NCBI GenBank assembly: GCA_030601745.1
Contig: JAUWBI010000008.1
Coordinates: 1-64,000 of the forward strand
Origin: Phycisphaerae bacterium
GTDB taxonomy: Bacteria > Planctomycetota > Phycisphaerae > Sedimentisphaerales > Anaerobacaceae
Length of the DNA: 64,000 bases
Reading direction: 5' to 3'
In this document: piece after piece, positions 1 to 64,000 of the stretch
How positions within the stretch are numbered: position 1 is the stretch's first letter
How the letters are laid out: every line of letters starts with the position of its first letter
Notes under the pieces: model-generated
Databases searched by the model: none
The model's input: only the letters and a program-made list of their open reading frames with translations
Told to the model about the DNA's origin: nothing
Translations under genes and position numbers: made by a program

Positions 1-1
1 T

Positions 2-1246
2 TGTAATTACATAAAGGGTGGACTTTATTTTTATGTTCGAAAGAGTAACGATGCCGGATATGGAAGCGCAATCACATCAGTATCTCTAAACGAATGGATA
101 CATGTGGTTGGAACATTCAGTGATGGAAATATAAGTATTTATAAAAACGGGGCTTTTGTGCAAAGTACCGGCCTGGGGACCCCAACTATACATAGTAATA
201 ATGAACCTCTCGGAATAGGCGCTGAGGGCGACGGAGGCAGGCCTTTCAAGGGCATAATCGACGAGGTGGCAATCCATAACAGAGCTTTGTCCGATGAAGA
301 AATCCAACAACTTTATCAGATTGGGCTGACCGGACATAATGATTATCATTTGCTGCCGGATTCGCCCTGTATAAACGCCGGCGACCCGAATTACGCAGCC
401 GAGCCCAACGAAACAGACCTCGACGGTCTGCCTCGTGTAATCGGCGGGCGAATCGATATGGGCGCTTACGAGTTTAATCATATCCCAATCGCCGATGCCG
501 GGCCTGACAGAGAAGTTGGCGCCTGGCCTGACGGCATAGCGGAAGTAACTCTGGACGGCAGCGGCTCGTATGATGATGACGGCCAGCCGCTAAGCTACCT
601 CTGGAACTGGACAGTTGGCGGCAATACCTATACAGCTACCGGCCCGACTCCCACGATTGAACTGCCTGTGGGCGAACAAACAATAGAGTTAATTGTGAAC
701 GATGGGATAGATGATTCTGAGGCGGACGAAGCTGTGATAACAGTGATTGAGCCGATAGAAGTCGCAATGAAATTCACGCCACAGGCACTGAATCCCGACA
801 GCAAAGGTAACTGGGTCAAGGCGCATTTTGTTCTGCCGGAAGGTTTTGACGTTGATGATGTAGATGCTAATACGCCGGCAATCCTACAGCCGGGTGACGT
901 CGAGTCGGAGGTGCCGATGAATGTATTTGTCAATGAAGCTAACTTCGTTGAGGTTGAGGCCGCATTTGAGCGCGGTAGTTTCTGCGAAGCAGGGATAAGC
1001 GATGAGGCTATGGAGGTAAGGGTTGTAGGGTCGTTTACCAGCGGCCAATACTTTTACGGCACAGACACAATCAGGATAATCACTAAGAATCTCCGGTACC
1101 TTGGCGTTTTGGCATCTCATTGGCTGGAGGGGGGCTGCGGTGCGCCTGATTGGTGCGGCGGCGTCGACCTCGACCACAACTCTATGGTTGACCTTGTGGA
1201 TTTTGCACTGTTCGACGGCTGTTGCATTGAAGTCATTAGACAATGA
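2..1246 (+). CDS. LamG / PKD / dockerin-like surface protein, 5'-truncated
   Basis: The frame is open from the second base of the window, so the ORF-track start is internal and the real start lies upstream. Visible parts in order: the second half of a LamG (concanavalin-like) domain with the typical NEWIHVVGTF and DEVAIHNRALSDEEI strings; a 'choice-of-anchor Q' style stretch (SPCINAGDPNY, MGAYEF); a PKD-like domain (IADAGPDREVG, LDGSGSYDDDG); and a C-terminal dockerin-like repeat (DLDHNSMVDLVDFALF). It is probably an exported glycan-binding or adhesion protein. The dockerin-like tail is common in this phylum and need not mean a cellulosome. Domain calls are confident; substrate is unknown. 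Confidence 0.85.
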   Translation, partial: CNYIKGGLYFYVRKSNDAGYGSAITSVSLNEWIHVVGTFSDGNISIYKNGAFVQSTGLGTPTIHSNNEPLGIGAEGDGGRPFKGIIDEVAIHNRALSDEEIQQLYQIGLTGHNDYHLLPDSPCINAGDPNYAAEPNETDLDGLPRVIGGRIDMGAYEFNHIPIADAGPDREVGAWPDGIAEVTLDGSGSYDDDGQPLSYLWNWTVGGNTYTATGPTPTIELPVGEQTIELIVNDGIDDSEADEAVITVIEPIEVAMKFTPQALNPDSKGNWVKAHFVLPEGFDVDDVDANTPAILQPGDVESEVPMNVFVNEANFVEVEAAFERGSFCEAGISDEAMEVRVVGSFTSGQYFYGTDTIRIITKNLRYLGVLASHWLEGGCGAPDWCGGVDLDHNSMVDLVDFALFDGCCIEVIRQ

Positions 1247-1273
1247 GCAGGTCAGAATGCAGGATTGAATAAA

Positions 1274-1307
1274 GGGCTGTGAGTTTACTGCTTGCAGCTT
1301 TTTTTGT
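1274..1307 (+). terminator. Probable Rho-independent terminator of the surface-protein gene
   Basis: An imperfect hairpin (AAAGGGCTGT ... GCAGCTT) is followed directly by a run of seven T, about 30 bases after the stop codon. Closely similar AAAGGGCTGTGA hairpins end the two PEP-CTERM genes on the other strand near 43.3 and 44.2 kb. Confidence 0.6.
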
Positions 1308-1419
1308 TTTCTGGTTAAATCTATTGCTTAAAAGCTAACTTGCGAGGTGAAGTGTTGGGGGCAAGCAAGTGATTAGTTGATTAGCGAATTAGTGATTAGT
1401 GGCAAGGACTTAAAATGAA

Positions 1420-1605
1420 AAAAATTAACCACGAATTACCACGAATTTTTTTAGCCACGAAAAGGCACAGAAAGCAGAAAAAAATAAAACACGAATTAAC
1501 CTTGTCCCCGCGAAAGCGGGGAACCAGTAATGAGGAATGGATTCCTGCTTTCGCAGGAATGACATTATTGGTGTAATTCGAGAAAATTAGTGGCAAAAAA
1601 CAAAA
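1420..1605. repeat. Dispersed repeats: 'cacgaatt' block and GCGAAAGC palindromes
   Basis: The gap before ribokinase holds a run of 'accacgaatt' / 'agccacgaaaaggcac' text and then two hairpins, CCCCGCGAAAGCGGGG and ATTCCTGCTTTCGCAGGAAT, ending in GAATGAC. The second recurs near 32.7, 41.6 and 52.4 kb (family A of the findings). The minus-strand ORF over this stretch (VIPAKAGIH) is a repeat artefact. Confidence 0.75.
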
Positions 1606-2529
1606 ATGAAACAAGATAAGCCGAAGATTGCCGTAGTCGGCAGCTCCAATATGGATTTGGTAGTGAAATCAACGAGGATACCTGCAATAGGTGAGACGAT
1701 TCTCGGCGAAGATTTCATAATGACTCCCGGCGGTAAAGGGGCAAACCAGGCGGTGGCGGCTGCGAAATTGGGGGCAGAGGTATTCTTTATAGCCAGGTTG
1801 GGTGATGATGTGTTCGGAACGCAATCGCTGGATAACTTAAATAAAGAGGGCGTGAACACGAAATATGTTGTTCAAACCAAAGGAGTCGCCTCAGGGGTGG
1901 CTTTAATTACCGTTGATGATGCGGGTAATAATGTAATTGTGGTAGCTCCGGGGGCGAATCAAAAATTATCGCCGGAAGATGTCAGAGAAGCTGAATCGTG
2001 CATCGCTTCATCGGGTGCGTTGGTTGCGCAACTTGAAGTACCGCTGGAAACAGTTGAATTTGCCGGCCGATTAGCACATAATTGCGGGGTGCCTTTTATT
2101 TTGGACCCGGCCCCAGCGCAAAAGCTTGGTCCGGAACTTCTCAGAATGATAGAGGTGCTGACGCCAAATGAGACAGAAGCTCAGATTCTTACCGGTATAG
2201 AAGTAACGGATGAAGAATCGGCGCGTATGGCGGCTGAAAATTTGTTGGAATGTGGAGTGAAAGCGGTTATTCTAACTATGGGGACAAAGGGGTTTTTGTT
2301 AGCGAGCAATGGGAGGATGGAATTTGTTCCTGCTGTAAAGGTGGAGCCGGTTGATGCTACGGCGGCGGGAGACGCTTTTACCGGAGGGCTGGCGTTTGGT
2401 CTGGCCCAGGGCCGGGCACTTTTCGAGGCGGCTTTGTTTGCCAATCGTGTAGCGGCTCTGTCTGTTACGAAAATGGGAGCACAGTCTTCGATGCCGAGTG
2501 CCGAAGCGGTAGAAAGTTTTATGAAATGA
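1606..2529 (+). CDS. rbsK: Ribokinase-like PfkB sugar kinase
   Basis: 307 residues, the usual ribokinase length. It would phosphorylate ribose, or a similar sugar, at O5 with ATP in the cytoplasm. The first PfkB signature GGKGANQAVAAAKLGA starts near residue 42; the second, DATAAGDAFTGGLAFG, holds the catalytic base Asp near residue 256. It is the first gene of a four-gene run with a ribose-type ABC transporter, so it likely acts on the imported sugar. The next gene starts 24 bases after its stop. Family membership is clear; ribose itself is inferred from similarity and context. Confidence 0.88.
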   Translation: MKQDKPKIAVVGSSNMDLVVKSTRIPAIGETILGEDFIMTPGGKGANQAVAAAKLGAEVFFIARLGDDVFGTQSLDNLNKEGVNTKYVVQTKGVASGVALITVDDAGNNVIVVAPGANQKLSPEDVREAESCIASSGALVAQLEVPLETVEFAGRLAHNCGVPFILDPAPAQKLGPELLRMIEVLTPNETEAQILTGIEVTDEESARMAAENLLECGVKAVILTMGTKGFLLASNGRMEFVPAVKVEPVDATAAGDAFTGGLAFGLAQGRALFEAALFANRVAALSVTKMGAQSSMPSAEAVESFMK

Positions 2530-2553
2530 GATGGTCTACTCAAGGAGAAAGTA

Positions 2554-3507
2554 ATGAGAAAGTATGACAGGTTGATTTTAAGTGTTTTTGTCCTGTGCCT
2601 GGTGGTCTTATCCATTCTGCCGTTTGGTTGTAAGCAGCGCGAGGCAGACAAACCGAAAATCGCTTTGATTATGAAGTCTCTGGCGAACGAGTTTTTTAAG
2701 ACGATGGAGGAAGGTGCGCGGTCGCACCATAAAGAGCACGCCGGGGAGTATGACCTTACGGTAGTCGGCATCAAAGACGAAGAGGACGTAGCCAGGCAAG
2801 TCGACCTTGTTGAGCTGATGATTGCTCAGGAGGTGGATGCGATAGTAATTGCCCCTGCCGATTCGAAGGCATTAGTTCCGGTTTGCAAACGGGCAATGGA
2901 TGCGGGGATTACCGTTGTCAATATTGACAACAAATTCGATGCCGGCGTTCTCGCGGACAAGGGTGCCAAAATACCTTTTGTCGGGCCGGACAATCGCAAG
3001 GGCGCACGACTTGCGGGCGAATACTTGGCGAGCAGACTGAGGCCGAGGGACAAGGTGGCGATTATCGAAGGAGTGCCCAACGCGTTCAACGGGATTCAAC
3101 GCACGCTCGGTTTCGAGGACGCAATGAGGACAGGGGGGATGAACATCGTCAGCTCGCAGACGGCGTACTGGGAGACGTCAAAGGCGAACCAAGTTGTGTC
3201 AGCGCTGGTTACGGAGTATGCGGACCTGAAGGCGGTTCTCTGCGCGAACGACAGTATGGCTCTCGGTGCGGTGGCGGCGATTAAGGCGGCGGGTAAGTCT
3301 GACGAGATTCTGGTCGTCGGCTTCGATAACATCCTGGCGGTGCAAAGATTGCTTGAGGAAGGAAAGATTCTGTGCACAATCGACCAGCACGCGGACAAGC
3401 TGGCCATATACGGCATCGAGTATGCCCTTGAGATGCTTAAAGGAGAGGGGACACCGGCGGACAGGGAAACTCCCGTTGACCTTATTACAGCGGAAACGCT
3501 TAAATGA
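2554..3507 (+). CDS. Sugar-binding lipoprotein of a ribose-type ABC importer
   Basis: 317 residues. The N-terminus is a lipoprotein signal with the lipidated Cys at position 26 (LPFGC). The body is a periplasmic-binding-protein type I (RbsB/LacI-like) fold: KIALIMKSLANEFFKTMEEGA, DAIVIAPADSKALVP, VVNIDNKFDAG, and the hinge region ANDSMALGAVAAIKAAG. It captures a sugar outside the membrane and delivers it to the permease encoded two genes on. A good ribosome site (AAGGAGAAAG) precedes the ATG. Its stop overlaps the ATPase start (ATGA). The ligand cannot be read from sequence; ribose is a reasonable guess because of the upstream ribokinase. Confidence 0.87.
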   Translation: MRKYDRLILSVFVLCLVVLSILPFGCKQREADKPKIALIMKSLANEFFKTMEEGARSHHKEHAGEYDLTVVGIKDEEDVARQVDLVELMIAQEVDAIVIAPADSKALVPVCKRAMDAGITVVNIDNKFDAGVLADKGAKIPFVGPDNRKGARLAGEYLASRLRPRDKVAIIEGVPNAFNGIQRTLGFEDAMRTGGMNIVSSQTAYWETSKANQVVSALVTEYADLKAVLCANDSMALGAVAAIKAAGKSDEILVVGFDNILAVQRLLEEGKILCTIDQHADKLAIYGIEYALEMLKGEGTPADRETPVDLITAETLK

Positions 3508-5066
3508 CGCCTGCGAAGAACAAAACACTCCTGAGGGCCTCCGGGATAAACAAGTCATTCCCGGGTGTGCAGGCGTTGTCCGGCGTTGACTTCGACTTGA
3601 GAGAGGGGGAGGTGCATGCCCTGGTGGGCGAAAACGGCGCGGGCAAGAGTACGTTGGCTCGGATTATAGCGGGGGTGGAGACGGCGGACTCCCCTAAGGG
3701 GCAGGCCGGCGGGATGTCTCTTGATGGGCAGGCCTATCGGCCGGGCGGCAGAGCGGACGCCGAAGCTGACGGCGTCCGGGTGGTGATGCAGGAGCTGCAT
3801 CTGGTTGCCAACCTCACCGTTGCGGAAAATATCTTTATCGAGAGGATGCCCAGCAGATTCGGGTTTGTGGACTATGAGAAGCTGAACCGCGCGGCGAGAG
3901 AAATAATGACGAAGGTAGGGCTTGGGGCCGTTGAGCCGTCGGTTGCTGTAAGGTACCTTGGGGTTGGGCAGCAGCAAATGGTCGAGATAGCCGCAGGATT
4001 GTCGCGGCGCTGCCGGATACTGGTATTAGATGAGCCGACCGCGTCGCTCACCGACAACGAGATAGAACTTCTTTTCGCGCAAATCAGGAAACTCAAGGAC
4101 GAGGGAGTGGGCATCATCTACATCTCGCACCGTATCGAAGAGGTCATTGACATAGCCGACCGTGTTACGGTGCTGAGAGACGGCAAGGTCATAGCAACGC
4201 GCTCGACGAGCGAGTTGAGTCTTAACGATATTATCCGTATGATGGTGGGTCGCGACCTGGAGCACGAGCAACTACGACACGCAGGGGAAGCGGGTAAGGT
4301 GGCTCTTAGTGTGGTCGGACTTACCCTCGGCGACAGGGTGAAAGATGTTACGTTCGAGGTGCGGCGGGGCGAGATATTTGGTTTCGCGGGATTGATGGGG
4401 TCCGGTCGGACAGAAATGGCGCGGGCAGTGTTCGGGGCGGACCGCGCCGACAGCGGCGAGATATATCTGCACGGAAGAAAGGAGCCGGTCAAAATCCGCA
4501 AGCCGCGCGATGCGGTGCGCAATGGTATCGCTCTTCTTACGGAGGACCGCAAGGAGCAGGGATTGCTTCTGCGGCTGGCTGTGCGGGCGAATATTTCGCT
4601 GGTTCGATTGTGCGATGTCAGCCGGTTCGGGTGGATAAACATATCCCGGGAGCGGTCGGTGGCCGGCCGGTATGTCGATGCACTGTCAGTACGCTGTTCA
4701 TCTACCGAGCAGACAGTCGGTGAACTGAGCGGAGGCAACCAGCAAAAGGTGGTCATCGCAAAATGGCTTTACAGGGACTCGGCTGTTCTTATCTTTGATG
4801 AGCCGACGCGCGGCATTGACGTGGGGGCCAAGTTCGAGATATACCATATGCTTGGAGAGTTAGCAGAGAAAGGCAAGGCCGTCATTGTGATTTCGTCGGA
4901 CCTTAAAGAGCTTATGGCCGTCTGTGACCGTATTGGTGTGATGTCGGCGGGCCGTCTTGTGGCGACATTCGGCCGGGATGAGTGGAGCGAGGAAAAGATA
5001 ATGGCTGCGGCCTTTAGCGAGTATGTTACTACCCGACCGGGGAGCAAAGGAAGTTTATGCGAATGA
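3504..5066 (+). CDS. rbsA: Sugar ABC transporter ATPase with two ABC domains (RbsA type)
   Basis: 520 residues with two nucleotide-binding domains in tandem, as in RbsA/MglA/XylG. Domain 1: Walker A GENGAGKST at 42-50, signature LGVGQQQMVEIA, Walker B RILVLDEPTASL. Domain 2: degenerate Walker A GLMGSGRTE, normal signature LSGGNQQKVV and Walker B VLIFDEPTRGID. A degenerate second P-loop is normal in this family. The gene overlaps the binding-protein gene by 4 bases and the permease gene by 10, so translation is probably coupled. Confidence 0.9.
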   Translation: MTPAKNKTLLRASGINKSFPGVQALSGVDFDLREGEVHALVGENGAGKSTLARIIAGVETADSPKGQAGGMSLDGQAYRPGGRADAEADGVRVVMQELHLVANLTVAENIFIERMPSRFGFVDYEKLNRAAREIMTKVGLGAVEPSVAVRYLGVGQQQMVEIAAGLSRRCRILVLDEPTASLTDNEIELLFAQIRKLKDEGVGIIYISHRIEEVIDIADRVTVLRDGKVIATRSTSELSLNDIIRMMVGRDLEHEQLRHAGEAGKVALSVVGLTLGDRVKDVTFEVRRGEIFGFAGLMGSGRTEMARAVFGADRADSGEIYLHGRKEPVKIRKPRDAVRNGIALLTEDRKEQGLLLRLAVRANISLVRLCDVSRFGWINISRERSVAGRYVDALSVRCSSTEQTVGELSGGNQQKVVIAKWLYRDSAVLIFDEPTRGIDVGAKFEIYHMLGELAEKGKAVIVISSDLKELMAVCDRIGVMSAGRLVATFGRDEWSEEKIMAAAFSEYVTTRPGSKGSLCE

Positions 5067-6043
5067 TAATAGAAAAGAGAACAGCCGGGCTACCAGCTTT
5101 CGTTACAGATTACCTCGGTATGGCGCTGGCACTGGCCGGGCTCATTGTCTACTTCGGAATTAAGGCCGACAATTTCTTTACGCTCACGACCTTCAGGATG
5201 ATTGCCAACCAGATTCCGGACATAACAATAATTGCGGTGGGGATGACCTTCGTGTTAATCATTGCGGGGATAGATTTGTCGGTGGGGTCGGTGATGGCGC
5301 TGGCAGGTGCGGTGCTGGGTGTTTGTCTGGTCCGATTCAATCTGCCGCTTCCAGCGGCAATTGCTGCGTGCCTTGCGGTGGGTATCGTCTGCGGGCTGGC
5401 GAACGGTTTCGTAGTGATACGGTGGCGGCTTCCGGCCTTCATTGTTACGTTGGGTATGCTGGAAATCGCGCGGGGCGGCGCTTATCTTGTAACCGATTCG
5501 CGAACCGTATATATCGGCGGGCCTGTGGAAGTAATCACGGACACTTCGATTCTGGGTCTGTCGCTTCCATTTATCATTGCCGTTGTGATTGTGGTGATGG
5601 GGCAGGTGGTGCTTTCGCGTACTGTTTTCGGTCGGTATCTGATAGCGATCGGCACAAACGAAGAGGCAGTTCGGCTGTCAGGGATTGACCCGGCCCCGCT
5701 GAAACTGGGTGTGTTTGTGCTGTGTGGTTTTCTGACATCGGTGGCGGCGGTGATACACACGGCGCGAATGTCATCAGCGAATCCGAACGCCGGCTATGGT
5801 CTGGAGCTTCAGGCCATTGCTGCGGTTGTCATTGGGGGTACGAGCCTTATGGGTGGTCGTGGGTCGGTAGTAAGCTCATTCTTCGGTGTGCTTATCATTG
5901 CGGTGTTGGGTACGGGGCTGGCCCAGATTGGGGCACAGGAGCCGACTAAACGCCTGATAACGGGCTGCGTTATTGTGGCGGCCGTTATCCTGGACCACTA
6001 CCGTCACCGGATTCGCAAAGGCGGGGGGATGGGAAAAAATTAA
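5057..6043 (+). CDS. rbsC: Sugar ABC transporter permease (RbsC type)
   Basis: 328 residues, strongly hydrophobic with about 8-10 membrane spans. It contains the BPD-transp-2 family string TFVLIIAGIDLSVGSVMALAGAV and the conserved GGTSLMGGRGSVVSSFFGVLII near the C-terminus. It forms the membrane channel, probably as a homodimer, since only one permease gene is present. It is the last gene of the operon; a repeat-rich spacer follows. Confidence 0.9.
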   Translation: MRMIIEKRTAGLPAFVTDYLGMALALAGLIVYFGIKADNFFTLTTFRMIANQIPDITIIAVGMTFVLIIAGIDLSVGSVMALAGAVLGVCLVRFNLPLPAAIAACLAVGIVCGLANGFVVIRWRLPAFIVTLGMLEIARGGAYLVTDSRTVYIGGPVEVITDTSILGLSLPFIIAVVIVVMGQVVLSRTVFGRYLIAIGTNEEAVRLSGIDPAPLKLGVFVLCGFLTSVAAVIHTARMSSANPNAGYGLELQAIAAVVIGGTSLMGGRGSVVSSFFGVLIIAVLGTGLAQIGAQEPTKRLITGCVIVAAVILDHYRHRIRKGGGMGKN

Positions 6044-6511
6044 CCGCAGAGAACGCAGAGAGTAGCATAGGATACCAGAGTATCAGGGTATTAGGATGCA
6101 GGAAACCAGGGAATCTGGGGATCAGGTAAACGGATTGACGCAGATTTATTTCGTATTGCGTATGTCGTATATCGTATGTCGTTAGAGGAATTTATTAGTC
6201 ACAAAAGGGCACGGAATAGGTGGTTATCAGGATATCAGGGAATCAGGGTGTAGGGTATCAGGGAATCTGGGGATCAGGTAAACGGATTGACACGGATTTT
6301 GTTTGGCCACGAAAAGGCACAAAAGTTTAATCGCGGAGAACGCTGAGAGCGCAGAGAAAAATAAGAAGGGAAAGAAAAGAAGCTGGATTCCTAACGGGGT
6401 TCTGCCCGGCCTTTAGCTTACGCCGTTTTTAGTGTGTCTTCCATTGCGTATTCAGGGTCGAAGGGGCAGCAATCTATTCATTAACCTAACAACAAACAAA
6501 ACGGTTTTAAC
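6044..6511. repeat. Repeat-rich spacer with a duplicated ~40-bp segment
   Basis: There is no gene here. The text is built from 'accgcagagaacgcagag', 'gtatcagggaatctgg' and 'ccacgaaaaggcac' motifs. The segment beginning CAGGGAATCTGGGGATCAGG occurs twice, near 6108 and 6258, and runs on almost identically for about 20 more bases. The same kinds of text recur near 1.4, 11.5, 36.7 and 51.8 kb. Confidence 0.75.
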
Positions 6512-7012
6512 TTAAGGTAGCAGATACCCAATAAACCAATCAAGAACACGTTTTAGGATTATTATGAGGGCTCCTATAACTCCGGCTTTGACCAAAGTCC
6601 ATATCCCCCGGCGTTTAGCAGGAGTAGTATCCGGCCCTGTTTCTGCTGGCTTTTTGGGCCTTAAGTCCTCTTGGGTCATTTTCTCTATAAGGCGAAGTTT
6701 CTGAGCAAGCTTACGTGCGTCGGCTCGGGCCATACAAACTGCGATGTTAGAATCGCTTCCTTCACTCCTGTAGTGGTCAACATCTCTTGCTTTTTCGTAA
6801 AGCCCATCAAAATCTTTTCGAATTAACTCAAGTTGTTCTGGCATACGGCTTTGTAACCATGTAAACGCTAAATCAGGTAAGTTGTCGAGAGCCTTTTTAA
6901 GACTTCCGTAGAAACTTATGTGCCCGATGTGTTCCGGCAGTTTAGGTTCGACTCTTTCCGCCCACTTTTCCAGTTTTTTTGCTATTTCGTCGATTGTTAA
7001 TAAATTCATCAT
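6512..7012 (-). CDS. Unknown 166-aa protein with a C-terminal membrane anchor
   Basis: Not recognised. It has a charged, helical N-terminal body (TIDEIAKKLEKWAERVEPKL, then many Glu/Lys/Arg residues) and ends in one hydrophobic segment, GVIGALIIILKRVLDWFIGYLLP, with no signal peptide. That architecture fits a cytoplasmic domain tethered by its tail. A GAGG ribosome site lies 5-8 bases before the tandem ATGATG start. The gene looks richer in A+T than the transporter operon before it and stands alone on its strand. Whether it works with the neighbouring lipoprotein or protease cannot be told. Confidence 0.6.
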   Translation of the reverse strand: MMNLLTIDEIAKKLEKWAERVEPKLPEHIGHISFYGSLKKALDNLPDLAFTWLQSRMPEQLELIRKDFDGLYEKARDVDHYRSEGSDSNIAVCMARADARKLAQKLRLIEKMTQEDLRPKKPAETGPDTTPAKRRGIWTLVKAGVIGALIIILKRVLDWFIGYLLP

Positions 7013-7295
7013 TCAAACCTCATAAAATAAATTTCCATTAAAAGTAACAGCCTCTACTCTAAATAGGTTTCTAAACGGCCGAATTCTAGTTTAAAATTTT
7101 TATCCCATTTCAATACTACCAAGAGCACCGTTATTCCCCGCCAAACAACCTGGTGCAGAAAAGGCCCTTGCTCAGCGGCAAGAAATAGCGTATAATCCAA
7201 ATTGACAAGTAAATAGCTTTTTGCACTGAACTTTTTAGCGGTGCCCTTTTTGGTGCGCCGCAAAAATATCAACAATTTTTTGAAAGGAGACGAAA

Positions 7296-7664
7296 ATGAA
7301 AAAAATTGCTATCTTACTAATATTGGTTATCGCAGTTACCTCAATTACCAGCTGTATGACTGCTGAGAAAATGAATGAAATTATGAGTTCTTGGAAAGGG
7401 CATCACTTTTCTGATTTGATTGCCGCTTGGGGACCTCCGCAACAAACATTAGATGATGGTCAAGGTGGCAGAATTATGACTTGGACAGAAACCCATTCTT
7501 ATACGGCTCCGGGGCAAGCTACAACTCAGTCCTATGGTGTTTTATCAAACCCGTCCTATCACACAACTTACACACCTGGACAAACACATACTTGGACAAA
7601 TACTCGCACATTTTGGGTAGACTCAAATGGTATTATTACTCGCTGGGCTTGGCGGGGCTTATAA
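7296..7664 (+). CDS. Small lipoprotein, unknown function
   Basis: 122 residues. The signal MKKIAILLILVIAVTSITSC gives a lipobox with Cys at 20. The mature part carries a short motif (HFSDLIAAWGPPQQTLDDG) reminiscent of small SmpA/OmlA-like envelope lipoproteins, then a Thr/Tyr/Ser-rich stretch and an aromatic end (WVDSNGIITRWAWRGL). The ribosome site GAAAGGAGA is well spaced. It may be cotranscribed with the HtrA-like gene about 140 bases downstream. Function unknown; the OmlA resemblance is weak. Confidence 0.7.
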   Translation: MKKIAILLILVIAVTSITSCMTAEKMNEIMSSWKGHHFSDLIAAWGPPQQTLDDGQGGRIMTWTETHSYTAPGQATTQSYGVLSNPSYHTTYTPGQTHTWTNTRTFWVDSNGIITRWAWRGL

Positions 7665-7704
7665 CACTATCCGGCTTGGGTGCGGTGATGTTGAGAAGGA
7701 AAAT
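7664..7704 (+). pseudogene. PEP-CTERM tail remnant (copy 1)
   Basis: Just past the lipoprotein stop, another frame reads LSGLGAVMLRRK. This resembles the hydrophobic-plus-basic anchor LLGLGALALLRKRR of the PEP-CTERM genes near 43-44 kb. A similar segment lies at 10054-10094, about 29 of 39 bases alike by eye, so the two copies bracket the HtrA-Sel1 gene. Confidence 0.45.
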
Positions 7705-7804
7705 ACTAAAACAACTGACTTTGTTTTCCCTTGCTTGGCTACTTAAAAGCGAATAGAATTGTTTTGTTATGTCAGGTCTGTTTTTGTGTGTGAGAAAAGC
7801 TAAT

Positions 7805-9991
7805 ATGAGAAAAATAACCTTTCTGTTTACCTGCTTACTACTAATCGTTTCTCATAGTGCCACTACAAAAGCCGACGAAGGTCTTGTCGAATTAGCCAAG
7901 AAGGTTAGGCCAGCGGTTGTTCTCATAGAAACCTTCGATAAAGATAACAACCCAGTAGGACAAGGTAGCGGATTTTTCATAAATGACAAAGGCCATCTGA
8001 TTACAAACCATCATGTAATCGAAGGGGCAGATTCCGCAACTGTCAAAATTACAAGCGGAGAGATATATTTAGTCCAAGGTATTATTGCTGTTGATGAGAA
8101 CTCAGATGTCGTAAAACTGCAGGTCAATACCAAGAGTGCGAAAACTTCTTTCTTGCCAGTTTCCGAAAAAATACCATCTGTAGGCGAGGACATTGTGGTT
8201 GTTGGCAATCCTTTTGGCCTCGAGTCCACTGTTTCTAAAGGCATTGTATCGGCTATTCGCCCAATTCCTAACTTCGGTAATATCATCCAGATATCAGCGC
8301 CCATATCAGCCGGGTCAAGCGGCAGTCCTGTCCTTAACGTAAAAGGTGAAGTTATCGGTGTTGCCACCTTCATTCTGATAGAAGGGCAGGCTCTGAATTT
8401 TGCCGTGCCAAGTAAAAAGATTATAGATTTAGAGACATACGAAACAATTCAGCAGTTTTCTCAATATCTTCAAATCCTGAAAAAGAAAAGATCTGACGAA
8501 GCTAAGAAACAACTCACTGCTGCCCAAAAAGAAATCTTGCAGAAAGCAGAAGCAGGTGACAGTAATGCCATGTGCGAACTTGGCGAGATGTACCACAGAG
8601 GAACATGGGGTTTTGAAAGAGATTATACAAAGGCTATAGAATGGTATTTAAAGTCCGCTGAAGCTGGGAATAGTGCTGCTATGCTTGGTCTTGCGGAAAT
8701 GTATGGCGAGGGAACGGGAGTTACTGAAAATTGGGCTAAAGCAATAGAGTGGACAGAAAAAGCTGTGGGGGCAGGCAACATTGATGCCATGCTTGACCTT
8801 GGACGAGCATACCTGTTCGGAAAAGTTGTACCCAAGAATGTTGCAAAAGCCTTGGAATTACTGCGTAGGGCTGCTGAAGCTGGTAGTGATGTTGCAATGC
8901 TTGAGTTAGGTACAATATATTATCGTGGCGAAGAAGTTAAACAAAATTGCACCAAAGCTTTTGAGTGGGTTAGTAAAGCTGCAGATAAGGGAGATGATAG
9001 GAGCGCTAAGTTCTTTTTAGCTCTCTTATACCATGAAGGTTGTGGTGTTGCAAGAGATGATGCTAAGGCCTTAGAATGGATTCGGAAAGCAAGACCAAGA
9101 CCCTCGGAGAGCATGGTTTTGCTTTTTTTTCTGGAATATTTGCGTGAGCCTGAGCTGGTAAGTCGGGATAATGTAGTCGATTTATGTGTTATGGCTGCCA
9201 ATGCGGGCGACAGTGGGGCCATGCTGTGGCTTGGCAATCATTTTGAACTTTACGCTAAAGATATCAGAAAAGCTTTGGAGTGGTATCAAAAGGGCGCGGC
9301 AGCAGGAGATGCTACTTGCATGTTTTGCCTTGGTGAGATTTATAAAAAAGGTGTGGGCGTTGAAAAAGATTACCTAAAGTCTGTAGAGTGGTTCCGTAAA
9401 GCTGCCGAAGCAGGTCACAACGGTGGCATGTTAGAACTCGCGTTGGCATACAAGAAAGGGAGAGATTACACAAATGCTGTAGCGTGGTTCCGGAAAGCCG
9501 CAAAGGCAGGAAACTACGAAGCTATGTTTTATCTCGGACGTGCATACAGCGAAGGCGAGGGTGTCGCTAAAGATGTCGCCAAAGCTATTGAATGGTACAC
9601 TAAAGCAGCAGAAAAAGGTGAAGTGACTTCCATGCTTAATATCGGTTCGTTGTTTCTTAAAGGCGAAGGTATTGCTCAAGACCATAAGAAGGCTTTCGAG
9701 TGGTTTCATAAAGGTGCTGAGGCAGGGAGTGTTGAAGCCATGACGAGTCTTGGAGTAATGTACTATGAAGGCAAGGGTGTTGACGAAGACAAGGTAAAGT
9801 CTGTGGAATTGTGGCGCAAAGCGGCGGCAGCAGACAATTGTACAGCTATCTGCCTCCTTGGGGTGGCTTATGAGTATGGCCACGGTGTCACTAAAGACCA
9901 TTGGCAAGCTGTAAGGCTATACCAAAGGGCAGCAAGGCTTGGGGATGAAGACGCGAAGAAAAAGCTTGTCACGCTCGGTGAAACATGGTAA
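7805..9991 (+). CDS. Exported HtrA-like serine protease fused to Sel1 repeats
   Basis: The ATG at 7805 is preferred to the ORF-track start because it begins a clean signal peptide (MRKITFLFTCLLLIVSHSATTKA). Residues ~25-215 form a trypsin-like S1C (HtrA/DegP) domain: His in TNHHVIEG, Asp in ENSDVVKLQV, Ser in SAGSSGSPV. No PDZ domain follows. The rest, ~240-728, is about 13 Sel1-like repeats (AxxWYxKAAEAGxxxAMxxLG), a solenoid that usually binds proteins. The likely role is a periplasmic protease or scaffold recruited to envelope partners. The fusion is uncommon. The gene is bracketed by two PEP-CTERM tail remnants. Domains are confident, targets unknown. Confidence 0.85.
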   Translation: MRKITFLFTCLLLIVSHSATTKADEGLVELAKKVRPAVVLIETFDKDNNPVGQGSGFFINDKGHLITNHHVIEGADSATVKITSGEIYLVQGIIAVDENSDVVKLQVNTKSAKTSFLPVSEKIPSVGEDIVVVGNPFGLESTVSKGIVSAIRPIPNFGNIIQISAPISAGSSGSPVLNVKGEVIGVATFILIEGQALNFAVPSKKIIDLETYETIQQFSQYLQILKKKRSDEAKKQLTAAQKEILQKAEAGDSNAMCELGEMYHRGTWGFERDYTKAIEWYLKSAEAGNSAAMLGLAEMYGEGTGVTENWAKAIEWTEKAVGAGNIDAMLDLGRAYLFGKVVPKNVAKALELLRRAAEAGSDVAMLELGTIYYRGEEVKQNCTKAFEWVSKAADKGDDRSAKFFLALLYHEGCGVARDDAKALEWIRKARPRPSESMVLLFFLEYLREPELVSRDNVVDLCVMAANAGDSGAMLWLGNHFELYAKDIRKALEWYQKGAAAGDATCMFCLGEIYKKGVGVEKDYLKSVEWFRKAAEAGHNGGMLELALAYKKGRDYTNAVAWFRKAAKAGNYEAMFYLGRAYSEGEGVAKDVAKAIEWYTKAAEKGEVTSMLNIGSLFLKGEGIAQDHKKAFEWFHKGAEAGSVEAMTSLGVMYYEGKGVDEDKVKSVELWRKAAAADNCTAICLLGVAYEYGHGVTKDHWQAVRLYQRAARLGDEDAKKKLVTLGETW

Positions 9992-10053
9992 CTGGCTAAG
10001 TAACAAGCCGAGTACAGGCAGTCTTTTGAAAAATAGCCCAAACCAACCACGCT

Positions 10054-10094
10054 CTTACTGCTCGGCTTTGGTGTGGTGATGCTGAGAAAAAAAC
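10054..10094 (+). pseudogene. PEP-CTERM tail remnant (copy 2)
   Basis: One frame reads PTTLLLLGFGVVMLRKKRLT then a stop, an excellent match to a PEP-CTERM anchor (EPxT, hydrophobic span, RKK tail). A TAG lies only two codons upstream of the first Pro, so no gene body is attached. It is the decayed end of a sorted surface protein, similar to copy 1 at 7664. Confidence 0.6.
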
Positions 10095-10096
10095 GC

Positions 10097-10124
10097 TTGA
10101 CTTAATCAGCAAAATAGGTATAAT
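10097..10124 (+). promoter_or_regulatory. Consensus-like sigma-70 promoter
   Basis: TTGACT (10097-10102), a 16-base spacer, and a perfect TATAAT (10119-10124). Transcription would start near 10131 and run into the hairpin module that follows. Confidence 0.6.
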
Positions 10125-10130
10125 AAAAAA

Positions 10131-10225
10131 GTGTATTTTTTTATCCTTTCAAAAAGACCCCTGCTGAGGGTTACGCATTTCCCTCGCCTCCTGGAACCGG
10201 AAAACGCAAGCAGGGGCTTTTTATT
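10131..10225 (+). ncRNA. Candidate small structured RNA (or terminator)
   Basis: About 20 bases after the predicted start there is a closed structure. The outer stem CCCCTGCT (10158-10165) pairs with AGCAGGGG (10209-10216) and is extended by AAAAAG/CTTTTT. Inside it is a hairpin GAGGG(10-base loop)CCCTC at 10166-10185 and a purine-rich second half (TGGAACCGGAAAACGCA). The stem ends in CTTTTT, so the module terminates itself. No protein frame is evident. I could not match it to a known riboswitch or RNA family. The simpler alternative is an unusually large terminator for the HtrA-Sel1 gene. Confidence 0.45.
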
Positions 10226-10288
10226 GAATCGCCTCAAGAAAAGCGCTGTTCTGCCTAAAAACTTGACTAAAACCGGCTGTTTTCTTCC

Positions 10289-10317
10289 TTGATTTTGCAG
10301 GTTAGCCCGGATATAAT
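10289..10317 (+). promoter_or_regulatory. Promoter of the exported unknown gene
   Basis: TTGATT (10289-10294), a 17-base spacer and TATAAT (10312-10317). It would give a leader of about 185 bases before the ATG at 10510. Confidence 0.55.
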
Positions 10318-10320
10318 TGT

Positions 10321-10509
10321 ATCACCTTAATTAACTTTACCAGAGACTGGAGGTTGGTGATAAATGAGACTTTATAATATGAATTCCGCGAAATTTTATG
10401 AGGCGATAACGGTGCGCACAGTGTGCACCGTGAAATATTAACAGTTCCCTGCTGGAGTTTATCCCGCACAAGGATGCGGGGCAGGGACAAGTTTGAAAGG
10501 AGAAAAGCA
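10321..10509 (+). promoter_or_regulatory. Structured 5' leader of the 10510 gene
   Basis: Three hairpins occupy the leader: ATCACC/GGTGAT around 10321-10363; GGTGCGCACA/TGTGCACC at 10411-10429; and a two-tier hairpin with outer stem TCCCTGC/GCAGGGA (10446-10452 with 10481-10487) and inner stem CCCGC/GCGGG (10463-10467 with 10476-10480). The last ends 10 bases before the GAAAGGAG ribosome site, so refolding could change its access. No known riboswitch was recognised. Confidence 0.4.
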
Positions 10510-11103
10510 ATGAACGAACGAAGAACTGCAAAAGTGAAGGTGAGCTTGGGAAAGACCGTGTTTTTAATGACAGCCATCCTCATCATTTGGAGCGGCTCGG
10601 CAGCAGCTCAGCAAAGCCTCCGTGACCTTGCGAAAGAATACGGGTCTGACTGGTTGGCTGGCCGATGGACTGCCACAACCGACAACGGTACAAAGATCCT
10701 GTTAGTGTACAGGTGGGAACTTAACGGACATCTCTTGACTGCTGATTTCAAGATGGGTGAGTATGCCTCCCGCGGCATGATCTTTTACGTGCCGGGCGAG
10801 GAAAAGGCCACCGAGGTGGGCATTGACAACAGAGGTGGCAGGACCAAGGGAACATGGGAAGCGCAGGATGGCAAGCTTGTCTCGAAAAGGGAGCATGTTG
10901 ATGCTGAGGGCAATGTACGAAAGAGTGCTACCGTCTATACGAAAGTGGATGCTAAGACGATAAAAATCGCACTCTATGGCCTGGACCAGGACGGTGAGCT
11001 TGCTGATGAGCCGTGGTTCACCATGGACTTCAAGCGCAAAGCCGGCAAGACCAGTAAGAAAACAGATAAGCCCGCTGGTGAATCCCAAAAGAAATCCAAC
11101 TGA
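10510..11103 (+). CDS. Exported protein of unknown function
   Basis: 197 residues from the ATG at 10510, which has a good ribosome site (GAAAGGAG); the ORF-track start lies inside the leader hairpins. There is a signal peptide of about 38 residues ending near SGSAAAQQ. The mature part looks like a small beta-rich domain: WLAGRWTATTDNGTKILLVYRW, GHLLTADFKMG, GTWEAQDGKLVSKREHVD, VYTKVDAKTIKIALYG. The end is a Lys-rich disordered tail (KTSKKTDKPAGESQKKSN). The domain resembles exported 'lipocalin-like' unknowns of Planctomycetota, but I cannot name a family. It has its own promoter and structured leader. Confidence 0.7.
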   Translation: MNERRTAKVKVSLGKTVFLMTAILIIWSGSAAAQQSLRDLAKEYGSDWLAGRWTATTDNGTKILLVYRWELNGHLLTADFKMGEYASRGMIFYVPGEEKATEVGIDNRGGRTKGTWEAQDGKLVSKREHVDAEGNVRKSATVYTKVDAKTIKIALYGLDQDGELADEPWFTMDFKRKAGKTSKKTDKPAGESQKKSN

Positions 11104-11104
11104 C

Positions 11105-11281
11105 AACTACTACGGGCAGTGCGATGTGCCTGAGATATACAGATTTGGTGGCCTTGCAGCCGGAGGCATCCACAGCCTTGGTCTTGTTATATGCACGGGG
11201 CGACTGATAATGGATTTTAATAATGATTGCTTTGTCGATTTTGGTAATTTTGCTCTCTTTGGTGACCAGTGGTTGCAGTGA
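11105..11281 (+). pseudogene. Orphan dockerin-like tail
   Basis: Just after the exported unknown, in another frame, the sequence reads MDFNNDCFVDFGNFALFGDQWLQ and then a stop. This matches the calcium-loop dockerin-like repeat of the LamG protein at 1-1246 and the beta-helix protein at 61920. No body is attached, so it is the leftover end of a lost surface protein or the product of a frameshift in the upstream gene. Confidence 0.5.
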
Positions 11282-11359
11282 GGCAAGTAGTCCTTTCGAC
11301 ACGGGGTGCCGTTGGTAATGAGTTAGCAAATAACGCCCGGCGGAGCCGGGGGCTAAACA

Positions 11360-11690
11360 TAATTGAGATTGCCGCGCATCGCTTCGCGATGCTCGCAATG
11401 ACAATTTTCAAATAGATGGCTCGAATACTGCCCGTATGATTGGCAGCTAAAATGAGAGTATTTGTTTACCGCTGAGAACGCTCCCCGTTTCCACGGGGAC
11501 AGGCGAGAGCGCAGGGAGGATAGACGACGGACGACAGACGACGGAGGACAGAGGACGGAGGGCAGAGGACGGAGGGCAGAGGGCGGACGACAGATGACAG
11601 AGGACGGAGGAGGGACGAGGGACGAAAGACGAGGGAGGACAGAGGACGGAGGGCAGAGGGCGGATAGTGAATATCGAATATCGAATATCG
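11360..11690. repeat. Repeat-rich spacer with a purine-rich degenerate tandem array
   Basis: It contains a palindrome of the 'ATTGCGAG' type (GCATCGCTTCGCGATGCTCG), then a GGACGGAGG/GGACAGAGG array of about 150 bases (11515-11665), then three copies of ATATCGA. The minus-strand ORFs here (SSVLCPPSSAL...) are low-complexity artefacts. No gene is seen. Confidence 0.75.
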
Positions 11691-11751
11691 AACAAGGAAT
11701 GGGGAAGTGGAAGAACGGTGGACAGTGAGGGGAAATAAGGTAAGTGTGAAA

Positions 11752-13782
11752 ATGGTAGCTTATACAATCAGAGATTTGCAGAGAGTTTTGTGGGTTGGTG
11801 TGATAAGCATTGCGGCGCTCTGGGCTGGAGTAAGCGCCGGGGAAGAGCAGAAGCCGCCGTGGGAAGGTCAGTACAAAATCCGGGCGCACGAGAAGGAGCG
11901 CCTTACGGCGGCTGATGTGGTCGGGCCGGATGGTCTGGTATATCCGAACTGGACCCGGTGCGGTGTGCAGGGCGGGATTGGCCGCGTGAAAATCTTCGCA
12001 AGCATCGAGGACTTCGGCGGCAAAGCAAACGATAATCTGGACGATTCGGTCGCGCTCGATAAGGCGTGTCGAGCAGCAGGTAAAAATGGAGGCGGGGCCG
12101 TGGTGTTAGGCGCAGGGACGTATTATCTGGACTGGCCGGTGACGGTGCGCCATAACAACGTGGTCATTCGAGGACGAGGCAGTAACAAAACGAGATTGAT
12201 TTTCCGCTATGCGATACCGAAGAACGGCGTAGGTTTCTATACGCTGAAACCCGGCAGTCGCGTTGGTAAGAATACGCGGATAGAAATACACTGTCGGCCT
12301 GGCGGACTTATGAAAATGACGATTATGGCGGACGACGCTGTGATTCAAAGATGGCAGCGCAGTATGCACTCCGGCAATACGTTTGCCTGCGCTGCGAGGG
12401 GCCGGGATGTCATCAGCAAAGTCGGTGACGGTGAGCACACGCTCAAGGGTATTGCGGAGTATAAGGACGGCAGCAAGCTGACAGGTGAGATTAAGGTCGT
12501 GGTGGATTCATCCCGCCCCTCCGAGGGGTTGGATTCATCCCGCCCCTCCGAGGGGCTGGATTCATCCTTCATTGACAGACGCCCCGTCCCGAGCAGACAA
12601 GGTGCCATCACCTTCGAGGGACGGGGATGGACGGGGAGGAAAATCAAACTGGCGCGTGACGGCAAACGTGGTGACCTGACACTTACGCTGGAAAACGCAA
12701 AAGGACTGAGGGTGGGCGACTGCCTTTACATTGAAGGCCCGGCCACGGCTCGCTGGAAGAAACTTACGAAGAACGCCTGCCTGTGGGGTGCGTATCGCTG
12801 CTATGAGGTTATCATCAAGAAGGTCGAAGGCAATACCATTACTATTAATCAGCCGCTTCGCATTGAATTTCCGGTTATCGATGGTTCCTTTGTGCAGAAA
12901 ATCGTGCCGATACAACGCTGCGGGATTGAGGACTTATATATAGAGCAGACTGAAAATCTGTGGATAAGCAGCGTGATGTTCTATCATGCGTGGAACTGCT
13001 GGGCGCGTGGTGTTACGGTGAAGATGTGCGGTCGGTTTCCGGTGTACGGCAGTATGGCAAAGTGGTGCGAGATTCGCGATTGTATCTTCGACGACGCCTG
13101 GTTCAAGGGCGGGGGCGGGACGGCATATACGGGCTGGGACAGATGCTGGGACTGCCTCATCGAGAATGTCGAGACGTTCAAGATGCGGCATGGGCCTCTG
13201 TTTCAGTGGGGGGCCAGCGGTAACGTGATTCGCAAGAGCGTCTTTCACGAGAGCGACGCCCAATGGCACTCGGGATGGACGAACGAGAACCTGATGGAGC
13301 AGTGCGTCATCACGTCGGTAAGGGGTCACGGCGGGTATGGGTTCGGTATGTGGGCTTCGCCGCCGGAGGACAAGGCGCACGGTCCGAACGGCCCGCGCAA
13401 CGTGGTTTACAACTGTGACGTCAGCTCAGAGAAGGCGGGAGTGTGGATGGGCGGGATGAACGAAAACTGGCTGATTGTTTACAGCCGTTTTGTGGTCGAG
13501 CGTGGCCAGGGGGTGTTCGCTAAAACGGCGAGCTTCGACCACGTTATCAAGGACAATGTTTTCGTGCTCAAGGACAAGTTGTCGCCGATGGTATTTCTGG
13601 CTTCTGCGGACTGCATTGGGGTGGAGATAATCGGCAACCGTCTGTACGGGGGGAATGGAAGGATTTCCGCCGGCAGAGGTAAGCCGGGGCGGGTCGAAGG
13701 GAACCGGGCGCTGCCGCTTGGTGAGGCGCCAAAACCGAGACCTGCGGTGCCGTCGATTTACGAGTGGCAAAAGGCACGGTAA
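11752..13782 (+). CDS. Exported right-handed beta-helix (pectate-lyase-3-like) protein
   Basis: 676 residues from the ATG at 11752, which starts a signal peptide (RVLWVGVISIAALWAGVSAG). Residues ~75-150 carry the pectate-lyase-3 entry motif (FGGKANDNLDDSVALDKACRA, GGGAVVLGAGTYYLDWPV, RGRGSNKTRLIF). The C-terminal ~350 residues are beta-helix turns with Asn/Cys ladders (NLMEQCVITSV, NVVYNCDVSSEKAG). It probably binds or cleaves an acidic polysaccharide. Between the two parts a 27-base unit is repeated in frame (RPSEGLDSS twice); it belongs to a palindrome family spread over the window. No dockerin or PEP-CTERM tail is present. Confidence 0.82.
   Translation: MVAYTIRDLQRVLWVGVISIAALWAGVSAGEEQKPPWEGQYKIRAHEKERLTAADVVGPDGLVYPNWTRCGVQGGIGRVKIFASIEDFGGKANDNLDDSVALDKACRAAGKNGGGAVVLGAGTYYLDWPVTVRHNNVVIRGRGSNKTRLIFRYAIPKNGVGFYTLKPGSRVGKNTRIEIHCRPGGLMKMTIMADDAVIQRWQRSMHSGNTFACAARGRDVISKVGDGEHTLKGIAEYKDGSKLTGEIKVVVDSSRPSEGLDSSRPSEGLDSSFIDRRPVPSRQGAITFEGRGWTGRKIKLARDGKRGDLTLTLENAKGLRVGDCLYIEGPATARWKKLTKNACLWGAYRCYEVIIKKVEGNTITINQPLRIEFPVIDGSFVQKIVPIQRCGIEDLYIEQTENLWISSVMFYHAWNCWARGVTVKMCGRFPVYGSMAKWCEIRDCIFDDAWFKGGGGTAYTGWDRCWDCLIENVETFKMRHGPLFQWGASGNVIRKSVFHESDAQWHSGWTNENLMEQCVITSVRGHGGYGFGMWASPPEDKAHGPNGPRNVVYNCDVSSEKAGVWMGGMNENWLIVYSRFVVERGQGVFAKTASFDHVIKDNVFVLKDKLSPMVFLASADCIGVEIIGNRLYGGNGRISAGRGKPGRVEGNRALPLGEAPKPRPAVPSIYEWQKAR
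12504..12567. repeat. In-frame tandem 27-bp palindromic repeat
   Basis: Two 27-base units at 12504-12530 and 12531-12557, each GGATTCATCC followed by CGCCCCTCCGAGGGG and two or three more bases, then a further GGATTCATCC. Each unit adds nine residues (DSSRPSEGL) to the beta-helix protein without breaking the frame. The palindrome CCCCTCSGAGGGG is family B of the findings. Confidence 0.85.
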
Positions 13783-14041
13783 GAGGGTAACCGAAAACGA
13801 CGGCGGGGGGCGATTTTAATTGACTATTTGCGATTGCCGATTTACTCCGCCACACGGACGGCGGACTTTCAGCGCTGCGATGCTCGCAATGACCAAAACA
13901 AGGAATGGCTAAGAGCAGGCAGAGCCATAGTAAGGTCAGGTTTTTCATTTTAGTCACCTCCTGTACTGAAGATTGCCGGAACAGTCTTAAATTTAATTAT
14001 AACGTTTTTGTTTGATAATGAAGGGGTTTTTGTAGGTATTT

Positions 14042-14557
14042 TTAGGGCCAGAAGGCGGCGACGGCGACGATAAGCCAGATGAGGATGCCCATCGCAAATT
14101 TGGTGGTAATGCCGAGGAATTCGCCGAGCCCGGCACCGACTGCGAAGCGAAGCGAACGGTCCATTTTCTTTCCTCGTGAGAATTCCAGTCCCCATACGCA
14201 TAATCCCGCGCCGAGACAGGCACCGAGCAGTGTGCCGAGAAAAGGGACGGGGATGAGGAAGGTGCCGAGCAGAGCGCCTGTTACGGCACCAAAAAGCGCT
14301 ACGATTGAGCCGGGCCAACTTGCACCTGATTTTTTTGCCCCGGCCAGGCCGGCAAAGAATTCAAGCAGCTCGCCGAGGACAGCTAAGGCTATTACGGCAA
14401 TCAATGTATAGATTGAGAAGACGCCGTCATCCCACCGCCACCAGGCGAACAGGCAGGTCGCAGTGACGATGAGCCAATTGCCCGGCAGGCCGAAAACGAC
14501 CAGGACCAGGCAAACCGCGTTGAGCAGAATCAGGATGGTTGACCAGAGATAAAGCAT
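14042..14557 (-). CDS. DUF456 family membrane protein
   Basis: 171 residues, about five hydrophobic segments. It matches the DUF456 pattern: N-terminal LVVFGLPGNWLIVTATCLFAWW, central LGELLEFFAGLAGAKKSGASW, glycine-rich GAVTGALLGTFLIPVPFLGTLLGACLGA, and a C-terminal span. The function of the family is not established. It stands alone, just downstream of the permease-EIIA gene on the same strand, with no obvious ribosome site. Confidence 0.8.
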   Translation of the reverse strand: MLYLWSTILILLNAVCLVLVVFGLPGNWLIVTATCLFAWWRWDDGVFSIYTLIAVIALAVLGELLEFFAGLAGAKKSGASWPGSIVALFGAVTGALLGTFLIPVPFLGTLLGACLGAGLCVWGLEFSRGKKMDRSLRFAVGAGLGEFLGITTKFAMGILIWLIVAVAAFWP

Positions 14558-14673
14558 TGATTAATTGTAAAGCAAGAACGAAAAAGAGAAAAGGAAATTC
14601 GTGGGCAGCAAGTGAAACAGGAGGAATATCGAATATCGAGTGTCGAATGTCGAATGGAGAAGGGCAAGAGGGC

Positions 14674-16533
14674 TTACACGTTTGCATCTCTTTTTCTTGT
14701 GGATAGAAGGATTAAGTTTCGTATTTCGGCGGGGTCCCTGGCGGTGAGCCATCGCTGCTCGAACTGCTTTTCCTGCGCAATCTGGGCGATAGCCATCAGG
14801 GCCCGCAGGTGATAATTTCTCTGGTCTTTGCTGCCAGTCAGGACGAACATTACCTTGACTGGGTCCGGCGCGTGCGGGAAGTCAATGCCATCAACGGCGC
14901 GGACGAGTAAAATATCGAATTTGTTTTCGCCTTCCACTACTATGTGCGGTATGGCAAAGCCCGGCTGAATAACGGTGCCGCCCTCTGCTTCACGATGGAG
15001 GAATTTCTCGAAAAGTACGTATTCATTTGTCCCCAGCCGTTCGGCCAGGATGGCGGAGACCTGTCGGAAGATTTTTTCGGCACTTGTTTTGCCCTGGATG
15101 TCCAGGATTTCACAATCCTTTATAAGCTGGTCGAATCTGTCCTCAACAATCTCGTCCCGCTCAATGATAATCTCCCTTAACTCATCCGGTAAAGTGGCGT
15201 CAACCAGCTCTCTGGCGGTAACGCGTTCAATAACATGGACGAGGGCCGCGCGGCGGCTTACTCTGCTCTTGGCGTAAATTAGATACCAGACGAAGGCACA
15301 AGCGATAAAAATTGCAGTTATTAAAAGAGGGCCCCAGCCCATTTGAAAGATAAGAAATCCATATCCGCCGACCGCTAATATCTGGGCCCAGGGATAAAGG
15401 GGAGAGCGAAATTTTGGTCGATAACTCTGTATCCTGCTTTCCCGCATAACAATAACGGAGAGATTCACAAATAGAAACAGTAGAATCTTTAGAGTAGATG
15501 CCGTCTTGACCAAATCCTCCAGGCGCAAGAATAAGATGACTATAATCATAAAAGCAGCGGTAACGATTATAGAAAAATGAGGGGTTTTTGTTCTGGCATT
15601 TACTCTCTGAAGAAATTTGGGTAAGAGGTAATCGCGACTCATAGCCATAGAATCTCGGGAAGCTGTTAAGATGCCGGCATTGGCTGTGGAGGCAAAGGCC
15701 AAAACGGCGGCAAAGGCCAGAATCAGGCTGCCATAATTTCCCATAAAAGTGCCGGCGCCAAGCGAAATTGGGGTGAGAGAATTTGAGAGCTGCGTGGAAT
15801 CGAGCAATCCCACTGTTACGAAAACAACTGCAGCATAAAGAACCATCACAACGCCGAAAGCGAGAAACATCCCCAGGGGGATATTGCGTCCCGGATTTTT
15901 GACCTCTTCGGCAACACATGCTATCTTTGTTAAACCTCCGAATGAAACAAAAACAAGACCTGCGGTAGCAACAACGGAGCCCAAGCCGAAAGGCATAAAG
16001 GGAGTGAATCTGTCCGGTTGAACAGATATGAAGCCGCGAAGGACATATAAGAGGAGTATGCCGATGAGAGAAAGAACCAATGCTACCTGGAATCTGCCGG
16101 TATGTTTGGCACCGATGATATTAACAAGCATAAAGAAGAGACAGCATCCCACAGCAATAAGTTTTATTTGTGTCTTTGTAATACCGGGGTTAATCAGCGT
16201 AGCAAATATGCCCAGGCCGAGAAGGGCAAAGGCACTTTTGAAACTCAAGGAGAACCAACTGGCAAATCCGCCAATGGTGCCTATGGGAGCACCCATACTT
16301 CTCTCAATAAAAAAATAGACTCCGCCTGCTTTTGGCATAGCGGTAGCGAGTTCTGCCTTTGCAAGCATGGCCGGGAAGACGAGGATGCCGGCCAAAATAT
16401 AAGAGAAGACCACAGCAGGGCCGGCTTTTGCGTAAGCAATGGCAGGCAGAATAAATAGGCCTGAACTTATCATAGCGCCGGCTGCCACGGCAAATACATC
16501 AAGAGAACCAAGCTGTTTCTTTAGCTGAGGTAT
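14674..16533 (-). CDS. APC-family amino-acid permease fused to a PTS EIIA (type 2) domain
   Basis: Residues ~1-425 are an APC transporter with about 12 spans (GAMISSGLFILPAIAYAKAGP, FASWFSLSFKSAFALLG, FVSFGGLTKIACVAEEVKNPGRNIP). Residues ~470-605 are a PTS EIIA type 2 domain with the phosphorylatable His in GFAIPHIVVEG. The transporter half would import amino acids; the EIIA half may sense PTS phosphorylation. The ORF track begins at GTG 16488, but the frame stays open upstream and encodes KIPQLKKQLGSLDVFAVAAG, the conserved N-terminal helix of APC carriers. The only plausible initiator with a ribosome site (AGGGAGG, 7 bases away) is ATA at 16531-16533, so I place the start there. Confidence 0.82.
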   Translation of the reverse strand: MPQLKKQLGSLDVFAVAAGAMISSGLFILPAIAYAKAGPAVVFSYILAGILVFPAMLAKAELATAMPKAGGVYFFIERSMGAPIGTIGGFASWFSLSFKSAFALLGLGIFATLINPGITKTQIKLIAVGCCLFFMLVNIIGAKHTGRFQVALVLSLIGILLLYVLRGFISVQPDRFTPFMPFGLGSVVATAGLVFVSFGGLTKIACVAEEVKNPGRNIPLGMFLAFGVVMVLYAAVVFVTVGLLDSTQLSNSLTPISLGAGTFMGNYGSLILAFAAVLAFASTANAGILTASRDSMAMSRDYLLPKFLQRVNARTKTPHFSIIVTAAFMIIVILFLRLEDLVKTASTLKILLFLFVNLSVIVMRESRIQSYRPKFRSPLYPWAQILAVGGYGFLIFQMGWGPLLITAIFIACAFVWYLIYAKSRVSRRAALVHVIERVTARELVDATLPDELREIIIERDEIVEDRFDQLIKDCEILDIQGKTSAEKIFRQVSAILAERLGTNEYVLFEKFLHREAEGGTVIQPGFAIPHIVVEGENKFDILLVRAVDGIDFPHAPDPVKVMFVLTGSKDQRNYHLRALMAIAQIAQEKQFEQRWLTARDPAEIRNLILLSTRKRDANV

Positions 16534-16776
16534 CTTAAAACCTCCCTGTTATTGCTCTTATCTTGAATAAATAGTGCATAAGTCATAAGAGCATAATTTG
16601 GTTCTGCTCTTGTGCTCTTATTTCGTATTATACCAGGATGCTGTAGTTTTCAACAAAAATACCAATTGGTTGGACAAAACCCGCTGCGTGTATTATTATA
16701 GTTCATAGATTCGGCTTACAGTATAACCCCTAAAGCGTTGAGGGTGAATCGCATTTTTTACTGAGAACAAAGTTAG

Positions 16777-18186
16777 ATGATTAGTAGAAGAGCTTTCCTC
16801 GGTTCCATTGCGGGCGGTGCTGTGGCTATGGCTCTGCCACGGGATTTCTTTTTGAAGAAGAAGGGCACAGCCAGGCCGAACGTTATCCTTTGTATGGCAG
16901 ATGATATGGGCTGGGGTGACACCGGGTTTAACGGCAATAAAATCATTAAGACTCCGAACCTGGATGCAATGGCGGAAGCGGGGATTCGATTTACGCGTTT
17001 TTATTCTGCCGCGCCGGTGTGTTCGCCCACTCGCGGAAGCTGTCTTACAGGCCGGCATCCATATCGATATGGAATCTTTTCTGCAAATGTCGGGCATATG
17101 CGCAAGGAAGAAATTACCTTAGCGGAAGCTTTGAAGACGCAAGGGTACGTAACAGGTCATTTCGGCAAATGGCACTTGGGGACACTGCTTCCAGACTTTT
17201 CAGGGAAAGGGTCAAGGCGAAAACCCAAGGAAAATTATATGACGCCGGCTATGAGCGGATTCGATGAATGGTTCTCCACTGAGTATGCGGTAGCTACGTG
17301 GGACCCATACGATCCGGTCAACGTGCATGGGAGAAAGTTTGACGTGCGGGCGCTTTATTGGCACAACGGCAAAAACGTTACCGAGGAACTCAAGGGAGAT
17401 GATTCGCGAATCATTATGGACCGCGTAGTTGGCTTTATCCGGAAAGCCGCAAAGAATAAGGAGCCGTTTTTTGCTGTTATCTGGTTTCACGCCCCGCACT
17501 TGCCGGTCGTGGCTGGTACGGAATACAGGACGGTGTATTCGCAGTACAGCGAAGACGAGCAGCACTACTATGGATGTATCACCGCTCTGGATGAGCAGGT
17601 GGGTCGGCTTCGCAAGGAGCTGCGCGCCGCGGGCATCGCCGGTAATACGATGGTGTGGTTTTGCAGCGATAACGGGCCGGAAGGAAAAGACGGAAAGCAC
17701 GGCCGGACCCGTGGTTCAGCGGGGCCGCTGCGCGGGCGCAAACGCAGCTTGTTCGAAGGCGGAGTTCGTGTGCCGGGTTTATTGGAATGGCCTGTGCGCG
17801 TTAAGGGTGGGCGCGTGACGGACATTCCTTGCTGCACATCGGACTACTTCCCGACCGTTCTGGACGTGCTTGGCTTCAAAATGAAGGGGCAGCCGGAACC
17901 CATTGACGGCGTCAGTCTTTTGCCACTGATTGAGGGAAAAATGACTAAGCGTCCCGTACCCATCGGGTTTGAATCCGGCAGACAGGTATCGCTTACGGAC
18001 AACCGCTACAAGCTGATTTCCCAGAACAAGGGCAAGAGCTATATGCTCTTTGACCTGATTGAGGACCCCGGCGAGACAAAGGACCTGTCGGCGGAAAAGC
18101 CGGAGATTTTACGAGCGATGAAGGCGACGCTTGAGCAGTGGCGTAAATCGTGCAATGACAGCCTTGCGGGTAAAGATTATAAGTAG
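16777..18186 (+). CDS. Exported sulfatase (arylsulfatase family, type I) 1
   Basis: 469 residues with a Tat-type signal (SRRAFLGSIAGGAVAMAL). The Cys converted to formylglycine is Cys82 in the signature CSPTRGS, followed by LTGRHPYRYG; the metal ligands are the Asp pair in ADDMGWGDTG. Later signatures HFGKWHLG, FCSDNGPEG and KDLSAEKPEI are in order. It removes sulfate esters from glycans in the periplasm. It is the first of three non-identical sulfatases within 5.4 kb, suggesting use of a sulfated polysaccharide. The natural substrate cannot be read from sequence. Confidence 0.92.
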   Translation: MISRRAFLGSIAGGAVAMALPRDFFLKKKGTARPNVILCMADDMGWGDTGFNGNKIIKTPNLDAMAEAGIRFTRFYSAAPVCSPTRGSCLTGRHPYRYGIFSANVGHMRKEEITLAEALKTQGYVTGHFGKWHLGTLLPDFSGKGSRRKPKENYMTPAMSGFDEWFSTEYAVATWDPYDPVNVHGRKFDVRALYWHNGKNVTEELKGDDSRIIMDRVVGFIRKAAKNKEPFFAVIWFHAPHLPVVAGTEYRTVYSQYSEDEQHYYGCITALDEQVGRLRKELRAAGIAGNTMVWFCSDNGPEGKDGKHGRTRGSAGPLRGRKRSLFEGGVRVPGLLEWPVRVKGGRVTDIPCCTSDYFPTVLDVLGFKMKGQPEPIDGVSLLPLIEGKMTKRPVPIGFESGRQVSLTDNRYKLISQNKGKSYMLFDLIEDPGETKDLSAEKPEILRAMKATLEQWRKSCNDSLAGKDYK

Positions 18187-18234
18187 CAGTCTAAATGCTT
18201 TATGTTCTGCGATACTTATAAGAAAGAGGATATT

Positions 18235-19074
18235 ATGGCCAAGAAGAAAAAAAGGACAGTGGTTGGTTCCCCTCTGACGCCTGGTTTGCTAAGAGAATTG
18301 GGTGCCATTCGTGAATTCGTGTTTGCATCTGAAGATTTCAAGCCGGGTGGAAATTGGGTGAATACGTACCGGATATGGACGTGTCACGGGTATCGTGAAA
18401 GCGGCAACTATAATGTTGGGTTTGTGCGAATTGAACGAGCTGCCAGCAAATCAAAAGAGGAATTCATGCTCATTGTTCAGCAGCAAGTGGTACAGGTAGA
18501 CGGGATACTGAACGTTATTGATGCCCAGATGATATGCCTCAACGACCAATTGGCCTCTCCCATCGAATGGCATTTGTCCAGTCGTTTTGCCAACCCGGAT
18601 GGGCGGGCCGTCAGCGAGCTTGGGACTGAGGAGACAGTCCTCATCAAGGGCAATGTGATGAGCGTGAAAGCTGGTGGGCGCAGCTTCAAACAGAAAGTTG
18701 CCGGTCGGCCCAGTTGTGATTGGTGCTTGTTTGAGGCGGTGCAGCGTCTGAAGTTCGATAAAAAATCTTCTCTGGCCTTTGACATACTCGAAGGCCTGAG
18801 TCTTTTGAAGGAAGGCCAGCATTTATCCTACCGCGGAGTTTACCCGATGAAAATCGGAGGGAAGGAAGCTCGCCTGCATCGATTTGACCAAATAGGAGAA
18901 GGTGTTCTTCCCTACGAATACTGGCTGGATGACAACCACAGACTGCTGGCGGCCATCTCGATGCATAAGGCATATATTCTGGATGAGCGGGCGGAGAAAG
19001 CCATTAGACAAAGGACGGAACAAGTACGAAAGTCTTACGAAAGAATTAGAAGCGCGAGAAGGAAGAAAAGCTAA
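18235..19074 (+). CDS. Unknown protein between sulfatases
   Basis: 279 residues from ATG 18235, where the ribosome site GAAAGAGG is well placed. It is not recognised. There is no signal peptide; the start MAKKKKR and the end KSYERIRSARRKKS are basic. The middle is likely beta-rich (NWVNTYRIWTCHGYRESGNYNVGFVRIER, LLIVQQQVVQVDGILNVIDAQMIC). Its stop overlaps the next sulfatase start by one base (TAATG), so they are translationally coupled and probably work on the same process. Confidence 0.65.
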   Translation: MAKKKKRTVVGSPLTPGLLRELGAIREFVFASEDFKPGGNWVNTYRIWTCHGYRESGNYNVGFVRIERAASKSKEEFMLIVQQQVVQVDGILNVIDAQMICLNDQLASPIEWHLSSRFANPDGRAVSELGTEETVLIKGNVMSVKAGGRSFKQKVAGRPSCDWCLFEAVQRLKFDKKSSLAFDILEGLSLLKEGQHLSYRGVYPMKIGGKEARLHRFDQIGEGVLPYEYWLDDNHRLLAAISMHKAYILDERAEKAIRQRTEQVRKSYERIRSARRKKS

Positions 19075-20546
19075 TGAATAAAGAAAGCAAGACAAAGCTA
19101 AGGCGGCACATAAATCGGCGTGAGTTTATAAAGTTAGGCGGGAGTGCATTGGCGGTCCTGGGCAGTAGTGTTTCGTGCAAGAGCGTTTCTGCTGCCAAGC
19201 AAAGCCGCAAACTAAAGCCGAAGAATATCCTTTTGATTATTACCGACCAGCAGCATATAGATACGATTGCCGCTGGAGGGTGCCGGCATGTGCGAACGCC
19301 GGCGCTTGACCGACTGAAGAGCCGTGGTGTGAGTTTTACGGAATCATACAGTACGAACCCGGTGTGCAGTCCTGCGCGAAGCTCTATTTTTACGGGTCGG
19401 ACCAGCAGTGAAACGGGAGTTCACGTAAATAATCTGCCTATACGTTCGGATATTCCCAATCTGGGACAGTGGTTTTCCCAAGAAACGAAATACGAGACGG
19501 TTTATGCAGGGAAGTGGCACATTCCAAGAAGCTTCACAAATGATATCCCTGGCTTTAAGGTTATAAATACCGGCATTGGCGGTTTCGGTTATCTTTGCGA
19601 TACGGTTACGTCGCGAGCGTGCGAGGGCTATTTGCGAAACCGTTCACAATCGAGCCCCGCCCCTCCTAAGGGCTGGTCAAGGAGGGGCTGGGCGAGACCA
19701 TTTCTAATGGTGGCTTCCTTCCTGCAGCCACACGATATCTGTGAGTGGCTGCGTTTGAATACGAAGGACCCGGTCCAGCTTCGGTACAAGGAATTGGCCG
19801 GGGAGCTTCCGGAACTGCCGGATAATTTCCAATTCGATAGGAATGAGCCGGAGATGGTAAAACGGACGCGTCAAGCCAGAGATGCGGCTCAAGGCAACTG
19901 GAGCAAACAGCAGTGGCGGTATTATTTGTGGAGCTACTATCGGCACATCGAGTTTGTTGATGCGGAGATAGGGCGTGTTTTACAGGCGCTGGAAGATTTT
20001 GGTTATGCGAAGAATACGCTGGTTTTATTGACTGCTGATCACGGTGAGGGGACGGGGCACCACCAGATGGTACGCAAGAACACTCTCTACGATGAATCTG
20101 CGAAGGTGCCGTTGATTTTCTCCTGGCCGGGACACGTTGCCGAAGACAGGACAGATACTACGCATCTGGTTTCCGGCCTGGATATAATGCCGACCTTGTG
20201 CGACTATGCCGGCATCAAATCTCCAAAGAATATGCGTGGTTGGAGCTTACGGTCAATCCTCGAAGGAACCGCGTTATCGTGGGGGCGCACCGTGGTCACC
20301 GAAGTAAGTTCCAATAGAGGAAGGATGGTTCGAACGCCGCGCTACAAGTACATCACTTACAAGGACGACCTTGTCGAACAGCTTTTTGATATGAGAGATG
20401 ACGGCGGCGAAACCAAAAATCTTGCGACAAGCTCCAAGTATGCTTCCACATTGACAGAACACCGAAGAATGCTCAGAGACTGGGAGTCTCGGCTGGATGT
20501 TGCGCCGAATGTTCCAAATGCTGAGAGCTGGGGGCGTAAAGGATGA
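19074..20546 (+). CDS. Exported sulfatase 2
   Basis: 490 residues. Tat-like signal (INRREFIKLGGSALAVLG); formylglycine Cys98 in CSPARSS; metal-binding TDQQHIDT; downstream AGKWHIPRS and LLTADHGEGTG. It is coupled to the preceding unknown gene. Near residues 195-209 it carries a foreign-looking peptide (SSPAPPKGWSRRGWAR) encoded by a GC-rich imperfect palindrome that is absent from the other two sulfatases here, so probably an in-frame repeat insertion. The active-site motifs are intact, so the enzyme may still work. Substrate unknown. Confidence 0.9.
   Translation: MNKESKTKLRRHINRREFIKLGGSALAVLGSSVSCKSVSAAKQSRKLKPKNILLIITDQQHIDTIAAGGCRHVRTPALDRLKSRGVSFTESYSTNPVCSPARSSIFTGRTSSETGVHVNNLPIRSDIPNLGQWFSQETKYETVYAGKWHIPRSFTNDIPGFKVINTGIGGFGYLCDTVTSRACEGYLRNRSQSSPAPPKGWSRRGWARPFLMVASFLQPHDICEWLRLNTKDPVQLRYKELAGELPELPDNFQFDRNEPEMVKRTRQARDAAQGNWSKQQWRYYLWSYYRHIEFVDAEIGRVLQALEDFGYAKNTLVLLTADHGEGTGHHQMVRKNTLYDESAKVPLIFSWPGHVAEDRTDTTHLVSGLDIMPTLCDYAGIKSPKNMRGWSLRSILEGTALSWGRTVVTEVSSNRGRMVRTPRYKYITYKDDLVEQLFDMRDDGGETKNLATSSKYASTLTEHRRMLRDWESRLDVAPNVPNAESWGRKG
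19652..19694. repeat. In-frame palindromic insertion in sulfatase 2
   Basis: GAGCCCCGCCCCTCCT pairs imperfectly with AGGAGGGGCTGGGC around a short loop. It is read through in frame and resembles the GC-rich palindromes in addB, the TPR protein and the 12.5-kb tandem repeat. Confidence 0.7.
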
Positions 20547-20623
20547 TTTTATGAAGTAAAGGAAAATCAAATTAAAATCCTCTATATGCAAATAGTCTTT
20601 ATAAAGAGAGAAAGGGAGCGAAA

Positions 20624-22162
20624 ATGAAAAGACAAACAAGACGCGAATTTTTGAAGACGGTCGGCTCAGTAGCGGCGTCGGGGGCAGCGCTATCGCTGCT
20701 GCCGAGCTGTACGAGTATCGGCCAAATAATGGGGGCGGGAGGAAAACGGCCGAACATCATCTTTATCATGACGGACGACCATGCCTCGCACGCCTTAAGC
20801 TGTTACGGCAGCAAGATAAATAAGACGCCGAACCTCGACCGGCTTGCGAAAGAGGGTATGCTGTTTGAAAACTGCTTCTGTACGAATTCAATCTGCGCGC
20901 CCTGCCGGGCGGTGATTCTGACGGGTAAATACAGCCATATCAACGGGGTCATCGACAACCGGAAAAGGTTCGACGGCGGCCAGCAGACGTTCCCGAAGCT
21001 GCTGCAGGAGGCCGGTTATGAGACGGCTATGATAGGCAAGTGGCACCTCAAGAGCGACCCGACCGGCTTTGACTACTGGAATGTGCTGCCGGGGCAGGGA
21101 ACGTACTATAACCCGGTTATGAGAGAAATGGGAGAGCGAAAAAAATATACGGGGTACACCACGGATATTATTACCGGCCATTGTCTCAAGTGGCTTAAAG
21201 AACGCACCGGCGAAAAACCTTTCTGTCTAATGTATCACCATAAGGCGCCGCACCGGAGGTGGGAGCCGGGGCCAAAACATCTGGCGATGTATGACGACGT
21301 CACCATACCGGAGCCGGACAACCTGTTCGATGATTACTCCAACCGTGGAAGAGCCGCGAAGGAACAAGATATGAGTATCGAAAAGACGATGGACAAGATA
21401 GATTTGAAACTCGTGGCGCCGAGAAACCTGAATCCTGAGCAGAAGAACTTCTGGGATGCAGCATACGAACCCAAGAACGAGGCTTTCCGTAAGGCAAATC
21501 TGAAGGGCAAAGACCTTGTCCGCTGGAAATACCAGCGTTACATCAAGGACTACCTGCGTTGCATTGCATCGGTTGATGATAATGTTGGCCGGCTCCTGGA
21601 TTATCTTGATGAGTCGGGGCTGAGCAAGAATACGGTTGTGTTCTACACTTCGGACCAGGGTTTCTATCTGGGCGACCACGGCTGGTTCGACAAGCGATTT
21701 ATGTATGAGGAGTCGCTGCGGATGCCGCTGCTTGTTCGGTACCCGGGGCAGATAAAAGCCGGGTCGGTCAACGACGACATCGTTCTGAACCTGGATTTTG
21801 CGCCGACGTTTCTGGACTTTGCCGGTGTCGGCAAGCCGGACGATATGCAGGGCAGGTCTATCCGCCGGGTGCTCCGTAGGAGGACTCCCAGGGGTTGGCG
21901 GACGTCGATGTACTACCATTACTACGAGTATCCGGCGGTGCACAGCGTTAAAAGACACTACGGTGTGCGAACCCAGCGGTATAAGCTGATACACTTCTAC
22001 CACGACATCGACGAATGGGAGCTGTATGACCTCAGGAAGGACCCGCGTGAAATGAAGAACGTCTATGACGACGCGGCATACGCCGAGGTCGTCAAAGAAC
22101 TAAAGGTCGAACTGAAGCGGCTGCGCGCTAAATTGAAAGACACTACCGGGGCTCCCATTTAG
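20624..22162 (+). CDS. Exported sulfatase 3
   Basis: 512 residues with a Tat-type signal ([22 protein letters not shown]), possibly lipid-modified at PSC. The formylglycine Cys91 sits in CAPCRAV, which fits the C-x-P-x-R core. Metal ligands lie in [30 protein letters not shown] and the C-terminal [14 protein letters not shown] are typical. It is closest in style to choline-sulfatase/heparan-type enzymes of Planctomycetota; the substrate is uncertain. A good ribosome site (AAAGGGAG) precedes the ATG. Confidence 0.92.
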
Positions 22163-22247
22163 TAATAAGTGGCAAAATGGGGCCTCTTCTAACAACCACT
22201 TCTCGTGGTTGCGAAAGAAAGAACGTTAATTTATAAGGAGTGAAATT

Positions 22248-23678
22248 ATGGGTGATTTAATAAATCGACGAGAGTTTTTGGGTGCGAGCGCAGCGGGAGC
22301 GGTGCTGCTGGGCGGGCAGTTGGGCAGGCGCGTGATGGCTGACGAAGGTGGAGAATGGCCGCCTAAGATGCCTGCGGTGAAAATCCATCAAGTTTATGTT
22401 GGCAGGACAGGGGGGATTTACCTGTCGCGGCCGGCTGAGGAGATAGCCAAGTTCGAGAAATACCTCGCTAAGGTAGAGCGGAAACTCGGCGATGTGAAGT
22501 TCGTTGGTGGCGAACTGGTACCTCCGGCCAAAGTGGACGAGATGGTGTCCAAAGTAAAAGATGCTGACGGTGTTCTGCTGTTCCATCTTTCCGGGCATGG
22601 GGGAGGCGCGCCGGCGCAGGCGCTTGGCCGGCTCATCGATGTGGGACTGCAGACGGCGGTCTTCTCGCAGCCTTTCAGCGGGCACGGGTGGATGTATTTT
22701 CCTCAGTGGCGCAAGGCCGGTAAGAAGGTCGTTGTGCTGCCGACGAGTGACTGGGGCGAGATTGACCAGATAGTTGGCCTGATGCGTGTGGCGCCGCGGC
22801 TGCGTCAAACGCGCATCATCGTCGTGCGCGGGCCCCGTGGAACAGCCCCGGCCTGCTCTGCCGAGCAGGTCAAGAAAAAGTTGGGTGTTGAGCTGGTCCC
22901 GGTCACCGTCGAGCAAACGCTCCAGGCTCACAAGGCGGTCGATATCAAGGCCGCTGAGGCCGAGGCCGAGCGATATTGGCTTAGTAAGGCCAAGGCCATA
23001 GTCGAGCCCTCGAGAAAAGAGATAATCAACTCGGCACGGTTTTACCTGGCGATAAAGAACATGATGATTAAGGAAAAGGCACAGGCCGTCACGAGCTCGA
23101 ACTGTATGGGGCGACCGGCCAAGGGCTGCCTGACGTTCAGCAAGCTCAACGACCTTGGACTGGTCGGGGCCTGCGAGGGTGACATGGACTCGACGCTGAC
23201 AATGCTGATATTCGCCTATGCGTTCGGGGTGCCGGGGTTCATCACCGACCCCGTCTTCGATACGTCCAGCAATGCGCTGATACACTTCCACTGCACGTCG
23301 GCAACGAAGATGGACGGTCCCGCCGGCAAGCGTCTGCCCTTTACCATCCGCACGCAGAGCGATAGCGAGAGAGGAGTATCGCTGGACGTGGAGAACCGCA
23401 TCGGTCAGGTAGTTACCTGCGCCAAGCTCATCGACCTCGACACAATGCTGATTTCAACCGGTAAGATATTCAAGATTACCCACGACGAGCTCGGCTGCCG
23501 TACCCAGTTCTGGACGGAGGTGGCTGATGCTGACAAGATGTTTCATAACTGGGGTGCCGGCATACTCAAAGGCGGCGTGATGACGCTGCTGCACCGCGCA
23601 GTTTTCTACGGCGACCACTTAGAGAACATCAAGAAGCTGGGTGTGCTGATGGGATTTAAGGTCGTTGAAGAAGTCTGA
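22248..23678 (+). CDS. Exported L-fucose-isomerase-like protein
   Basis: 476 residues with a Tat signal (NRREFLGASAAGAVLLGG). The body resembles the L-fucose/L-arabinose isomerase fold: an N-terminal Rossmann-like part (ADGVLLFHLSGHGGG, QTAVFSQPFSGHGW) and a C-terminal part with NCMGRPAKGCLTFSKLNDLGLVGACEGDMDS, the conserved Cys/Glu/Asp metal region of the superfamily. Cytoplasmic isomerases lack a Tat signal, so this copy probably acts outside the membrane, perhaps as a sugar-binding or isomerising partner of the sulfatases. Fold assignment is good; catalysis unproven. Confidence 0.78.
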   Translation: MGDLINRREFLGASAAGAVLLGGQLGRRVMADEGGEWPPKMPAVKIHQVYVGRTGGIYLSRPAEEIAKFEKYLAKVERKLGDVKFVGGELVPPAKVDEMVSKVKDADGVLLFHLSGHGGGAPAQALGRLIDVGLQTAVFSQPFSGHGWMYFPQWRKAGKKVVVLPTSDWGEIDQIVGLMRVAPRLRQTRIIVVRGPRGTAPACSAEQVKKKLGVELVPVTVEQTLQAHKAVDIKAAEAEAERYWLSKAKAIVEPSRKEIINSARFYLAIKNMMIKEKAQAVTSSNCMGRPAKGCLTFSKLNDLGLVGACEGDMDSTLTMLIFAYAFGVPGFITDPVFDTSSNALIHFHCTSATKMDGPAGKRLPFTIRTQSDSERGVSLDVENRIGQVVTCAKLIDLDTMLISTGKIFKITHDELGCRTQFWTEVADADKMFHNWGAGILKGGVMTLLHRAVFYGDHLENIKKLGVLMGFKVVEEV

Positions 23679-23812
23679 CCGCAGAGCAGAGTTGACCGAG
23701 TTATGGAGCCCGGGAAGCAGTTCAGAAAAGAACTGCCGTGTTAGAGAACCGCAAGAGTGCGTGTCCATAGATTTGCGGCCGGCTAAAGGGTCTATACGTA
23801 AAATATAGACAA

Positions 23813-25105
23813 ATGAAAATCCTGCTTGTAAATCCGCCGATCTATGACTTTGCCGCTTATGATTTCTGGGTAAAACCCTACGGGCTGCTGAGCGTGGCAG
23901 GGTATCTGCGCGGCAGGGCCGATTTTACTCTCTTTGATTATCTCGACCGATTTACCCCTTTCGCAGCGAGGCAGAAGGACCTTGAATCCGACCAGTGGGG
24001 CCGGGGTAGATTTTATTGCGAACAAATCTTAAGTCCAGCGTGCCTGGAAGCAATTCCGCGATACTTTCGGCGATTTGGTTTGCCTCGCGGTATGTTTGAG
24101 GATTTTCTGACAGAACAAGAGCCGTTCGATTTTGTTCTTGTTCAAACGATGATGACATATTGGTACCAGGGCATCCAAGAGGTAATAGAAGATGTTCGCA
24201 GGATATGGCCGAAAGCGAAAATCGTGTTGGGCGGTAACTACGTGACACTTTGCGACAGTCACGCACAAAAATTGGGGGCGGATTTTTTAGTGAGTGGAAC
24301 AAATCTTGAGCCGCTCTGGGAATATTTGGGAGTCAAGCCGGACTTGAAGCAGCCGGCGCTGTGGGAGGCCGTGGAGAGACTAAATGTTGGAGTCCTTAAA
24401 CTCACCGACGGTTGTCCTTTCAATTGCACCTACTGCTCCGTGCCTAAGGTTTACGGCAAATTCAAGGCGCGGCCACTGGGACGCTCTTTAGCTGAGTTAG
24501 AGTTATTAACTAAACGTGGGGTTGAGAATATTGCGTTCTACGATGACGCTTTGCTGTTCGAGGCGGAAAAAGTCCTGGTACCATTTTTGAACGAGGTCTT
24601 AAAACGGGATATAAAAGCGAAGCTGCACACGCCTAATGGTCTTAATGCTCGTTTTATCACGAGAGGGCTGGCCGAGCTGATGGTGCGGGCGGGCTTTAAG
24701 ACTTTCTATCTTGGCTTTGAGAATGCTTCTTTACAATGGCAGCGGCATACCGGCTCGAAAGTTTTTTCCGATGAGCTTGCACGGGCGGTCGAGCACCTCA
24801 TCGCTGCAGGTGCCGAGCCCACCAGCATCACGGCGTATCAAATTCTCGGCCATCCTCAAACCGATGTTCAGGAACTCGAAGCCTCGATGCGCTTTGCCAA
24901 CGGGCTGGGCATTCGTGGAATGTTAGCGGATTTCTCGCCGATTCCCGGAACGCCGGATGGCGAACATTGTCGGCAATGGGTGGATATGGATGAGCCGCTG
25001 TTCCATAACAAGACCGCCTTTCCGATTATGCTGCTGGGCAATGACGAGGTAAACCGGCTGAAAGACCTGCAAAGAAGGCTGAACAGGTCGTTAACCACGG
25101 ATTGA
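23813..25105 (+). CDS. B12-binding-domain radical SAM protein
   Basis: 430 residues. The N-terminal third matches the cobalamin-binding domain of class B radical SAM enzymes (MKILLVNPPIYDF, YGLLSVAGYLRG, KIVLGGNYVTL). The radical SAM core starts near residue 197 with CPFNCTYC, whose three Cys bind a 4Fe-4S cluster. The middle (ENIAFYDDALLFE, KTFYLGFENAS) follows the TIM-barrel pattern. The reaction is not predictable; relatives methylate or rearrange unactivated carbons. Its neighbours are exported sugar enzymes, but this protein is cytoplasmic. No clear ribosome site is seen. Confidence 0.85.
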   Translation: MKILLVNPPIYDFAAYDFWVKPYGLLSVAGYLRGRADFTLFDYLDRFTPFAARQKDLESDQWGRGRFYCEQILSPACLEAIPRYFRRFGLPRGMFEDFLTEQEPFDFVLVQTMMTYWYQGIQEVIEDVRRIWPKAKIVLGGNYVTLCDSHAQKLGADFLVSGTNLEPLWEYLGVKPDLKQPALWEAVERLNVGVLKLTDGCPFNCTYCSVPKVYGKFKARPLGRSLAELELLTKRGVENIAFYDDALLFEAEKVLVPFLNEVLKRDIKAKLHTPNGLNARFITRGLAELMVRAGFKTFYLGFENASLQWQRHTGSKVFSDELARAVEHLIAAGAEPTSITAYQILGHPQTDVQELEASMRFANGLGIRGMLADFSPIPGTPDGEHCRQWVDMDEPLFHNKTAFPIMLLGNDEVNRLKDLQRRLNRSLTTD

Positions 25106-25247
25106 GGCGGATTTTGCAGAATGTTTTAAGCAAGTATTGTAATTGGTGTGCGTTTTCAATTGATTATTGATAATCGACGGTTTATAATTGTGCAGTTGAG
25201 ATTGCTTCGCTTCGGTGGGATATGGTTTTGAGTTGGGGCGGGAGACG

Positions 25248-25487
25248 ATGGATGAGAATATGTACGAGCATGTAGAAAAGATTTTGTATGGCGTGAGCTT
25301 TATCGCCATTGGCGGGGCGATGGCGCTGATATTCTTCTTCATCTTTGCCCCGAGCATCCTCGGCTCGAAAACAATACATAAACAACTTGAGGAAATCCGG
25401 CGACAAGCTGAAGAAATGAAGGAACAGCTAAAACAAATAGCCCAACATCTGGAAAAAGGGAAAAAGAATTCCAAAAAGGAAGATTGA
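25248..25487 (+). CDS. Small membrane protein with a coiled-coil tail
   Basis: 79 residues from ATG 25248 (ribosome site GGGAGA); the ORF-track start 33 bases upstream lacks one. One hydrophobic segment (ILYGVSFIAIGGAMALIFFFIFAP) is followed by a charged heptad-like helix (LEEIRRQAEEMKEQLKQIAQ) ending in Lys/Glu. The layout suggests an inner-membrane oligomerising protein. Function unknown. Confidence 0.6.
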   Translation: MDENMYEHVEKILYGVSFIAIGGAMALIFFFIFAPSILGSKTIHKQLEEIRRQAEEMKEQLKQIAQHLEKGKKNSKKED

Positions 25488-25523
25488 ATCCATATTCAAA
25501 AGTTATGAGCAGGAGGTGTTTTT

Positions 25524-26900
25524 ATGAAAAAGTCATCATTAACACGACGGTCATTCATAAGGAAAACTTCAGCAGGGTTAGCGGGGGCGGCCCTGGCTGC
25601 TACCGGGGTAAGTTCTCTCTATGGAAATATCGTTAAGAAAACAAACAAGCTTGCACTTCTTGGCGGTGCTGCCGTGCGGACGAAACCATTTCCTTCGACC
25701 TGGCCTATTTTTGATGAGAATGAAGAGAAGGCGCTGCTTAAAGCGCTTCACAGCCGAAACTGGTGCTGTTTGCGAGGTAATGCCGTTTACGACTTTGAAA
25801 AAGTGTTTGCGGAGGCGATGGGTGCGCCATACTGCGCTTTATCAAACGGCGGGACTACGGCGCTTAACGCTTCTCTGCATTGTCTCGGAGTGGGGCCGGG
25901 TGATGAAGTTATTACGACGCCGCACACATTTATCGCAACTATTAACGTTATAACCAATGCGCATGCGCTGCCGGTATTTGTTGATGTTGACGGGGACACC
26001 GGCTCGATAAACGCCGACCTTATAGAAGATGCCATAACGGAACATACAAAGGTTATTTTGCCTGTTCATCTGGCCGGCTACCCGGTGGATATAGAGAAAG
26101 TTATGGCCATAGCTAATAAGCATAACATTCCGGTTGTAGAAGATGCGTGTCAGTCAGTTTTCGCTGAGGTAAATAATAAGAAAGTCGGCACATTCGGCGT
26201 CACAGGCTGTATCAGTTTTCAGGAATGGAAATCCCTGGTTTCCGGTGAAGGAGGGGCCATATTGGGAAGTGATGAAGACCTGATGTGGAGATGCGCTGCA
26301 TTCGTAAACAACGGGAGAGACCCTAAAAAAAGCAAAAGGGGTTATCCTTATCCCGGGTCTAATCATCGAATGACCGAGTTTCAGGCGGCCATTCTTACAG
26401 AACAGTTCAAACGTTTTAAGAAACAAGACAAGACCCGTCAAAGAAACGGAAAGTACCTGGAAAAACAATTACAAGAAATTCCCGGTATCAAGCCGAGAAA
26501 GCGGTACTCTGAGAGAACGAGAATCACCTACATCAGTTTTGAATTAGATTACGATAAAAAATATTTTAAGAATGTTCCTGCATCAAAGTTTGCAGAGGCG
26601 GTTCGAGCTGAAGGTGTTCCGATTTCAGGAGGGAAAAGAAGATACGGAGGCGGATGCCATAAGGAAGGGATGTTGGAAGAACACCTTAATTCAGATGCGT
26701 TTGGCGCATCGTTTTCCAAGGCCCGACTTAAAAAATACAGAGAATCGCTGCACTTTCCGGTTATGGATAATATCAGGCCCAGTGGAAAAGAAAAGCTTTC
26801 GATGGAGGGGAAAACGGCTTTTCTGGGGCGTAAAAAAGATATGGACGATATTGTAGAAGCTGTTGTAAAGGTCGCAAAGAATATCGATAAACTGACATAG
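25524..26900 (+). CDS. Exported DegT/DnrJ/EryC1/StrS-family aminotransferase
   Basis: 458 residues. The family normally transfers an amino group to keto-sugars with PLP. It matches the fold: ALSNGGTTALNASLHCLGVGPGDEV, HTFIATINVI, VVEDACQSV, and the likely PLP lysine near residue 236 in FQEWKSLVSGEGG. A Tat signal leads the protein (TRRSFIRKTSAGLAGAALAATG), which is unusual for a PLP enzyme of this family and suggests it is folded with cofactor before export. Ribosome site AGGAGG is good. An alternative is a cytoplasmic enzyme whose signal-like N-terminus is not used. Confidence 0.85.
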   Translation: MKKSSLTRRSFIRKTSAGLAGAALAATGVSSLYGNIVKKTNKLALLGGAAVRTKPFPSTWPIFDENEEKALLKALHSRNWCCLRGNAVYDFEKVFAEAMGAPYCALSNGGTTALNASLHCLGVGPGDEVITTPHTFIATINVITNAHALPVFVDVDGDTGSINADLIEDAITEHTKVILPVHLAGYPVDIEKVMAIANKHNIPVVEDACQSVFAEVNNKKVGTFGVTGCISFQEWKSLVSGEGGAILGSDEDLMWRCAAFVNNGRDPKKSKRGYPYPGSNHRMTEFQAAILTEQFKRFKKQDKTRQRNGKYLEKQLQEIPGIKPRKRYSERTRITYISFELDYDKKYFKNVPASKFAEAVRAEGVPISGGKRRYGGGCHKEGMLEEHLNSDAFGASFSKARLKKYRESLHFPVMDNIRPSGKEKLSMEGKTAFLGRKKDMDDIVEAVVKVAKNIDKLT

Positions 26901-26983
26901 ATATACAAACCCCCGGCAGGGTCGGTGGCTAAATATATTTGTATCCTGTTGTTGTAGAAGAGGAATAAGGTTCCGCTCGGCTG

Positions 26984-27865
26984 CTACTTGACTGAATCGT
27001 CGGGTGGTAGTCCGAGCTTCTTATATAATTTCCGTCGTCCGGCCTTGTCGGAGTCGAGTGTTTCTTTGGCGTATTTTGCAACTTCTTCAGCGCGGGCGCG
27101 GGGGACGACGATGACGCCGTCACCGTCGGCGACGATGATGTCACCCGGCTCGACCAGGGCGCCGCCGCAGACGATGGGGCGGTTGACGGATTCGATTTCG
27201 TTTCTGCCCGGCCGAATGCCCCTGCCCGGTTTTCTGAAGTAAAGCGGGACCTTTTGGGCGGCGATTTCGTCGGTGTCGCGGGCGGTGGTATTTGTAACAA
27301 CGCCGACACATCCGCGCAACGTCCAGCCCATAATGTTGTTCGAGCCGATGGAGCCGACGTCCGAGTCCGGAGCGTCGTCGAAGACAAGGGCCGTGCCCTT
27401 GCGGATGAGCGGAACAAATGGCTCGCTCGAGAGCTTGCTGTACCATTGGCCGACCCAGCGATTAAACGCCTCGGTTTCCATTTGGGGCGCCGGCGGCTTG
27501 TTGGTGGGGACGTATCGGACGGTTACCGCAATGCCGATAAAGCGATGCGTGAAGTGCTTGGTGTCTTTCCAGGCGGCGTGGATTTCCGGTGACATCAGGC
27601 CGATATTTGTCAGGCCGGCCTTGTCCATTCCGTCGGAAACGTCGGCGACTCGCAGGCCCTCGAAAAGCTTGAGGATTCGCCGGTCGTCTTCGGCGCTGTA
27701 AAGCTTTGTTGGAATGAAATTTTTGCCGGCCCTTAATTCTTCGATTTCCAGCTGGGCGGCGGTCGTCTCCGAATCGGCGGCTATAGTGAACAGCGAACAG
27801 CCCAACAGGCCGACTAAACCCAGTAAGGTTACTACCACTATTGTTTTTGCTTTTTTAGATTCCAT
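26984..27865 (-). CDS. Exported RraA-like protein
   Basis: 293 residues. Residues ~70-280 match the RraA / HMG-CHA aldolase fold: DVSDGMDKAGLTNIGLMSP, GSIGSNNIMGWTLRGCVGVV, RDTDEI, VNRPIVCGGALVEPGDIIVADGDGVIVVPR. Family members are pyruvate-type aldolases or RNase E regulators. The N-terminus has a signal with a lipobox-like LLGC, so it is probably anchored outside the inner membrane and is therefore unlikely to act on RNase E. A lyase role on a sugar acid from the nearby glycan pathway is inferred. Ribosome site AGGAGGT is strong. Confidence 0.8.
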   Translation of the reverse strand: MESKKAKTIVVVTLLGLVGLLGCSLFTIAADSETTAAQLEIEELRAGKNFIPTKLYSAEDDRRILKLFEGLRVADVSDGMDKAGLTNIGLMSPEIHAAWKDTKHFTHRFIGIAVTVRYVPTNKPPAPQMETEAFNRWVGQWYSKLSSEPFVPLIRKGTALVFDDAPDSDVGSIGSNNIMGWTLRGCVGVVTNTTARDTDEIAAQKVPLYFRKPGRGIRPGRNEIESVNRPIVCGGALVEPGDIIVADGDGVIVVPRARAEEVAKYAKETLDSDKAGRRKLYKKLGLPPDDSVK

Positions 27866-28100
27866 TTTTTACCTCCTGTTCCTGCGGTTAAAATTTGGTT
27901 ATTTTGCAGCTCTGGTTGTGAAATTCCAGAATGCGAACACGTCGATACTATACTATAAGCTCTTTCCGTTCCGGTTCAAGGAAAAAGAGCCCGAGTGGAG
28001 TAATTTGCAGGGTACTGTCAGATGGCTCAGTTGTTGGAGGAAGTTGTTGATTATTCCGGGGGATTTGGTACATTGTGCGGGTGGTTTGGGAACAAATGAT

Positions 28101-28535
28101 ATGATTGAAATCACAAATGATATATTTATTTGTGAGGATGAGCTTGTTTTTAAGTTCTCTCGCAGCGGCGGGCCGGGTGGACAAAATGTAAACAAGGTCA
28201 ATACACGGGTAACACTGTTCTTCGACGCGGCGAACTGCGAGAGTTTTTCCGATGTGCAAAGGCAGCGAATACTCAAACGGCTTGCAACGCGGGCCAACAA
28301 AGACGGTGTAATAAGAGTTGTTTCGCAGCGTTATCGAACTCAAAGGGCAAATCGCAGGGTTGCGGTTGAACGATTGCAGGAGTTATTGAGAGGGGCGCTG
28401 AAAAAGAAACCCGTGCGGAGAAAAACCAGGGTGCCGGAGACGGTCAAGCAGCGGCGATTAGAGGAAAAAAGGCGGCGAAGTCTCTTAAAGCAGCAAAGAG
28501 CGAAAAGACACCTTGCTGAAGATTATGCGGATTAG
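28101..28535 (+). CDS. arfB: ArfB/YaeJ-like peptidyl-tRNA hydrolase (release-factor-like)
   Basis: 144 residues from ATG 28101; the ORF-track extension covers the promoter region of the preceding gene and is not credible. It carries the release-factor GGQ motif in SRSGGPGGQNVNKVNTRVTL near residues 24-43 and a C-terminal basic tail (RRLEEKRRRSLLKQQRAKRH) that in ArfB enters the empty mRNA channel. It rescues stalled ribosomes by hydrolysing peptidyl-tRNA. Length and tail fit ArfB rather than a classical release factor. Ribosome site is weak. Confidence 0.87.
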   Translation: MIEITNDIFICEDELVFKFSRSGGPGGQNVNKVNTRVTLFFDAANCESFSDVQRQRILKRLATRANKDGVIRVVSQRYRTQRANRRVAVERLQELLRGALKKKPVRRKTRVPETVKQRRLEEKRRRSLLKQQRAKRHLAEDYAD

Positions 28536-28705
28536 AAAAGCGGGGCCGCCGCCGTGCCGGCGACGGCTAAACACAGCCAGCGTGCGTTTTTCATATTTCA
28601 CCGGTCGGGGGTATGGTGGCCGGGTGAAGTAAAGCGCATTGAAAACGAGCGGCACTTGTGGTAAAAAGGGGGGAAAGAATAATTTTCAAATCCGGGATGG
28701 TCCCT

Positions 28706-31700
28706 ATGGCAGTTCAATTTATTCTTGGCAGAAGCGGTGCGGGCAAGACCAGCTATTGCATAAGAGCAATCGTCAGTGCGTTGCTGGAGCCGACTGACGA
28801 ACAGCGGCTGATACTGTTGGTTCCGGAACAGGCAACGTATCAGGCGGAACGCGCAATCCTTAGCGATAAAAGAATCGCCGGCTACAACAGATTGAGCGTG
28901 CTTTCGTTTGACCGACTGCAGTTTTTGCTGTCAGGGAAAAATACGGCGAGGCCGCAGCTTTCGCGCATCGGCCGGCAAATGATAGTGCACAGGATTTTGC
29001 GAGACAATAAAAGTAAATTGAAAGTCTTCGGCTCATCAGCGAACCGGCCGGGGCTGGGTCGGCAAATGGCGGAAACCATCGCTGAGCTGCACCAGTATGC
29101 AAAGACACCGGACGATATTGAGCAACTGCTGGGCGAATTGCGGAAAGATGAACATAATAGTTTAGCCGTCCTGAAATTTGCCGATATCGGCCTCGTTCTT
29201 GAAGAATATTTGAAGTTTATCGAGGGCAGGTTCATCGACCCTGATATTCAACTGAACCGTGCGTGCGGAGCGGTAGCGAAAGCAGGCTTTGTTAAAGGCG
29301 CAAAGTTATGGGTAGATGGCTTTGCCGGCTTTACAACAGCCGAGCTTGCAATGCTTGCTGAGCTGCTAAAGGTTGTCTCAGATGCACAAATTGCGCTTTG
29401 TCTGGACCCGTCAAATATTGATTTGGCAAATCCTGATGCCGAGAAGCTCGATCCGGTCGGCATATTCGGCCCGACTGAACGAACGTATATCGCCCTGATT
29501 GAACTAATAAAAAAATGTAAACTGCGACTGGCCAAGCCCGTGATCCTCGATGAGGCAGTTAGATTCTCTTCTTGTCCGCAGCTTGCTCATATCGAGCGTG
29601 ATATATTTGAGCTTGAGCCGCCGAAATCAGCGGCAGATAATATTCGCATCATATCGGCACCCAACGGGCGGGCTGAAGTCCAGTTCGTCGCAAGGCAGAT
29701 ACTTGAACTGGTCAAGGAAAAGGATTATCGATACCGTGACATTGCGGTTATCGCATCGGACATCGATAGTTATCAGCACTATATAAGGGCGTATTTTGAC
29801 GACTATGGGATACCATTTTTTATCGATAAGCGAAAACCGTTGAACCAGCATGCGGCTATCCAGCTTATTTGTTCGGCGCTGCAGGCGGTTACAGGCGGCT
29901 TTTTTAGCAGCGATATTTTTGCCTATCTAAAAGCCGACCTGGTGCCAATAGAGCGCCGGGATGTTGACGTGCTGGAAAATTACTGTCTTGCCTTCGGCAT
30001 AAGCGGCGACGACTGGCAAAGTGAGAAGAAATGGGATTTCGCAGGCGAGGACAACGGAGATTTTGACGAGCCCCGCCCCTCGGAGGGGCGGGACGAGCAG
30101 CGGATAAACGAAATCCGGCTGAAAGCCGTCGGCCCTTTGCTTGAGCTTCGGGACAGACTTTACCCGGGTGACAATCCGGCAAAAACAATCAACGCCAAGG
30201 AGTTCACGCGGATTATTTTTGATTTTATCGATGGTTTGGGTGTTCGTGAAAGAATCGGGAGCTGGGTTGAAGAAGCCGCTGAACGAAAAGATTACGCCAC
30301 CGTCGGTGAACATCTGCAGTTTTACGATAAGCTTTTAGATATATTTGACGAGCTTGTCGAGGTCTTTGCCGGCCAGGAGATGGCGTCTGAGGATTATATT
30401 GCGATTCTCGAATCCGCATTTTCGCAGTTGACGCTGGCTTTTATTCCGCCGACACTGGACCAAGTTCTTGTCGGCTCTATCGAGCGCAGCCGGCATCCCG
30501 ATTTGAAAGCGGTTTTCTTGGTAGGGGCTACGCAAAAGCAGTTTCCCGTACCGGTCAGTTTTGACAGCATATTAAGCGACGACGACCGCAGCGCTGCGGA
30601 GTCGGCGGATTTCCCACTGGCAGCAACGGCAAGCCAGATGCTTGCCGAACGCCAATACCTGGCTTACATTGCATTTACACGCCCGTCGGAATTTCTGTGT
30701 GTTACATACCCTTCGGCTGATGATAAGGGCAGTGCGGTGCCTCGCTCGCAGTACATAGACCATTTAGAATCGCTGTTTGAAAATCTCAAGGAACTATCGA
30801 TTGCAGGCGAGCAAATCGAGATTGAGAAAGTCCACGGCGAGACCGAGCTTGCTGATTTGCTCTGCAGCCGGTTAGGCAAAGATGCATCTGGTGACTTGCT
30901 TGAGAGTTCTCGTAAGCGGCTTGGTGAATTATTAAATGGAATTTGTTCGGATGAACAACCTGGAGAACTCGGCTCAAAAGTTCAATGTGCGATAAATTAT
31001 GATAATTGTGCCGAGCTTGATAAGACGATAGTTGAAAATCTCTTTAGCGGGGAGGTAAGAAGCTCTGCGACACGGCTGAGTACTTTTGCGGCGTGTCCCT
31101 ATCAGTATTTTGCCCGATATATATTGGAATTGAAGGAACGGGAAGAATTTAAGTTTGAGCCGTTGGACGTGGGCATTTTTTACCATCGTGTTCTGGATGG
31201 TTTGTTGAAGCAGCTTAGCGCAGAAACAGAAGATTTTGCGACGGTTCGGAATGAACGGCTTTTAGAGCTTTTGAGAGAACAAATATCAAAACTTGTCAGA
31301 GAGGATTCGTTTATATCAAACTTTGTCCGTCACAGACCTCATAACGCTTTTATCATTCACGTTGCCGGCGAGGTTCTTGAGGATTGTGTTTCGGCAGTTG
31401 CGCAAATGGTGCGGGCGGGGAGTTTCAGGCCGAGGGTGTCGGAAGTTTCGTTCGGGGAAGCAGGTGCAGGCCTGCGTGCCGGCCGAGGGCAACCACACAG
31501 GGTTGCCCCTACCAGCCTTGGCGAATGCGAGATTGGCCTTTCGGATGGGCGGCTGCTGTCTCTGGACGGCAAAATTGACCGGCTTGATATTGCAGAGCTC
31601 GATGGTGAAAAAATTGCGATTGTTTTCGATTATAAGCGTAAAGACAAAACCTTTAGCTGGGCAAAACTTTACTATGGCCTGGATATGCAACTGCCGATTT

Positions 31701-32221
31701 ATATGTTAGCTGTACGGAACGCATCCAATCCGCAATGCAAAGTGCAAAATGTCGCAGGGGCATTTTATATGCCGGTCGAAGTGACGCCCACAGGAGCCAC
31801 CCTCGATGAGCTATCAGAGAAAACAGAAGGTTTTGATTATAAGGCAAAAGGTGTCTTCAACGGTAAATTTGCCCGGGAGCTTGATAAAACAGCTTTGAAA
31901 GACAGTAAATTCTATAATTTTTACGTTACCAAAGACGGTGAGCCATACGGCAGTTATGGAAATAGAGGGGTGTTAAAACATGCTGATTTTGAAAAGGTCC
32001 TTAAATTTACCGAGAACAAAATAGTTCGGTTGGCTGAAGAAATACTCTCCGGCAGGATTGATGTCAGGCCATATCGTTTGAGCGGGAAATCGCCGTGTAG
32101 TTATTGCAGGTACAAATCGGTCTGCCGATTTGACTGGCAGATAAATGATTACAACTTTTTAGAATCGCTCGGCAAAACAAAGGTTCTTGGAAAGATGAGC
32201 AGAGAGGGACGAGGAAAGTAA
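28706..32221 (+). CDS. addB: AddB-like subunit of the AddAB helicase-nuclease
   Basis: 1171 residues from ATG 28706, chosen because AddB proteins begin M-x-x-x-F-ILGRSGxGK; the GTG 48 bases upstream is possible. Visible: Walker A GRSGAGKTS near residue 8; SIERSRHPDLKAVFLVGATQKQFP in the inactive helicase part; nuclease motif FDYKRKDKTFSWAKLYYGLDMQLPIYM; and iron-sulfur cysteines CPYQYF and CSYCRYKSVC. With AddA it resects double-strand breaks for RecA. Two foreign-looking peptides, one before residue 480 and one before the nuclease domain, are encoded by palindromic repeats. addA follows after one small gene. Confidence 0.88.
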   Translation: MAVQFILGRSGAGKTSYCIRAIVSALLEPTDEQRLILLVPEQATYQAERAILSDKRIAGYNRLSVLSFDRLQFLLSGKNTARPQLSRIGRQMIVHRILRDNKSKLKVFGSSANRPGLGRQMAETIAELHQYAKTPDDIEQLLGELRKDEHNSLAVLKFADIGLVLEEYLKFIEGRFIDPDIQLNRACGAVAKAGFVKGAKLWVDGFAGFTTAELAMLAELLKVVSDAQIALCLDPSNIDLANPDAEKLDPVGIFGPTERTYIALIELIKKCKLRLAKPVILDEAVRFSSCPQLAHIERDIFELEPPKSAADNIRIISAPNGRAEVQFVARQILELVKEKDYRYRDIAVIASDIDSYQHYIRAYFDDYGIPFFIDKRKPLNQHAAIQLICSALQAVTGGFFSSDIFAYLKADLVPIERRDVDVLENYCLAFGISGDDWQSEKKWDFAGEDNGDFDEPRPSEGRDEQRINEIRLKAVGPLLELRDRLYPGDNPAKTINAKEFTRIIFDFIDGLGVRERIGSWVEEAAERKDYATVGEHLQFYDKLLDIFDELVEVFAGQEMASEDYIAILESAFSQLTLAFIPPTLDQVLVGSIERSRHPDLKAVFLVGATQKQFPVPVSFDSILSDDDRSAAESADFPLAATASQMLAERQYLAYIAFTRPSEFLCVTYPSADDKGSAVPRSQYIDHLESLFENLKELSIAGEQIEIEKVHGETELADLLCSRLGKDASGDLLESSRKRLGELLNGICSDEQPGELGSKVQCAINYDNCAELDKTIVENLFSGEVRSSATRLSTFAACPYQYFARYILELKEREEFKFEPLDVGIFYHRVLDGLLKQLSAETEDFATVRNERLLELLREQISKLVREDSFISNFVRHRPHNAFIIHVAGEVLEDCVSAVAQMVRAGSFRPRVSEVSFGEAGAGLRAGRGQPHRVAPTSLGECEIGLSDGRLLSLDGKIDRLDIAELDGEKIAIVFDYKRKDKTFSWAKLYYGLDMQLPIYMLAVRNASNPQCKVQNVAGAFYMPVEVTPTGATLDELSEKTEGFDYKAKGVFNGKFARELDKTALKDSKFYNFYVTKDGEPYGSYGNRGVLKHADFEKVLKFTENKIVRLAEEILSGRIDVRPYRLSGKSPCSYCRYKSVCRFDWQINDYNFLESLGKTKVLGKMSREGRGK
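30065..30098. repeat. In-frame palindromic insertion in addB (family B)
   Basis: CCCCGCCCCTCGGAGGGGCGGG between two GACGAG copies. It is read as EPRPSEGRDEQ. The same peptide-coding palindrome appears in the TPR protein at 59.55 kb and the 12.5-kb repeat. Confidence 0.82.
31456..31520. repeat. In-frame palindromic insertion in addB (GGGCAACC family)
   Basis: GCAGGTGCAGGCCTGC followed by GGGCAACCACACAGGGTTGCCC. It adds about 22 residues (AGAGLRAGRGQPHRVAPTS) between the structural part and the line SDGRLLSLDGKIDRLD. No second copy of this palindrome was seen in the window. Confidence 0.7.
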
Positions 32222-32239
32222 GGTGAGAAAGGGGAAATT

Positions 32240-32647
32240 ATGAAGCCAGAAATTCAAATCAAGGTTGGTATGTGGATGGCAATTACTTTGTTGGTCGTGA
32301 TTTTGGTCAACACGTGCATTGTTTTATTTACCTTCCGTCACAATTCTATTATCTTGCGTTATCTTATGTGGCCAATCGTTTTTTCCAATGGCTTAGCTGT
32401 TCTTTATTGTGTCTGTTTTGTTTTTACCATCCGCCATAGATTACTGAAGACCAATTTGTTATTGTTAGTTATTTATACACTTCTTGTGGTACGGGCATTC
32501 TTTAGGTGGGAGTACGTTGACGTGTCAGACTTTTTTCATCTATTTTTTGGATTGCTTTCTATATTCCTTTTGTCGCAAGGTATTATTGGTATGTGGAGGG
32601 AAAAACTTGTACGAACAACCAAAGTAGAAACAGGAGAAACCAATTAA
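32240..32647 (+). CDS. Small four-span membrane protein between addB and addA
   Basis: 135 residues with about four hydrophobic segments (MWMAITLLVVILVNTCIVLF, MWPIVFSNGLAVLYCVCFVF, LLLLVIYTLLVVRAFF, FFHLFFGLLSIFLLS). There is no recognised family. It begins 18 bases after addB behind a good ribosome site (AAAGGGGAAA), so it sits in the operon, but nothing links a membrane protein to AddAB chemistry. It looks richer in A+T than its neighbours, so it may have been inserted. Confidence 0.65.
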   Translation: MKPEIQIKVGMWMAITLLVVILVNTCIVLFTFRHNSIILRYLMWPIVFSNGLAVLYCVCFVFTIRHRLLKTNLLLLVIYTLLVVRAFFRWEYVDVSDFFHLFFGLLSIFLLSQGIIGMWREKLVRTTKVETGETN

Positions 32648-32704
32648 ATGCAACTTAATTGTTAAAAGGCAAGGAGTAAGGAAAAAAGGCAAAAGTGGAA
32701 AGTA

Positions 32705-32743
32705 AAGGAGAAAGTGGATTCCTGCTTTCGCAGGAATGACAAA
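32705..32743. repeat. Family A palindrome in the addB-addA gap
   Basis: ATTCCTGCTTTCGCAGGAAT with the usual GTGG and GAC flanks. It lies 18 bases before addA and could fold just upstream of the start. Confidence 0.8.
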
Positions 32744-32760
32744 AAGTGAAGAGATAGTAA

Positions 32761-35700
32761 ATGGCTGAGAAGAAGATAAGATGGACTGAGCAGCAGCGGC
32801 GGGCAATTGTTGCACGCGGCAGTGACGTTTTAGTAACGGCCTCAGCGGGCACCGGCAAAACAGCGGTCCTTTCAGGCCGATGTGCCAACATCGTATCCGA
32901 CAAATCCGTATGTCCCAATGTGTGGAGCATACTGGTATTGACTTTTACCGAGATGGCAGCCGAGCAGATGCGTTCGCGAATAGCCGAGCAATTAAGAGCT
33001 GCATTTCTGGAAAACGGCGACGCCCATCTTCGCCACCAGCTTATGCTGTTGGGCGGCGCTGATATCAGTACGATACATTCGTTTTGCAAACGGCTTATCA
33101 CGGAGTATTTTTACGAACTCGGCCTTGACCCAACGTTCGGCGTAATCGACGGCGACGAAGCGAAACTATTAAAAGCAGAGGTTCTCGAAAAAACAATCGA
33201 CTGGGCCTGGCAGCAGAGCAACATACGAGCGGCTCTCGAACAGCTTTTATACCGGCGAGACCTTCGCACAAATGACGGTTTTCTTGCAAAGATAATAGAC
33301 CTCAGCGATTTTCTGGACGGCGTAGTTTCACGAGAAAACTGGTGCGAGCGTGCATCGGTGCTTGCAGAAGCGGCCAATCCATTTGCAGGTGACTTAGGCA
33401 AGAAACAAAAGGAAATTATTGCAGACAAATTGCAGCACATACTAAATCAGCTTCGGCACACCCAGGGACTCTATAAAAACAGGTGTCCCGACGGTGATTG
33501 GGCACAGAAGTGCGAGGATATTTTTATTAAACCCGTTGAGCAATGTATTGAACTTTCCAAGGCCGATGATTGGGGTAAATTTGCCGAAGAGATAAGAAAT
33601 TTTAAGAAGCCAAGGGTTAATAAGCCCAAAGAAGTGCCGAAAACAATCGCTGAACTTGTACAAAAGACGGTGAAAAAAGCAGTAGATGCTTTTGAGGGAC
33701 TCTCCGACCTTGCCATTATAAATCCAGACTACCTTGATAAAGTCAGCGGTGCTGCCGGCCTGCAGACAAAGGTACTGATTGAGCTGGTTAAAAAATTTGA
33801 CCGGTTATACAGCCGGGCCAAGCTAGCGGTCAACTGTCTGGATTTTGCCGACCTTGAACATTATGCCCTGAAGCTCTTAACTGATGAGGGTTCTTCGGAG
33901 GACAATTTGTTACCTTCGCAGACGGCTCTGGCGCTTCGCCGCAGGTACAAATACATATTCGTTGATGAATATCAGGATATTAACCCTGTTCAGCAGGCCA
34001 TACTTGATTTGCTCAGTTCTGAAGACAATGTTTTTGTTGTCGGCGATGTCAAACAAAGTATTTATGCCTGGCGGGGAGCTGAGCCGGAGATTTTTCTCGA
34101 ACGCCTCAAGCCTGCCCGCCGAGGGCGGGTTGACCAGGCCGATGCACTTAACGGATTACGGGTTGACCTGAATGCGAATTTCCGCTCGGCTAAAGGAATC
34201 CTCGATTTTGTCAACAAGATATTCGGCCGGATAATGACAGCATCTTTTGCAAAGATTGATTACGACGAGTCGGCCCGGTTGAAGCCGGCACTTGTAAGAG
34301 AATTTAAGGGTGAGGCGGCAAGTGACAAAAAGAGCGTTGTCGAGTTTCACATACTTGACGAACAAAACAGAGACCAGGATTTGCAAAACCAACAGATAAG
34401 CGAAATTGCCGACGACGAGAATCTAAACCCCGTTAGAAATTCCACGACTGTTTCTAACGGGGTAAATATTATCAGCTCCCGGCAGCGTCAGGCGGCAATG
34501 ATTGCCCAACGTATCAGGCAAATGGTCGGGGCAGACACGGGTAAGGCGGAATTTCAGATATATGATAAGCAGGGAGATAAATTCAGGGATGTTGAGTATC
34601 GCGACATTGTGATACTGATGCGGTCGCTGGCCAAAAAGGCCAATGACTATGTCGAAGTGCTGCGATTAGCGGGCGTACCTGTGAGCTGTCAAGCCACTGC
34701 TGGATATTTTGAGGCGACTGAAATCAGCGACTGTCTGTGCCTGCTAAAAGTCCTGGACAATCCTCAGCGCGATATCGAATTAGCTGCCGTATTGCGAAGC
34801 CCGTTTTTTAATATTAGTGACACTGAATTAGTGAAGATAAAAATCCACAGTGAAACGGATGAGCATAACAAAAACTTCTACGACTGCGTGGTCGAATGCT
34901 GTAACAGTGGGCGGGATGTAAAACTGGCCGGCAAGCTTAAAGAGATACTCGCTGCGATTGAGCAGTGGCGAACACTTGCCCGACGAGGCAATCTGGCGGA
35001 TTTGATATGGCAGGTCTATCGCCGGACCGGCTTTCTGTCATTCGTTTCGGCCCTGCCGAACGGGCAGGCACGCAGAGCTAATCTTCTCAAGCTGCACGAT
35101 AGGGCGATCCAGTTTGAGGGTTTTGCCAGCAGTGCGGGCATCCCTTCCCTGACGCGGTTCGTTGAATTTATTGAGAAGCTTCAGGAAGCAGGCGAAGATT
35201 GGGCTCCTGCTGAGCCGGAATCTGCAGCGGGTAATGCCGTTCGGATTCTAAGCGTGCATAAAAGCAAGGGACTCGAATTTCCGGTCGTTTTTTTAGCTGA
35301 GCTGGACAGTAAATTCAACAAGAGAGACATTCAGCGAGACTTTCTTGCCGATGCCGGCGATACACTGGGGCTGCAAATTATCGACCGTAAGTCAAACAGC
35401 AAGCTGCGTTCGCTTGCACACGAGGTCATCGCAGAGCGGAAGCTGTCAACAGCATTGGCGGAAGAGATGCGTATCCTTTACGTTGCAACGACGCGGGCGA
35501 GGGACCGGCTTATTTTAAGCGCCTGTGAAAAGCCAGGCAATTGCCGGACTATTATTTGCAACGGCTTCTTCTTCGGCGACGAGCCGATTCCGAGCTGGCA
35601 GCTTCGCTGGTGCCAGAGTCCTCTGGAGTGGGTCCTCTACGGACTTTCCGACCAAAAGAATTTGCACAACGCTTTTGAGACCGGCCTGGCAGCAAGAGGC

Positions 35701-36672
35701 GATGACGATGATTTATTTCGTATAAAACTTTACGAGCAGAGAGAACTTGAATGGCTCTCCAGATATATTCTTAAACTAAAACGTGGCAAATCACGCCGAT
35801 TTGCTTCGACGGTTTGTCATTCTGAGCGTAGCGCCAGCGGAGCGAAGAATCTCTCTAAACAAACAGAGTCAAAGCTGCTTTCGCAGGTAAAAAAGTCTCT
35901 GGCGTGGCGGTATGGGTTCGGCGATGCGCCGCTGCTGCCTGCCAAGACTTCGGTAACGGCAATAACACATCGCAATGATGAATACCTAAAAATCGATTAT
36001 TCCAGGGCGCTGGAACGTCAGCCAAGGATTGTTTGTGCGGCGGAACATGTGTCGGCTGAGCCGGTCGAAGGCCGACTAATCGGCACAGCTACACCCCGCC
36101 CCAGTGTATTGGGGCGGGGTACACACCTTGTAATTTCCCAGCTTGATTGGGCCAGGCCGGTAAACAAGGAAGCGATTGAAAAAGTTATAGACAAACTTTT
36201 GGCCGAAGGCGCTATAAGCGAGCTGGTTGCCGAGCATATCGACACAGAGTCGATAATAACGTTTTTTGAAAGTGAACTGGGCCGGACTGCAATCGATGCC
36301 AAAAACACTGTTTGGCGTGAATGGCCGTTCACTTTCGCTCTACCGGCGTGGCACGGTCATCCTGACCGTGCTTTCTGGGACAAGATGTCCCAGCCACAGA
36401 GACGAGGGACCCCTGCTTGCGCAGGGGCAGGCTCCAGGGATGAACTAATCGTTGTTCAGGGCATAATTGATATGTTAGTTCGGACGCCTGATGGCTTGCT
36501 GGTTATAGATTTCAAGACCGACAGAATAACCGCTGAAGAAGTCTCCGAGCGTGCCGAACTTTATCGCCGGCAGTTGGAGCTTTACAGCAAGGCGGCTGAG
36601 TCAATCCTGAAGGTCAAACTGCTCGGCAAATGGCTGTATTTTCTGACGCCGGGCTGCGCGACTGAGATTTGA
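32761..36672 (+). CDS. addA: AddA-like helicase-nuclease subunit
   Basis: 1303 residues. UvrD-type SF1 helicase with a C-terminal RecB-family nuclease. Motif I VTASAGTGKTAVL near residue 25; motif Ia VLTFTEMAAEQMRSRI; motif II FVDEYQDINPVQQ; motif III VGDVKQSIYAWRGAEPEIF; motif V SVHKSKGLEFPVVFLAEL; motif VI LYVATTRARDRL; nuclease core LLVIDFKTDRITAEE near 1250. With AddB it unwinds and degrades broken DNA ends. At least five stretches look inserted: PARRGRVDQ, NPVRNSTTVSNGV, CHSERSASGAKNLSK, TPRPSVLGRGTH, and about 30 residues starting HPDRAFWDKMSQPQ. Each is encoded by a palindrome, and all helicase motifs remain intact. Confidence 0.92.
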   Translation: MAEKKIRWTEQQRRAIVARGSDVLVTASAGTGKTAVLSGRCANIVSDKSVCPNVWSILVLTFTEMAAEQMRSRIAEQLRAAFLENGDAHLRHQLMLLGGADISTIHSFCKRLITEYFYELGLDPTFGVIDGDEAKLLKAEVLEKTIDWAWQQSNIRAALEQLLYRRDLRTNDGFLAKIIDLSDFLDGVVSRENWCERASVLAEAANPFAGDLGKKQKEIIADKLQHILNQLRHTQGLYKNRCPDGDWAQKCEDIFIKPVEQCIELSKADDWGKFAEEIRNFKKPRVNKPKEVPKTIAELVQKTVKKAVDAFEGLSDLAIINPDYLDKVSGAAGLQTKVLIELVKKFDRLYSRAKLAVNCLDFADLEHYALKLLTDEGSSEDNLLPSQTALALRRRYKYIFVDEYQDINPVQQAILDLLSSEDNVFVVGDVKQSIYAWRGAEPEIFLERLKPARRGRVDQADALNGLRVDLNANFRSAKGILDFVNKIFGRIMTASFAKIDYDESARLKPALVREFKGEAASDKKSVVEFHILDEQNRDQDLQNQQISEIADDENLNPVRNSTTVSNGVNIISSRQRQAAMIAQRIRQMVGADTGKAEFQIYDKQGDKFRDVEYRDIVILMRSLAKKANDYVEVLRLAGVPVSCQATAGYFEATEISDCLCLLKVLDNPQRDIELAAVLRSPFFNISDTELVKIKIHSETDEHNKNFYDCVVECCNSGRDVKLAGKLKEILAAIEQWRTLARRGNLADLIWQVYRRTGFLSFVSALPNGQARRANLLKLHDRAIQFEGFASSAGIPSLTRFVEFIEKLQEAGEDWAPAEPESAAGNAVRILSVHKSKGLEFPVVFLAELDSKFNKRDIQRDFLADAGDTLGLQIIDRKSNSKLRSLAHEVIAERKLSTALAEEMRILYVATTRARDRLILSACEKPGNCRTIICNGFFFGDEPIPSWQLRWCQSPLEWVLYGLSDQKNLHNAFETGLAARGDDDDLFRIKLYEQRELEWLSRYILKLKRGKSRRFASTVCHSERSASGAKNLSKQTESKLLSQVKKSLAWRYGFGDAPLLPAKTSVTAITHRNDEYLKIDYSRALERQPRIVCAAEHVSAEPVEGRLIGTATPRPSVLGRGTHLVISQLDWARPVNKEAIEKVIDKLLAEGAISELVAEHIDTESIITFFESELGRTAIDAKNTVWREWPFTFALPAWHGHPDRAFWDKMSQPQRRGTPACAGAGSRDELIVVQGIIDMLVRTPDGLLVIDFKTDRITAEEVSERAELYRRQLELYSKAAESILKVKLLGKWLYFLTPGCATEI
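34111..34138. repeat. In-frame palindrome 1 in addA
   Basis: CCTGCCCGCCGAGGGCGGGT followed by TGACCAGG, read as PARRGRVDQ, between motif III and the next conserved block. Stem CCCGCC/GGCGGG. Confidence 0.65.
34428..34462. repeat. In-frame palindrome 2 in addA (family C)
   Basis: Perfect 12-base arms CCCCGTTAGAAA and TTTCTAACGGGG around an 11-base loop. The gene reads it in a frame that avoids the TAG inside the arm (NPVRNSTTVSNGV). Other copies are near 41.5, 54.65 and 61.55 kb. Confidence 0.88.
35816..35855. repeat. In-frame palindrome 3 in addA ('GTCATTCTGAGCG' type)
   Basis: GTCATTCTGAGCGTAGCGCC, then AGCGGAGCGAAGAATCTC, read as CHSERSASGAKNLSK. The related text GCTGCGCTCCGCTCAGGATGAC is repeated in the ftsY downstream gap at 40476-40543. 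Confidence 0.7.
36091..36122. repeat. In-frame palindrome 4 in addA
   Basis: ACCCCGCCCC, a short AT-richer loop, then GGGGCGGGGT, read as TPRPSVLGRGTH. Perfect 10-base arms. Confidence 0.85.
36348..36437. repeat. In-frame triple-hairpin insertion 5 in addA
   Basis: Three hairpins follow each other: GCACGGTCATCCTGACCGTGC, CTGGGACAAGATGTCCCAG and CCCCTGCTTGCGCAGGGG. The block adds about 30 residues just ahead of the conserved ELIVVQGIIDML nuclease lead-in. The first two hairpins have the same layout as a double hairpin at 61448-61490. Confidence 0.78.
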
Positions 36673-36906
36673 AAAAATGAACCGCAGAGACAGCAAAAAA
36701 CGCAGAGAATATTCAATTAAAAATTCGAAATCCGAAGCACGAAATACGAAACAAATTTGAATGTTCAAAATACAAAATTCAAAAACGAAATTCTTGGAGA
36801 ATTCAGGTTTTTTTTTGTTTGGCCTTGCTCGTTGAAATTCTGTTTGTATAATGGCCTGTCCGTGATTGGAAAGTAAAGTAAGAGTTGTTGTGGAGAGTTC
36901 AGGAAA

Positions 36907-38118
36907 ATGGCAGATGCACCAAAGGCAAATGCGGTAGTAGGACAATCAGGAGGGCCGACCGCCGTGATAAATGCGTCTCTGGTCGGGGTTATCGAAGAGG
37001 CAAATAAACATCCGGAAATCGAAAACCTTTACGGAGCGCTCCACGCCGTGGTCGGAATGGCCAAAGGTCAGTTCATCGATTTGAAAAAGGTGTCGGCGGA
37101 TATGCTGGAACAGGTAGCCGCTTCACCGTGTTCGGCCCTGGGTTCCAGCAGGGATAAGCCGGACGAGGAATACTGTGCGAGGATTCTGGAGGTCTTCAGG
37201 AAACGCAATATCAGGTACTTCTTCTATATCGGCGGTAACGACTCGGCTAATACGGCCCATATTATCAATAGGATGGCGGATGACGTGGATTTTGATATAC
37301 GGGCATTTCACATTCCGAAAACAGTGGATAACGATTTGCTGGTTACCGACCATTGTCCGGGCTTCGGAACCGCAGCAAAGTTCGAGGCCTGCGCGTTGAT
37401 GGGTGACGATTTGGATAATCGGACGCTGCCGGGCATCAAAGTTGATGTGATTATGGGCAGGAACGCGGGCTTTTTGACCGCGGCCACCGTGTTGGGAAAA
37501 CAAAGGGATGATGACGGCCCGCACCTGGTATATCTTCCGGAAAGACCTGTTTCGATGGACAAATTCCTTGGCGATGTCGAAGGTGTCTTGAAGAAGCTGG
37601 GCCGATGCGTCGTTACAGCGAGCGAGGGAATCCGCGATGCCGATGGTGTTACCTGGGCTAAAAAACTTGCTGAGGGGGTAGAAACGGATGCGCACGGTAA
37701 TATTCAACTTTCCGGCACAGGCGCTTTAGCAGATTTTCTGGCAGGGCAGGTAAAGAGCAAACTTGGGGCAAAGCGGGTGAGAGCCGACACATTTGGGTAT
37801 CTGCAAAGGAGCTTTGCGGGGTTGCAATCAGAGGTCGATGTTCGTGAGGCGCGATGGTGCGGACGTCATGCGGTTCAGTATGCTATGAAAGAGGACAACG
37901 GGTCGGTTGCAATCAGACGGCTTGGCAACGGGGCGGATTATGCGGTTGAATTGTTCCGCACCGAGCTTAGCAACGTGGCCGAGAAGACAAAACCTATGCC
38001 TGATGAATTTATTAACGCCGAAGGAAACGGCGTAACGGACGCATTTATCGAATACGCAATGCCGCTAACAGGCGGCCTGCCCAAGACCTGCTACTTGGGC
38101 AATGAGCCGAGAGTGTAA
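36907..38118 (+). CDS. pfp: 6-phosphofructokinase, probably PPi-dependent
   Basis: 403 residues. It phosphorylates fructose 6-phosphate in glycolysis. Conserved: VVGQSGGPTAVINASL at the start, YIGGNDSANTAHII for the donor site, and FHIPKTVDNDL for the catalytic Asp. ATP-specific enzymes usually have GGDG; a bulky residue after GG-x, here GGNDS, fits the pyrophosphate type, but donor choice needs assay. Single gene between addA and a C45 peptidase; AGGAAA ribosome site. Confidence 0.85.
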   Translation: MADAPKANAVVGQSGGPTAVINASLVGVIEEANKHPEIENLYGALHAVVGMAKGQFIDLKKVSADMLEQVAASPCSALGSSRDKPDEEYCARILEVFRKRNIRYFFYIGGNDSANTAHIINRMADDVDFDIRAFHIPKTVDNDLLVTDHCPGFGTAAKFEACALMGDDLDNRTLPGIKVDVIMGRNAGFLTAATVLGKQRDDDGPHLVYLPERPVSMDKFLGDVEGVLKKLGRCVVTASEGIRDADGVTWAKKLAEGVETDAHGNIQLSGTGALADFLAGQVKSKLGAKRVRADTFGYLQRSFAGLQSEVDVREARWCGRHAVQYAMKEDNGSVAIRRLGNGADYAVELFRTELSNVAEKTKPMPDEFINAEGNGVTDAFIEYAMPLTGGLPKTCYLGNEPRV

Positions 38119-38153
38119 GAGTATTTGGCAAAATATCGAAAGGGAGTTGTAAA

Positions 38154-39338
38154 ATGAAAGCTATAAATGTCCGTATGTCAGTTCTGTTGTTGATTATTGC
38201 GTTTGTTTTCTCTTTTTCCTCCCCGTCGTCACAGGCGACGACAGAGCCGGTGCGTAAGCTCATAGCTGCGGAGGGCAAGGGTTATCTTGAGACGGTCGAT
38301 GGATACCCTGTTCTACACTTGAAAGGCACGCCGGAGGAGATGGGCTTTCAGCATGGTGTGCTGCTGAAGGAGGCGGTTAGGCAAAATGTTGGTTTTCTGT
38401 TGAAGGACGGTATGGAGGGCGGGATTGAGGTTGGGTCTGTGAAGATTCCGCGTGCGATGATTGCAAGCGTTCTTGTCGGGGTGTTTGAGAACAAGGTCCC
38501 GCAGCGGTTTGTTCAAGAGATGAGGGCTCTTGCCAAGGGTTCGCAGCTTCCAGAATGGAAGATTATAGCGGCTAACCTTATCCCGGAACTGATGCACTGC
38601 AGCGGATTTGCGTTGCTTAGGGGGGCTACCGCCGAGGGTAAACTGTATCACGGAAGGGTCTTGGATTACGGCGTTGATATTAAACTTCAAGAGCACGCCG
38701 TTCTGATTGTTCAGGAGCCCGATGGGAAGGTGCCGTTTGTAAATGTTTCGTATGCCGGCTTTATTGGCTCGGTGACGGGTATGAACCTTGAGCAGATCAG
38801 TATTGGCGAAATGGGGGGCGGAGGTGTAGGAAACTGGAATGGGATACCGATGACCTTTCTTGTCCGGATGGTGCTGGCTGATGCCAAGACTCTCGATGAG
38901 GCCATTGGCATTTTCAAGGGAAACCCACGCACCTGTGAGTATTTTTACGTGATTGCCGATGCCAAAACCGATTCGGCGGTAGGGATGAAAGCTGTGCCTG
39001 AAAAGGTGGAAATAATCAAACCTGGCGAACCTGGCGAAAAGCACGAACTTCTTCCTAATCCGGTCAAAAATACCGTGCTTATGTCGGCGGGCAGCCGTTA
39101 TAAAAATCTGGCCCGGCTGGTTGCCGAAGGGTACAGTAAGTTTACGCAGGCCTCGGCGATTCGCCTTATGGACGCACCAGTTGCTATGAAGTCGAACCTG
39201 CACAATGTGCTAATGATTCCGGCCGATGGGATTATCTACGTTGCAAACGCAGACAAAGATGGCAGGCCGGCCTGGAAGCAAAAGTACTACCGGTTCGATT
39301 TACACAAACTGCTCAGCGAAAGACCCAAGGCCGACTAA
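38154..39338 (+). CDS. Exported C45-family autoproteolytic peptidase/acyltransferase
   Basis: 394 residues with a signal peptide (VLLLIIAFVFSFSSPSSQATT). It matches the isopenicillin-N acyltransferase-like Ntn hydrolases: LHLKGTPEEMGFQHGVLLKE, the probable nucleophile Cys in LMHCSGFAL, GRVLDYGVD, FVNVSYAGFIGSVTGMN, and IGEMGGGG. These enzymes cut themselves before the Cys and then hydrolyse or transfer acyl groups from amides. Substrate unknown. Ribosome site GAAAGGGAG. It converges with the next gene. Confidence 0.82.
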   Translation: MKAINVRMSVLLLIIAFVFSFSSPSSQATTEPVRKLIAAEGKGYLETVDGYPVLHLKGTPEEMGFQHGVLLKEAVRQNVGFLLKDGMEGGIEVGSVKIPRAMIASVLVGVFENKVPQRFVQEMRALAKGSQLPEWKIIAANLIPELMHCSGFALLRGATAEGKLYHGRVLDYGVDIKLQEHAVLIVQEPDGKVPFVNVSYAGFIGSVTGMNLEQISIGEMGGGGVGNWNGIPMTFLVRMVLADAKTLDEAIGIFKGNPRTCEYFYVIADAKTDSAVGMKAVPEKVEIIKPGEPGEKHELLPNPVKNTVLMSAGSRYKNLARLVAEGYSKFTQASAIRLMDAPVAMKSNLHNVLMIPADGIIYVANADKDGRPAWKQKYYRFDLHKLLSERPKAD

Positions 39339-39406
39339 AAGTGCCTGACAGTTAGAACTTTGACCTTGCGATATATATCCGTTCAAAGCTGACTGAAATC
39401 CGGATT

Positions 39407-40396
39407 TCATTTTTTCTTTGATGGATTTTCCAACTTTGTTGAACGAATCTTCGTAAACTGCTTCCACTTTGCTTCAATAACTTCTTTCGCCTTCATATTA
39501 CTGTGAATATATAGACCATAGCAGAGACGCAGAGGTTTATTGGGCGAAATCTTTCTTGGCCCATCGAACGTTAGAGAAGCGCCCATCCAGCCATCATTTC
39601 GGACGTGAAAATAGGTGGGAAAGTTCGGGTTGTCCGGATGGTCAAAGAGCGTAATGCCTTCCACTTTTTCATTTGTAATAGGGCCGGAATAGTCAACCCA
39701 TCTGGCCCGCTTCCAGAAAACCGTTTTTTCGTTGACAGCTCCTTCGGAATTGCGAATTGTCCCGCCGCCATCATTGACGCCGATGGTTTTGGCCATTCGG
39801 ATGCCAATAATTCCAAAAGGGGTCTTTCTAAGTGTAACCGGTGCACCGTTGGCCTTGAATTCCATATCAATTATCAGCAGCCATTCAGAGTCATCGAGCG
39901 GCAGCGTTGTTAGCCGGCGTGTTTCAGAAAGAAGGACTTTGCCTTTATTGGTTACCCACTGGTTTTCTGTGACCATAGATGAGCACTCGGTGCCATCTTC
40001 GAATTTAATAATCCGTTTGTGGCGAATCTTCCCTTTGCCGCCGTCACTCCAGAAGTTTGTTCCATTTACGTTGTGGTGAGAAATCCAAACCGAATTGTGG
40101 TGGCTGTGCGCTTGCGGGTCGTGAGGGTGTCCCATTCGTGTGAGGGAGCGCCCTGAAGGCCCGATTACAGGAAACAGGAAAGGCCGATGAAGGGCAGGGC
40201 CAAAGTGGTATCGGGCAATCTCCACGCCGTCGCGCTGAAACGAGGCCTGCTGGTGAGGCAGCGGTATGACCTGCATAAGCGGAACGGGTTTTGGTTCAGG
40301 CAATACACTTTGTGCCGGTGCATTTGCAGCTATCGAAAGCACTAAAAAAATGTGAGCGAGACCTTTTCTGCTAAATAAAGTGTTGAAAGAAACCAT
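39407..40396 (-). CDS. Exported PmoA-family (DUF6807) protein
   Basis: 329 residues with a signal peptide (GLAHIFLVLSIAANAPAQS). It matches the family named PmoA/DUF6807: RYHFGPALHRPFLFPVIGPSGRSLTR, HPHDPQAHSHHNSVWISHHNVNG, GIIGIRMAKTIGVNDGGG. Despite the name, the family is not a known methane oxygenase; members sit in planctomycete sugar loci and probably act on glycans. Good ribosome site (GAAAGG). Confidence 0.8.
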   Translation of the reverse strand: MVSFNTLFSRKGLAHIFLVLSIAANAPAQSVLPEPKPVPLMQVIPLPHQQASFQRDGVEIARYHFGPALHRPFLFPVIGPSGRSLTRMGHPHDPQAHSHHNSVWISHHNVNGTNFWSDGGKGKIRHKRIIKFEDGTECSSMVTENQWVTNKGKVLLSETRRLTTLPLDDSEWLLIIDMEFKANGAPVTLRKTPFGIIGIRMAKTIGVNDGGGTIRNSEGAVNEKTVFWKRARWVDYSGPITNEKVEGITLFDHPDNPNFPTYFHVRNDGWMGASLTFDGPRKISPNKPLRLCYGLYIHSNMKAKEVIEAKWKQFTKIRSTKLENPSKKK

Positions 40397-40439
40397 AGCT
40401 CAGACCTTTCTCTGTATATTGAATGAGTGGATAAAAGTT

Positions 40440-40545
40440 TTTTCTCTGCTTAACTTGTTTTTATTTCTATGACCAGATGCTTCGACTCCGCTGCGCTCCG
40501 CTCAGGATGACAATGTGCCGCTGCGCTCCGCTCAGGATGACGACT
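40440..40545. repeat. Repeat spacer downstream of ftsY
   Basis: Two copies of GCTGCGCTCCGCTCAGGATGAC in a row, closely related to the palindrome inserted in addA at 35816. No gene is present. Confidence 0.7.
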
Positions 40546-40553
40546 AAGCATCT

Positions 40554-41477
40554 TCAGTTGAACAATGCTTCCACGAAGGTATCGGGGTTGAACTCTGCGA
40601 TATCTTCGAGTTTTTCACCCAGGCCGACAAATTTTACCGGTATATCGAGCTGGTCTTTGATGGCGATAACGATTCCGCCGCGTGCGGTGCCGTCGAGTTT
40701 TGCTAAGAATATTCCTGTAACGTCAATCGCTTCGGTGAATATCTTTGCCTGGACAATCGCGTTCTGTCCGGTAGTGGCGTCGAGAACCAGCAGTACTTCA
40801 TTGGGTGCACCGGGGATTTTTCGGGCCACTACATCGCGCATTTTTGTCAGTTGCTTCATCAGGTCCTTTTTGGTGTGCAATCGTCCGGCTGTGTCGAGAA
40901 TGAGGACATCTGCATTTCTTGCGACAGCGGCCTGACAGGCGTCGAAAGCTACGGCTGCGGGGTCGCCGCCGGCTTTGTGCTTTATGATTTGTGCGCCGAT
41001 GCGTTCGGCCCAGATGGTCAACTGTTCTACGGCGGCGGCACGGAATGTGTCGCAGGCAGCGAGCAAAACCGTTTTGTTGTTCTGGCTCAATATAAAGCCG
41101 AGTTTGGCGATGCTTGTGGTTTTTCCGGTGCCGTTGACGCCAGCGACCAAAATAACGGTCGGGCCGGTCTCAGCGAGCCGTAATTGTCTGTCGCGATGCG
41201 GCCAATAGCTTTTAATGTGTTCCTTGAGAAATGGGATAATATCGTCGGTCGTTGCGATTTGCCTGCTGCGGAAAGCTGTGCGCAGGCCTGATATGAGCTT
41301 GTCCGTCGTTTCTATGCCGATATCATCGGTTATCAGCGTCTCTTCCAGCTCGTCGAGCAGATTTTCATCGATATTTCTGCCCAGACTCAGCACCGAGGAA
41401 AGTGAGGTGCTGAGTCTGTCGCGGGTTTTACCGAGCCGGTCTTTGAAGTATTCTGCCGTTTTAGTGAAAATTCCCAT
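40554..41477 (-). CDS. ftsY: Signal-recognition-particle receptor FtsY
   Basis: 307 residues: NG domains only, without the long acidic A domain of the E. coli protein. GTPase motifs: G1 GVNGTGKTTS near residue 115, DTFRAAAVEQL, G3 ILDTAGRLHTKKDLM, G4 AKLDGTARGG, and C-terminal KFVGLGEKLEDIAEFNPDTFVEALF. It docks ribosome-SRP complexes at the membrane for insertion of exported and membrane proteins. Ribosome site AAGGAAG. It is divergent from dnaA. Confidence 0.95.
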   Translation of the reverse strand: MGIFTKTAEYFKDRLGKTRDRLSTSLSSVLSLGRNIDENLLDELEETLITDDIGIETTDKLISGLRTAFRSRQIATTDDIIPFLKEHIKSYWPHRDRQLRLAETGPTVILVAGVNGTGKTTSIAKLGFILSQNNKTVLLAACDTFRAAAVEQLTIWAERIGAQIIKHKAGGDPAAVAFDACQAAVARNADVLILDTAGRLHTKKDLMKQLTKMRDVVARKIPGAPNEVLLVLDATTGQNAIVQAKIFTEAIDVTGIFLAKLDGTARGGIVIAIKDQLDIPVKFVGLGEKLEDIAEFNPDTFVEALFN

Positions 41478-41511
41478 AACTGCTTCCTTATGAACGCGAA
41501 ATTTCTTCTGA

Positions 41512-41660
41512 CCCCGTTAGAAGTTGCCGTTTTACTTCTAACGGGGTTGGCGTAGTCCTGATGGTATCAGGATTTACAAAAATTTCAAGTGGATTCCCGC
41601 TTTCGCGGGAATGACAAAAGGGGGCGGGCGCGGCAGAAAGAGGCGGGCGCGGCAGATGGA
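41512..41660. repeat. Palindromes between ftsY and dnaA
   Basis: A family C element with perfect 12-base arms CCCCGTTAGAAG/CTTCTAACGGGG (41512-41546), then a family A element ATTCCCGCTTTCGCGGGAAT with GAATGAC flank (about 41585-41610), then GGCGGGCGCGGCAG twice. Three repeat types lie within 150 bases. Confidence 0.8.
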
Positions 41661-41728
41661 GCTTTTTCAAATTCTTTGCCGGGAGGTAAAAGAATTTGCA
41701 TTTTTTTGTTTTTTTCTGCAAGTTTTTT

Positions 41729-41757
41729 TTGACAAACCAAACAATTCGAATTAGATT
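41729..41757 (+). promoter_or_regulatory. Likely dnaA promoter
   Basis: TTGACA (41729-41734), 17-base spacer, TAGATT (41752-41757), about 140 bases upstream of the dnaA start. No clear DnaA box (TTATCCACA) was seen by eye in the upstream 400 bases. Confidence 0.5.
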
Positions 41758-41895
41758 TCAATTACCGGATTTGCTCAGGCACAGGTGTTAGCCTGGTCTC
41801 GCCTTGTAAAAGTTTTTAACAAGGATGTTTTTTAATGGTCGGTTGCTGTTTGCATAGAATACGGATATGATAGGCCTTTCGCAAAGGAGGGTGGT

Positions 41896-43218
41896 TTGGC
41901 AGTTCGGGAAGTCGAAAACATTTTCGCTGATATACTTGAGCGTGCAAAAGCGCTTGACCCGGCCAATGCCCGCAAGTGGTTCGAGAAGCTAACTGCCTTA
42001 CATTTGGACGGCGGTTCACTCGGTGTTGGCTGTCCCAATGAGGCAACCGCGCAGTTTTTGTGCGATAATTGCAAAAGCAGCTTCACTCGTGCCGCTCAAC
42101 AGGTAACCGGCCATCTTGTTACCGTAGATTTCAGCGTTGACCACGACGAGAAATCTCCGCGCCGGTCTCGACTCTCCAGGCCCGGGCTTAAACTACATCC
42201 TGATTATACCTTTGATAATTTTGTAGTGGGGCCGAGTAACCGCCTCGCTCACGCAAGCTGTGTTGCGGTGAGTCAGTCGCCGGGCAATACCTACAATCCG
42301 CTTTTTCTTTACGGCAGTTCCGGTCTGGGCAAGACCCACCTTTTGCACGCTGTTTGCTGCGAGGCCGGGCAAAAATTTGATGAGGCGGTAATTCAGTTGT
42401 TAAGCTGCGAAGATTTCGTCAACAGGTTTATCAGGGCGATTGAGAAAGGAAATTTGGCCGGCTTTCAAAGCCAGTTTCGCACTGTCGATACACTGGTAAT
42501 CGACGACATTCAGTTCCTGCGCGAGCGTGAGCAAAGTCAGGAAGAATTCTTCCACACCTTTAATGCCCTTTACAACAACGGCAAACAAATCATCCTCAGC
42601 GCCGACAGCCCGCCGGGCAAGATACCTTCGCTGGAGGAGCGTCTTATCAGCAGATTTAACTGGGGTCTGGTTGCGAGAATCGACCCACCAAGCTACGAGA
42701 CAAGAGTTGCAATCGTGCAAAAGAAAGCCCACCTTCGGGGCCTGAGTATATCCGATGAGATAGCTGAGTACATTGCCCGCAAAGTGCACGCAAATATCAG
42801 GGAACTGGAGGGCGCTCTGACAAGTCTCTACGCCGTAGCGACCACTACGGGCAAGGAAATTACGCTTGAATTGGCCCAGAGGGCTCTGGAAGGGCAAATT
42901 AAATCAGCGGCCAGATATATAAGTATTACCGATATTATCGAAGTGGTAACGAGCCATTTTGACGTTCGCCTTGCGGATTTGCAGAGCAAAAAACGCAGCC
43001 AGAGCATTACCGAGCCGCGCCAGATTTGCATGTATTTGGCCAGAAATTTAACCAAACACAGCCTCGAAGAAATTGGCGGCCATTTGGGGGGGCGGGACCA
43101 TACAACCGTTATGCACGCCTGCAGTAAAATTGGCGAGTGCGAGCGCTCCGACCCGCAAATGCACGCATTGCTGGCCGAATTGACAAAACAAATCACACAA
43201 ACCTCGCAAGCCACGTAA
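41896..43218 (+). CDS. dnaA: Chromosomal replication initiator DnaA
   Basis: 440 residues from a TTG start with a strong ribosome site (AAAGGAGG). Domain I ~1-80; short linker; AAA+ domain from ~115 with YTFDNFVVGPSNRLAHA, Walker A GSSGLGKTHLLHAV near 141, Walker B TLVIDDIQFL; C-terminal DNA-binding signature EEIGGHLGGRDHTTVMHACSKI. It opens the origin and binds DnaA boxes. dnaN and gyrB are not beside it, so this may not mark oriC. Confidence 0.95.
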   Translation: MAVREVENIFADILERAKALDPANARKWFEKLTALHLDGGSLGVGCPNEATAQFLCDNCKSSFTRAAQQVTGHLVTVDFSVDHDEKSPRRSRLSRPGLKLHPDYTFDNFVVGPSNRLAHASCVAVSQSPGNTYNPLFLYGSSGLGKTHLLHAVCCEAGQKFDEAVIQLLSCEDFVNRFIRAIEKGNLAGFQSQFRTVDTLVIDDIQFLREREQSQEEFFHTFNALYNNGKQIILSADSPPGKIPSLEERLISRFNWGLVARIDPPSYETRVAIVQKKAHLRGLSISDEIAEYIARKVHANIRELEGALTSLYAVATTTGKEITLELAQRALEGQIKSAARYISITDIIEVVTSHFDVRLADLQSKKRSQSITEPRQICMYLARNLTKHSLEEIGGHLGGRDHTTVMHACSKIGECERSDPQMHALLAELTKQITQTSQAT

Positions 43219-43254
43219 GGCCAATAGCCAGTTTACGGGGCAGGCTTAAACGCC

Positions 43255-43282
43255 AAAAAAAACTGTGAAAAAATTCACAGCC
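43255..43282 (-). terminator. Rho-independent terminator of PEP-CTERM gene 1
   Basis: On the minus strand the stem CTGTGAA-TTTT-TTCACAG (43263-43280) is followed by eight T. It shares AAAGGGCTGTGA with the terminators near 1.28 and 44.24 kb. Confidence 0.8.
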
Positions 43283-43312
43283 CTTTCATTCGTAGCTAAA
43301 GCCAACTCTAAC

Positions 43313-43960
43313 TCAAGCCCTGCGTTTTCTTAACAAAGCCAATGCGCCTAAACCAAGCAGAAATATCGTGGCCGGCTCGGGGACTGCGATGGCCGCTTCG
43401 CTTGAGCCGTCAGGCAGGGCAATAATATGGACACCGATACGCAAAACGCCGGTATCCAATTCATCAATCACACTTTGAAATGAGCCGCCATTGATTAAAT
43501 CGAAAGTAATGGTAGCCCATTCGCCGGGGTTGACGCCGCTATGCGGCCGGGGCGCATCACTACCGATAGAGAATCCGTCTGCGGTCTCAAAGGGCGGGTC
43601 AAGCAATCTGCCGGCTGGCAAATTACCTGGAGTTGCGGTCTGACTGAAAGATGTTCCGGCCCCCTCAGTTATGTCCGTAGTGTCCAAAAGCGAGCCACCA
43701 TCAAAATAAATCCTTGCGATAGAAGAATTGATCAGGCTTTCATTATAAAATGTAAAATCAACCTGGCCTTGGCCCTCAGACACTTCAACGTACAGGTCCA
43801 AATCAGGACTGTTATAGTAACTGCCGTTATTGGTAAAGACCTCAAGCGGGTAAACCACGGCAGCGTGCGAAACACTGACCGGTAGGCCTAATACAGTGAC
43901 CACCAGGAAAGTAACCGCTAAATACCTTCTCCTCACTTTTTTCCCCGCACTCTTTTGCAC
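43313..43960 (-). CDS. PEP-CTERM sorted exported protein 1
   Basis: 215 residues from GTG 43960 with a signal peptide (YLAVTFLVVTVLGLPVSVSHA). The body is a small beta-rich domain (GQVDFTFYNESLINSSIARIYFDGGSLLD). The C-terminus is a textbook PEP-CTERM sorting signal: VPEPATIFLLGLGALALLRKRRA. An exosortase would cut it and attach it to the envelope. No exosortase gene is in the window. Function of the body is unknown. Confidence 0.85.
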   Translation of the reverse strand: MQKSAGKKVRRRYLAVTFLVVTVLGLPVSVSHAAVVYPLEVFTNNGSYYNSPDLDLYVEVSEGQGQVDFTFYNESLINSSIARIYFDGGSLLDTTDITEGAGTSFSQTATPGNLPAGRLLDPPFETADGFSIGSDAPRPHSGVNPGEWATITFDLINGGSFQSVIDELDTGVLRIGVHIIALPDGSSEAAIAVPEPATIFLLGLGALALLRKRRA

Positions 43961-44225
43961 GTTACCACTAAATCCTCATTCGTGCAGATAAAATCTTTAG
44001 TTTATGAGTATGCTTTACGCACCTTAAAAACCATTATATATCGGATATGGGGGTAAAGTCAAGAAGAAACGCATCGCCAGGCCACGAAAACCTAAGCGTC
44101 CGATAATTAGCGAATTAGCTTGCCGAATTCGTGGTTATTGAATACCAGCTTTCCGCGAGTCCTGTGGGAATAGGAGAATTGACACGAACAAAAAGTTTGC
44201 GAAATTTTACTAAGTAGAGGCAAAT

Positions 44226-44254
44226 AAAAAAGCTGTGAGAAAGCTCACAGCCTT
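44226..44254 (-). terminator. Rho-independent terminator of PEP-CTERM gene 2
   Basis: On the minus strand the stem GCTGTGAG-CTTT-CTCACAGC (44232-44251) is followed by six T. Confidence 0.8.
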
Positions 44255-44282
44255 TCAATTCACAACCAAAGCTAATCCTAAT

Positions 44283-44924
44283 TTATTGCCTGCGTTTTCT
44301 CAGCAAAGCCAATGCGCCGAGACCGAGCAGAAATACTGTGGCCGGCTCAGGGATTGGCCCCGGAATGAGCCCAACGTCACCTTCTCCGCCTCCGGAGGCG
44401 GTTGCACTTACCTGCGTGTAACCCGGGGCAACGGCAATGTAATAAACCAGCGAATACTCACCAGGGTCCAACGTGCAGTACGGGTCGAAGAAATTTCCGC
44501 TGTAGGTGTAAATGACCGCCTGAGCGGGGCCAGAGTACCCGTAAAGATATGGGTCTTGATGGTCGTCCACGTTGTATCCTGCGGGCACGACATCGCTTGT
44601 CCAGCCAACGGTGTTGATGGGGGCTAAGTGTGGATTGCCAACGGAGAAGTAGTCGACCGAGATGGTTTCTGCGCCGTCGCAATCGAGCAAATATATAAAT
44701 AACATTTCGCCCGGATCAAGCGCCAAATTTCCGGGTAGTGAGGCGCTGGTGTTGTCAAAGACATACGAAAATATCGTCAGGGCCCAAGGAGTCTGAAGGC
44801 CGGCAAAGTCCTCGTTGTCTTGTGTGTAAATTGGGTCGCCGCCGATGACAGGTGCAGGTAAACCACTTGCGGGAACAGTTACGATGAAAACGATTGCGGT
44901 TAGAACTGTAGCTAACTTACTCAT
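44283..44924 (-). CDS. PEP-CTERM sorted exported protein 2
   Basis: 213 residues; signal peptide MSKLATVLTAIVFIVTVPASGLPAP; body with a jelly-roll-like composition (VFDNTSASLPGNLALDPGEMLFIYLLDCDG, YSLVYYIAVAPGYTQVSATASG); C-terminal sorting signal IPEPATVFLLGLGALALLRKRRQ. It is nearly identical in the sorting tail to its neighbour but unlike it in the body. Ribosome site AGGAGGA. Its terminator and that of gene 1 share sequence. Confidence 0.85.
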   Translation of the reverse strand: MSKLATVLTAIVFIVTVPASGLPAPVIGGDPIYTQDNEDFAGLQTPWALTIFSYVFDNTSASLPGNLALDPGEMLFIYLLDCDGAETISVDYFSVGNPHLAPINTVGWTSDVVPAGYNVDDHQDPYLYGYSGPAQAVIYTYSGNFFDPYCTLDPGEYSLVYYIAVAPGYTQVSATASGGGEGDVGLIPGPIPEPATVFLLGLGALALLRKRRQ

Positions 44925-45232
44925 TACTCCTCCTATTCCTTACATTATTTCACCACGTCTCTACTCCAAAAGAGACAAACTTCCCTGGTGGACGATACCC
45001 AAGGGTATACGTATACTCTCAATAGATACTCTCTATTAAATAACATTCTACATTGGACGTTGCGGCAAAGTCAATGAAAAAAATGAAAAAATTCTTAAAA
45101 TTTTTTATTTTTTTTGCTGGAACAGGTAGTTTTTTCCAGAAAGCGTATTTTTGGGCTAAAAAGCCCGTGTTGGTTTTTTAAGTTGCGCAGCCGGATTCGG
45201 CCTGAAAACCGTATTTTAGCATTGAGGCAGGA

Positions 45233-45973
45233 TTATTTTTTTCCCGGTTCCGGAACCGGCAGGCCGAGTTCGGCTAAAACTTTTTTCATATCCTCCCAGA
45301 CTCTTTTACGGTTCTCCTCTGAGTAATTCCGCAGCAGATAGGCGGTATGATACGTCGGCATAAGCTTTATAGGTGCTCTGCCGAGGCCGGCGTAGTATTC
45401 GTGGAATTGCCCCCGCAATTGACCTATCGACTTGTTGGTGTTTAACAGCGTTCTGGCTGCGGGAGCACCCAGAGCCACAATAATCTGAGGATTTATTATC
45501 TCAATCTGCCTTTGAAGGGAGGGAAAACAGCTTATTATCTCGTCAGCGCGGGGGTCGCGATTTTCCGGCGGGCGGCATTTCAAGATATTGGCTATAAAGA
45601 CATCGCTTCGTTTTAGCCCCATAGCTGCGATTACCTTATCCAATAGTTTTCCGGCTCTTCCGACAAAAGGTCGGCCCTGGGCATCTTCATCAGCTCCGGG
45701 TGCTTCGCCAACAAAGAGTATGCGAGCGTTTGCATTACCCTCACCCGGCACGGCATTGGTCCGCAGTGACCCCAGGTCGCACTTACGGCATCGGTGAACT
45801 TCGTCGGCGATTTTTTCAAGCTCCCCGGCTGCCTCGGCGGCAGCCGCATTGTCCTGTTGCTCCGGCTGTTGGGGCACTGAGTTTTTACCTTTGACCGCAA
45901 AGCCGCCGGTAAAAAAATCCTCCATCTCAGCGTGCTGCCGAATGACCTTATTAATGTCCACGTCTTTTTCCAT
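45233..45973 (-). CDS. Family 4 uracil-DNA glycosylase (iron-sulfur)
   Basis: 246 residues from ATG 45973; the ORF-track start would overlap the upstream gene. It excises uracil from DNA. The 4Fe-4S ligands are visible: CRKC and KCRPPENRDPRADEIISC. Catalytic motifs GEAPGADEDAQGRPFVGRAG and LMPTYHTAYLLR match family 4. N-terminal ~75 residues are a Glu/Gln/Ala-rich linker. It lies downstream of the guaA-type gene on the same strand. Confidence 0.9.
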   Translation of the reverse strand: MEKDVDINKVIRQHAEMEDFFTGGFAVKGKNSVPQQPEQQDNAAAAEAAGELEKIADEVHRCRKCDLGSLRTNAVPGEGNANARILFVGEAPGADEDAQGRPFVGRAGKLLDKVIAAMGLKRSDVFIANILKCRPPENRDPRADEIISCFPSLQRQIEIINPQIIVALGAPAARTLLNTNKSIGQLRGQFHEYYAGLGRAPIKLMPTYHTAYLLRNYSEENRKRVWEDMKKVLAELGLPVPEPGKK

Positions 45974-46178
45974 CGCGGCCAATTGTAATGGCATCTCTGA
46001 AGTTACGCAATAAAAAAGGCGTCTGCTGAACCTGTATGTATTGTTACAGACCGTCCTGTGATTTTCTGTGAAAAAGGATGGTAAAAATCTAACGGGCCTT
46101 AACGCAAAACTAACAAGCCGGAGGCCACAGTTTCTCACACGCTTATCTGACTTGCCTGGGAAATACTCAGGCGTACGC

Positions 46179-47111
46179 TCAAACATATTCAATAGTTGCA
46201 GGGGGTTTTGGCGTCAAATCGTATAGGCAGCGGTTGACCCCTTTTATTTTGGTGATTCGCTCAGAAATCCGGTTGAGCTTGTCCCAGGGGAGGGGAGTAA
46301 CAGTTGCGGTTCGGGCATCGACGCTCTCGATGCAGCGAACCACAATTATCTGCCCGAATTCCCGTTTATTATCTCGTATCCCCGTCGCCCGGTCGTTCAG
46401 CAGGACTGCCATATACTGAAACGCTCCGCTGTCGGCAAGTTCTTCTTCCACAATAGCCGTGGCGGTGCGCACGGTTTCGAGCCGATTTAGAGTTACTTCG
46501 CCGACAATTCGTGTTGCCAGCGCCGGGCCGGGAAAAGGAATCCGCTGCGAGATTTCCGCCGGTAACTTTAGAAACTTAGTTACCTCGCGAACATCGTCTT
46601 TTCGCAAGGTCTTGAGCGGCTCGATTACCGAGTACCCGTAAGCCTCCTTCGGGTCAATGCCGATCTGGGCCAGAATATTGTGCTGACGTTTGATTCCCGC
46701 TACGGTCTCTTCGATATCAGTAAGAATGGTGCCGTGCAGTAAAAACTTTGCATTCGATTCCCTGACAAGCCGGCTGAAGACCTTTGAGTAAAATGTATCC
46801 GTGATGGCCTGTCGTTTCTTCTCGGGGTCTGTCAAACCGGCCAACGCAGAAAGGAACTCTTCCCGGGCGTCCACCAATTCCACGTCAATACCCATTTCGG
46901 CGAAAACCTTAACAACCCGCTCGGGTTCACCTTCGCGCATCAGGGCATTATCAACAAAGATAGTTCTCAATTGGCCACCCAGGGCACGGTGTCCGAGCAC
47001 TGTAACGAGGGAGCTGTCCACCCCGCCGCTCAGCGCGTTAATCGCCTTTGCCTCTCCGACCGTCTTCTTAATGTGAGCGATTTGCTCTTCGGTAAATTTT
47101 TTGCAATCCAT
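46179..47111 (-). CDS. guaAb: GMP synthase ATP-pyrophosphatase subunit (GuaAb type)
   Basis: 310 residues: only the ATP-PPase and dimerisation domains, without the glutaminase domain of a full GuaA (~510-525 residues). P-loop SGGVDSS at 28-34; GTILTDIEETV; ISQRIPFPGPALATRIVGEVT; C-terminal LTPKPPATIEYV. It makes GMP from XMP and ammonia. A split enzyme is known mainly in archaea; the glutaminase partner is not in the window. Ribosome site AAGGAG. Confidence 0.88.
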   Translation of the reverse strand: MDCKKFTEEQIAHIKKTVGEAKAINALSGGVDSSLVTVLGHRALGGQLRTIFVDNALMREGEPERVVKVFAEMGIDVELVDAREEFLSALAGLTDPEKKRQAITDTFYSKVFSRLVRESNAKFLLHGTILTDIEETVAGIKRQHNILAQIGIDPKEAYGYSVIEPLKTLRKDDVREVTKFLKLPAEISQRIPFPGPALATRIVGEVTLNRLETVRTATAIVEEELADSGAFQYMAVLLNDRATGIRDNKREFGQIIVVRCIESVDARTATVTPLPWDKLNRISERITKIKGVNRCLYDLTPKPPATIEYV

Positions 47112-47240
47112 TTTTCATCTCCTTACAACCATTTCTCAACTGACACTAAAAGCAACTTGAATACTAAAGTGCGTGAATCTAACACTTCTAACCAGAACCG
47201 TCGAGCGCTGCAAAATGGGAACCCAATATAAGTAGTCAAT

Positions 47241-48011
47241 TTAAAGATTCACTGGTATTCGGCGCTGGGCCAGGTACTCTTTCATTTGCCTTATAGTGTA
47301 TTTGCCGAAGTGTGCGATTGAGGCCACAAGAACGGCGTCCGCACCTGCCTCAACAATGGCCTGGTATAAGTGTTCAAGTGTCCCGGCGCCGCCGGATGCG
47401 ATTACAGGCAGATTCACCGCATCGGCTGTCGCTTTGGTCATTGGGATATCATATCCGGCCTGTGTGCCATCAGCGTCCATACTTGTCGGCAGGATTGCGC
47501 CGGCCCCTAAATCCTCAACCCTTTTTGCCCACTCGACAGCGTCAATGCCTGCGCCCTCCGTACCGCCGCTGACCATAACTTCAAACCCCGAAGGCAATTT
47601 GGAATTACTACGGGTATCTATCGCAATAGTGATTTTCTCGCTGCCGAATTTATCTGCCGCTTCTTTAACTAAATCGGGATTACGCACAGCGGCGGTATTG
47701 ATAGATACTTTTGATACGCCCATATCCATCAACTCTTCAATTGCCTGACAGTTTCTGATTCCTCCGCCGACGGTCAACGGCACTGTCGATGGCATTGCCT
47801 CGACGGTTCTTTTGACCGCATCAAGGAGGGTTTTTCTGTTTTCAACGGTCGCCGTGATATCCAGAAATACTAATTCGTCGGCTCCAGCGGCGCAGTAAGC
47901 GGCGGCATTCTCCGCTGGGTCGCCCACGTCTTTTAGCCGAACAAAGTTGATGCCTTTAACCAATCGGCCGTCTTTTACATCCAAGCACGGAATGATTCTT
48001 CTGTAATCCAT
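47241..48011 (-). CDS. hisF: Imidazole glycerol phosphate synthase, cyclase subunit HisF
   Basis: 256 residues, usual length. It closes the imidazole ring in histidine synthesis using ammonia from HisH. Catalytic Asp residues lie in PCLDVKDGRLVKG and TIAIDTRSN; phosphate-binding loops VGGGIRN and ASGGAGTLEH are present. hisH is not adjacent. It may be cotranscribed with guaAb, 129 bases downstream. Confidence 0.95.
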   Translation of the reverse strand: MDYRRIIPCLDVKDGRLVKGINFVRLKDVGDPAENAAAYCAAGADELVFLDITATVENRKTLLDAVKRTVEAMPSTVPLTVGGGIRNCQAIEELMDMGVSKVSINTAAVRNPDLVKEAADKFGSEKITIAIDTRSNSKLPSGFEVMVSGGTEGAGIDAVEWAKRVEDLGAGAILPTSMDADGTQAGYDIPMTKATADAVNLPVIASGGAGTLEHLYQAIVEAGADAVLVASIAHFGKYTIRQMKEYLAQRRIPVNL

Positions 48012-48095
48012 ATCGTTTCTCTTCTGAATTGGCTGATACTGATTAAAATTTTTATTTGGCAGTTTAGAGTTTACTACCAGGCCTTTTTACACTAA

Positions 48096-48148
48096 GGTCC
48101 TGCACCGGCATTGCATTTGCAACTTTGATAAAGCCGGCAATTTTGGAG
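48096..48148 (-). pseudogene. Duplicated 3' end of gdhA
   Basis: A 39-base segment (48108-48146) matches the true gdhA end (48751-48789) at 37 positions. The minus strand reads [17 protein letters not shown] against [18 protein letters not shown] in gdhA. The two copies are direct repeats that bracket the zinc-ribbon ORF. Confidence 0.75.
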
Positions 48149-48154
48149 CAACAG

Positions 48155-48697
48155 TTACTTTTCTTCAGAAGGTGCCATAAAAAGCATCTCTACATCCTTA
48201 ATCACCTTCGCATAACACTTGTCAACGCTTTTCACCATTTCATGAGGAACAATCTTTATTTTGGATTTTAAGGACTTACACTCCTGGTTGAAATAGTCTT
48301 GTAAGATGGCAATTTTTTCCCGGGGAAGCTGTCTCCTCTCATCAATAGGTCGGCATCCTAAAGCTATACAAATCCGTGTGACTTCCGGTTCAAGTTCTCG
48401 GCTTAAGATATCCACTTCACATGTTTCATCACATCTCGTACACATCATCAGCCCCACCAATTCATCAAACTTCACCAGGGTGCCGCATCTGGTGCACTTG
48501 AGGTCAAAATGAAAAGTAGAGTCTCCTTCCATGAAATTCCAGAAATGACCTTCCTCATAACACGGTTCCAAAGGCGGCTTATTATGAAAGGTAAAGCAGG
48601 TAGATACCTTTCCGCAATGAAAACATTTTTTCATCACAATCAAACCGCTGGCAACATTAACCATTTCCCAGAAGTGTGAGCATTTTTCTTTTTGCAC
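48155..48697 (-). CDS. Unknown 180-aa zinc-ribbon protein
   Basis: It starts at GTG 48697. There are three Cys-pair sets: CFHCG, CTRCG and CTRCD, plus other Cys/His residues (HFWEMVN, CYEEGHFWNFM), so it probably binds one or two zinc ions. The C-terminal half is a charged helix region (QLPREKIAILQDYFNQECKSLKSK). There is no signal peptide and no recognised family. It is bracketed by gdhA 3' ends, suggesting it arrived as a unit. Function unknown. Confidence 0.65.
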   Translation of the reverse strand: MQKEKCSHFWEMVNVASGLIVMKKCFHCGKVSTCFTFHNKPPLEPCYEEGHFWNFMEGDSTFHFDLKCTRCGTLVKFDELVGLMMCTRCDETCEVDILSRELEPEVTRICIALGCRPIDERRQLPREKIAILQDYFNQECKSLKSKIKIVPHEMVKSVDKCYAKVIKDVEMLFMAPSEEK

Positions 48698-48730
48698 ATC
48701 TGCCCCACTTTAATAATGAGCCGGGTCTTT

Positions 48731-50095
<1,365 letters not shown>

Positions 50096-50251
50096 TTAAG
50101 ATTTTTGTTTTCCACGACTGTTATAATAAGTTAAACTAATAGCGCAACCATACAATTGCCCTGGAAACGGCAGGCAGATACAGTAATATACTATTTTGGC
50201 GGCTCGACACAAAGGATTAAATAATAATATAATCTATCAGGACAACTTATA

Positions 50252-51136
50252 ATGCATATAGAAACACTAAAGATATTCTGCGATTTAGCTGACTTGCGGA
50301 GCTTTTCAAAGACCGCTGAAAAGCATCTTCTAAGTCAATCGGCGGTCTCCCAGCAGCTTGCGCAACTGGAACTTGCTCATAAGTGCCAGTTAATCGACCG
50401 AAAGAAAAGGCCCATCGAACTTACAAAGGCGGGCCAATTACTTTACAAGGCCGCCACAGATATGCTTGAAAGATACGAACAGCTAAAAAGTGAGCTGAAT
50501 GCTATGAAATCCTCAACCGGCAGCAGAATAAATGTAGCTGCAATTTTCAGTATCGGAATGCACACTCTGCCGGACTACGTTAAAAAATTTATGGTCAGTT
50601 ACCCAAATGTTAATGTTCATATTGAATACTTTAGCGCCGACAGAATCTATGAGCTGGTTTTGGCCGGCGACATCGATATCGGTCTTGTAGCTGTTCCGAA
50701 AAGAGACAAGCGGCTCGATGTGTATGACTTTGAGGATGAGCCGCTGGTTCTGGCCTGCAGCCCGAAGCATCCTTTATCACACGAATCGCAGGTCGATATT
50801 CATAAATTGCAATTTGAAAGGTTCATCGGCTTTGAGAAAGATGTCCCTACACGGATGTGGATAGACAATATTTTACAGCGTTATAGTATTGTTGTCCGCC
50901 CGGTGATGGAATTCGATAATATCGAAACCATCAAACGAGCAGTGGAGATAAACTCAGGGATAAGCATATTGCCGGAGACCGCAATACTTCAGGAAGTCGG
51001 CAGCGGAACAATAAAGGCGATTGGGTTTTCGAATGAGAGTTTTGTCAGGCCGACGGGTATAATCGTCCGCAAAAACAAGCTTCTGGGCCAGGCCGGACGA
51101 TACTTTATCGAGCTGCTTCGCAAAAAAGCTAAATAA
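50252..51136 (+). CDS. LysR-family transcriptional regulator
   Basis: 294 residues. N-terminal winged helix-turn-helix (LADLRSFSKTAEKHLLSQSAVSQQLAQLE) and a C-terminal periplasmic-binding-like effector domain (VLAGDIDIGLVAVPKRDKRLDVYDFEDEPLVLACSPKHPL). It is divergent from gdhA across a 177-base gap. Such pairs are usually regulator and target, so control of gdhA by a nitrogen or carbon signal is likely but not shown. Confidence 0.9.
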   Translation: MHIETLKIFCDLADLRSFSKTAEKHLLSQSAVSQQLAQLELAHKCQLIDRKKRPIELTKAGQLLYKAATDMLERYEQLKSELNAMKSSTGSRINVAAIFSIGMHTLPDYVKKFMVSYPNVNVHIEYFSADRIYELVLAGDIDIGLVAVPKRDKRLDVYDFEDEPLVLACSPKHPLSHESQVDIHKLQFERFIGFEKDVPTRMWIDNILQRYSIVVRPVMEFDNIETIKRAVEINSGISILPETAILQEVGSGTIKAIGFSNESFVRPTGIIVRKNKLLGQAGRYFIELLRKKAK

Positions 51137-51240
51137 AAAATAGCGTATGGCGTAGGAATAATCTTCAATTTATGACTTCCGATTGAAAACCGGAAATCTT
51201 CATACGCAATACGATATACGCGATACGATATACGAATACT

Positions 51241-51831
51241 ATGTTAATTAAAGCTGTAATATTTGATCTGGACGGCACAATAACGCAGCCTTACTTTGAC
51301 TTTGACGCCATTCGCGAAGAAATGGGGTTAGAGAAAGACTCCGGGCCGGTCCTGGAGTCGATGGAGAAAATGACGCCGCAGCAGCGGCAGAGCGCTGAGG
51401 AAATACTGCATTTTCACGAGAGGCGGGCGGTAACGCAATCCCGCCTCAACGCCGGTGCAAAACAAACACTTTCGGCACTTCGCAAGGCCGGTATTCATAT
51501 CGGGATATTGACGCGTAACAAGCGAAACAATGCTCTGGCTATTGCCAAAAAGCACGGCTTGAAATTCGAGATAATCGTTGATAGAGAGGACGGGCCGGTC
51601 AAACCCGATGCCTTCGGCGTGCTGCGAATATGTGAGCAATTCGCCGTTATGCCGGAGGAAACTCTGCTGGTGGGTGATTATCTTTTCGATTTGCTCTGCG
51701 CAAAAGCCGCAGGCGCCGTTGCGGTGCTGCTGGCCAATAACAGCAGGGCTGCCGAGTTTGCCGGGTATGCGGATTTTACTGTTGAAAAAATCGGCCAGAT
51801 ACTTCAAATTGTCGAAGATAAGAAAAGTTAA
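51241..51831 (+). CDS. HAD-family phosphatase
   Basis: 196 residues. Motif I VIFDLDGTITQPYFDF, motif II ILTRNKRN, a Lys in DGPVKPDAFGVL (motif III), motif IV VGDYLFDLLCAKAAG. It resembles phosphoglycolate phosphatase; the exact substrate is not known. It has no good ribosome site; short 'atacgatatacg' repeats precede it. Confidence 0.85.
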   Translation: MLIKAVIFDLDGTITQPYFDFDAIREEMGLEKDSGPVLESMEKMTPQQRQSAEEILHFHERRAVTQSRLNAGAKQTLSALRKAGIHIGILTRNKRNNALAIAKKHGLKFEIIVDREDGPVKPDAFGVLRICEQFAVMPEETLLVGDYLFDLLCAKAAGAVAVLLANNSRAAEFAGYADFTVEKIGQILQIVEDKKS

Positions 51832-51892
51832 CCGCAGAGAGCGCAGAGAAAATAGAATTAAAAAGACAAAAAATATAAAGGAAGGTTGGCTA

Positions 51893-52747
51893 ATGGACAC
51901 GAAGATAATAACGAAAGTTGCCTTTATCTTGTTGGCAATGCTCGGTAATTGCCGGGCTGGATGCTGTACAAAAAGTTCAGGCTTGCTGTATGAGAAAGAG
52001 GTAAAGCCCGACCCGGTTGATGCGGTCTTAAAACAATTAAACCAGAAGACCGCAGAGCTTAAATCCTACGAGGCCCGGATTGAATATCGATTCAGCCAGC
52101 CGCTGTTCGAATCAGAAACGCTAAGAAAGGGCGTTTTGTATTATGCAAGGTTCGACAACAAAAAATCGAAGCTGAGGATAAATTTTCAAACCCTTAAACA
52201 GGATGACGAAAAAGAACAAAAACACATCGAGCACTTTATCTTCGACGGCGTCTGGCTTACTCACATCGATTACCAAATCAAGACTGTTAGATGCCATCAG
52301 TTGGCCGAGCCGAACAAGCCGGTGGACGCCTTCGAGCTGGCCAGCAAGAATCTGCCGATAATCGGCTTCGCCAAAATAAAAGATTTGAAAAAACAGTTTG
52401 AAATAAAGCTGGTTGAGCCACAAAAAGAGCACACTTCTGTCATTCCCGCGAAAGCGGGAATCCAGCAGTTTATTCATCTGCATCTGAAAGTAAAACCCGG
52501 TTCGATTTATAAGGATGACTATACATACATCGACTTCTGGATTGATAAAAAATTAGGTCTGCCGACAAAAGTAGTTGCTGTCTCAACAGAACCGGAACAT
52601 CCGTTTGGGGATATTTCTGAGATAAAATTTCTCAAGCCCAAGCTCAATAAAAAGCTGGATAAGAAGGTCTTTGATTTTAAGATTCCCAGGGGCTTCGGCA
52701 AGCCGGAAATAATCCCGCTAAAGAAAAAGGAGCAAAGCGGAGAGTAG
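51893..52747 (+). CDS. LolA-like exported protein with a repeat insertion
   Basis: 284 residues from ATG 51893 (ribosome site AAGGAAGG); the longer ORF-track version overlaps the phosphatase gene. Signal peptide or lipoprotein start (FILLAMLGNCRAGCC). The body fits the LolA/LolB outer-membrane-lipoprotein-sorting fold (KSYEARIEYRFSQPLFES, VLYYARFDNKKSKLRINFQ, YTYIDFWIDKKLGLPTKVVAVS). Near residue 184 the peptide SVIPAKAGIQQ is encoded by a family A palindrome inserted between strands. A role in lipid or lipoprotein handling is inferred from fold alone. Confidence 0.72.
   Translation: MDTKIITKVAFILLAMLGNCRAGCCTKSSGLLYEKEVKPDPVDAVLKQLNQKTAELKSYEARIEYRFSQPLFESETLRKGVLYYARFDNKKSKLRINFQTLKQDDEKEQKHIEHFIFDGVWLTHIDYQIKTVRCHQLAEPNKPVDAFELASKNLPIIGFAKIKDLKKQFEIKLVEPQKEHTSVIPAKAGIQQFIHLHLKVKPGSIYKDDYTYIDFWIDKKLGLPTKVVAVSTEPEHPFGDISEIKFLKPKLNKKLDKKVFDFKIPRGFGKPEIIPLKKKEQSGE
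52439..52464. repeat. Family A palindrome inserted in the LolA-like gene
   Basis: GTCATTCCCGCGAAAGCGGG followed by AATCCA. Five of its six reading frames lack a stop, which helps explain how it can enter a gene without breaking it. Here it reads VIPAKAGIQ. Confidence 0.88.
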
Positions 52748-52762
52748 ACGCCAATACCTCTG

Positions 52763-52790
52763 TTGACAGGGGTATGTGGTATCGTATTAA
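52763..52790 (+). promoter_or_regulatory. Promoter of the DUF3800 gene
   Basis: TTGACA (52763-52768), a 16-base spacer and TATTAA (52785-52790), just upstream of the GTG at 52808. Confidence 0.6.
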
Positions 52791-52807
52791 AAAAGGATAC
52801 GCACACC

Positions 52808-53488
52808 GTGAGCAAGGACAGGGTTGACCACTACCTGTATATATTTTTGGACGAAGGCGGTAACTTTGATTTTTCCCGAAATGGGACGAGCCATTTCACG
52901 ATCACGTCAATTACTGTTACAAGGCCTTTCAATTTTGACACTTCTCTCGGTTTCCTAAAGTACGATCTCATCGAGGGAGGCCTTGATATAGAATACTTCC
53001 ATGCGAGTGAAGATAAACAAAAAGTTCGCGACTTAGCGTTCAAAATCATCGGGGAGAACCTACCCAATCTGCAGATTGACACGATAGTAGTTGATAAGAG
53101 GAAAACGAACCCTAACGTAAGGGACATAGCGAGGTTTTACCCGAAAATGCTCGGATACTTGCTGCAATATGTGTGTGAGGAAAGAAATCTTAAAGACTAT
53201 ACTGGAATCATTGTAATAACAGACATAATCCCGGTAGAAAGGAAACGCAGGGCTGTGGAAAAGGCAATAAAGACGACGCTCGCCCCAATCATGAAGGCAA
53301 CGAAAAAGCCGTATCAACTTTTGCATCATGACTCAAAGTCCTCCTTCGGTTTGCAGGTGGCAGACTACTGTAACTGGGCGATTTACCGAAAGTGGACGCG
53401 TGGTGACGAAAGAAGCTATGAACTCGTGAAGGATGGGATTAGGAGCGAGTTTGATATTTTCAAAACAGAAAGTACTTACTATTATTGA
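52808..53488 (+). CDS. DUF3800 domain protein
   Basis: 226 residues from GTG 52808, after a ribosome site AAAGGA; the ORF-track TTG lies inside the promoter. It has the DUF3800 hallmarks: YLYIFLDEGGNFDF at the N-terminus, HASEDKQKVRD, and the C-terminal LLHHDSKSSFGLQVADYCNWAIYRKW. The family has an RNase-H-like fold, is often found on mobile DNA, and its activity is unclear. Acidic residues in LDEGG and QVADY look intact. It is a lone gene with its own promoter and a structured element behind it, so it may be a recent arrival. Confidence 0.85.
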   Translation: MSKDRVDHYLYIFLDEGGNFDFSRNGTSHFTITSITVTRPFNFDTSLGFLKYDLIEGGLDIEYFHASEDKQKVRDLAFKIIGENLPNLQIDTIVVDKRKTNPNVRDIARFYPKMLGYLLQYVCEERNLKDYTGIIVITDIIPVERKRRAVEKAIKTTLAPIMKATKKPYQLLHHDSKSSFGLQVADYCNWAIYRKWTRGDERSYELVKDGIRSEFDIFKTESTYYY

Positions 53489-53503
53489 CTGGTAAAAAAG
53501 CAA

Positions 53504-53556
53504 CCGCCTTGACTACCCTTTCGGGAGAGTCCCTTGGACTCTTGTCATCAAGGCGG
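53504..53556. ncRNA. Three-way-junction element behind the DUF3800 gene
   Basis: The outer stem CCGCCTTGA (53504-53512) pairs with TCAAGGCGG (53548-53556), nine perfect pairs. Inside are two arms: CCC-TTTC-GGG (53516-53525) and AGAGTCC-CTT-GGACTCT (53526-53542). All pairs are perfect. No long T run follows, so it is not a plain terminator. It could be a regulatory RNA, an end structure of a mobile unit, or a transcript-stabilising element. Confidence 0.45.
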
Positions 53557-53719
53557 AATCTTTCAAACCAACCTAATAATAATATACGACAGATACGCTG
53601 GAAAAGTCAACAGAAAATAAAAATATCTTGAGAAAAATGGCCAAATAAGACTAATTAATGGAAAATACTTACCTAAACTTCCGTAGTCTGGAATAAAAGT
53701 AGCGTAGAAAGGGTTAAAA

Positions 53720-54196
53720 ATGGCGAAGGGAATAGTTATCTATTATTCAAGGACTGGCAATACAAAGGAAATGGCGGAGATTATAGCTAAGGCGATGAAT
53801 GAGGCCGATTTGCCGACCGAGTGCAAGTCGGTCGGCGATGTAAAAGCCGACGATGTGTTCGGCTATGATGCGATAGTTGTCGGCTCGCCGACGTACTACG
53901 GCCATATGGCTGGTCCGATAAAACAATTGTTCGACGATTTGGTCAGCAGGCACGGGCAGCTCGACGGCAAAATAGGGGCTGCATTTTCCAGTGCGGCAAA
54001 TATCGGCGGCGGCAATGAAACCACGATTATGGGCATAATAGAGGCAATGCTCATTAGCGGGATGGTCGTCCAGGGCGACCCGCAGGGCGACCATTACGGC
54101 CCCGTATCCATCGGTAAGCCCGATAAAAGGGTCAGGCAGCAGTGCGAACGCCGTGGCCGGAGAATCGCCGAGTTGACCAAAAAACTGGTGCCCTGA
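53720..54196 (+). CDS. Flavodoxin-fold NAD(P)H:quinone oxidoreductase-like protein
   Basis: 158 residues. FMN phosphate loop YYSRTGNTKEMA at 9-20; VVGSPTYYGHMAGPIKQLFDDL and AFSSAANIGGGNETT for the isoalloxazine ring. It is close in style to WrbA-like flavoproteins, about 40 residues shorter than WrbA. It carries electrons or reduces quinones in the cytoplasm. Ribosome site AAAGGG. A palindromic spacer follows. Confidence 0.87.
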   Translation: MAKGIVIYYSRTGNTKEMAEIIAKAMNEADLPTECKSVGDVKADDVFGYDAIVVGSPTYYGHMAGPIKQLFDDLVSRHGQLDGKIGAAFSSAANIGGGNETTIMGIIEAMLISGMVVQGDPQGDHYGPVSIGKPDKRVRQQCERRGRRIAELTKKLVP

Positions 54197-54402
54197 CAGG
54201 CCGCCTTCGGCTTCGCCTCAGAGCCTGCCCCGAGCTTGCCGAGGGGATGACAGTAGAAATCGCTCAGAATGGCAAAAAATAAATATTGATTTTTTTTGCA
54301 AAAAAGGCATTTTTCTTTGACAAAACGCTTGTGCACCGTTAAGTTTTTACCGATTTTAACCCACAAACAGCAATTTTAACCCCCAGAGTGGAGGACTACT
54401 CG

Positions 54403-54576
54403 ATGCAAGAGTACGAAGACCTTAAAGTATTGGTTGCTGAAATTGAAGGCGACATCAGCAAAGCCGAAGGCGGAAATAAGGCGGCAGGGACGCGGGTTCG
54501 CAAGCAAATGCAGAAAATCAAGCAGGCTGCTCAAGTTGTTCGCAACCGCGTTCTTGAAATCAGGTCAACCCAATAA
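54403..54576 (+). CDS. Histone-H1-like (Hc1-type) small DNA-binding protein
   Basis: 57 residues. The start at 54403 is preferred because GGAGG lies 8 bases upstream. It matches the short N-terminal domain of chlamydial Hc1-type H1-like proteins: MQEYEDLKVLVAEIEGDISK, then GGNKAAGTRVRKQMQKIKQA. The GNKxAGTRxRK line is diagnostic. It lacks the long Lys-rich tail of full Hc1. It probably binds DNA and helps compact the nucleoid, as suggested for planctomycete H1-like proteins. Confidence 0.78.
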   Translation: MQEYEDLKVLVAEIEGDISKAEGGNKAAGTRVRKQMQKIKQAAQVVRNRVLEIRSTQ

Positions 54577-54651
54577 ATTATCACAGGCGTTCGTAAGCGC
54601 TGAACGCTGTGCGTATTTCGGCTCGGTTGCGGCCGGCTAATTGGCTAACCG

Positions 54652-54708
54652 CGTTAGAAGTAAACAGCCGCTGTTTGTCCCGCTGATAGTGGGGGCTTCT
54701 AACGGGGC
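54652..54708. repeat. Family C palindrome upstream of the FabZ-like gene
   Basis: Outer arms CGTTAGAAG and CTTCTAACG, with a longer loop that holds AAACAGC-C-GCTGTTT and CCC...GGG hairpins. The frame stays open through the element into the FabZ-like gene, which is why the ORF track shows an N-terminal extension there. Confidence 0.75.
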
Positions 54709-54769
54709 TTACCGAGACCGGGCGGATAGCAGTGCCTCAAATGCGCAGAATGCTTCCCTATCGAGGTCA

Positions 54770-55261
54770 ATGATGCCACCGCCATTGTTGTTTGATTTAT
54801 CGAAAATAGACCTGACGGCAGAACCCATATTCGACAAAGAAGCGATTGGCAAAGCAAATCCCCAACGATTTGAGATGCAGCAGCTTGACGGCATCCTCTG
54901 GTACGATAAGGAAAAACTTCTTGTTCTGGCCTATAAGGATGTAACCGAGAACGAATTCTGGGTTCGCGGGCACATCCCCGGGCGGCCGTTGATGCCCGGC
55001 GTAATAATGGTCGAGGCGGCAGCTCAGCTTTCGTGCTTTTTTGTGAAGCTGATTTATGAGCTGAAGGGCTTTATCGGCTTTGCCGGTATAGGCTCAGCGA
55101 AGTTCCGCTCCATCGTTGAGCCGGGGCAAAGATTATATCTGCTTGGGCGTATTATAAAGTACAAGTGTCGCAAACACACCATCCATGTTACAACAAGTGT
55201 GCAAGGAATCGTTGACGGTACTATGGTATTTGAAGCGGTCATATCCGGTATGCAACTTTAA
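54770..55261 (+). CDS. FabZ-like 3-hydroxyacyl-ACP dehydratase
   Basis: 163 residues from ATG 54770 (GAGG just upstream); a second ATG follows at once. Hotdog fold with the active-site line HIPGRPLMPGVIMVEAAAQLSC: His and a downstream Glu do catalysis in FabZ. Earlier RFEMQQLDGILWYDKE and later RSIVEPGQRLYLLGRIIK fit. It would dehydrate 3-hydroxyacyl-ACP in fatty acid synthesis, though diverged copies can serve other lipid pathways. The 43-residue extension of the ORF track is repeat-encoded and doubtful. Confidence 0.82.
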   Translation: MMPPPLLFDLSKIDLTAEPIFDKEAIGKANPQRFEMQQLDGILWYDKEKLLVLAYKDVTENEFWVRGHIPGRPLMPGVIMVEAAAQLSCFFVKLIYELKGFIGFAGIGSAKFRSIVEPGQRLYLLGRIIKYKCRKHTIHVTTSVQGIVDGTMVFEAVISGMQL

Positions 55262-55305
55262 GCGTTCAGACGGCTGGAGGGTTCAGAATTTCAGTATTTA
55301 GCGAA

Positions 55306-55380
55306 TAGCCCCAAGGGGATTCGAACCCCTGTTGCCGGGTTGAAAACCCGGTGTCCTGGACCTACCTAGACGATGGGGCC
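55306..55380 (-). tRNA. trnE: tRNA-Glu (anticodon UUC)
   Basis: On the minus strand the sequence folds as a cloverleaf: acceptor GGCCCCA/TGGGGCT, D-arm region GTCTAGGTAGGTCCAGGAC, anticodon arm CCGGG-TTTTCAA-CCCGG with anticodon TTC, and T-arm AGGGG-TTCGAAT-CCCCT. The discriminator base is A and CCA is not encoded. Confidence 0.93.
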
Positions 55381-55493
55381 AACCAAAAAACCGCAAAAAT
55401 TAAAAATAAAAAATCAAAATTGTGGAGTTGCCGCTTTGCGGCAACGACTTCCTTAATTTTGCATTTTGATATTTGATTTTTGATATTATTTTT

Positions 55494-55667
55494 TTACTCC
55501 ATACTGATAGCTTCGACAGGGCAGGCGTCAACGCAAACGCCGCAATCGATGCAGGCGTCGATGTCAACCACCGCCTTGCCATCAACCATCTTGATTGCCT
55601 CGCTCGGGCATTCTTCCACACAGGATTCACAGCCATCGCATTTTTCCTCATCTACGATAGCCGGCAT
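55494..55667 (-). CDS. Small 2[4Fe-4S] ferredoxin (missed by the ORF track)
   Basis: 57 residues: starts MPAIVDEEKC and ends CPVEAISME. Two classical cluster motifs are complete: C10-x2-C13-x2-C16-x3-C20-P and C39-x2-C42-x2-C45-x3-C49-P. It carries electrons in the cytoplasm; the partner is not in the window. The start ATG has AAAGGG 8 bases upstream. It sits between the tRNA gene and the beta-helix genes on the same strand. Confidence 0.93.
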   Translation of the reverse strand: MPAIVDEEKCDGCESCVEECPSEAIKMVDGKAVVDIDACIDCGVCVDACPVEAISME

Positions 55668-55812
55668 TTACGCAACCCTTTCAAAAACAGCTCAAAACTT
55701 ACCGGTAAAAGACGAAATGTTACAAAATTATGATGATATTACAACCAATTTTTGAAGAAATTCTACCCGGGCCCGCAATCAAAGAATAATTCGACTTTCT
55801 GCCGGAACCGTG

Positions 55813-57360
55813 TCAAAAGCCGGTTTCGTAAGCGCCCAGGTCGGGTTTGCCGGTGCGGGCTTTGCCCTGAATGTCAGTACCCGGGGCACCTTCAGCCGTG
55901 CCGGCGTCTATACATGGTGAATCGGGCTGCAGATAATAATCAACCAGTCGGTAATTATCGCCCTTTGTGACATCTGCTCTTAGGTCGCCAACAACCTCTA
56001 CGGCTATAGCAGTGTTGGCCGTTATGAGGGCCTGTTTTCCGTGGGCGCTGCTTATCTGAATCAGCCAGCCGACCAGTTCATCCGGGATGAATGAGGCATT
56101 AGCATCGGCTAATACCGTGCGGTTTGTATTCGGGTCGTAACTCGGCGGCTCCGTCCAAGTTCCTGTTATGGCATCAGGACCATCCATAATAAAGAGCGGC
56201 TCCGCATCAACGTTACCCTCTCCCTGCCAGCCAGCTTGAATGTCGCTATAAATTATCAACGGTTCACAGGCCTTAGAATGCCGACGCGACTCTATCTCTT
56301 TAGGAGTGTTGTTCCATAGAACGCAGTTAGTGATCTTTGGTGCTCCGTTTGAATACTCTAATCCGCCGGCTCGTTTCCCTGCTGAATTACCGGCAATAGT
56401 GCAATTAGTAATTATCGGCGAAGGATCCCAGCATTGGATCCCTCCGCCATCTATAAGTGCTGAGTTGCCGCTTATGAGACAGTTGGTTAGTTTTATCGTC
56501 GAGCCTGGTTGTTGGCAGTGCAATCCACCGCCGCCACTCGCTGAGTTGCCGCTGATGGTACAGCCACTAAACAGAGGAGCAGAATCGTTGCAGTAGATAC
56601 CTCCCCCCAACTTATCGGCCAAGTTGCCACTGATAATACAGCCGGAAAATGTTGGAGAAGAACAGCCAGCGCACACGATTCCTCCGCCGTTTTGCTTAAT
56701 TGCCAGATTGCCGATGATTATGCAATCTGTTATCGTCGGCGAAGATTCACCGCAGCTGATCCCACCACCATTATAATTGGCGGAGTTGTCGGCTATTATA
56801 CAGTTGATGAGCGTGGCCGAGGAACGGTAAAATCTGATCCCGCCACCGAATGGGGACGAATTGCCTGTAATGATAGAGTCTATAATAATCGGAGAAGCGT
56901 CATTACAGTTAATGCCCCCGCCATGACCCCCTTCGGCGTTGCAGTGACTTATTATACAGTTCTGAATCTTGGGTGAAGACCGGTAGCAATATATGCCTCC
57001 TCCTCTCTGGTAGGCGTACCCATTGATAATTGTAAAGCCATCGAGGACGGAGTTGGAGCCTTCGCCGCTGTGGAAATAAAAACCTCGATGATATTGTCGT
57101 CTCTTGCCCTGGCAGTCGATGACGCAGTTTTCCGGGCCGTTTTCGCTGTACAAAGTAATAGCCTTGCCTTTGAAGTCGATATCCCGGTTGCCCGGGCCGG
57201 TATAAATTCCATCAGCGACAATAATGGTATCGCCTCTGGCTGCGGCATCAATCGCTGCCTGAATTGTCTTGAAGTGGTTCGGTATCAGTAAATCCTTTGC
57301 GACTACAGGGCCAGATGCAAGCAATATAGCTGCGAAAATTATTTTGATTTTAATTTTCAC
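55813..57360 (-). CDS. Exported right-handed beta-helix protein A
   Basis: 515 residues from GTG 57360; signal peptide ends near SGPVVAKD. N-terminal motif FKTIQAAIDAAARGDTIIVADGIYTG and the beta-helix body built of short turns (SGNSASGGGGLHCQ, CIISGNLADKLGGGIYCND). The C-terminus has the choice-of-anchor Q pattern (SPCIDAGTAEGAPGTDIQG, GAYETGF) and no dockerin or PEP-CTERM tail. It probably binds carbohydrate or acts as an adhesin. It is a close paralogue of the next gene. Confidence 0.85.
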   Translation of the reverse strand: MKIKIKIIFAAILLASGPVVAKDLLIPNHFKTIQAAIDAAARGDTIIVADGIYTGPGNRDIDFKGKAITLYSENGPENCVIDCQGKRRQYHRGFYFHSGEGSNSVLDGFTIINGYAYQRGGGIYCYRSSPKIQNCIISHCNAEGGHGGGINCNDASPIIIDSIITGNSSPFGGGIRFYRSSATLINCIIADNSANYNGGGISCGESSPTITDCIIIGNLAIKQNGGGIVCAGCSSPTFSGCIISGNLADKLGGGIYCNDSAPLFSGCTISGNSASGGGGLHCQQPGSTIKLTNCLISGNSALIDGGGIQCWDPSPIITNCTIAGNSAGKRAGGLEYSNGAPKITNCVLWNNTPKEIESRRHSKACEPLIIYSDIQAGWQGEGNVDAEPLFIMDGPDAITGTWTEPPSYDPNTNRTVLADANASFIPDELVGWLIQISSAHGKQALITANTAIAVEVVGDLRADVTKGDNYRLVDYYLQPDSPCIDAGTAEGAPGTDIQGKARTGKPDLGAYETGF

Positions 57361-57400
57361 TTCTTGCTCTTTCTAAAGTTTCTAAGTGCACAAGAAATCC

Positions 57401-58876
57401 TTAATCAGCCATTTCGTAGGCACCGATATCGGGCTTGTTACCGCCTCGCGGCTTCCCTTCAATATCTGTTTTGGAAGCATCTTTCGCTGTGCCGGCTTCA
57501 ATGCAGGGAGAGTCATTTTGGAGATGATAGTCAAGAAGACTGTACGAGTCTCCGGGTGTAACGTATTCTGAAACATCGCCGACAACCTCTATGCTGGTAG
57601 CGGTATTCGCCGTTATGAGATCCTGTCTTGCATTTTTAGCGCGAAAAGCAATCAGCCGACCAACGAGTTGGCCGGGCATAAACGAGCCATTTGTGTAGGA
57701 CAATGTTGTCCTGTTGGTGTTTGGGTCATAACTTAGCGCCCCTGTCCAGGTTCCGGTTATTTTATCAGGGCCGTCCATAACAAATAACGGGTCGGCGTCA
57801 ATATTTTCTTCGCCTTTCCAGCCGCCTTGAATATCGCTGCAGGTTACCTCAAGATAGCTACGCCTTGCCACAATTGCCTGGGGGAAGTTTCGCCAGATGA
57901 CGCAGTTTGTAAGTGAAAGGGTTGAGAAGTCGCAGTAGATCCCGCCGCCACCTCCATACGCCAGATTGTCGCTGTGGGCCTCGTCACCACTCCAGTTATC
58001 ACAGATGGTGCAGTTGGTAATCTTGGGCGAAGAACGGGAGCGACAGTTCAGTCCTCCGCCATATCTGGCTGAGTTTCCGCAGATTATGCAGTTACAGATT
58101 ATTGGTGAGGAGTTTTCACAGCCCAGTCCCCCACCAAAATGGCCAGATGAATTACCACTGATGAGGCAGTTTGTGATTTTTGGTGAACAATCAGCACATT
58201 GAATACCGCCAGCATCGTTTGCTTGGCAAATGTTGCCGCTGATGATGCAGTTGTTAATAATTGGTGAGGACAGAAAACACCATATCCCGCCCGCGCTCCA
58301 TCTGGATGAATTAGCAGCGATGACACAGCCGGTGACTTTTGGGGCTGTCGAACTTCGAAAGAAGAACAGCCCGCCGGCGCCGCTATGGGACGAATTATCG
58401 GTTATCGTGCAGTCGGAAATTGTTGGTGCGGAGTTCTCTGCGCAGTATATACCGCCAGTATGATATGCTGAATTGCGAAGGATGGTGCACCCAGCAATTG
58501 TTGGACAGGATTTATAACAATACACTCCGCCGCCATGTGTTGCATAGCCATTAGTGATAGTAAAGCCATCTAAAACGGAATTAGCGTCTTCGCTGCTGTG
58601 GAAGTAGAAGCCGCGGCCCTTACCCTCGCAGTCGATGATGCATTTTTCCGGGCCGGTCTCGCTCATAACGCTTATGGCTTTGCCCTTAAACTCAATATCA
58701 CGATTGCCATTGCCGGTGTACGTGCCATCGGCGACGATGACAGTATCGCCATCGCTTGTGGCATCAATCGCTGCCTGAATGGTCTTGTATTCGCTGGGCA
58801 CTAGTAAATCTTTTGCGGCCGCAGAGCCGACAACAATAAACAACGCCGCCAGACTGATTAGAACTGTCCTTTTCAC
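57401..58876 (-). CDS. Exported right-handed beta-helix protein B
   Basis: 491 residues from GTG 58876 with a TTAGGAGA ribosome site; signal peptide ends at GSAAAKD. Same plan as protein A: YKTIQAAIDATSDGDTVIVADGTYTG, repeated turns such as CIISGNICQANDAGGIQC, and a C-terminal SPCIEAGTAKDASKTDIEG ending GAYEMAD. The tandem pair arose by duplication and has diverged. It should be envelope-exposed; substrate unknown. Confidence 0.85.
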   Translation of the reverse strand: MKRTVLISLAALFIVVGSAAAKDLLVPSEYKTIQAAIDATSDGDTVIVADGTYTGNGNRDIEFKGKAISVMSETGPEKCIIDCEGKGRGFYFHSSEDANSVLDGFTITNGYATHGGGVYCYKSCPTIAGCTILRNSAYHTGGIYCAENSAPTISDCTITDNSSHSGAGGLFFFRSSTAPKVTGCVIAANSSRWSAGGIWCFLSSPIINNCIISGNICQANDAGGIQCADCSPKITNCLISGNSSGHFGGGLGCENSSPIICNCIICGNSARYGGGLNCRSRSSPKITNCTICDNWSGDEAHSDNLAYGGGGGIYCDFSTLSLTNCVIWRNFPQAIVARRSYLEVTCSDIQGGWKGEENIDADPLFVMDGPDKITGTWTGALSYDPNTNRTTLSYTNGSFMPGQLVGRLIAFRAKNARQDLITANTATSIEVVGDVSEYVTPGDSYSLLDYHLQNDSPCIEAGTAKDASKTDIEGKPRGGNKPDIGAYEMAD

Positions 58877-59003
58877 TTTTTAGTCTCTCCTAAAAAACGT
58901 CGCGACTCTTGCGCGGATCGACGTACACGAAAATTAACAAATGTTAGTGTAACAGGTGGGCGTTTAAAAAGAAAGGCCTAACGCTGTAAATTTTATGTAA
59001 ACT

Positions 59004-61379
59004 CTACTTAACTGGTTCAGCAGCAGTTTTTTCTGGCACGCCGGCAGCACGTAATGCAATTGCCATATCGCGAACGAGCTTGCTTGAGTCATATCTGGCT
59101 GTCCAGTCCAGGACCTTGGCGAAATTGCTGTTCTGGTTTTTGGCCAGCAGATAAATAGCCATCATACGGGCCGGCCAGTGAGTATCGTTCAAATTTTTGG
59201 CCGCACCACTTATTAGCTCGTAATCCAGCGGCAAAGAAAGCATCCCGGCCATAGTATCGACCTTAACGACCCAATCATCGTCGTCAAGGTTATGTACCAA
59301 TGCGGATTTCAACATATCCGGCATCCAGTCGGCATACATAAATTTATAAAGCGGCTCCCGATTTGCCATCGCATGCTGCTCCATTAAAAGGCCGATGAAA
59401 AGCTGTGCGGTTTTGGTTTTTTGGCCCTGCTGTCCCGCCGACAGTGAATTAAACCGGTTTCGCAGATACTTGCCGGTAAGTTCGACGCCCGGGCGCTTCA
59501 CGAGCACCCTGGCCGGCTTTATCCAGGTGAGCCTGTTGGCTATCCTGCCCTCGTCCCGCCCCTCGGAGAGGCGGGGCTCGTCGGTGATTACAGGGTCGAG
59601 ATAAGCCGTAAATTCTATATCCAAAGATGCCTGCGGATAGGTAAGCAGTATCTGCTTAAGTTCGCCCGTAAGCAGACGCAGCGGAATAAAAAGACTCCGG
59701 CCCGGCTCGACAGGTAAGGCAGGCCTAATCTTGACAGATATCAGGTTCGGTATCTTTTTAGTAAGGTCGCCGCTAATACCGGCATCGATTCTTATGTTGC
59801 CGGCAAACAAGCCGTCGTCACTAATTATGAGGGGTTCAGAGGAATTATTTGTTATTGCAATAGTGCCGCCGAATTCGCTGCCGTAGGAAAACTTACTGCC
59901 GCGAACATTTAGCCGGACTGAAATTATTTTCTCCGGGCTAACGAATGTCGGAACGACTGCTTCTCCGAAGCTGTCTTTTAGCGCAGTCAGGACGATATCG
60001 GGGTCAATCGGCGGGATATACTCCGCGCCCTGTTGGACCAGAATCTCTTTGGCCCGTTCCGCCTCCAGCGCCCCGGGGTCTCTGGCGATTGCAGACTTCA
60101 GGGTCTCAATTGCCGAATCTCTTTGTCCCTGCGCCAGTTGAACCTGGGCTAACGTTAAATCGGCGATTTGATTATGCTCATAATTGTCGATAAGTGTCCT
60201 GGCCCATTCGGTCTGCTGATTCATCACGAGTGAATAAGCCAGAATAGCCGCTGCGGTCGGCGAGTTGGGCTCAATTGAATAAGCCTTATTGGCCCATTGA
60301 AGCGCTTTGTCAGCATCCGGCGAGGCAAAACAATAAAACCAGGCCAGTTGTTCGTAGTTCGTAGTTCGTAGTTCATAATCCACCAGCTCAAGTGCTTTGT
60401 CTTCAGCGGCCTTTAGTATCCCAGCTGCCTGCTGTTGGTTGCCGATTTTCGCCGCTGCTTTGCCGGCAATAGCTTCCAGAAGTATGTCAAATCGCCCGCT
60501 CTGGCGTAACTTCTCGGCAATTTTCAGACATCTGTGCTGATTTCGTTGAGTATTATAGCTGCTAATCGACCAGGGCAGATATATCGAGGCCGGCAGAGGT
60601 TGCAACGGATGCAGAAACTTGAACAAATCAGCACAGTATTCGTATGCGTCCGCGGCTGTCTCGTAAAGCTGCAGCCGTTCGGCGTATTGTGCAAAAGTCA
60701 CGGCGGTTTCGATGTCCAGTGGATTTTCGCCTAATGTTAATCTTAGATGCTCAAGATACATTGCAGGCCCAAGCTGGTCGCCCGCAAGTTCAGCCAGCTT
60801 TGCAAACGCCGGCTTATTATATTTATTTTTGTTATACGCAAACCAGAAAGCATTTACAGCATTCGGGTCGTCGGTCTTTTCAACCATCAGCAGGCCGAGC
60901 AAGGTAGCCAATTCAGAATCCAGAGCAGCGCTTTTACCGCCCAGATTCTCTAACATATCTTCAAGGAGCTTCTCTCGCTGCTCACGGGAGTCCAGCTGCT
61001 CAAGCAGGTAATAAACGGCCTCTCGAACCGGCTCAAGGTCGGCTTTATCATTTACGTAGTTCTCAAGCAAGTGATGGACGAGCTGCGAATAGTCTCGCTC
61101 TGGATGTTGACAGGCAAGCCTAAGCATTACGGGGTAAACGTAGTTGGCTCTGCTGTCCAGATTCATCGCGGCGGTTAAGAATATAATCGCCTGTTCGGCC
61201 TGTGCACTGTTGATATTGGGGGAGTTGGCCAGCTCGTATGCTACTTCATAAAATCTTTCGCCGACGGACGGTGAAAACAACCGACCTGAATCTAATCCTG
61301 ATACATCGGGCTGGGCCCAGGCCGACAAAGAGCAGCAGAAAAGCATCGAAAAAACTAAAAAAGACCTACTCTTTAGCAT
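59004..61379 (-). CDS. Exported TPR-like / HEAT-like repeat protein
   Basis: 791 residues with a signal peptide (FLVFSMLFCCSLSAWAQ). Residues ~30-480 are helical TPR-like repeats (AWFYCFASPDADKALQWANKAYSIEPNSPTAAAILAY). Residues ~490-650 are a beta-rich domain (ISVRLNVRGSKFSYGSEFGGTIAITNNSSEPLIIS). The last ~130 are helical. Two repeat-like insertions are read in frame: EPRLSEGRDEG (family B palindrome) and YELRTTNYEQ (a TAGTTCG tandem repeat). Function unknown; a periplasmic scaffold is plausible. Ribosome site GGAG. Confidence 0.78.
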   Translation of the reverse strand: MLKSRSFLVFSMLFCCSLSAWAQPDVSGLDSGRLFSPSVGERFYEVAYELANSPNINSAQAEQAIIFLTAAMNLDSRANYVYPVMLRLACQHPERDYSQLVHHLLENYVNDKADLEPVREAVYYLLEQLDSREQREKLLEDMLENLGGKSAALDSELATLLGLLMVEKTDDPNAVNAFWFAYNKNKYNKPAFAKLAELAGDQLGPAMYLEHLRLTLGENPLDIETAVTFAQYAERLQLYETAADAYEYCADLFKFLHPLQPLPASIYLPWSISSYNTQRNQHRCLKIAEKLRQSGRFDILLEAIAGKAAAKIGNQQQAAGILKAAEDKALELVDYELRTTNYEQLAWFYCFASPDADKALQWANKAYSIEPNSPTAAAILAYSLVMNQQTEWARTLIDNYEHNQIADLTLAQVQLAQGQRDSAIETLKSAIARDPGALEAERAKEILVQQGAEYIPPIDPDIVLTALKDSFGEAVVPTFVSPEKIISVRLNVRGSKFSYGSEFGGTIAITNNSSEPLIISDDGLFAGNIRIDAGISGDLTKKIPNLISVKIRPALPVEPGRSLFIPLRLLTGELKQILLTYPQASLDIEFTAYLDPVITDEPRLSEGRDEGRIANRLTWIKPARVLVKRPGVELTGKYLRNRFNSLSAGQQGQKTKTAQLFIGLLMEQHAMANREPLYKFMYADWMPDMLKSALVHNLDDDDWVVKVDTMAGMLSLPLDYELISGAAKNLNDTHWPARMMAIYLLAKNQNSNFAKVLDWTARYDSSKLVRDMAIALRAAGVPEKTAAEPVK
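59551..59581. repeat. In-frame family B palindrome in the TPR protein
   Basis: TCCCGCCCCTCGGAGAGGCGGGGCTCG, one base different in the arm from the addB copy. Read on the minus strand as DEPRLSEGRDEG. Confidence 0.8.
60352..60376. repeat. In-frame TAGTTCG tandem repeat in the TPR protein
   Basis: Three copies of a 7-base unit (GTTCGTA), read on the minus strand as YELRTTNYEQ. The length keeps the frame. Confidence 0.7.
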
Positions 61380-61395
61380 TCATAATCTCCGGTAA

Positions 61396-61600
61396 GCCCC
61401 ACCCCTCCGAGGGGCGGGGTAAGCCCTCGAAAAGCAGTAAGAGTAAAACGGCCATCTTGGCCGTCTTTTCAGGGGCTGGAAGCCCATGTTACTCAATATT
61501 TCGGGCAATTGGCCGTCTTTCTTTATCCCGTTAGAAATAAAAATGCTTACAATTGAAAAACCGTGTATTATACTAAATTCTAACGGGATTTACGTATAAT
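61396..61600. repeat. Cluster of three palindrome families upstream of the TPR gene
   Basis: 61398-61422 is a family B palindrome (CCCCTCCGAGGGGCGGGG). 61448-61490 is a double hairpin, ACGGCCATCTTGGCCGT then GGGCTGGAAGCCC. 61527-61587 is a family C element with arms CCCGTTAGAA/TTCTAACGGG around a 41-base AT-rich loop. All are intergenic, in the probable promoter region of the TPR gene. Confidence 0.82.
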
Positions 61601-61919
61601 GATAGCGGAAGTTGGGTATTTTCTGGGATTGACCACCTTTTTTAGCAATCAGCAGTATCTAAACGAATGTCTTTTTCATATATGCGGCTTATTACAATGC
61701 TTGCCCCGCACCAAACCTGTCCTGAGTGGCCTGTGGTGAGCATGGCCGAACCAAATCGAAGGATAGGCGCTTGCCGCCGTGTCCCGCACGAATTGAGTGC
61801 TAACTCACGTCTAATTAGTGCGGGGTAAATTAGTGCGGGGTCATTGCGAGGCCACAGAATATGGCCGCGGCAATCTCTATTCCATCCTCAATCAATATTC
61901 AATAGTCAATAGAAAATAG
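61601..61919. repeat. Repeat-rich spacer
   Basis: It holds fragments of the 'CCTGTCCTGAGTGGCC ... GAAGGA' type and of the 'GTCATTGCGAGGCC ... GGCCGCGGCAATCTC' type, plus AATATTCAATAGTC text. No gene is visible. Confidence 0.65.
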
Positions 61920-63509
61920 TCAATTGGAAACGCCTGCCAGCCAGTTGTCGGCAAAGACATCGAGGTCACGCCAATCGATGGAATTATCAGCAGGGAGGCT
62001 AATGTCGCAGAACCGATTCCATTCTGCGTCTGCCGGCTGGGTCAACCAGGCCAATGCAAACATGGCAAAGTCGCTGAAATCCACCTCGCAGTTATAATCA
62101 AAGTCGCCCATATAAGCATAGTTGAACTCGTATGCGCCCATGTCCACGATGTCGGTGTCGTTACAATCGCCATCTATAATCCTCGCGTGGCCGTCCATGT
62201 CCATTTCCGGTAGATTTGGCTCATTGTTGCTGCCCGCGTCGATGCAGGGCGAACCTTCCATCAGCCGCAGGTTGTCGTCCACCGTGCCGGGGATATCGTC
62301 AGCTCCATTAGCGTCCACGAACAGCGGGTCGTCTCCATGGTTACCGGTTCCACCTAAAGCCCCGGTCCAACCCTGGATGCAGGTATTGTTGATAACGGGA
62401 GTTGACGACGCGTAGTTGTGAATCTGTGCCGATTCATCTGTTCCGCCGGCGTCTGTGTTGTGCCAGAGAATGCAGTTTGTCAGCGTCGGGTCGCTAAGTT
62501 CGTTGTAGATCCCGCCGCCTTCATTTGCCGCCGAGTTGGCGCTGAACGAGCAATTGGCCAGGGTTGGGCTGGAGAACTCCCAGTTGCACATGCCGCCGCC
62601 GCCACCTGCGGTGGAATTGCCGGTAAAAATGCAGTTCATTAGGGTAGGGTTGGTGCGTCCAGGAGTTCCAAAACTTGAATTGCCCATTCCACCACCCATG
62701 AACTGAGCAAAGTTCCCCGTGAATGTGCAGTCAGCCAGGACTGGAGAGCTTTCCCAGTTGCATATCCCGCCACCTACCATGGCAGACGCGTTGCCAATAA
62801 AGGTGCAGTCGGTTAGTATCGGATTGCATTCCCCGTCGCCGTGCCCATAGTTGAACATCCCGCCCCCGCCTAATTCGAGAGCCGAGTTGCAAATAAACGT
62901 ACACTCTGTCACTGTTGGCTTGCAATCGTTATAGTTCACATAGTTGAGCATCCCCCCGCCAGCGCCGGTGTAATCAGCGAAGGATCCGTTTGCGTTGCCT
63001 GCGGTGACTGTGAAACCATGCAGAACGGCCGTCTCGTCGACGTCGCTGCCGGTAACGACATGATAGCTGTTCTCTGACCGCGTCGGCTCGGCTAATAAGT
63101 CACAAGGGTCATCTACATCCACGTCATTGCCATTGAGGTCGCCGCTGAGAATGGTCTCGTACGTCTCGATATCTCGTTTATCAGGGTCTGGTTCACCGTA
63201 CCCGGCGTAGCCGCCCTTAATAATCACGCCGTTGATAAGTTGAAATGTGGCGAACCGGTCGCCGGGCGTAACGTAGCCGGCTTCGTCCTGATCCGGCTTA
63301 TAAATTCCCGCAGCCACCCAGATATCATTACCGTCTGTGGCCGCGGCCAATGCGTCCTGAAGATACCTGTAAGCATTGGCCCAACTCGAACCATTACCGT
63401 TTCTGGTGACGTCAACGTAAATAGTTCCTCCCGCAGCAATTGTGCAGTGAATGCCCACCAAAAATACCGCTATTATCACGGACGTTTTCAGATTTGTTTT
63501 CCCAAACAT
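61920..63509 (-). CDS. Exported beta-helix protein with dockerin-like tail
   Basis: 529 residues; signal peptide (VIIAVFLVGIHCTIAAGG); start with AGGAGG ribosome site. N-terminal GGTIYVDVTRNGNGSSWANAYRYLQDALAAATDG, typical of planctomycete 'choice-of-anchor Q' beta-helix proteins. The body has turns such as CIFTGNSTAGGGGGMCNWE. The end has SPCIDAGSNNEPN, GAYEFNYA and a two-repeat dockerin-like module (DFDYNCEVDFSDFAMFALAW and DNSIDWRDLDVFADNWLA). It is probably an envelope adhesin or glycan-binding protein. Confidence 0.87.
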   Translation of the reverse strand: MFGKTNLKTSVIIAVFLVGIHCTIAAGGTIYVDVTRNGNGSSWANAYRYLQDALAAATDGNDIWVAAGIYKPDQDEAGYVTPGDRFATFQLINGVIIKGGYAGYGEPDPDKRDIETYETILSGDLNGNDVDVDDPCDLLAEPTRSENSYHVVTGSDVDETAVLHGFTVTAGNANGSFADYTGAGGGMLNYVNYNDCKPTVTECTFICNSALELGGGGMFNYGHGDGECNPILTDCTFIGNASAMVGGGICNWESSPVLADCTFTGNFAQFMGGGMGNSSFGTPGRTNPTLMNCIFTGNSTAGGGGGMCNWEFSSPTLANCSFSANSAANEGGGIYNELSDPTLTNCILWHNTDAGGTDESAQIHNYASSTPVINNTCIQGWTGALGGTGNHGDDPLFVDANGADDIPGTVDDNLRLMEGSPCIDAGSNNEPNLPEMDMDGHARIIDGDCNDTDIVDMGAYEFNYAYMGDFDYNCEVDFSDFAMFALAWLTQPADAEWNRFCDISLPADNSIDWRDLDVFADNWLAGVSN

Positions 63510-64000
63510 TTTTTAACCTCCTGAAAAAAATGTGCCTATTTTTCGGATTTGCGCATTGTAAAGCTCGCTTATCTTATGACAATTCAGGGGGACGGGTGCT
63601 AAAAGTGCCGCTTTTAGCTATCCACCCACCTCCCGGATAGCCTAAAATATATCGGTATTTTTACTATACCGGCTGTTCTTCTCAATTTCAAGAAAAAAAA
63701 GATTTTTTTCAGGCCCGCTCACAGTGCACCTTCGGCACTAAATACGCAATGGAAAACACAGCAAAGAGGCAGAACACAGAATACAGGACACAGAATTCGT
63801 GCATCCAGCATCGCTTGTCCGCCGTAGCTTCAGCGAAGGCGGGAGCATCAAGTATCCAACTTTAGTTCACTTTAGGCACTTTAGTTCACTTTGGCTCACT
63901 CCTCACTAACGAGCATCGAGAATCCAGAAGCCCTCTTTCAAAAACCACAAAGCCCTCTTTCAAAAACCACGATTCTTAAAGCAGTTCATAAGTATATACG
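63510..64000. repeat. Gene-free end with short repeats
   Basis: It holds an AT-rich promoter-like stretch for the beta-helix gene, a CCGCCGTAGCTTCAGCGAAGGCGG-type palindrome near 63820, 'ctttagttcact' repeats, and GCCCTCTTTCAAAAACCAC twice (about 63931 and 63951). I see no gene. Confidence 0.6.

Follow-up and report, generated by a model that had tools for sequence, protein, structure and literature searches.

A multi-copy family of candidate anti-Shine-Dalgarno small RNAs in a lineage of Phycisphaerae

Anatomy of the module and its flanks

The window, by which we mean the whole stretch of 64,000 nucleotides analysed here, carries a module of promoter, stem-loop and terminator between two genes that run in the same direction as the module (Table 1). 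The first-pass annotation of this DNA had described a near-consensus promoter followed by a branched structure and CTTTTT, and the present analysis agrees on each element. The sequence TTGACT-16-TATAAT (10097-10124) has 11 of 12 matches and is the best sigma70-type site within 8000-13000. Downstream of it, CCCCTGCT (10158-10165) pairs with AGCAGGGG (10209-10216), the stem continues as AAAAAG/CUUUUU past a single bulged A, and CTTTTT (10217-10222) directly follows the 3' arm; the inner GAGGG/CCCTC hairpin accounts for the branched shape. The distance from the end of the -10 element to CCCC is 33 nt. Transcription would probably start about 7 nt past the -10 element, near 10131, and such a start would give a transcript of approximately 92 nt, close to the 90 bases or so suggested earlier.

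Table 1. Features in and around the module, with the basis of each assignment.
Feature	Position	Strand	Basis or remark
Upstream gene, trypsin-like protease with Sel1 repeats	7769-9991		codirectional; ends ~100 bp before promoter
PEP-CTERM-like C-terminal coding relic, PKPTTLLLLGFGVVMLRKKRLT followed by a stop	10037-10105	+	TIGR02595 PEP_CTERM, 16.9 bits (cut-off 16), E 0.0085
-35 element TTGACT	10097-10102	+	promoter scan; TTGAC conserved in close copies
-10 element TATAAT, spacer 16	10119-10124	+	scan; conserved in close copies; family-wide promoter enrichment
5' leader, predicted unpaired	10131-10150	+	sequence and fold
5' arm of terminator stem, AAAAAG-A(bulge)-CCCCUGCU	10151-10165	+	fold; helix covaries in family
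Inner hairpin GAGGG/CCCUC	10166-10185	+	fold; common to closest copies only (C40:2314, genus mate)
Anti-Shine-Dalgarno motif CCUCC	10187-10191	+	CCUCC in 101/113 family loops
3' arm AGCAGGGG and U tract CUUUUU, intrinsic terminator	10209-10222	+	sequence, fold
Segment 3' of terminator, common to close copies, outside predicted RNA	10223-10262	+	alignment of copies
Downstream gene, N-terminal signal-like stretch	10510-11103		codirectional; no Pfam or NCBIfam match

The predicted fold of the window module has an MFE of -28.3 to -28.8 kcal/mol and a z score of about -2.1 to -2.3 relative to dinucleotide shuffles, so that by itself it is just moderately unusual. Intrinsic terminators are rare in the own genome, where a strict scan of 1.1 Mb counted 15 of the short-loop type, so a strong one directly downstream of an 11/12 promoter stands out from the background. 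The first-pass annotation had seen no resemblance to a familiar riboswitch or RNA class; Rfam 15 likewise gave no match for the window at the gathering score, and at relaxed thresholds, up to E 1, eight carrier loci had no relevant Rfam match.

The flanks of the module hold further features. An in-frame stop (10034-10036) precedes the PEP-CTERM-like relic, which ends in TAA at 10103-10105, and the -35 element overlaps the last two codons of the relic and its stop. Short PEP-CTERM-like coding DNA (LLLLGFGAVMLR) occurs at about 20 places in the own genome (G000), often without an intact gene, and it bounds close copies of the module on both sides (e.g., 10037-10105 in the window and 346-392 at locus L028). 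This DNA may have provided a homology block for duplication. On the other side, the leader of the 10510 gene contains the palindrome GGTGCGCACAGTGTGCACC (10413-10431), a possible operator. Just ahead of the ribosome-binding site of the same gene lies a predicted stem CCCUGC/GCAGGG that encloses a CCCGCA/UGCGGG hairpin (10446-10487; MFE -21.6 kcal/mol, z -1.6), which is possibly a leader structure.

A multi-copy family with a covarying stem

The own genome harbours at least six copies of the module: the window copy, two on contig C40, one on C31 and a tandem pair on C25. BLAST with a 156-base query found diverged copies at C40:2314, C31:4633 and C40:141 (the last in two pieces) in the own genome and at G001:C69:7372 in the genus mate. 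In the alignment of the close copies, the promoter including its spacer, the outer stem and the T run are all conserved. Two loop types were recognised, one being GAGGGTTACGCATTTCCCTC-N-CCTCC (window and C40:2314, the genus mate having CCTTC instead) and the other CTTTTTCATCACCGTTCCTCC (C40:141 and C31). Each copy of the C25 tandem pair has a promoter of its own, and the same pair is present in the genus mate. A motif like TACGTAGTCACCACAATAGAC adjoins several copies (flanks of L110, L079, L109, L149 and L179). On some contigs the copies are clustered on a single strand, which raised the possibility of an integron- or array-like origin; this was dropped on account of irregular neighbours and spacings.

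The distribution of the family was assessed in two ways. A pattern blind to the loop, CCCCTGC-N15-45-GCAGGGG-N-TTTT, was run on 61 relatives together with a backwards control; it matched in 11 of the 61, the control gave none, and the C25 tandem pair was among the matches. A covariance model built from 20 hairpins was positive in 95 of 148 relatives at E<=0.01. At E<=1e-5 this model detected the hairpin in 60 of the 89 genomes of the window's own taxonomic family, with a maximum of 25 copies in one genome, and it was positive in 7 of the 59 genomes from the rest of the order. Across a phylum-wide sample, only 7 of 293 other genomes reached E<=1e-5, with one or two weak matches each. The carriers include Phycisphaerae bacterium CSMAG_1255 and CSMAG_2751. 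A literature search found no described RNA family of this lineage, and the family appears to be undescribed both in Rfam 15 and in the literature searched. The window copy is the most deviant member (47.7 bits).

Conservation of the stem pairs in relatives had been set beforehand as a test of the module, and it holds. Among 113 distinct matches, 8 of the 11 stem pairs show changes on both sides, and 95.1% of cells are paired. For example, A-U takes the place of G-C immediately outside CCCC in 14 cells, and at base seven U-A or G-C replaces C-G in another 14 cells. No shuffle reached the observed value on any covariation measure; when the partner was slid by 1-3 columns, pairing fell to 45-67%, and none of these slid controls attained the observed values. 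Fitting the alignment to the model favours the structure; nonetheless, the two-sided changes are plain in the sequences. Conservation of the stem sequence is partly by construction, as the model was seeded with CCCCTGC stems.

Loop motif, promoters and gene neighbourhood

The loops of the family carry the anti-Shine-Dalgarno motif CCTCC far more often than shuffled loops do. It was found in 101 of 113 model matches, compared with 25.4 in shuffled loops (maximum 36), a figure that is partly circular because the model had seen such loops, whereas the 18 of 23 distinct loop-blind matches (shuffled 4.1, maximum 10) are free of this circularity. GGAGG was present in none of the 113 loops. In the model matches the mean predicted unpaired probability of CCTCC is 0.97; in the window copy it is just 0.3-0.6, below most copies, owing to weak local pairing. 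In one subfamily (L087, L089, L060, L096, L111 and others) the loop AUCUCGCUUUUUCCUCUCCCUCCGCA is almost constant across many genera while the stem varies, indicating that this loop is under strong constraint.

Pairing of the loops with gene starts was predicted for 863 crude gene calls, covering 1.1 of the 3.45 Mb of the own genome, against shuffles that keep CCTCC. The best duplexes of the loop shared by C40:141 and C31 were stronger than those of 40/40 such shuffles, and the best site, GGAGGTAACGGTGACAATGAAAAAGAAA, lies at the beginning of a protein whose N terminus is signal-like. For the window and C40:2314 loops, duplexes with the 863 own gene starts were no stronger than those of the shuffles. 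Absolute duplex energies should not be over-read, since gene starts were picked partly by the strength of their Shine-Dalgarno sequence. We also asked of the loops in general whether they are antisense to a Shine-Dalgarno sequence plus start codon; CAT at the right spacing occurred 12 times versus 9.1 in shuffled loops. Given this lack of enrichment, anti-start-codon pairing is noted here for the C40:141/C31 loop alone.

The covariance model did not include promoters, and the 90 nt upstream of each copy were scanned for them. A sigma70 promoter with at least 11 of 12 matches precedes 22.9% of copies, as opposed to 0.1% of shuffled and 0.9% of downstream sequences, and in the copies concerned the -10 element ends 9-27 nt ahead of the start of the match. 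Many copies of other subfamilies lack a recognisable sigma70 promoter. A second group (G027, G078, G019 and others) apparently has instead a GGCAC...TATAG-like box and GGAAGGAGG with a hairpin upstream. Of this kind are other-subfamily copies in G078 and G027 (L112 5046 and 14155; L114 9058), which are found some 220-340 bp downstream of genes that encode a prepilin-type N terminus (FTLIELLVVIA) or the C-terminal end characteristic of it; the purine-rich GGAAGGAGG or GGTGAG upstream of these copies could pair with the loop.

The copies are mostly intergenic: 16 of 107 hairpins fall within ORFs of 120 aa or more, compared with 59% of random positions. That the hairpin in the window is simply the intrinsic terminator of the protease gene, or yields an RNA derived from its 3' UTR, with the promoter match being accidental, would agree with the orientation and closeness of that gene and with the codirectional upstream neighbour of 55 of 79 copies. 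We regard this explanation as unlikely, however, as the upstream gene is divergent in the other 24, and promoters of at least 11/12 are some 200 times commoner than in shuffles and stand at a narrow distance. It also gives no reason for the conservation of the loop, and CCTCC is never found in ordinary long-loop terminators of this genome: 1.1 Mb of it held 19 further terminator-like hairpins with long loops, none of which has the motif.

The window copy might alternatively be a decaying duplicate of a dispersed repeat, the other family members being functional sRNAs. Close copies share both flanks and have PEP-CTERM-like DNA at their bounds, as segmental duplication predicts, and the loop of the window copy is the most altered one and gave no target signal. 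Yet its promoter, stem and T run are intact, and in the wider family promoter, stem and loop motif persist within quite different flanks, so we hold decay to be improbable. A role in cis as the leader of the 10510 gene, be it attenuator or riboswitch, although suggested by a terminator ahead of a codirectional gene, is very improbable: a second promoter-like site intervenes (10289-10317), downstream genes differ between copies, and the division of downstream neighbours into 42 on the same strand and 37 convergent excludes a general cis role.

A stand-alone sRNA is the best reading of the module, as the first-pass annotation had also proposed: it belongs to a family in which the distance to the promoter is narrow, the stem covaries and the motif in the loop is conserved. 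The existence of paralogs and of a lineage-wide family, the anti-Shine-Dalgarno motif and the overlap of the -35 element with the PEP-CTERM-like relic go beyond that annotation.

Proposed function and comparison with known small RNAs

We consider it likely, though well short of certain, that the module encodes a trans-acting anti-Shine-Dalgarno sRNA of about 92 nt, made from a sigma70-type promoter, ended by its own terminator and belonging to a multi-copy family. In the proposed mechanism, the RNA would start at the sigma70-type promoter and stop at its intrinsic terminator, whose stem (CCCCUGC/GCAGGGG) would close a pyrimidine-rich loop bearing CCUCC. Most likely, several mRNAs would be bound by the RNA at their purine-rich ribosome-binding sites, which would block translation of these targets. 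Computation establishes the module and its family, covariation of the stem, enrichment of promoters, and a loop motif exposed in most copies; from these features we infer transcription, mRNA pairing, repression and target identity. A broader idea is more doubtful, namely a translation-control network in which up to 25 paralogous anti-Shine-Dalgarno sRNAs per genome are expressed from at least two promoter types and act independently of Hfq, some of their loops being specialised for the starts of secreted-protein mRNAs. The search for Hfq gave no match in 61 genomes, the own genome included, and detected a match in 5 of 14 control genomes.

RNAs of this kind are already known. The alpha-r14/NfeR1 and cuckoo RNAs (RFMSmelA075/A099) of Rhizobiales are multi-copy and expose the anti-Shine-Dalgarno sequence CCUCCUCCC in loops, while their stems vary (PMC3927594, PMC10746234). 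NfeR1 represses ntrB by covering the ribosome-binding site and is Hfq-independent (PMC10746234). In Listeria monocytogenes, the multi-copy LhrC1-5 RNAs use CU-rich loops to pair with the AG-rich Shine-Dalgarno region and block translation initiation (PMC5880928). What was found here is of the same order: paralogs (6 or more in the own genome, up to 25 in relatives), a promoter and terminator of their own and, in the family, an unpaired anti-Shine-Dalgarno motif. By analogy, this anatomy of own promoter, short RNA, CCUCC in the terminator loop and many copies fits translation repression by Shine-Dalgarno pairing, as in NfeR1 and LhrC.

The resemblance to the alpha-r14/cuckoo RNAs lies in the copy number and in the anti-Shine-Dalgarno motif placed in an exposed loop. 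Those RNAs, however, have several consecutive hairpins, each with a CCUCCUCCC loop, whereas here a single hairpin serves also as the terminator, and the window loop has GCCUCCUGG only. In addition, their stems vary, while the present family has a strongly conserved stem sequence and a CU-rich loop with CCUCC. They also belong to Alphaproteobacteria, whereas the present family is from Phycisphaerae and has no Rfam match of any family; the Rfam searches detected no homology to the alpha-r14/cuckoo RNAs. LhrC1-5 are likewise multi-copy with CU-rich loops, but come from a different phylum, and a genome of the present family can hold about 25 copies; no sequence relation to LhrC was found in searching Rfam as a whole, as distinct from the LhrC model by name. 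On the sequence evidence, the family is a well-supported candidate for a new and lineage-restricted member of this known kind, the multi-copy anti-Shine-Dalgarno sRNA. The PVC group has few known sRNA families: in a 2022 survey, Planctomycetes, Verrucomicrobia and Chlamydiae together account for 8 Rfam sRNAs (PMC9029176). A large multi-copy anti-Shine-Dalgarno family in genomes with no detectable Hfq would offer a natural system for such RNAs without this chaperone and would add one more case, apparently of independent origin, to the multi-copy RNAs built on a CU-rich loop.
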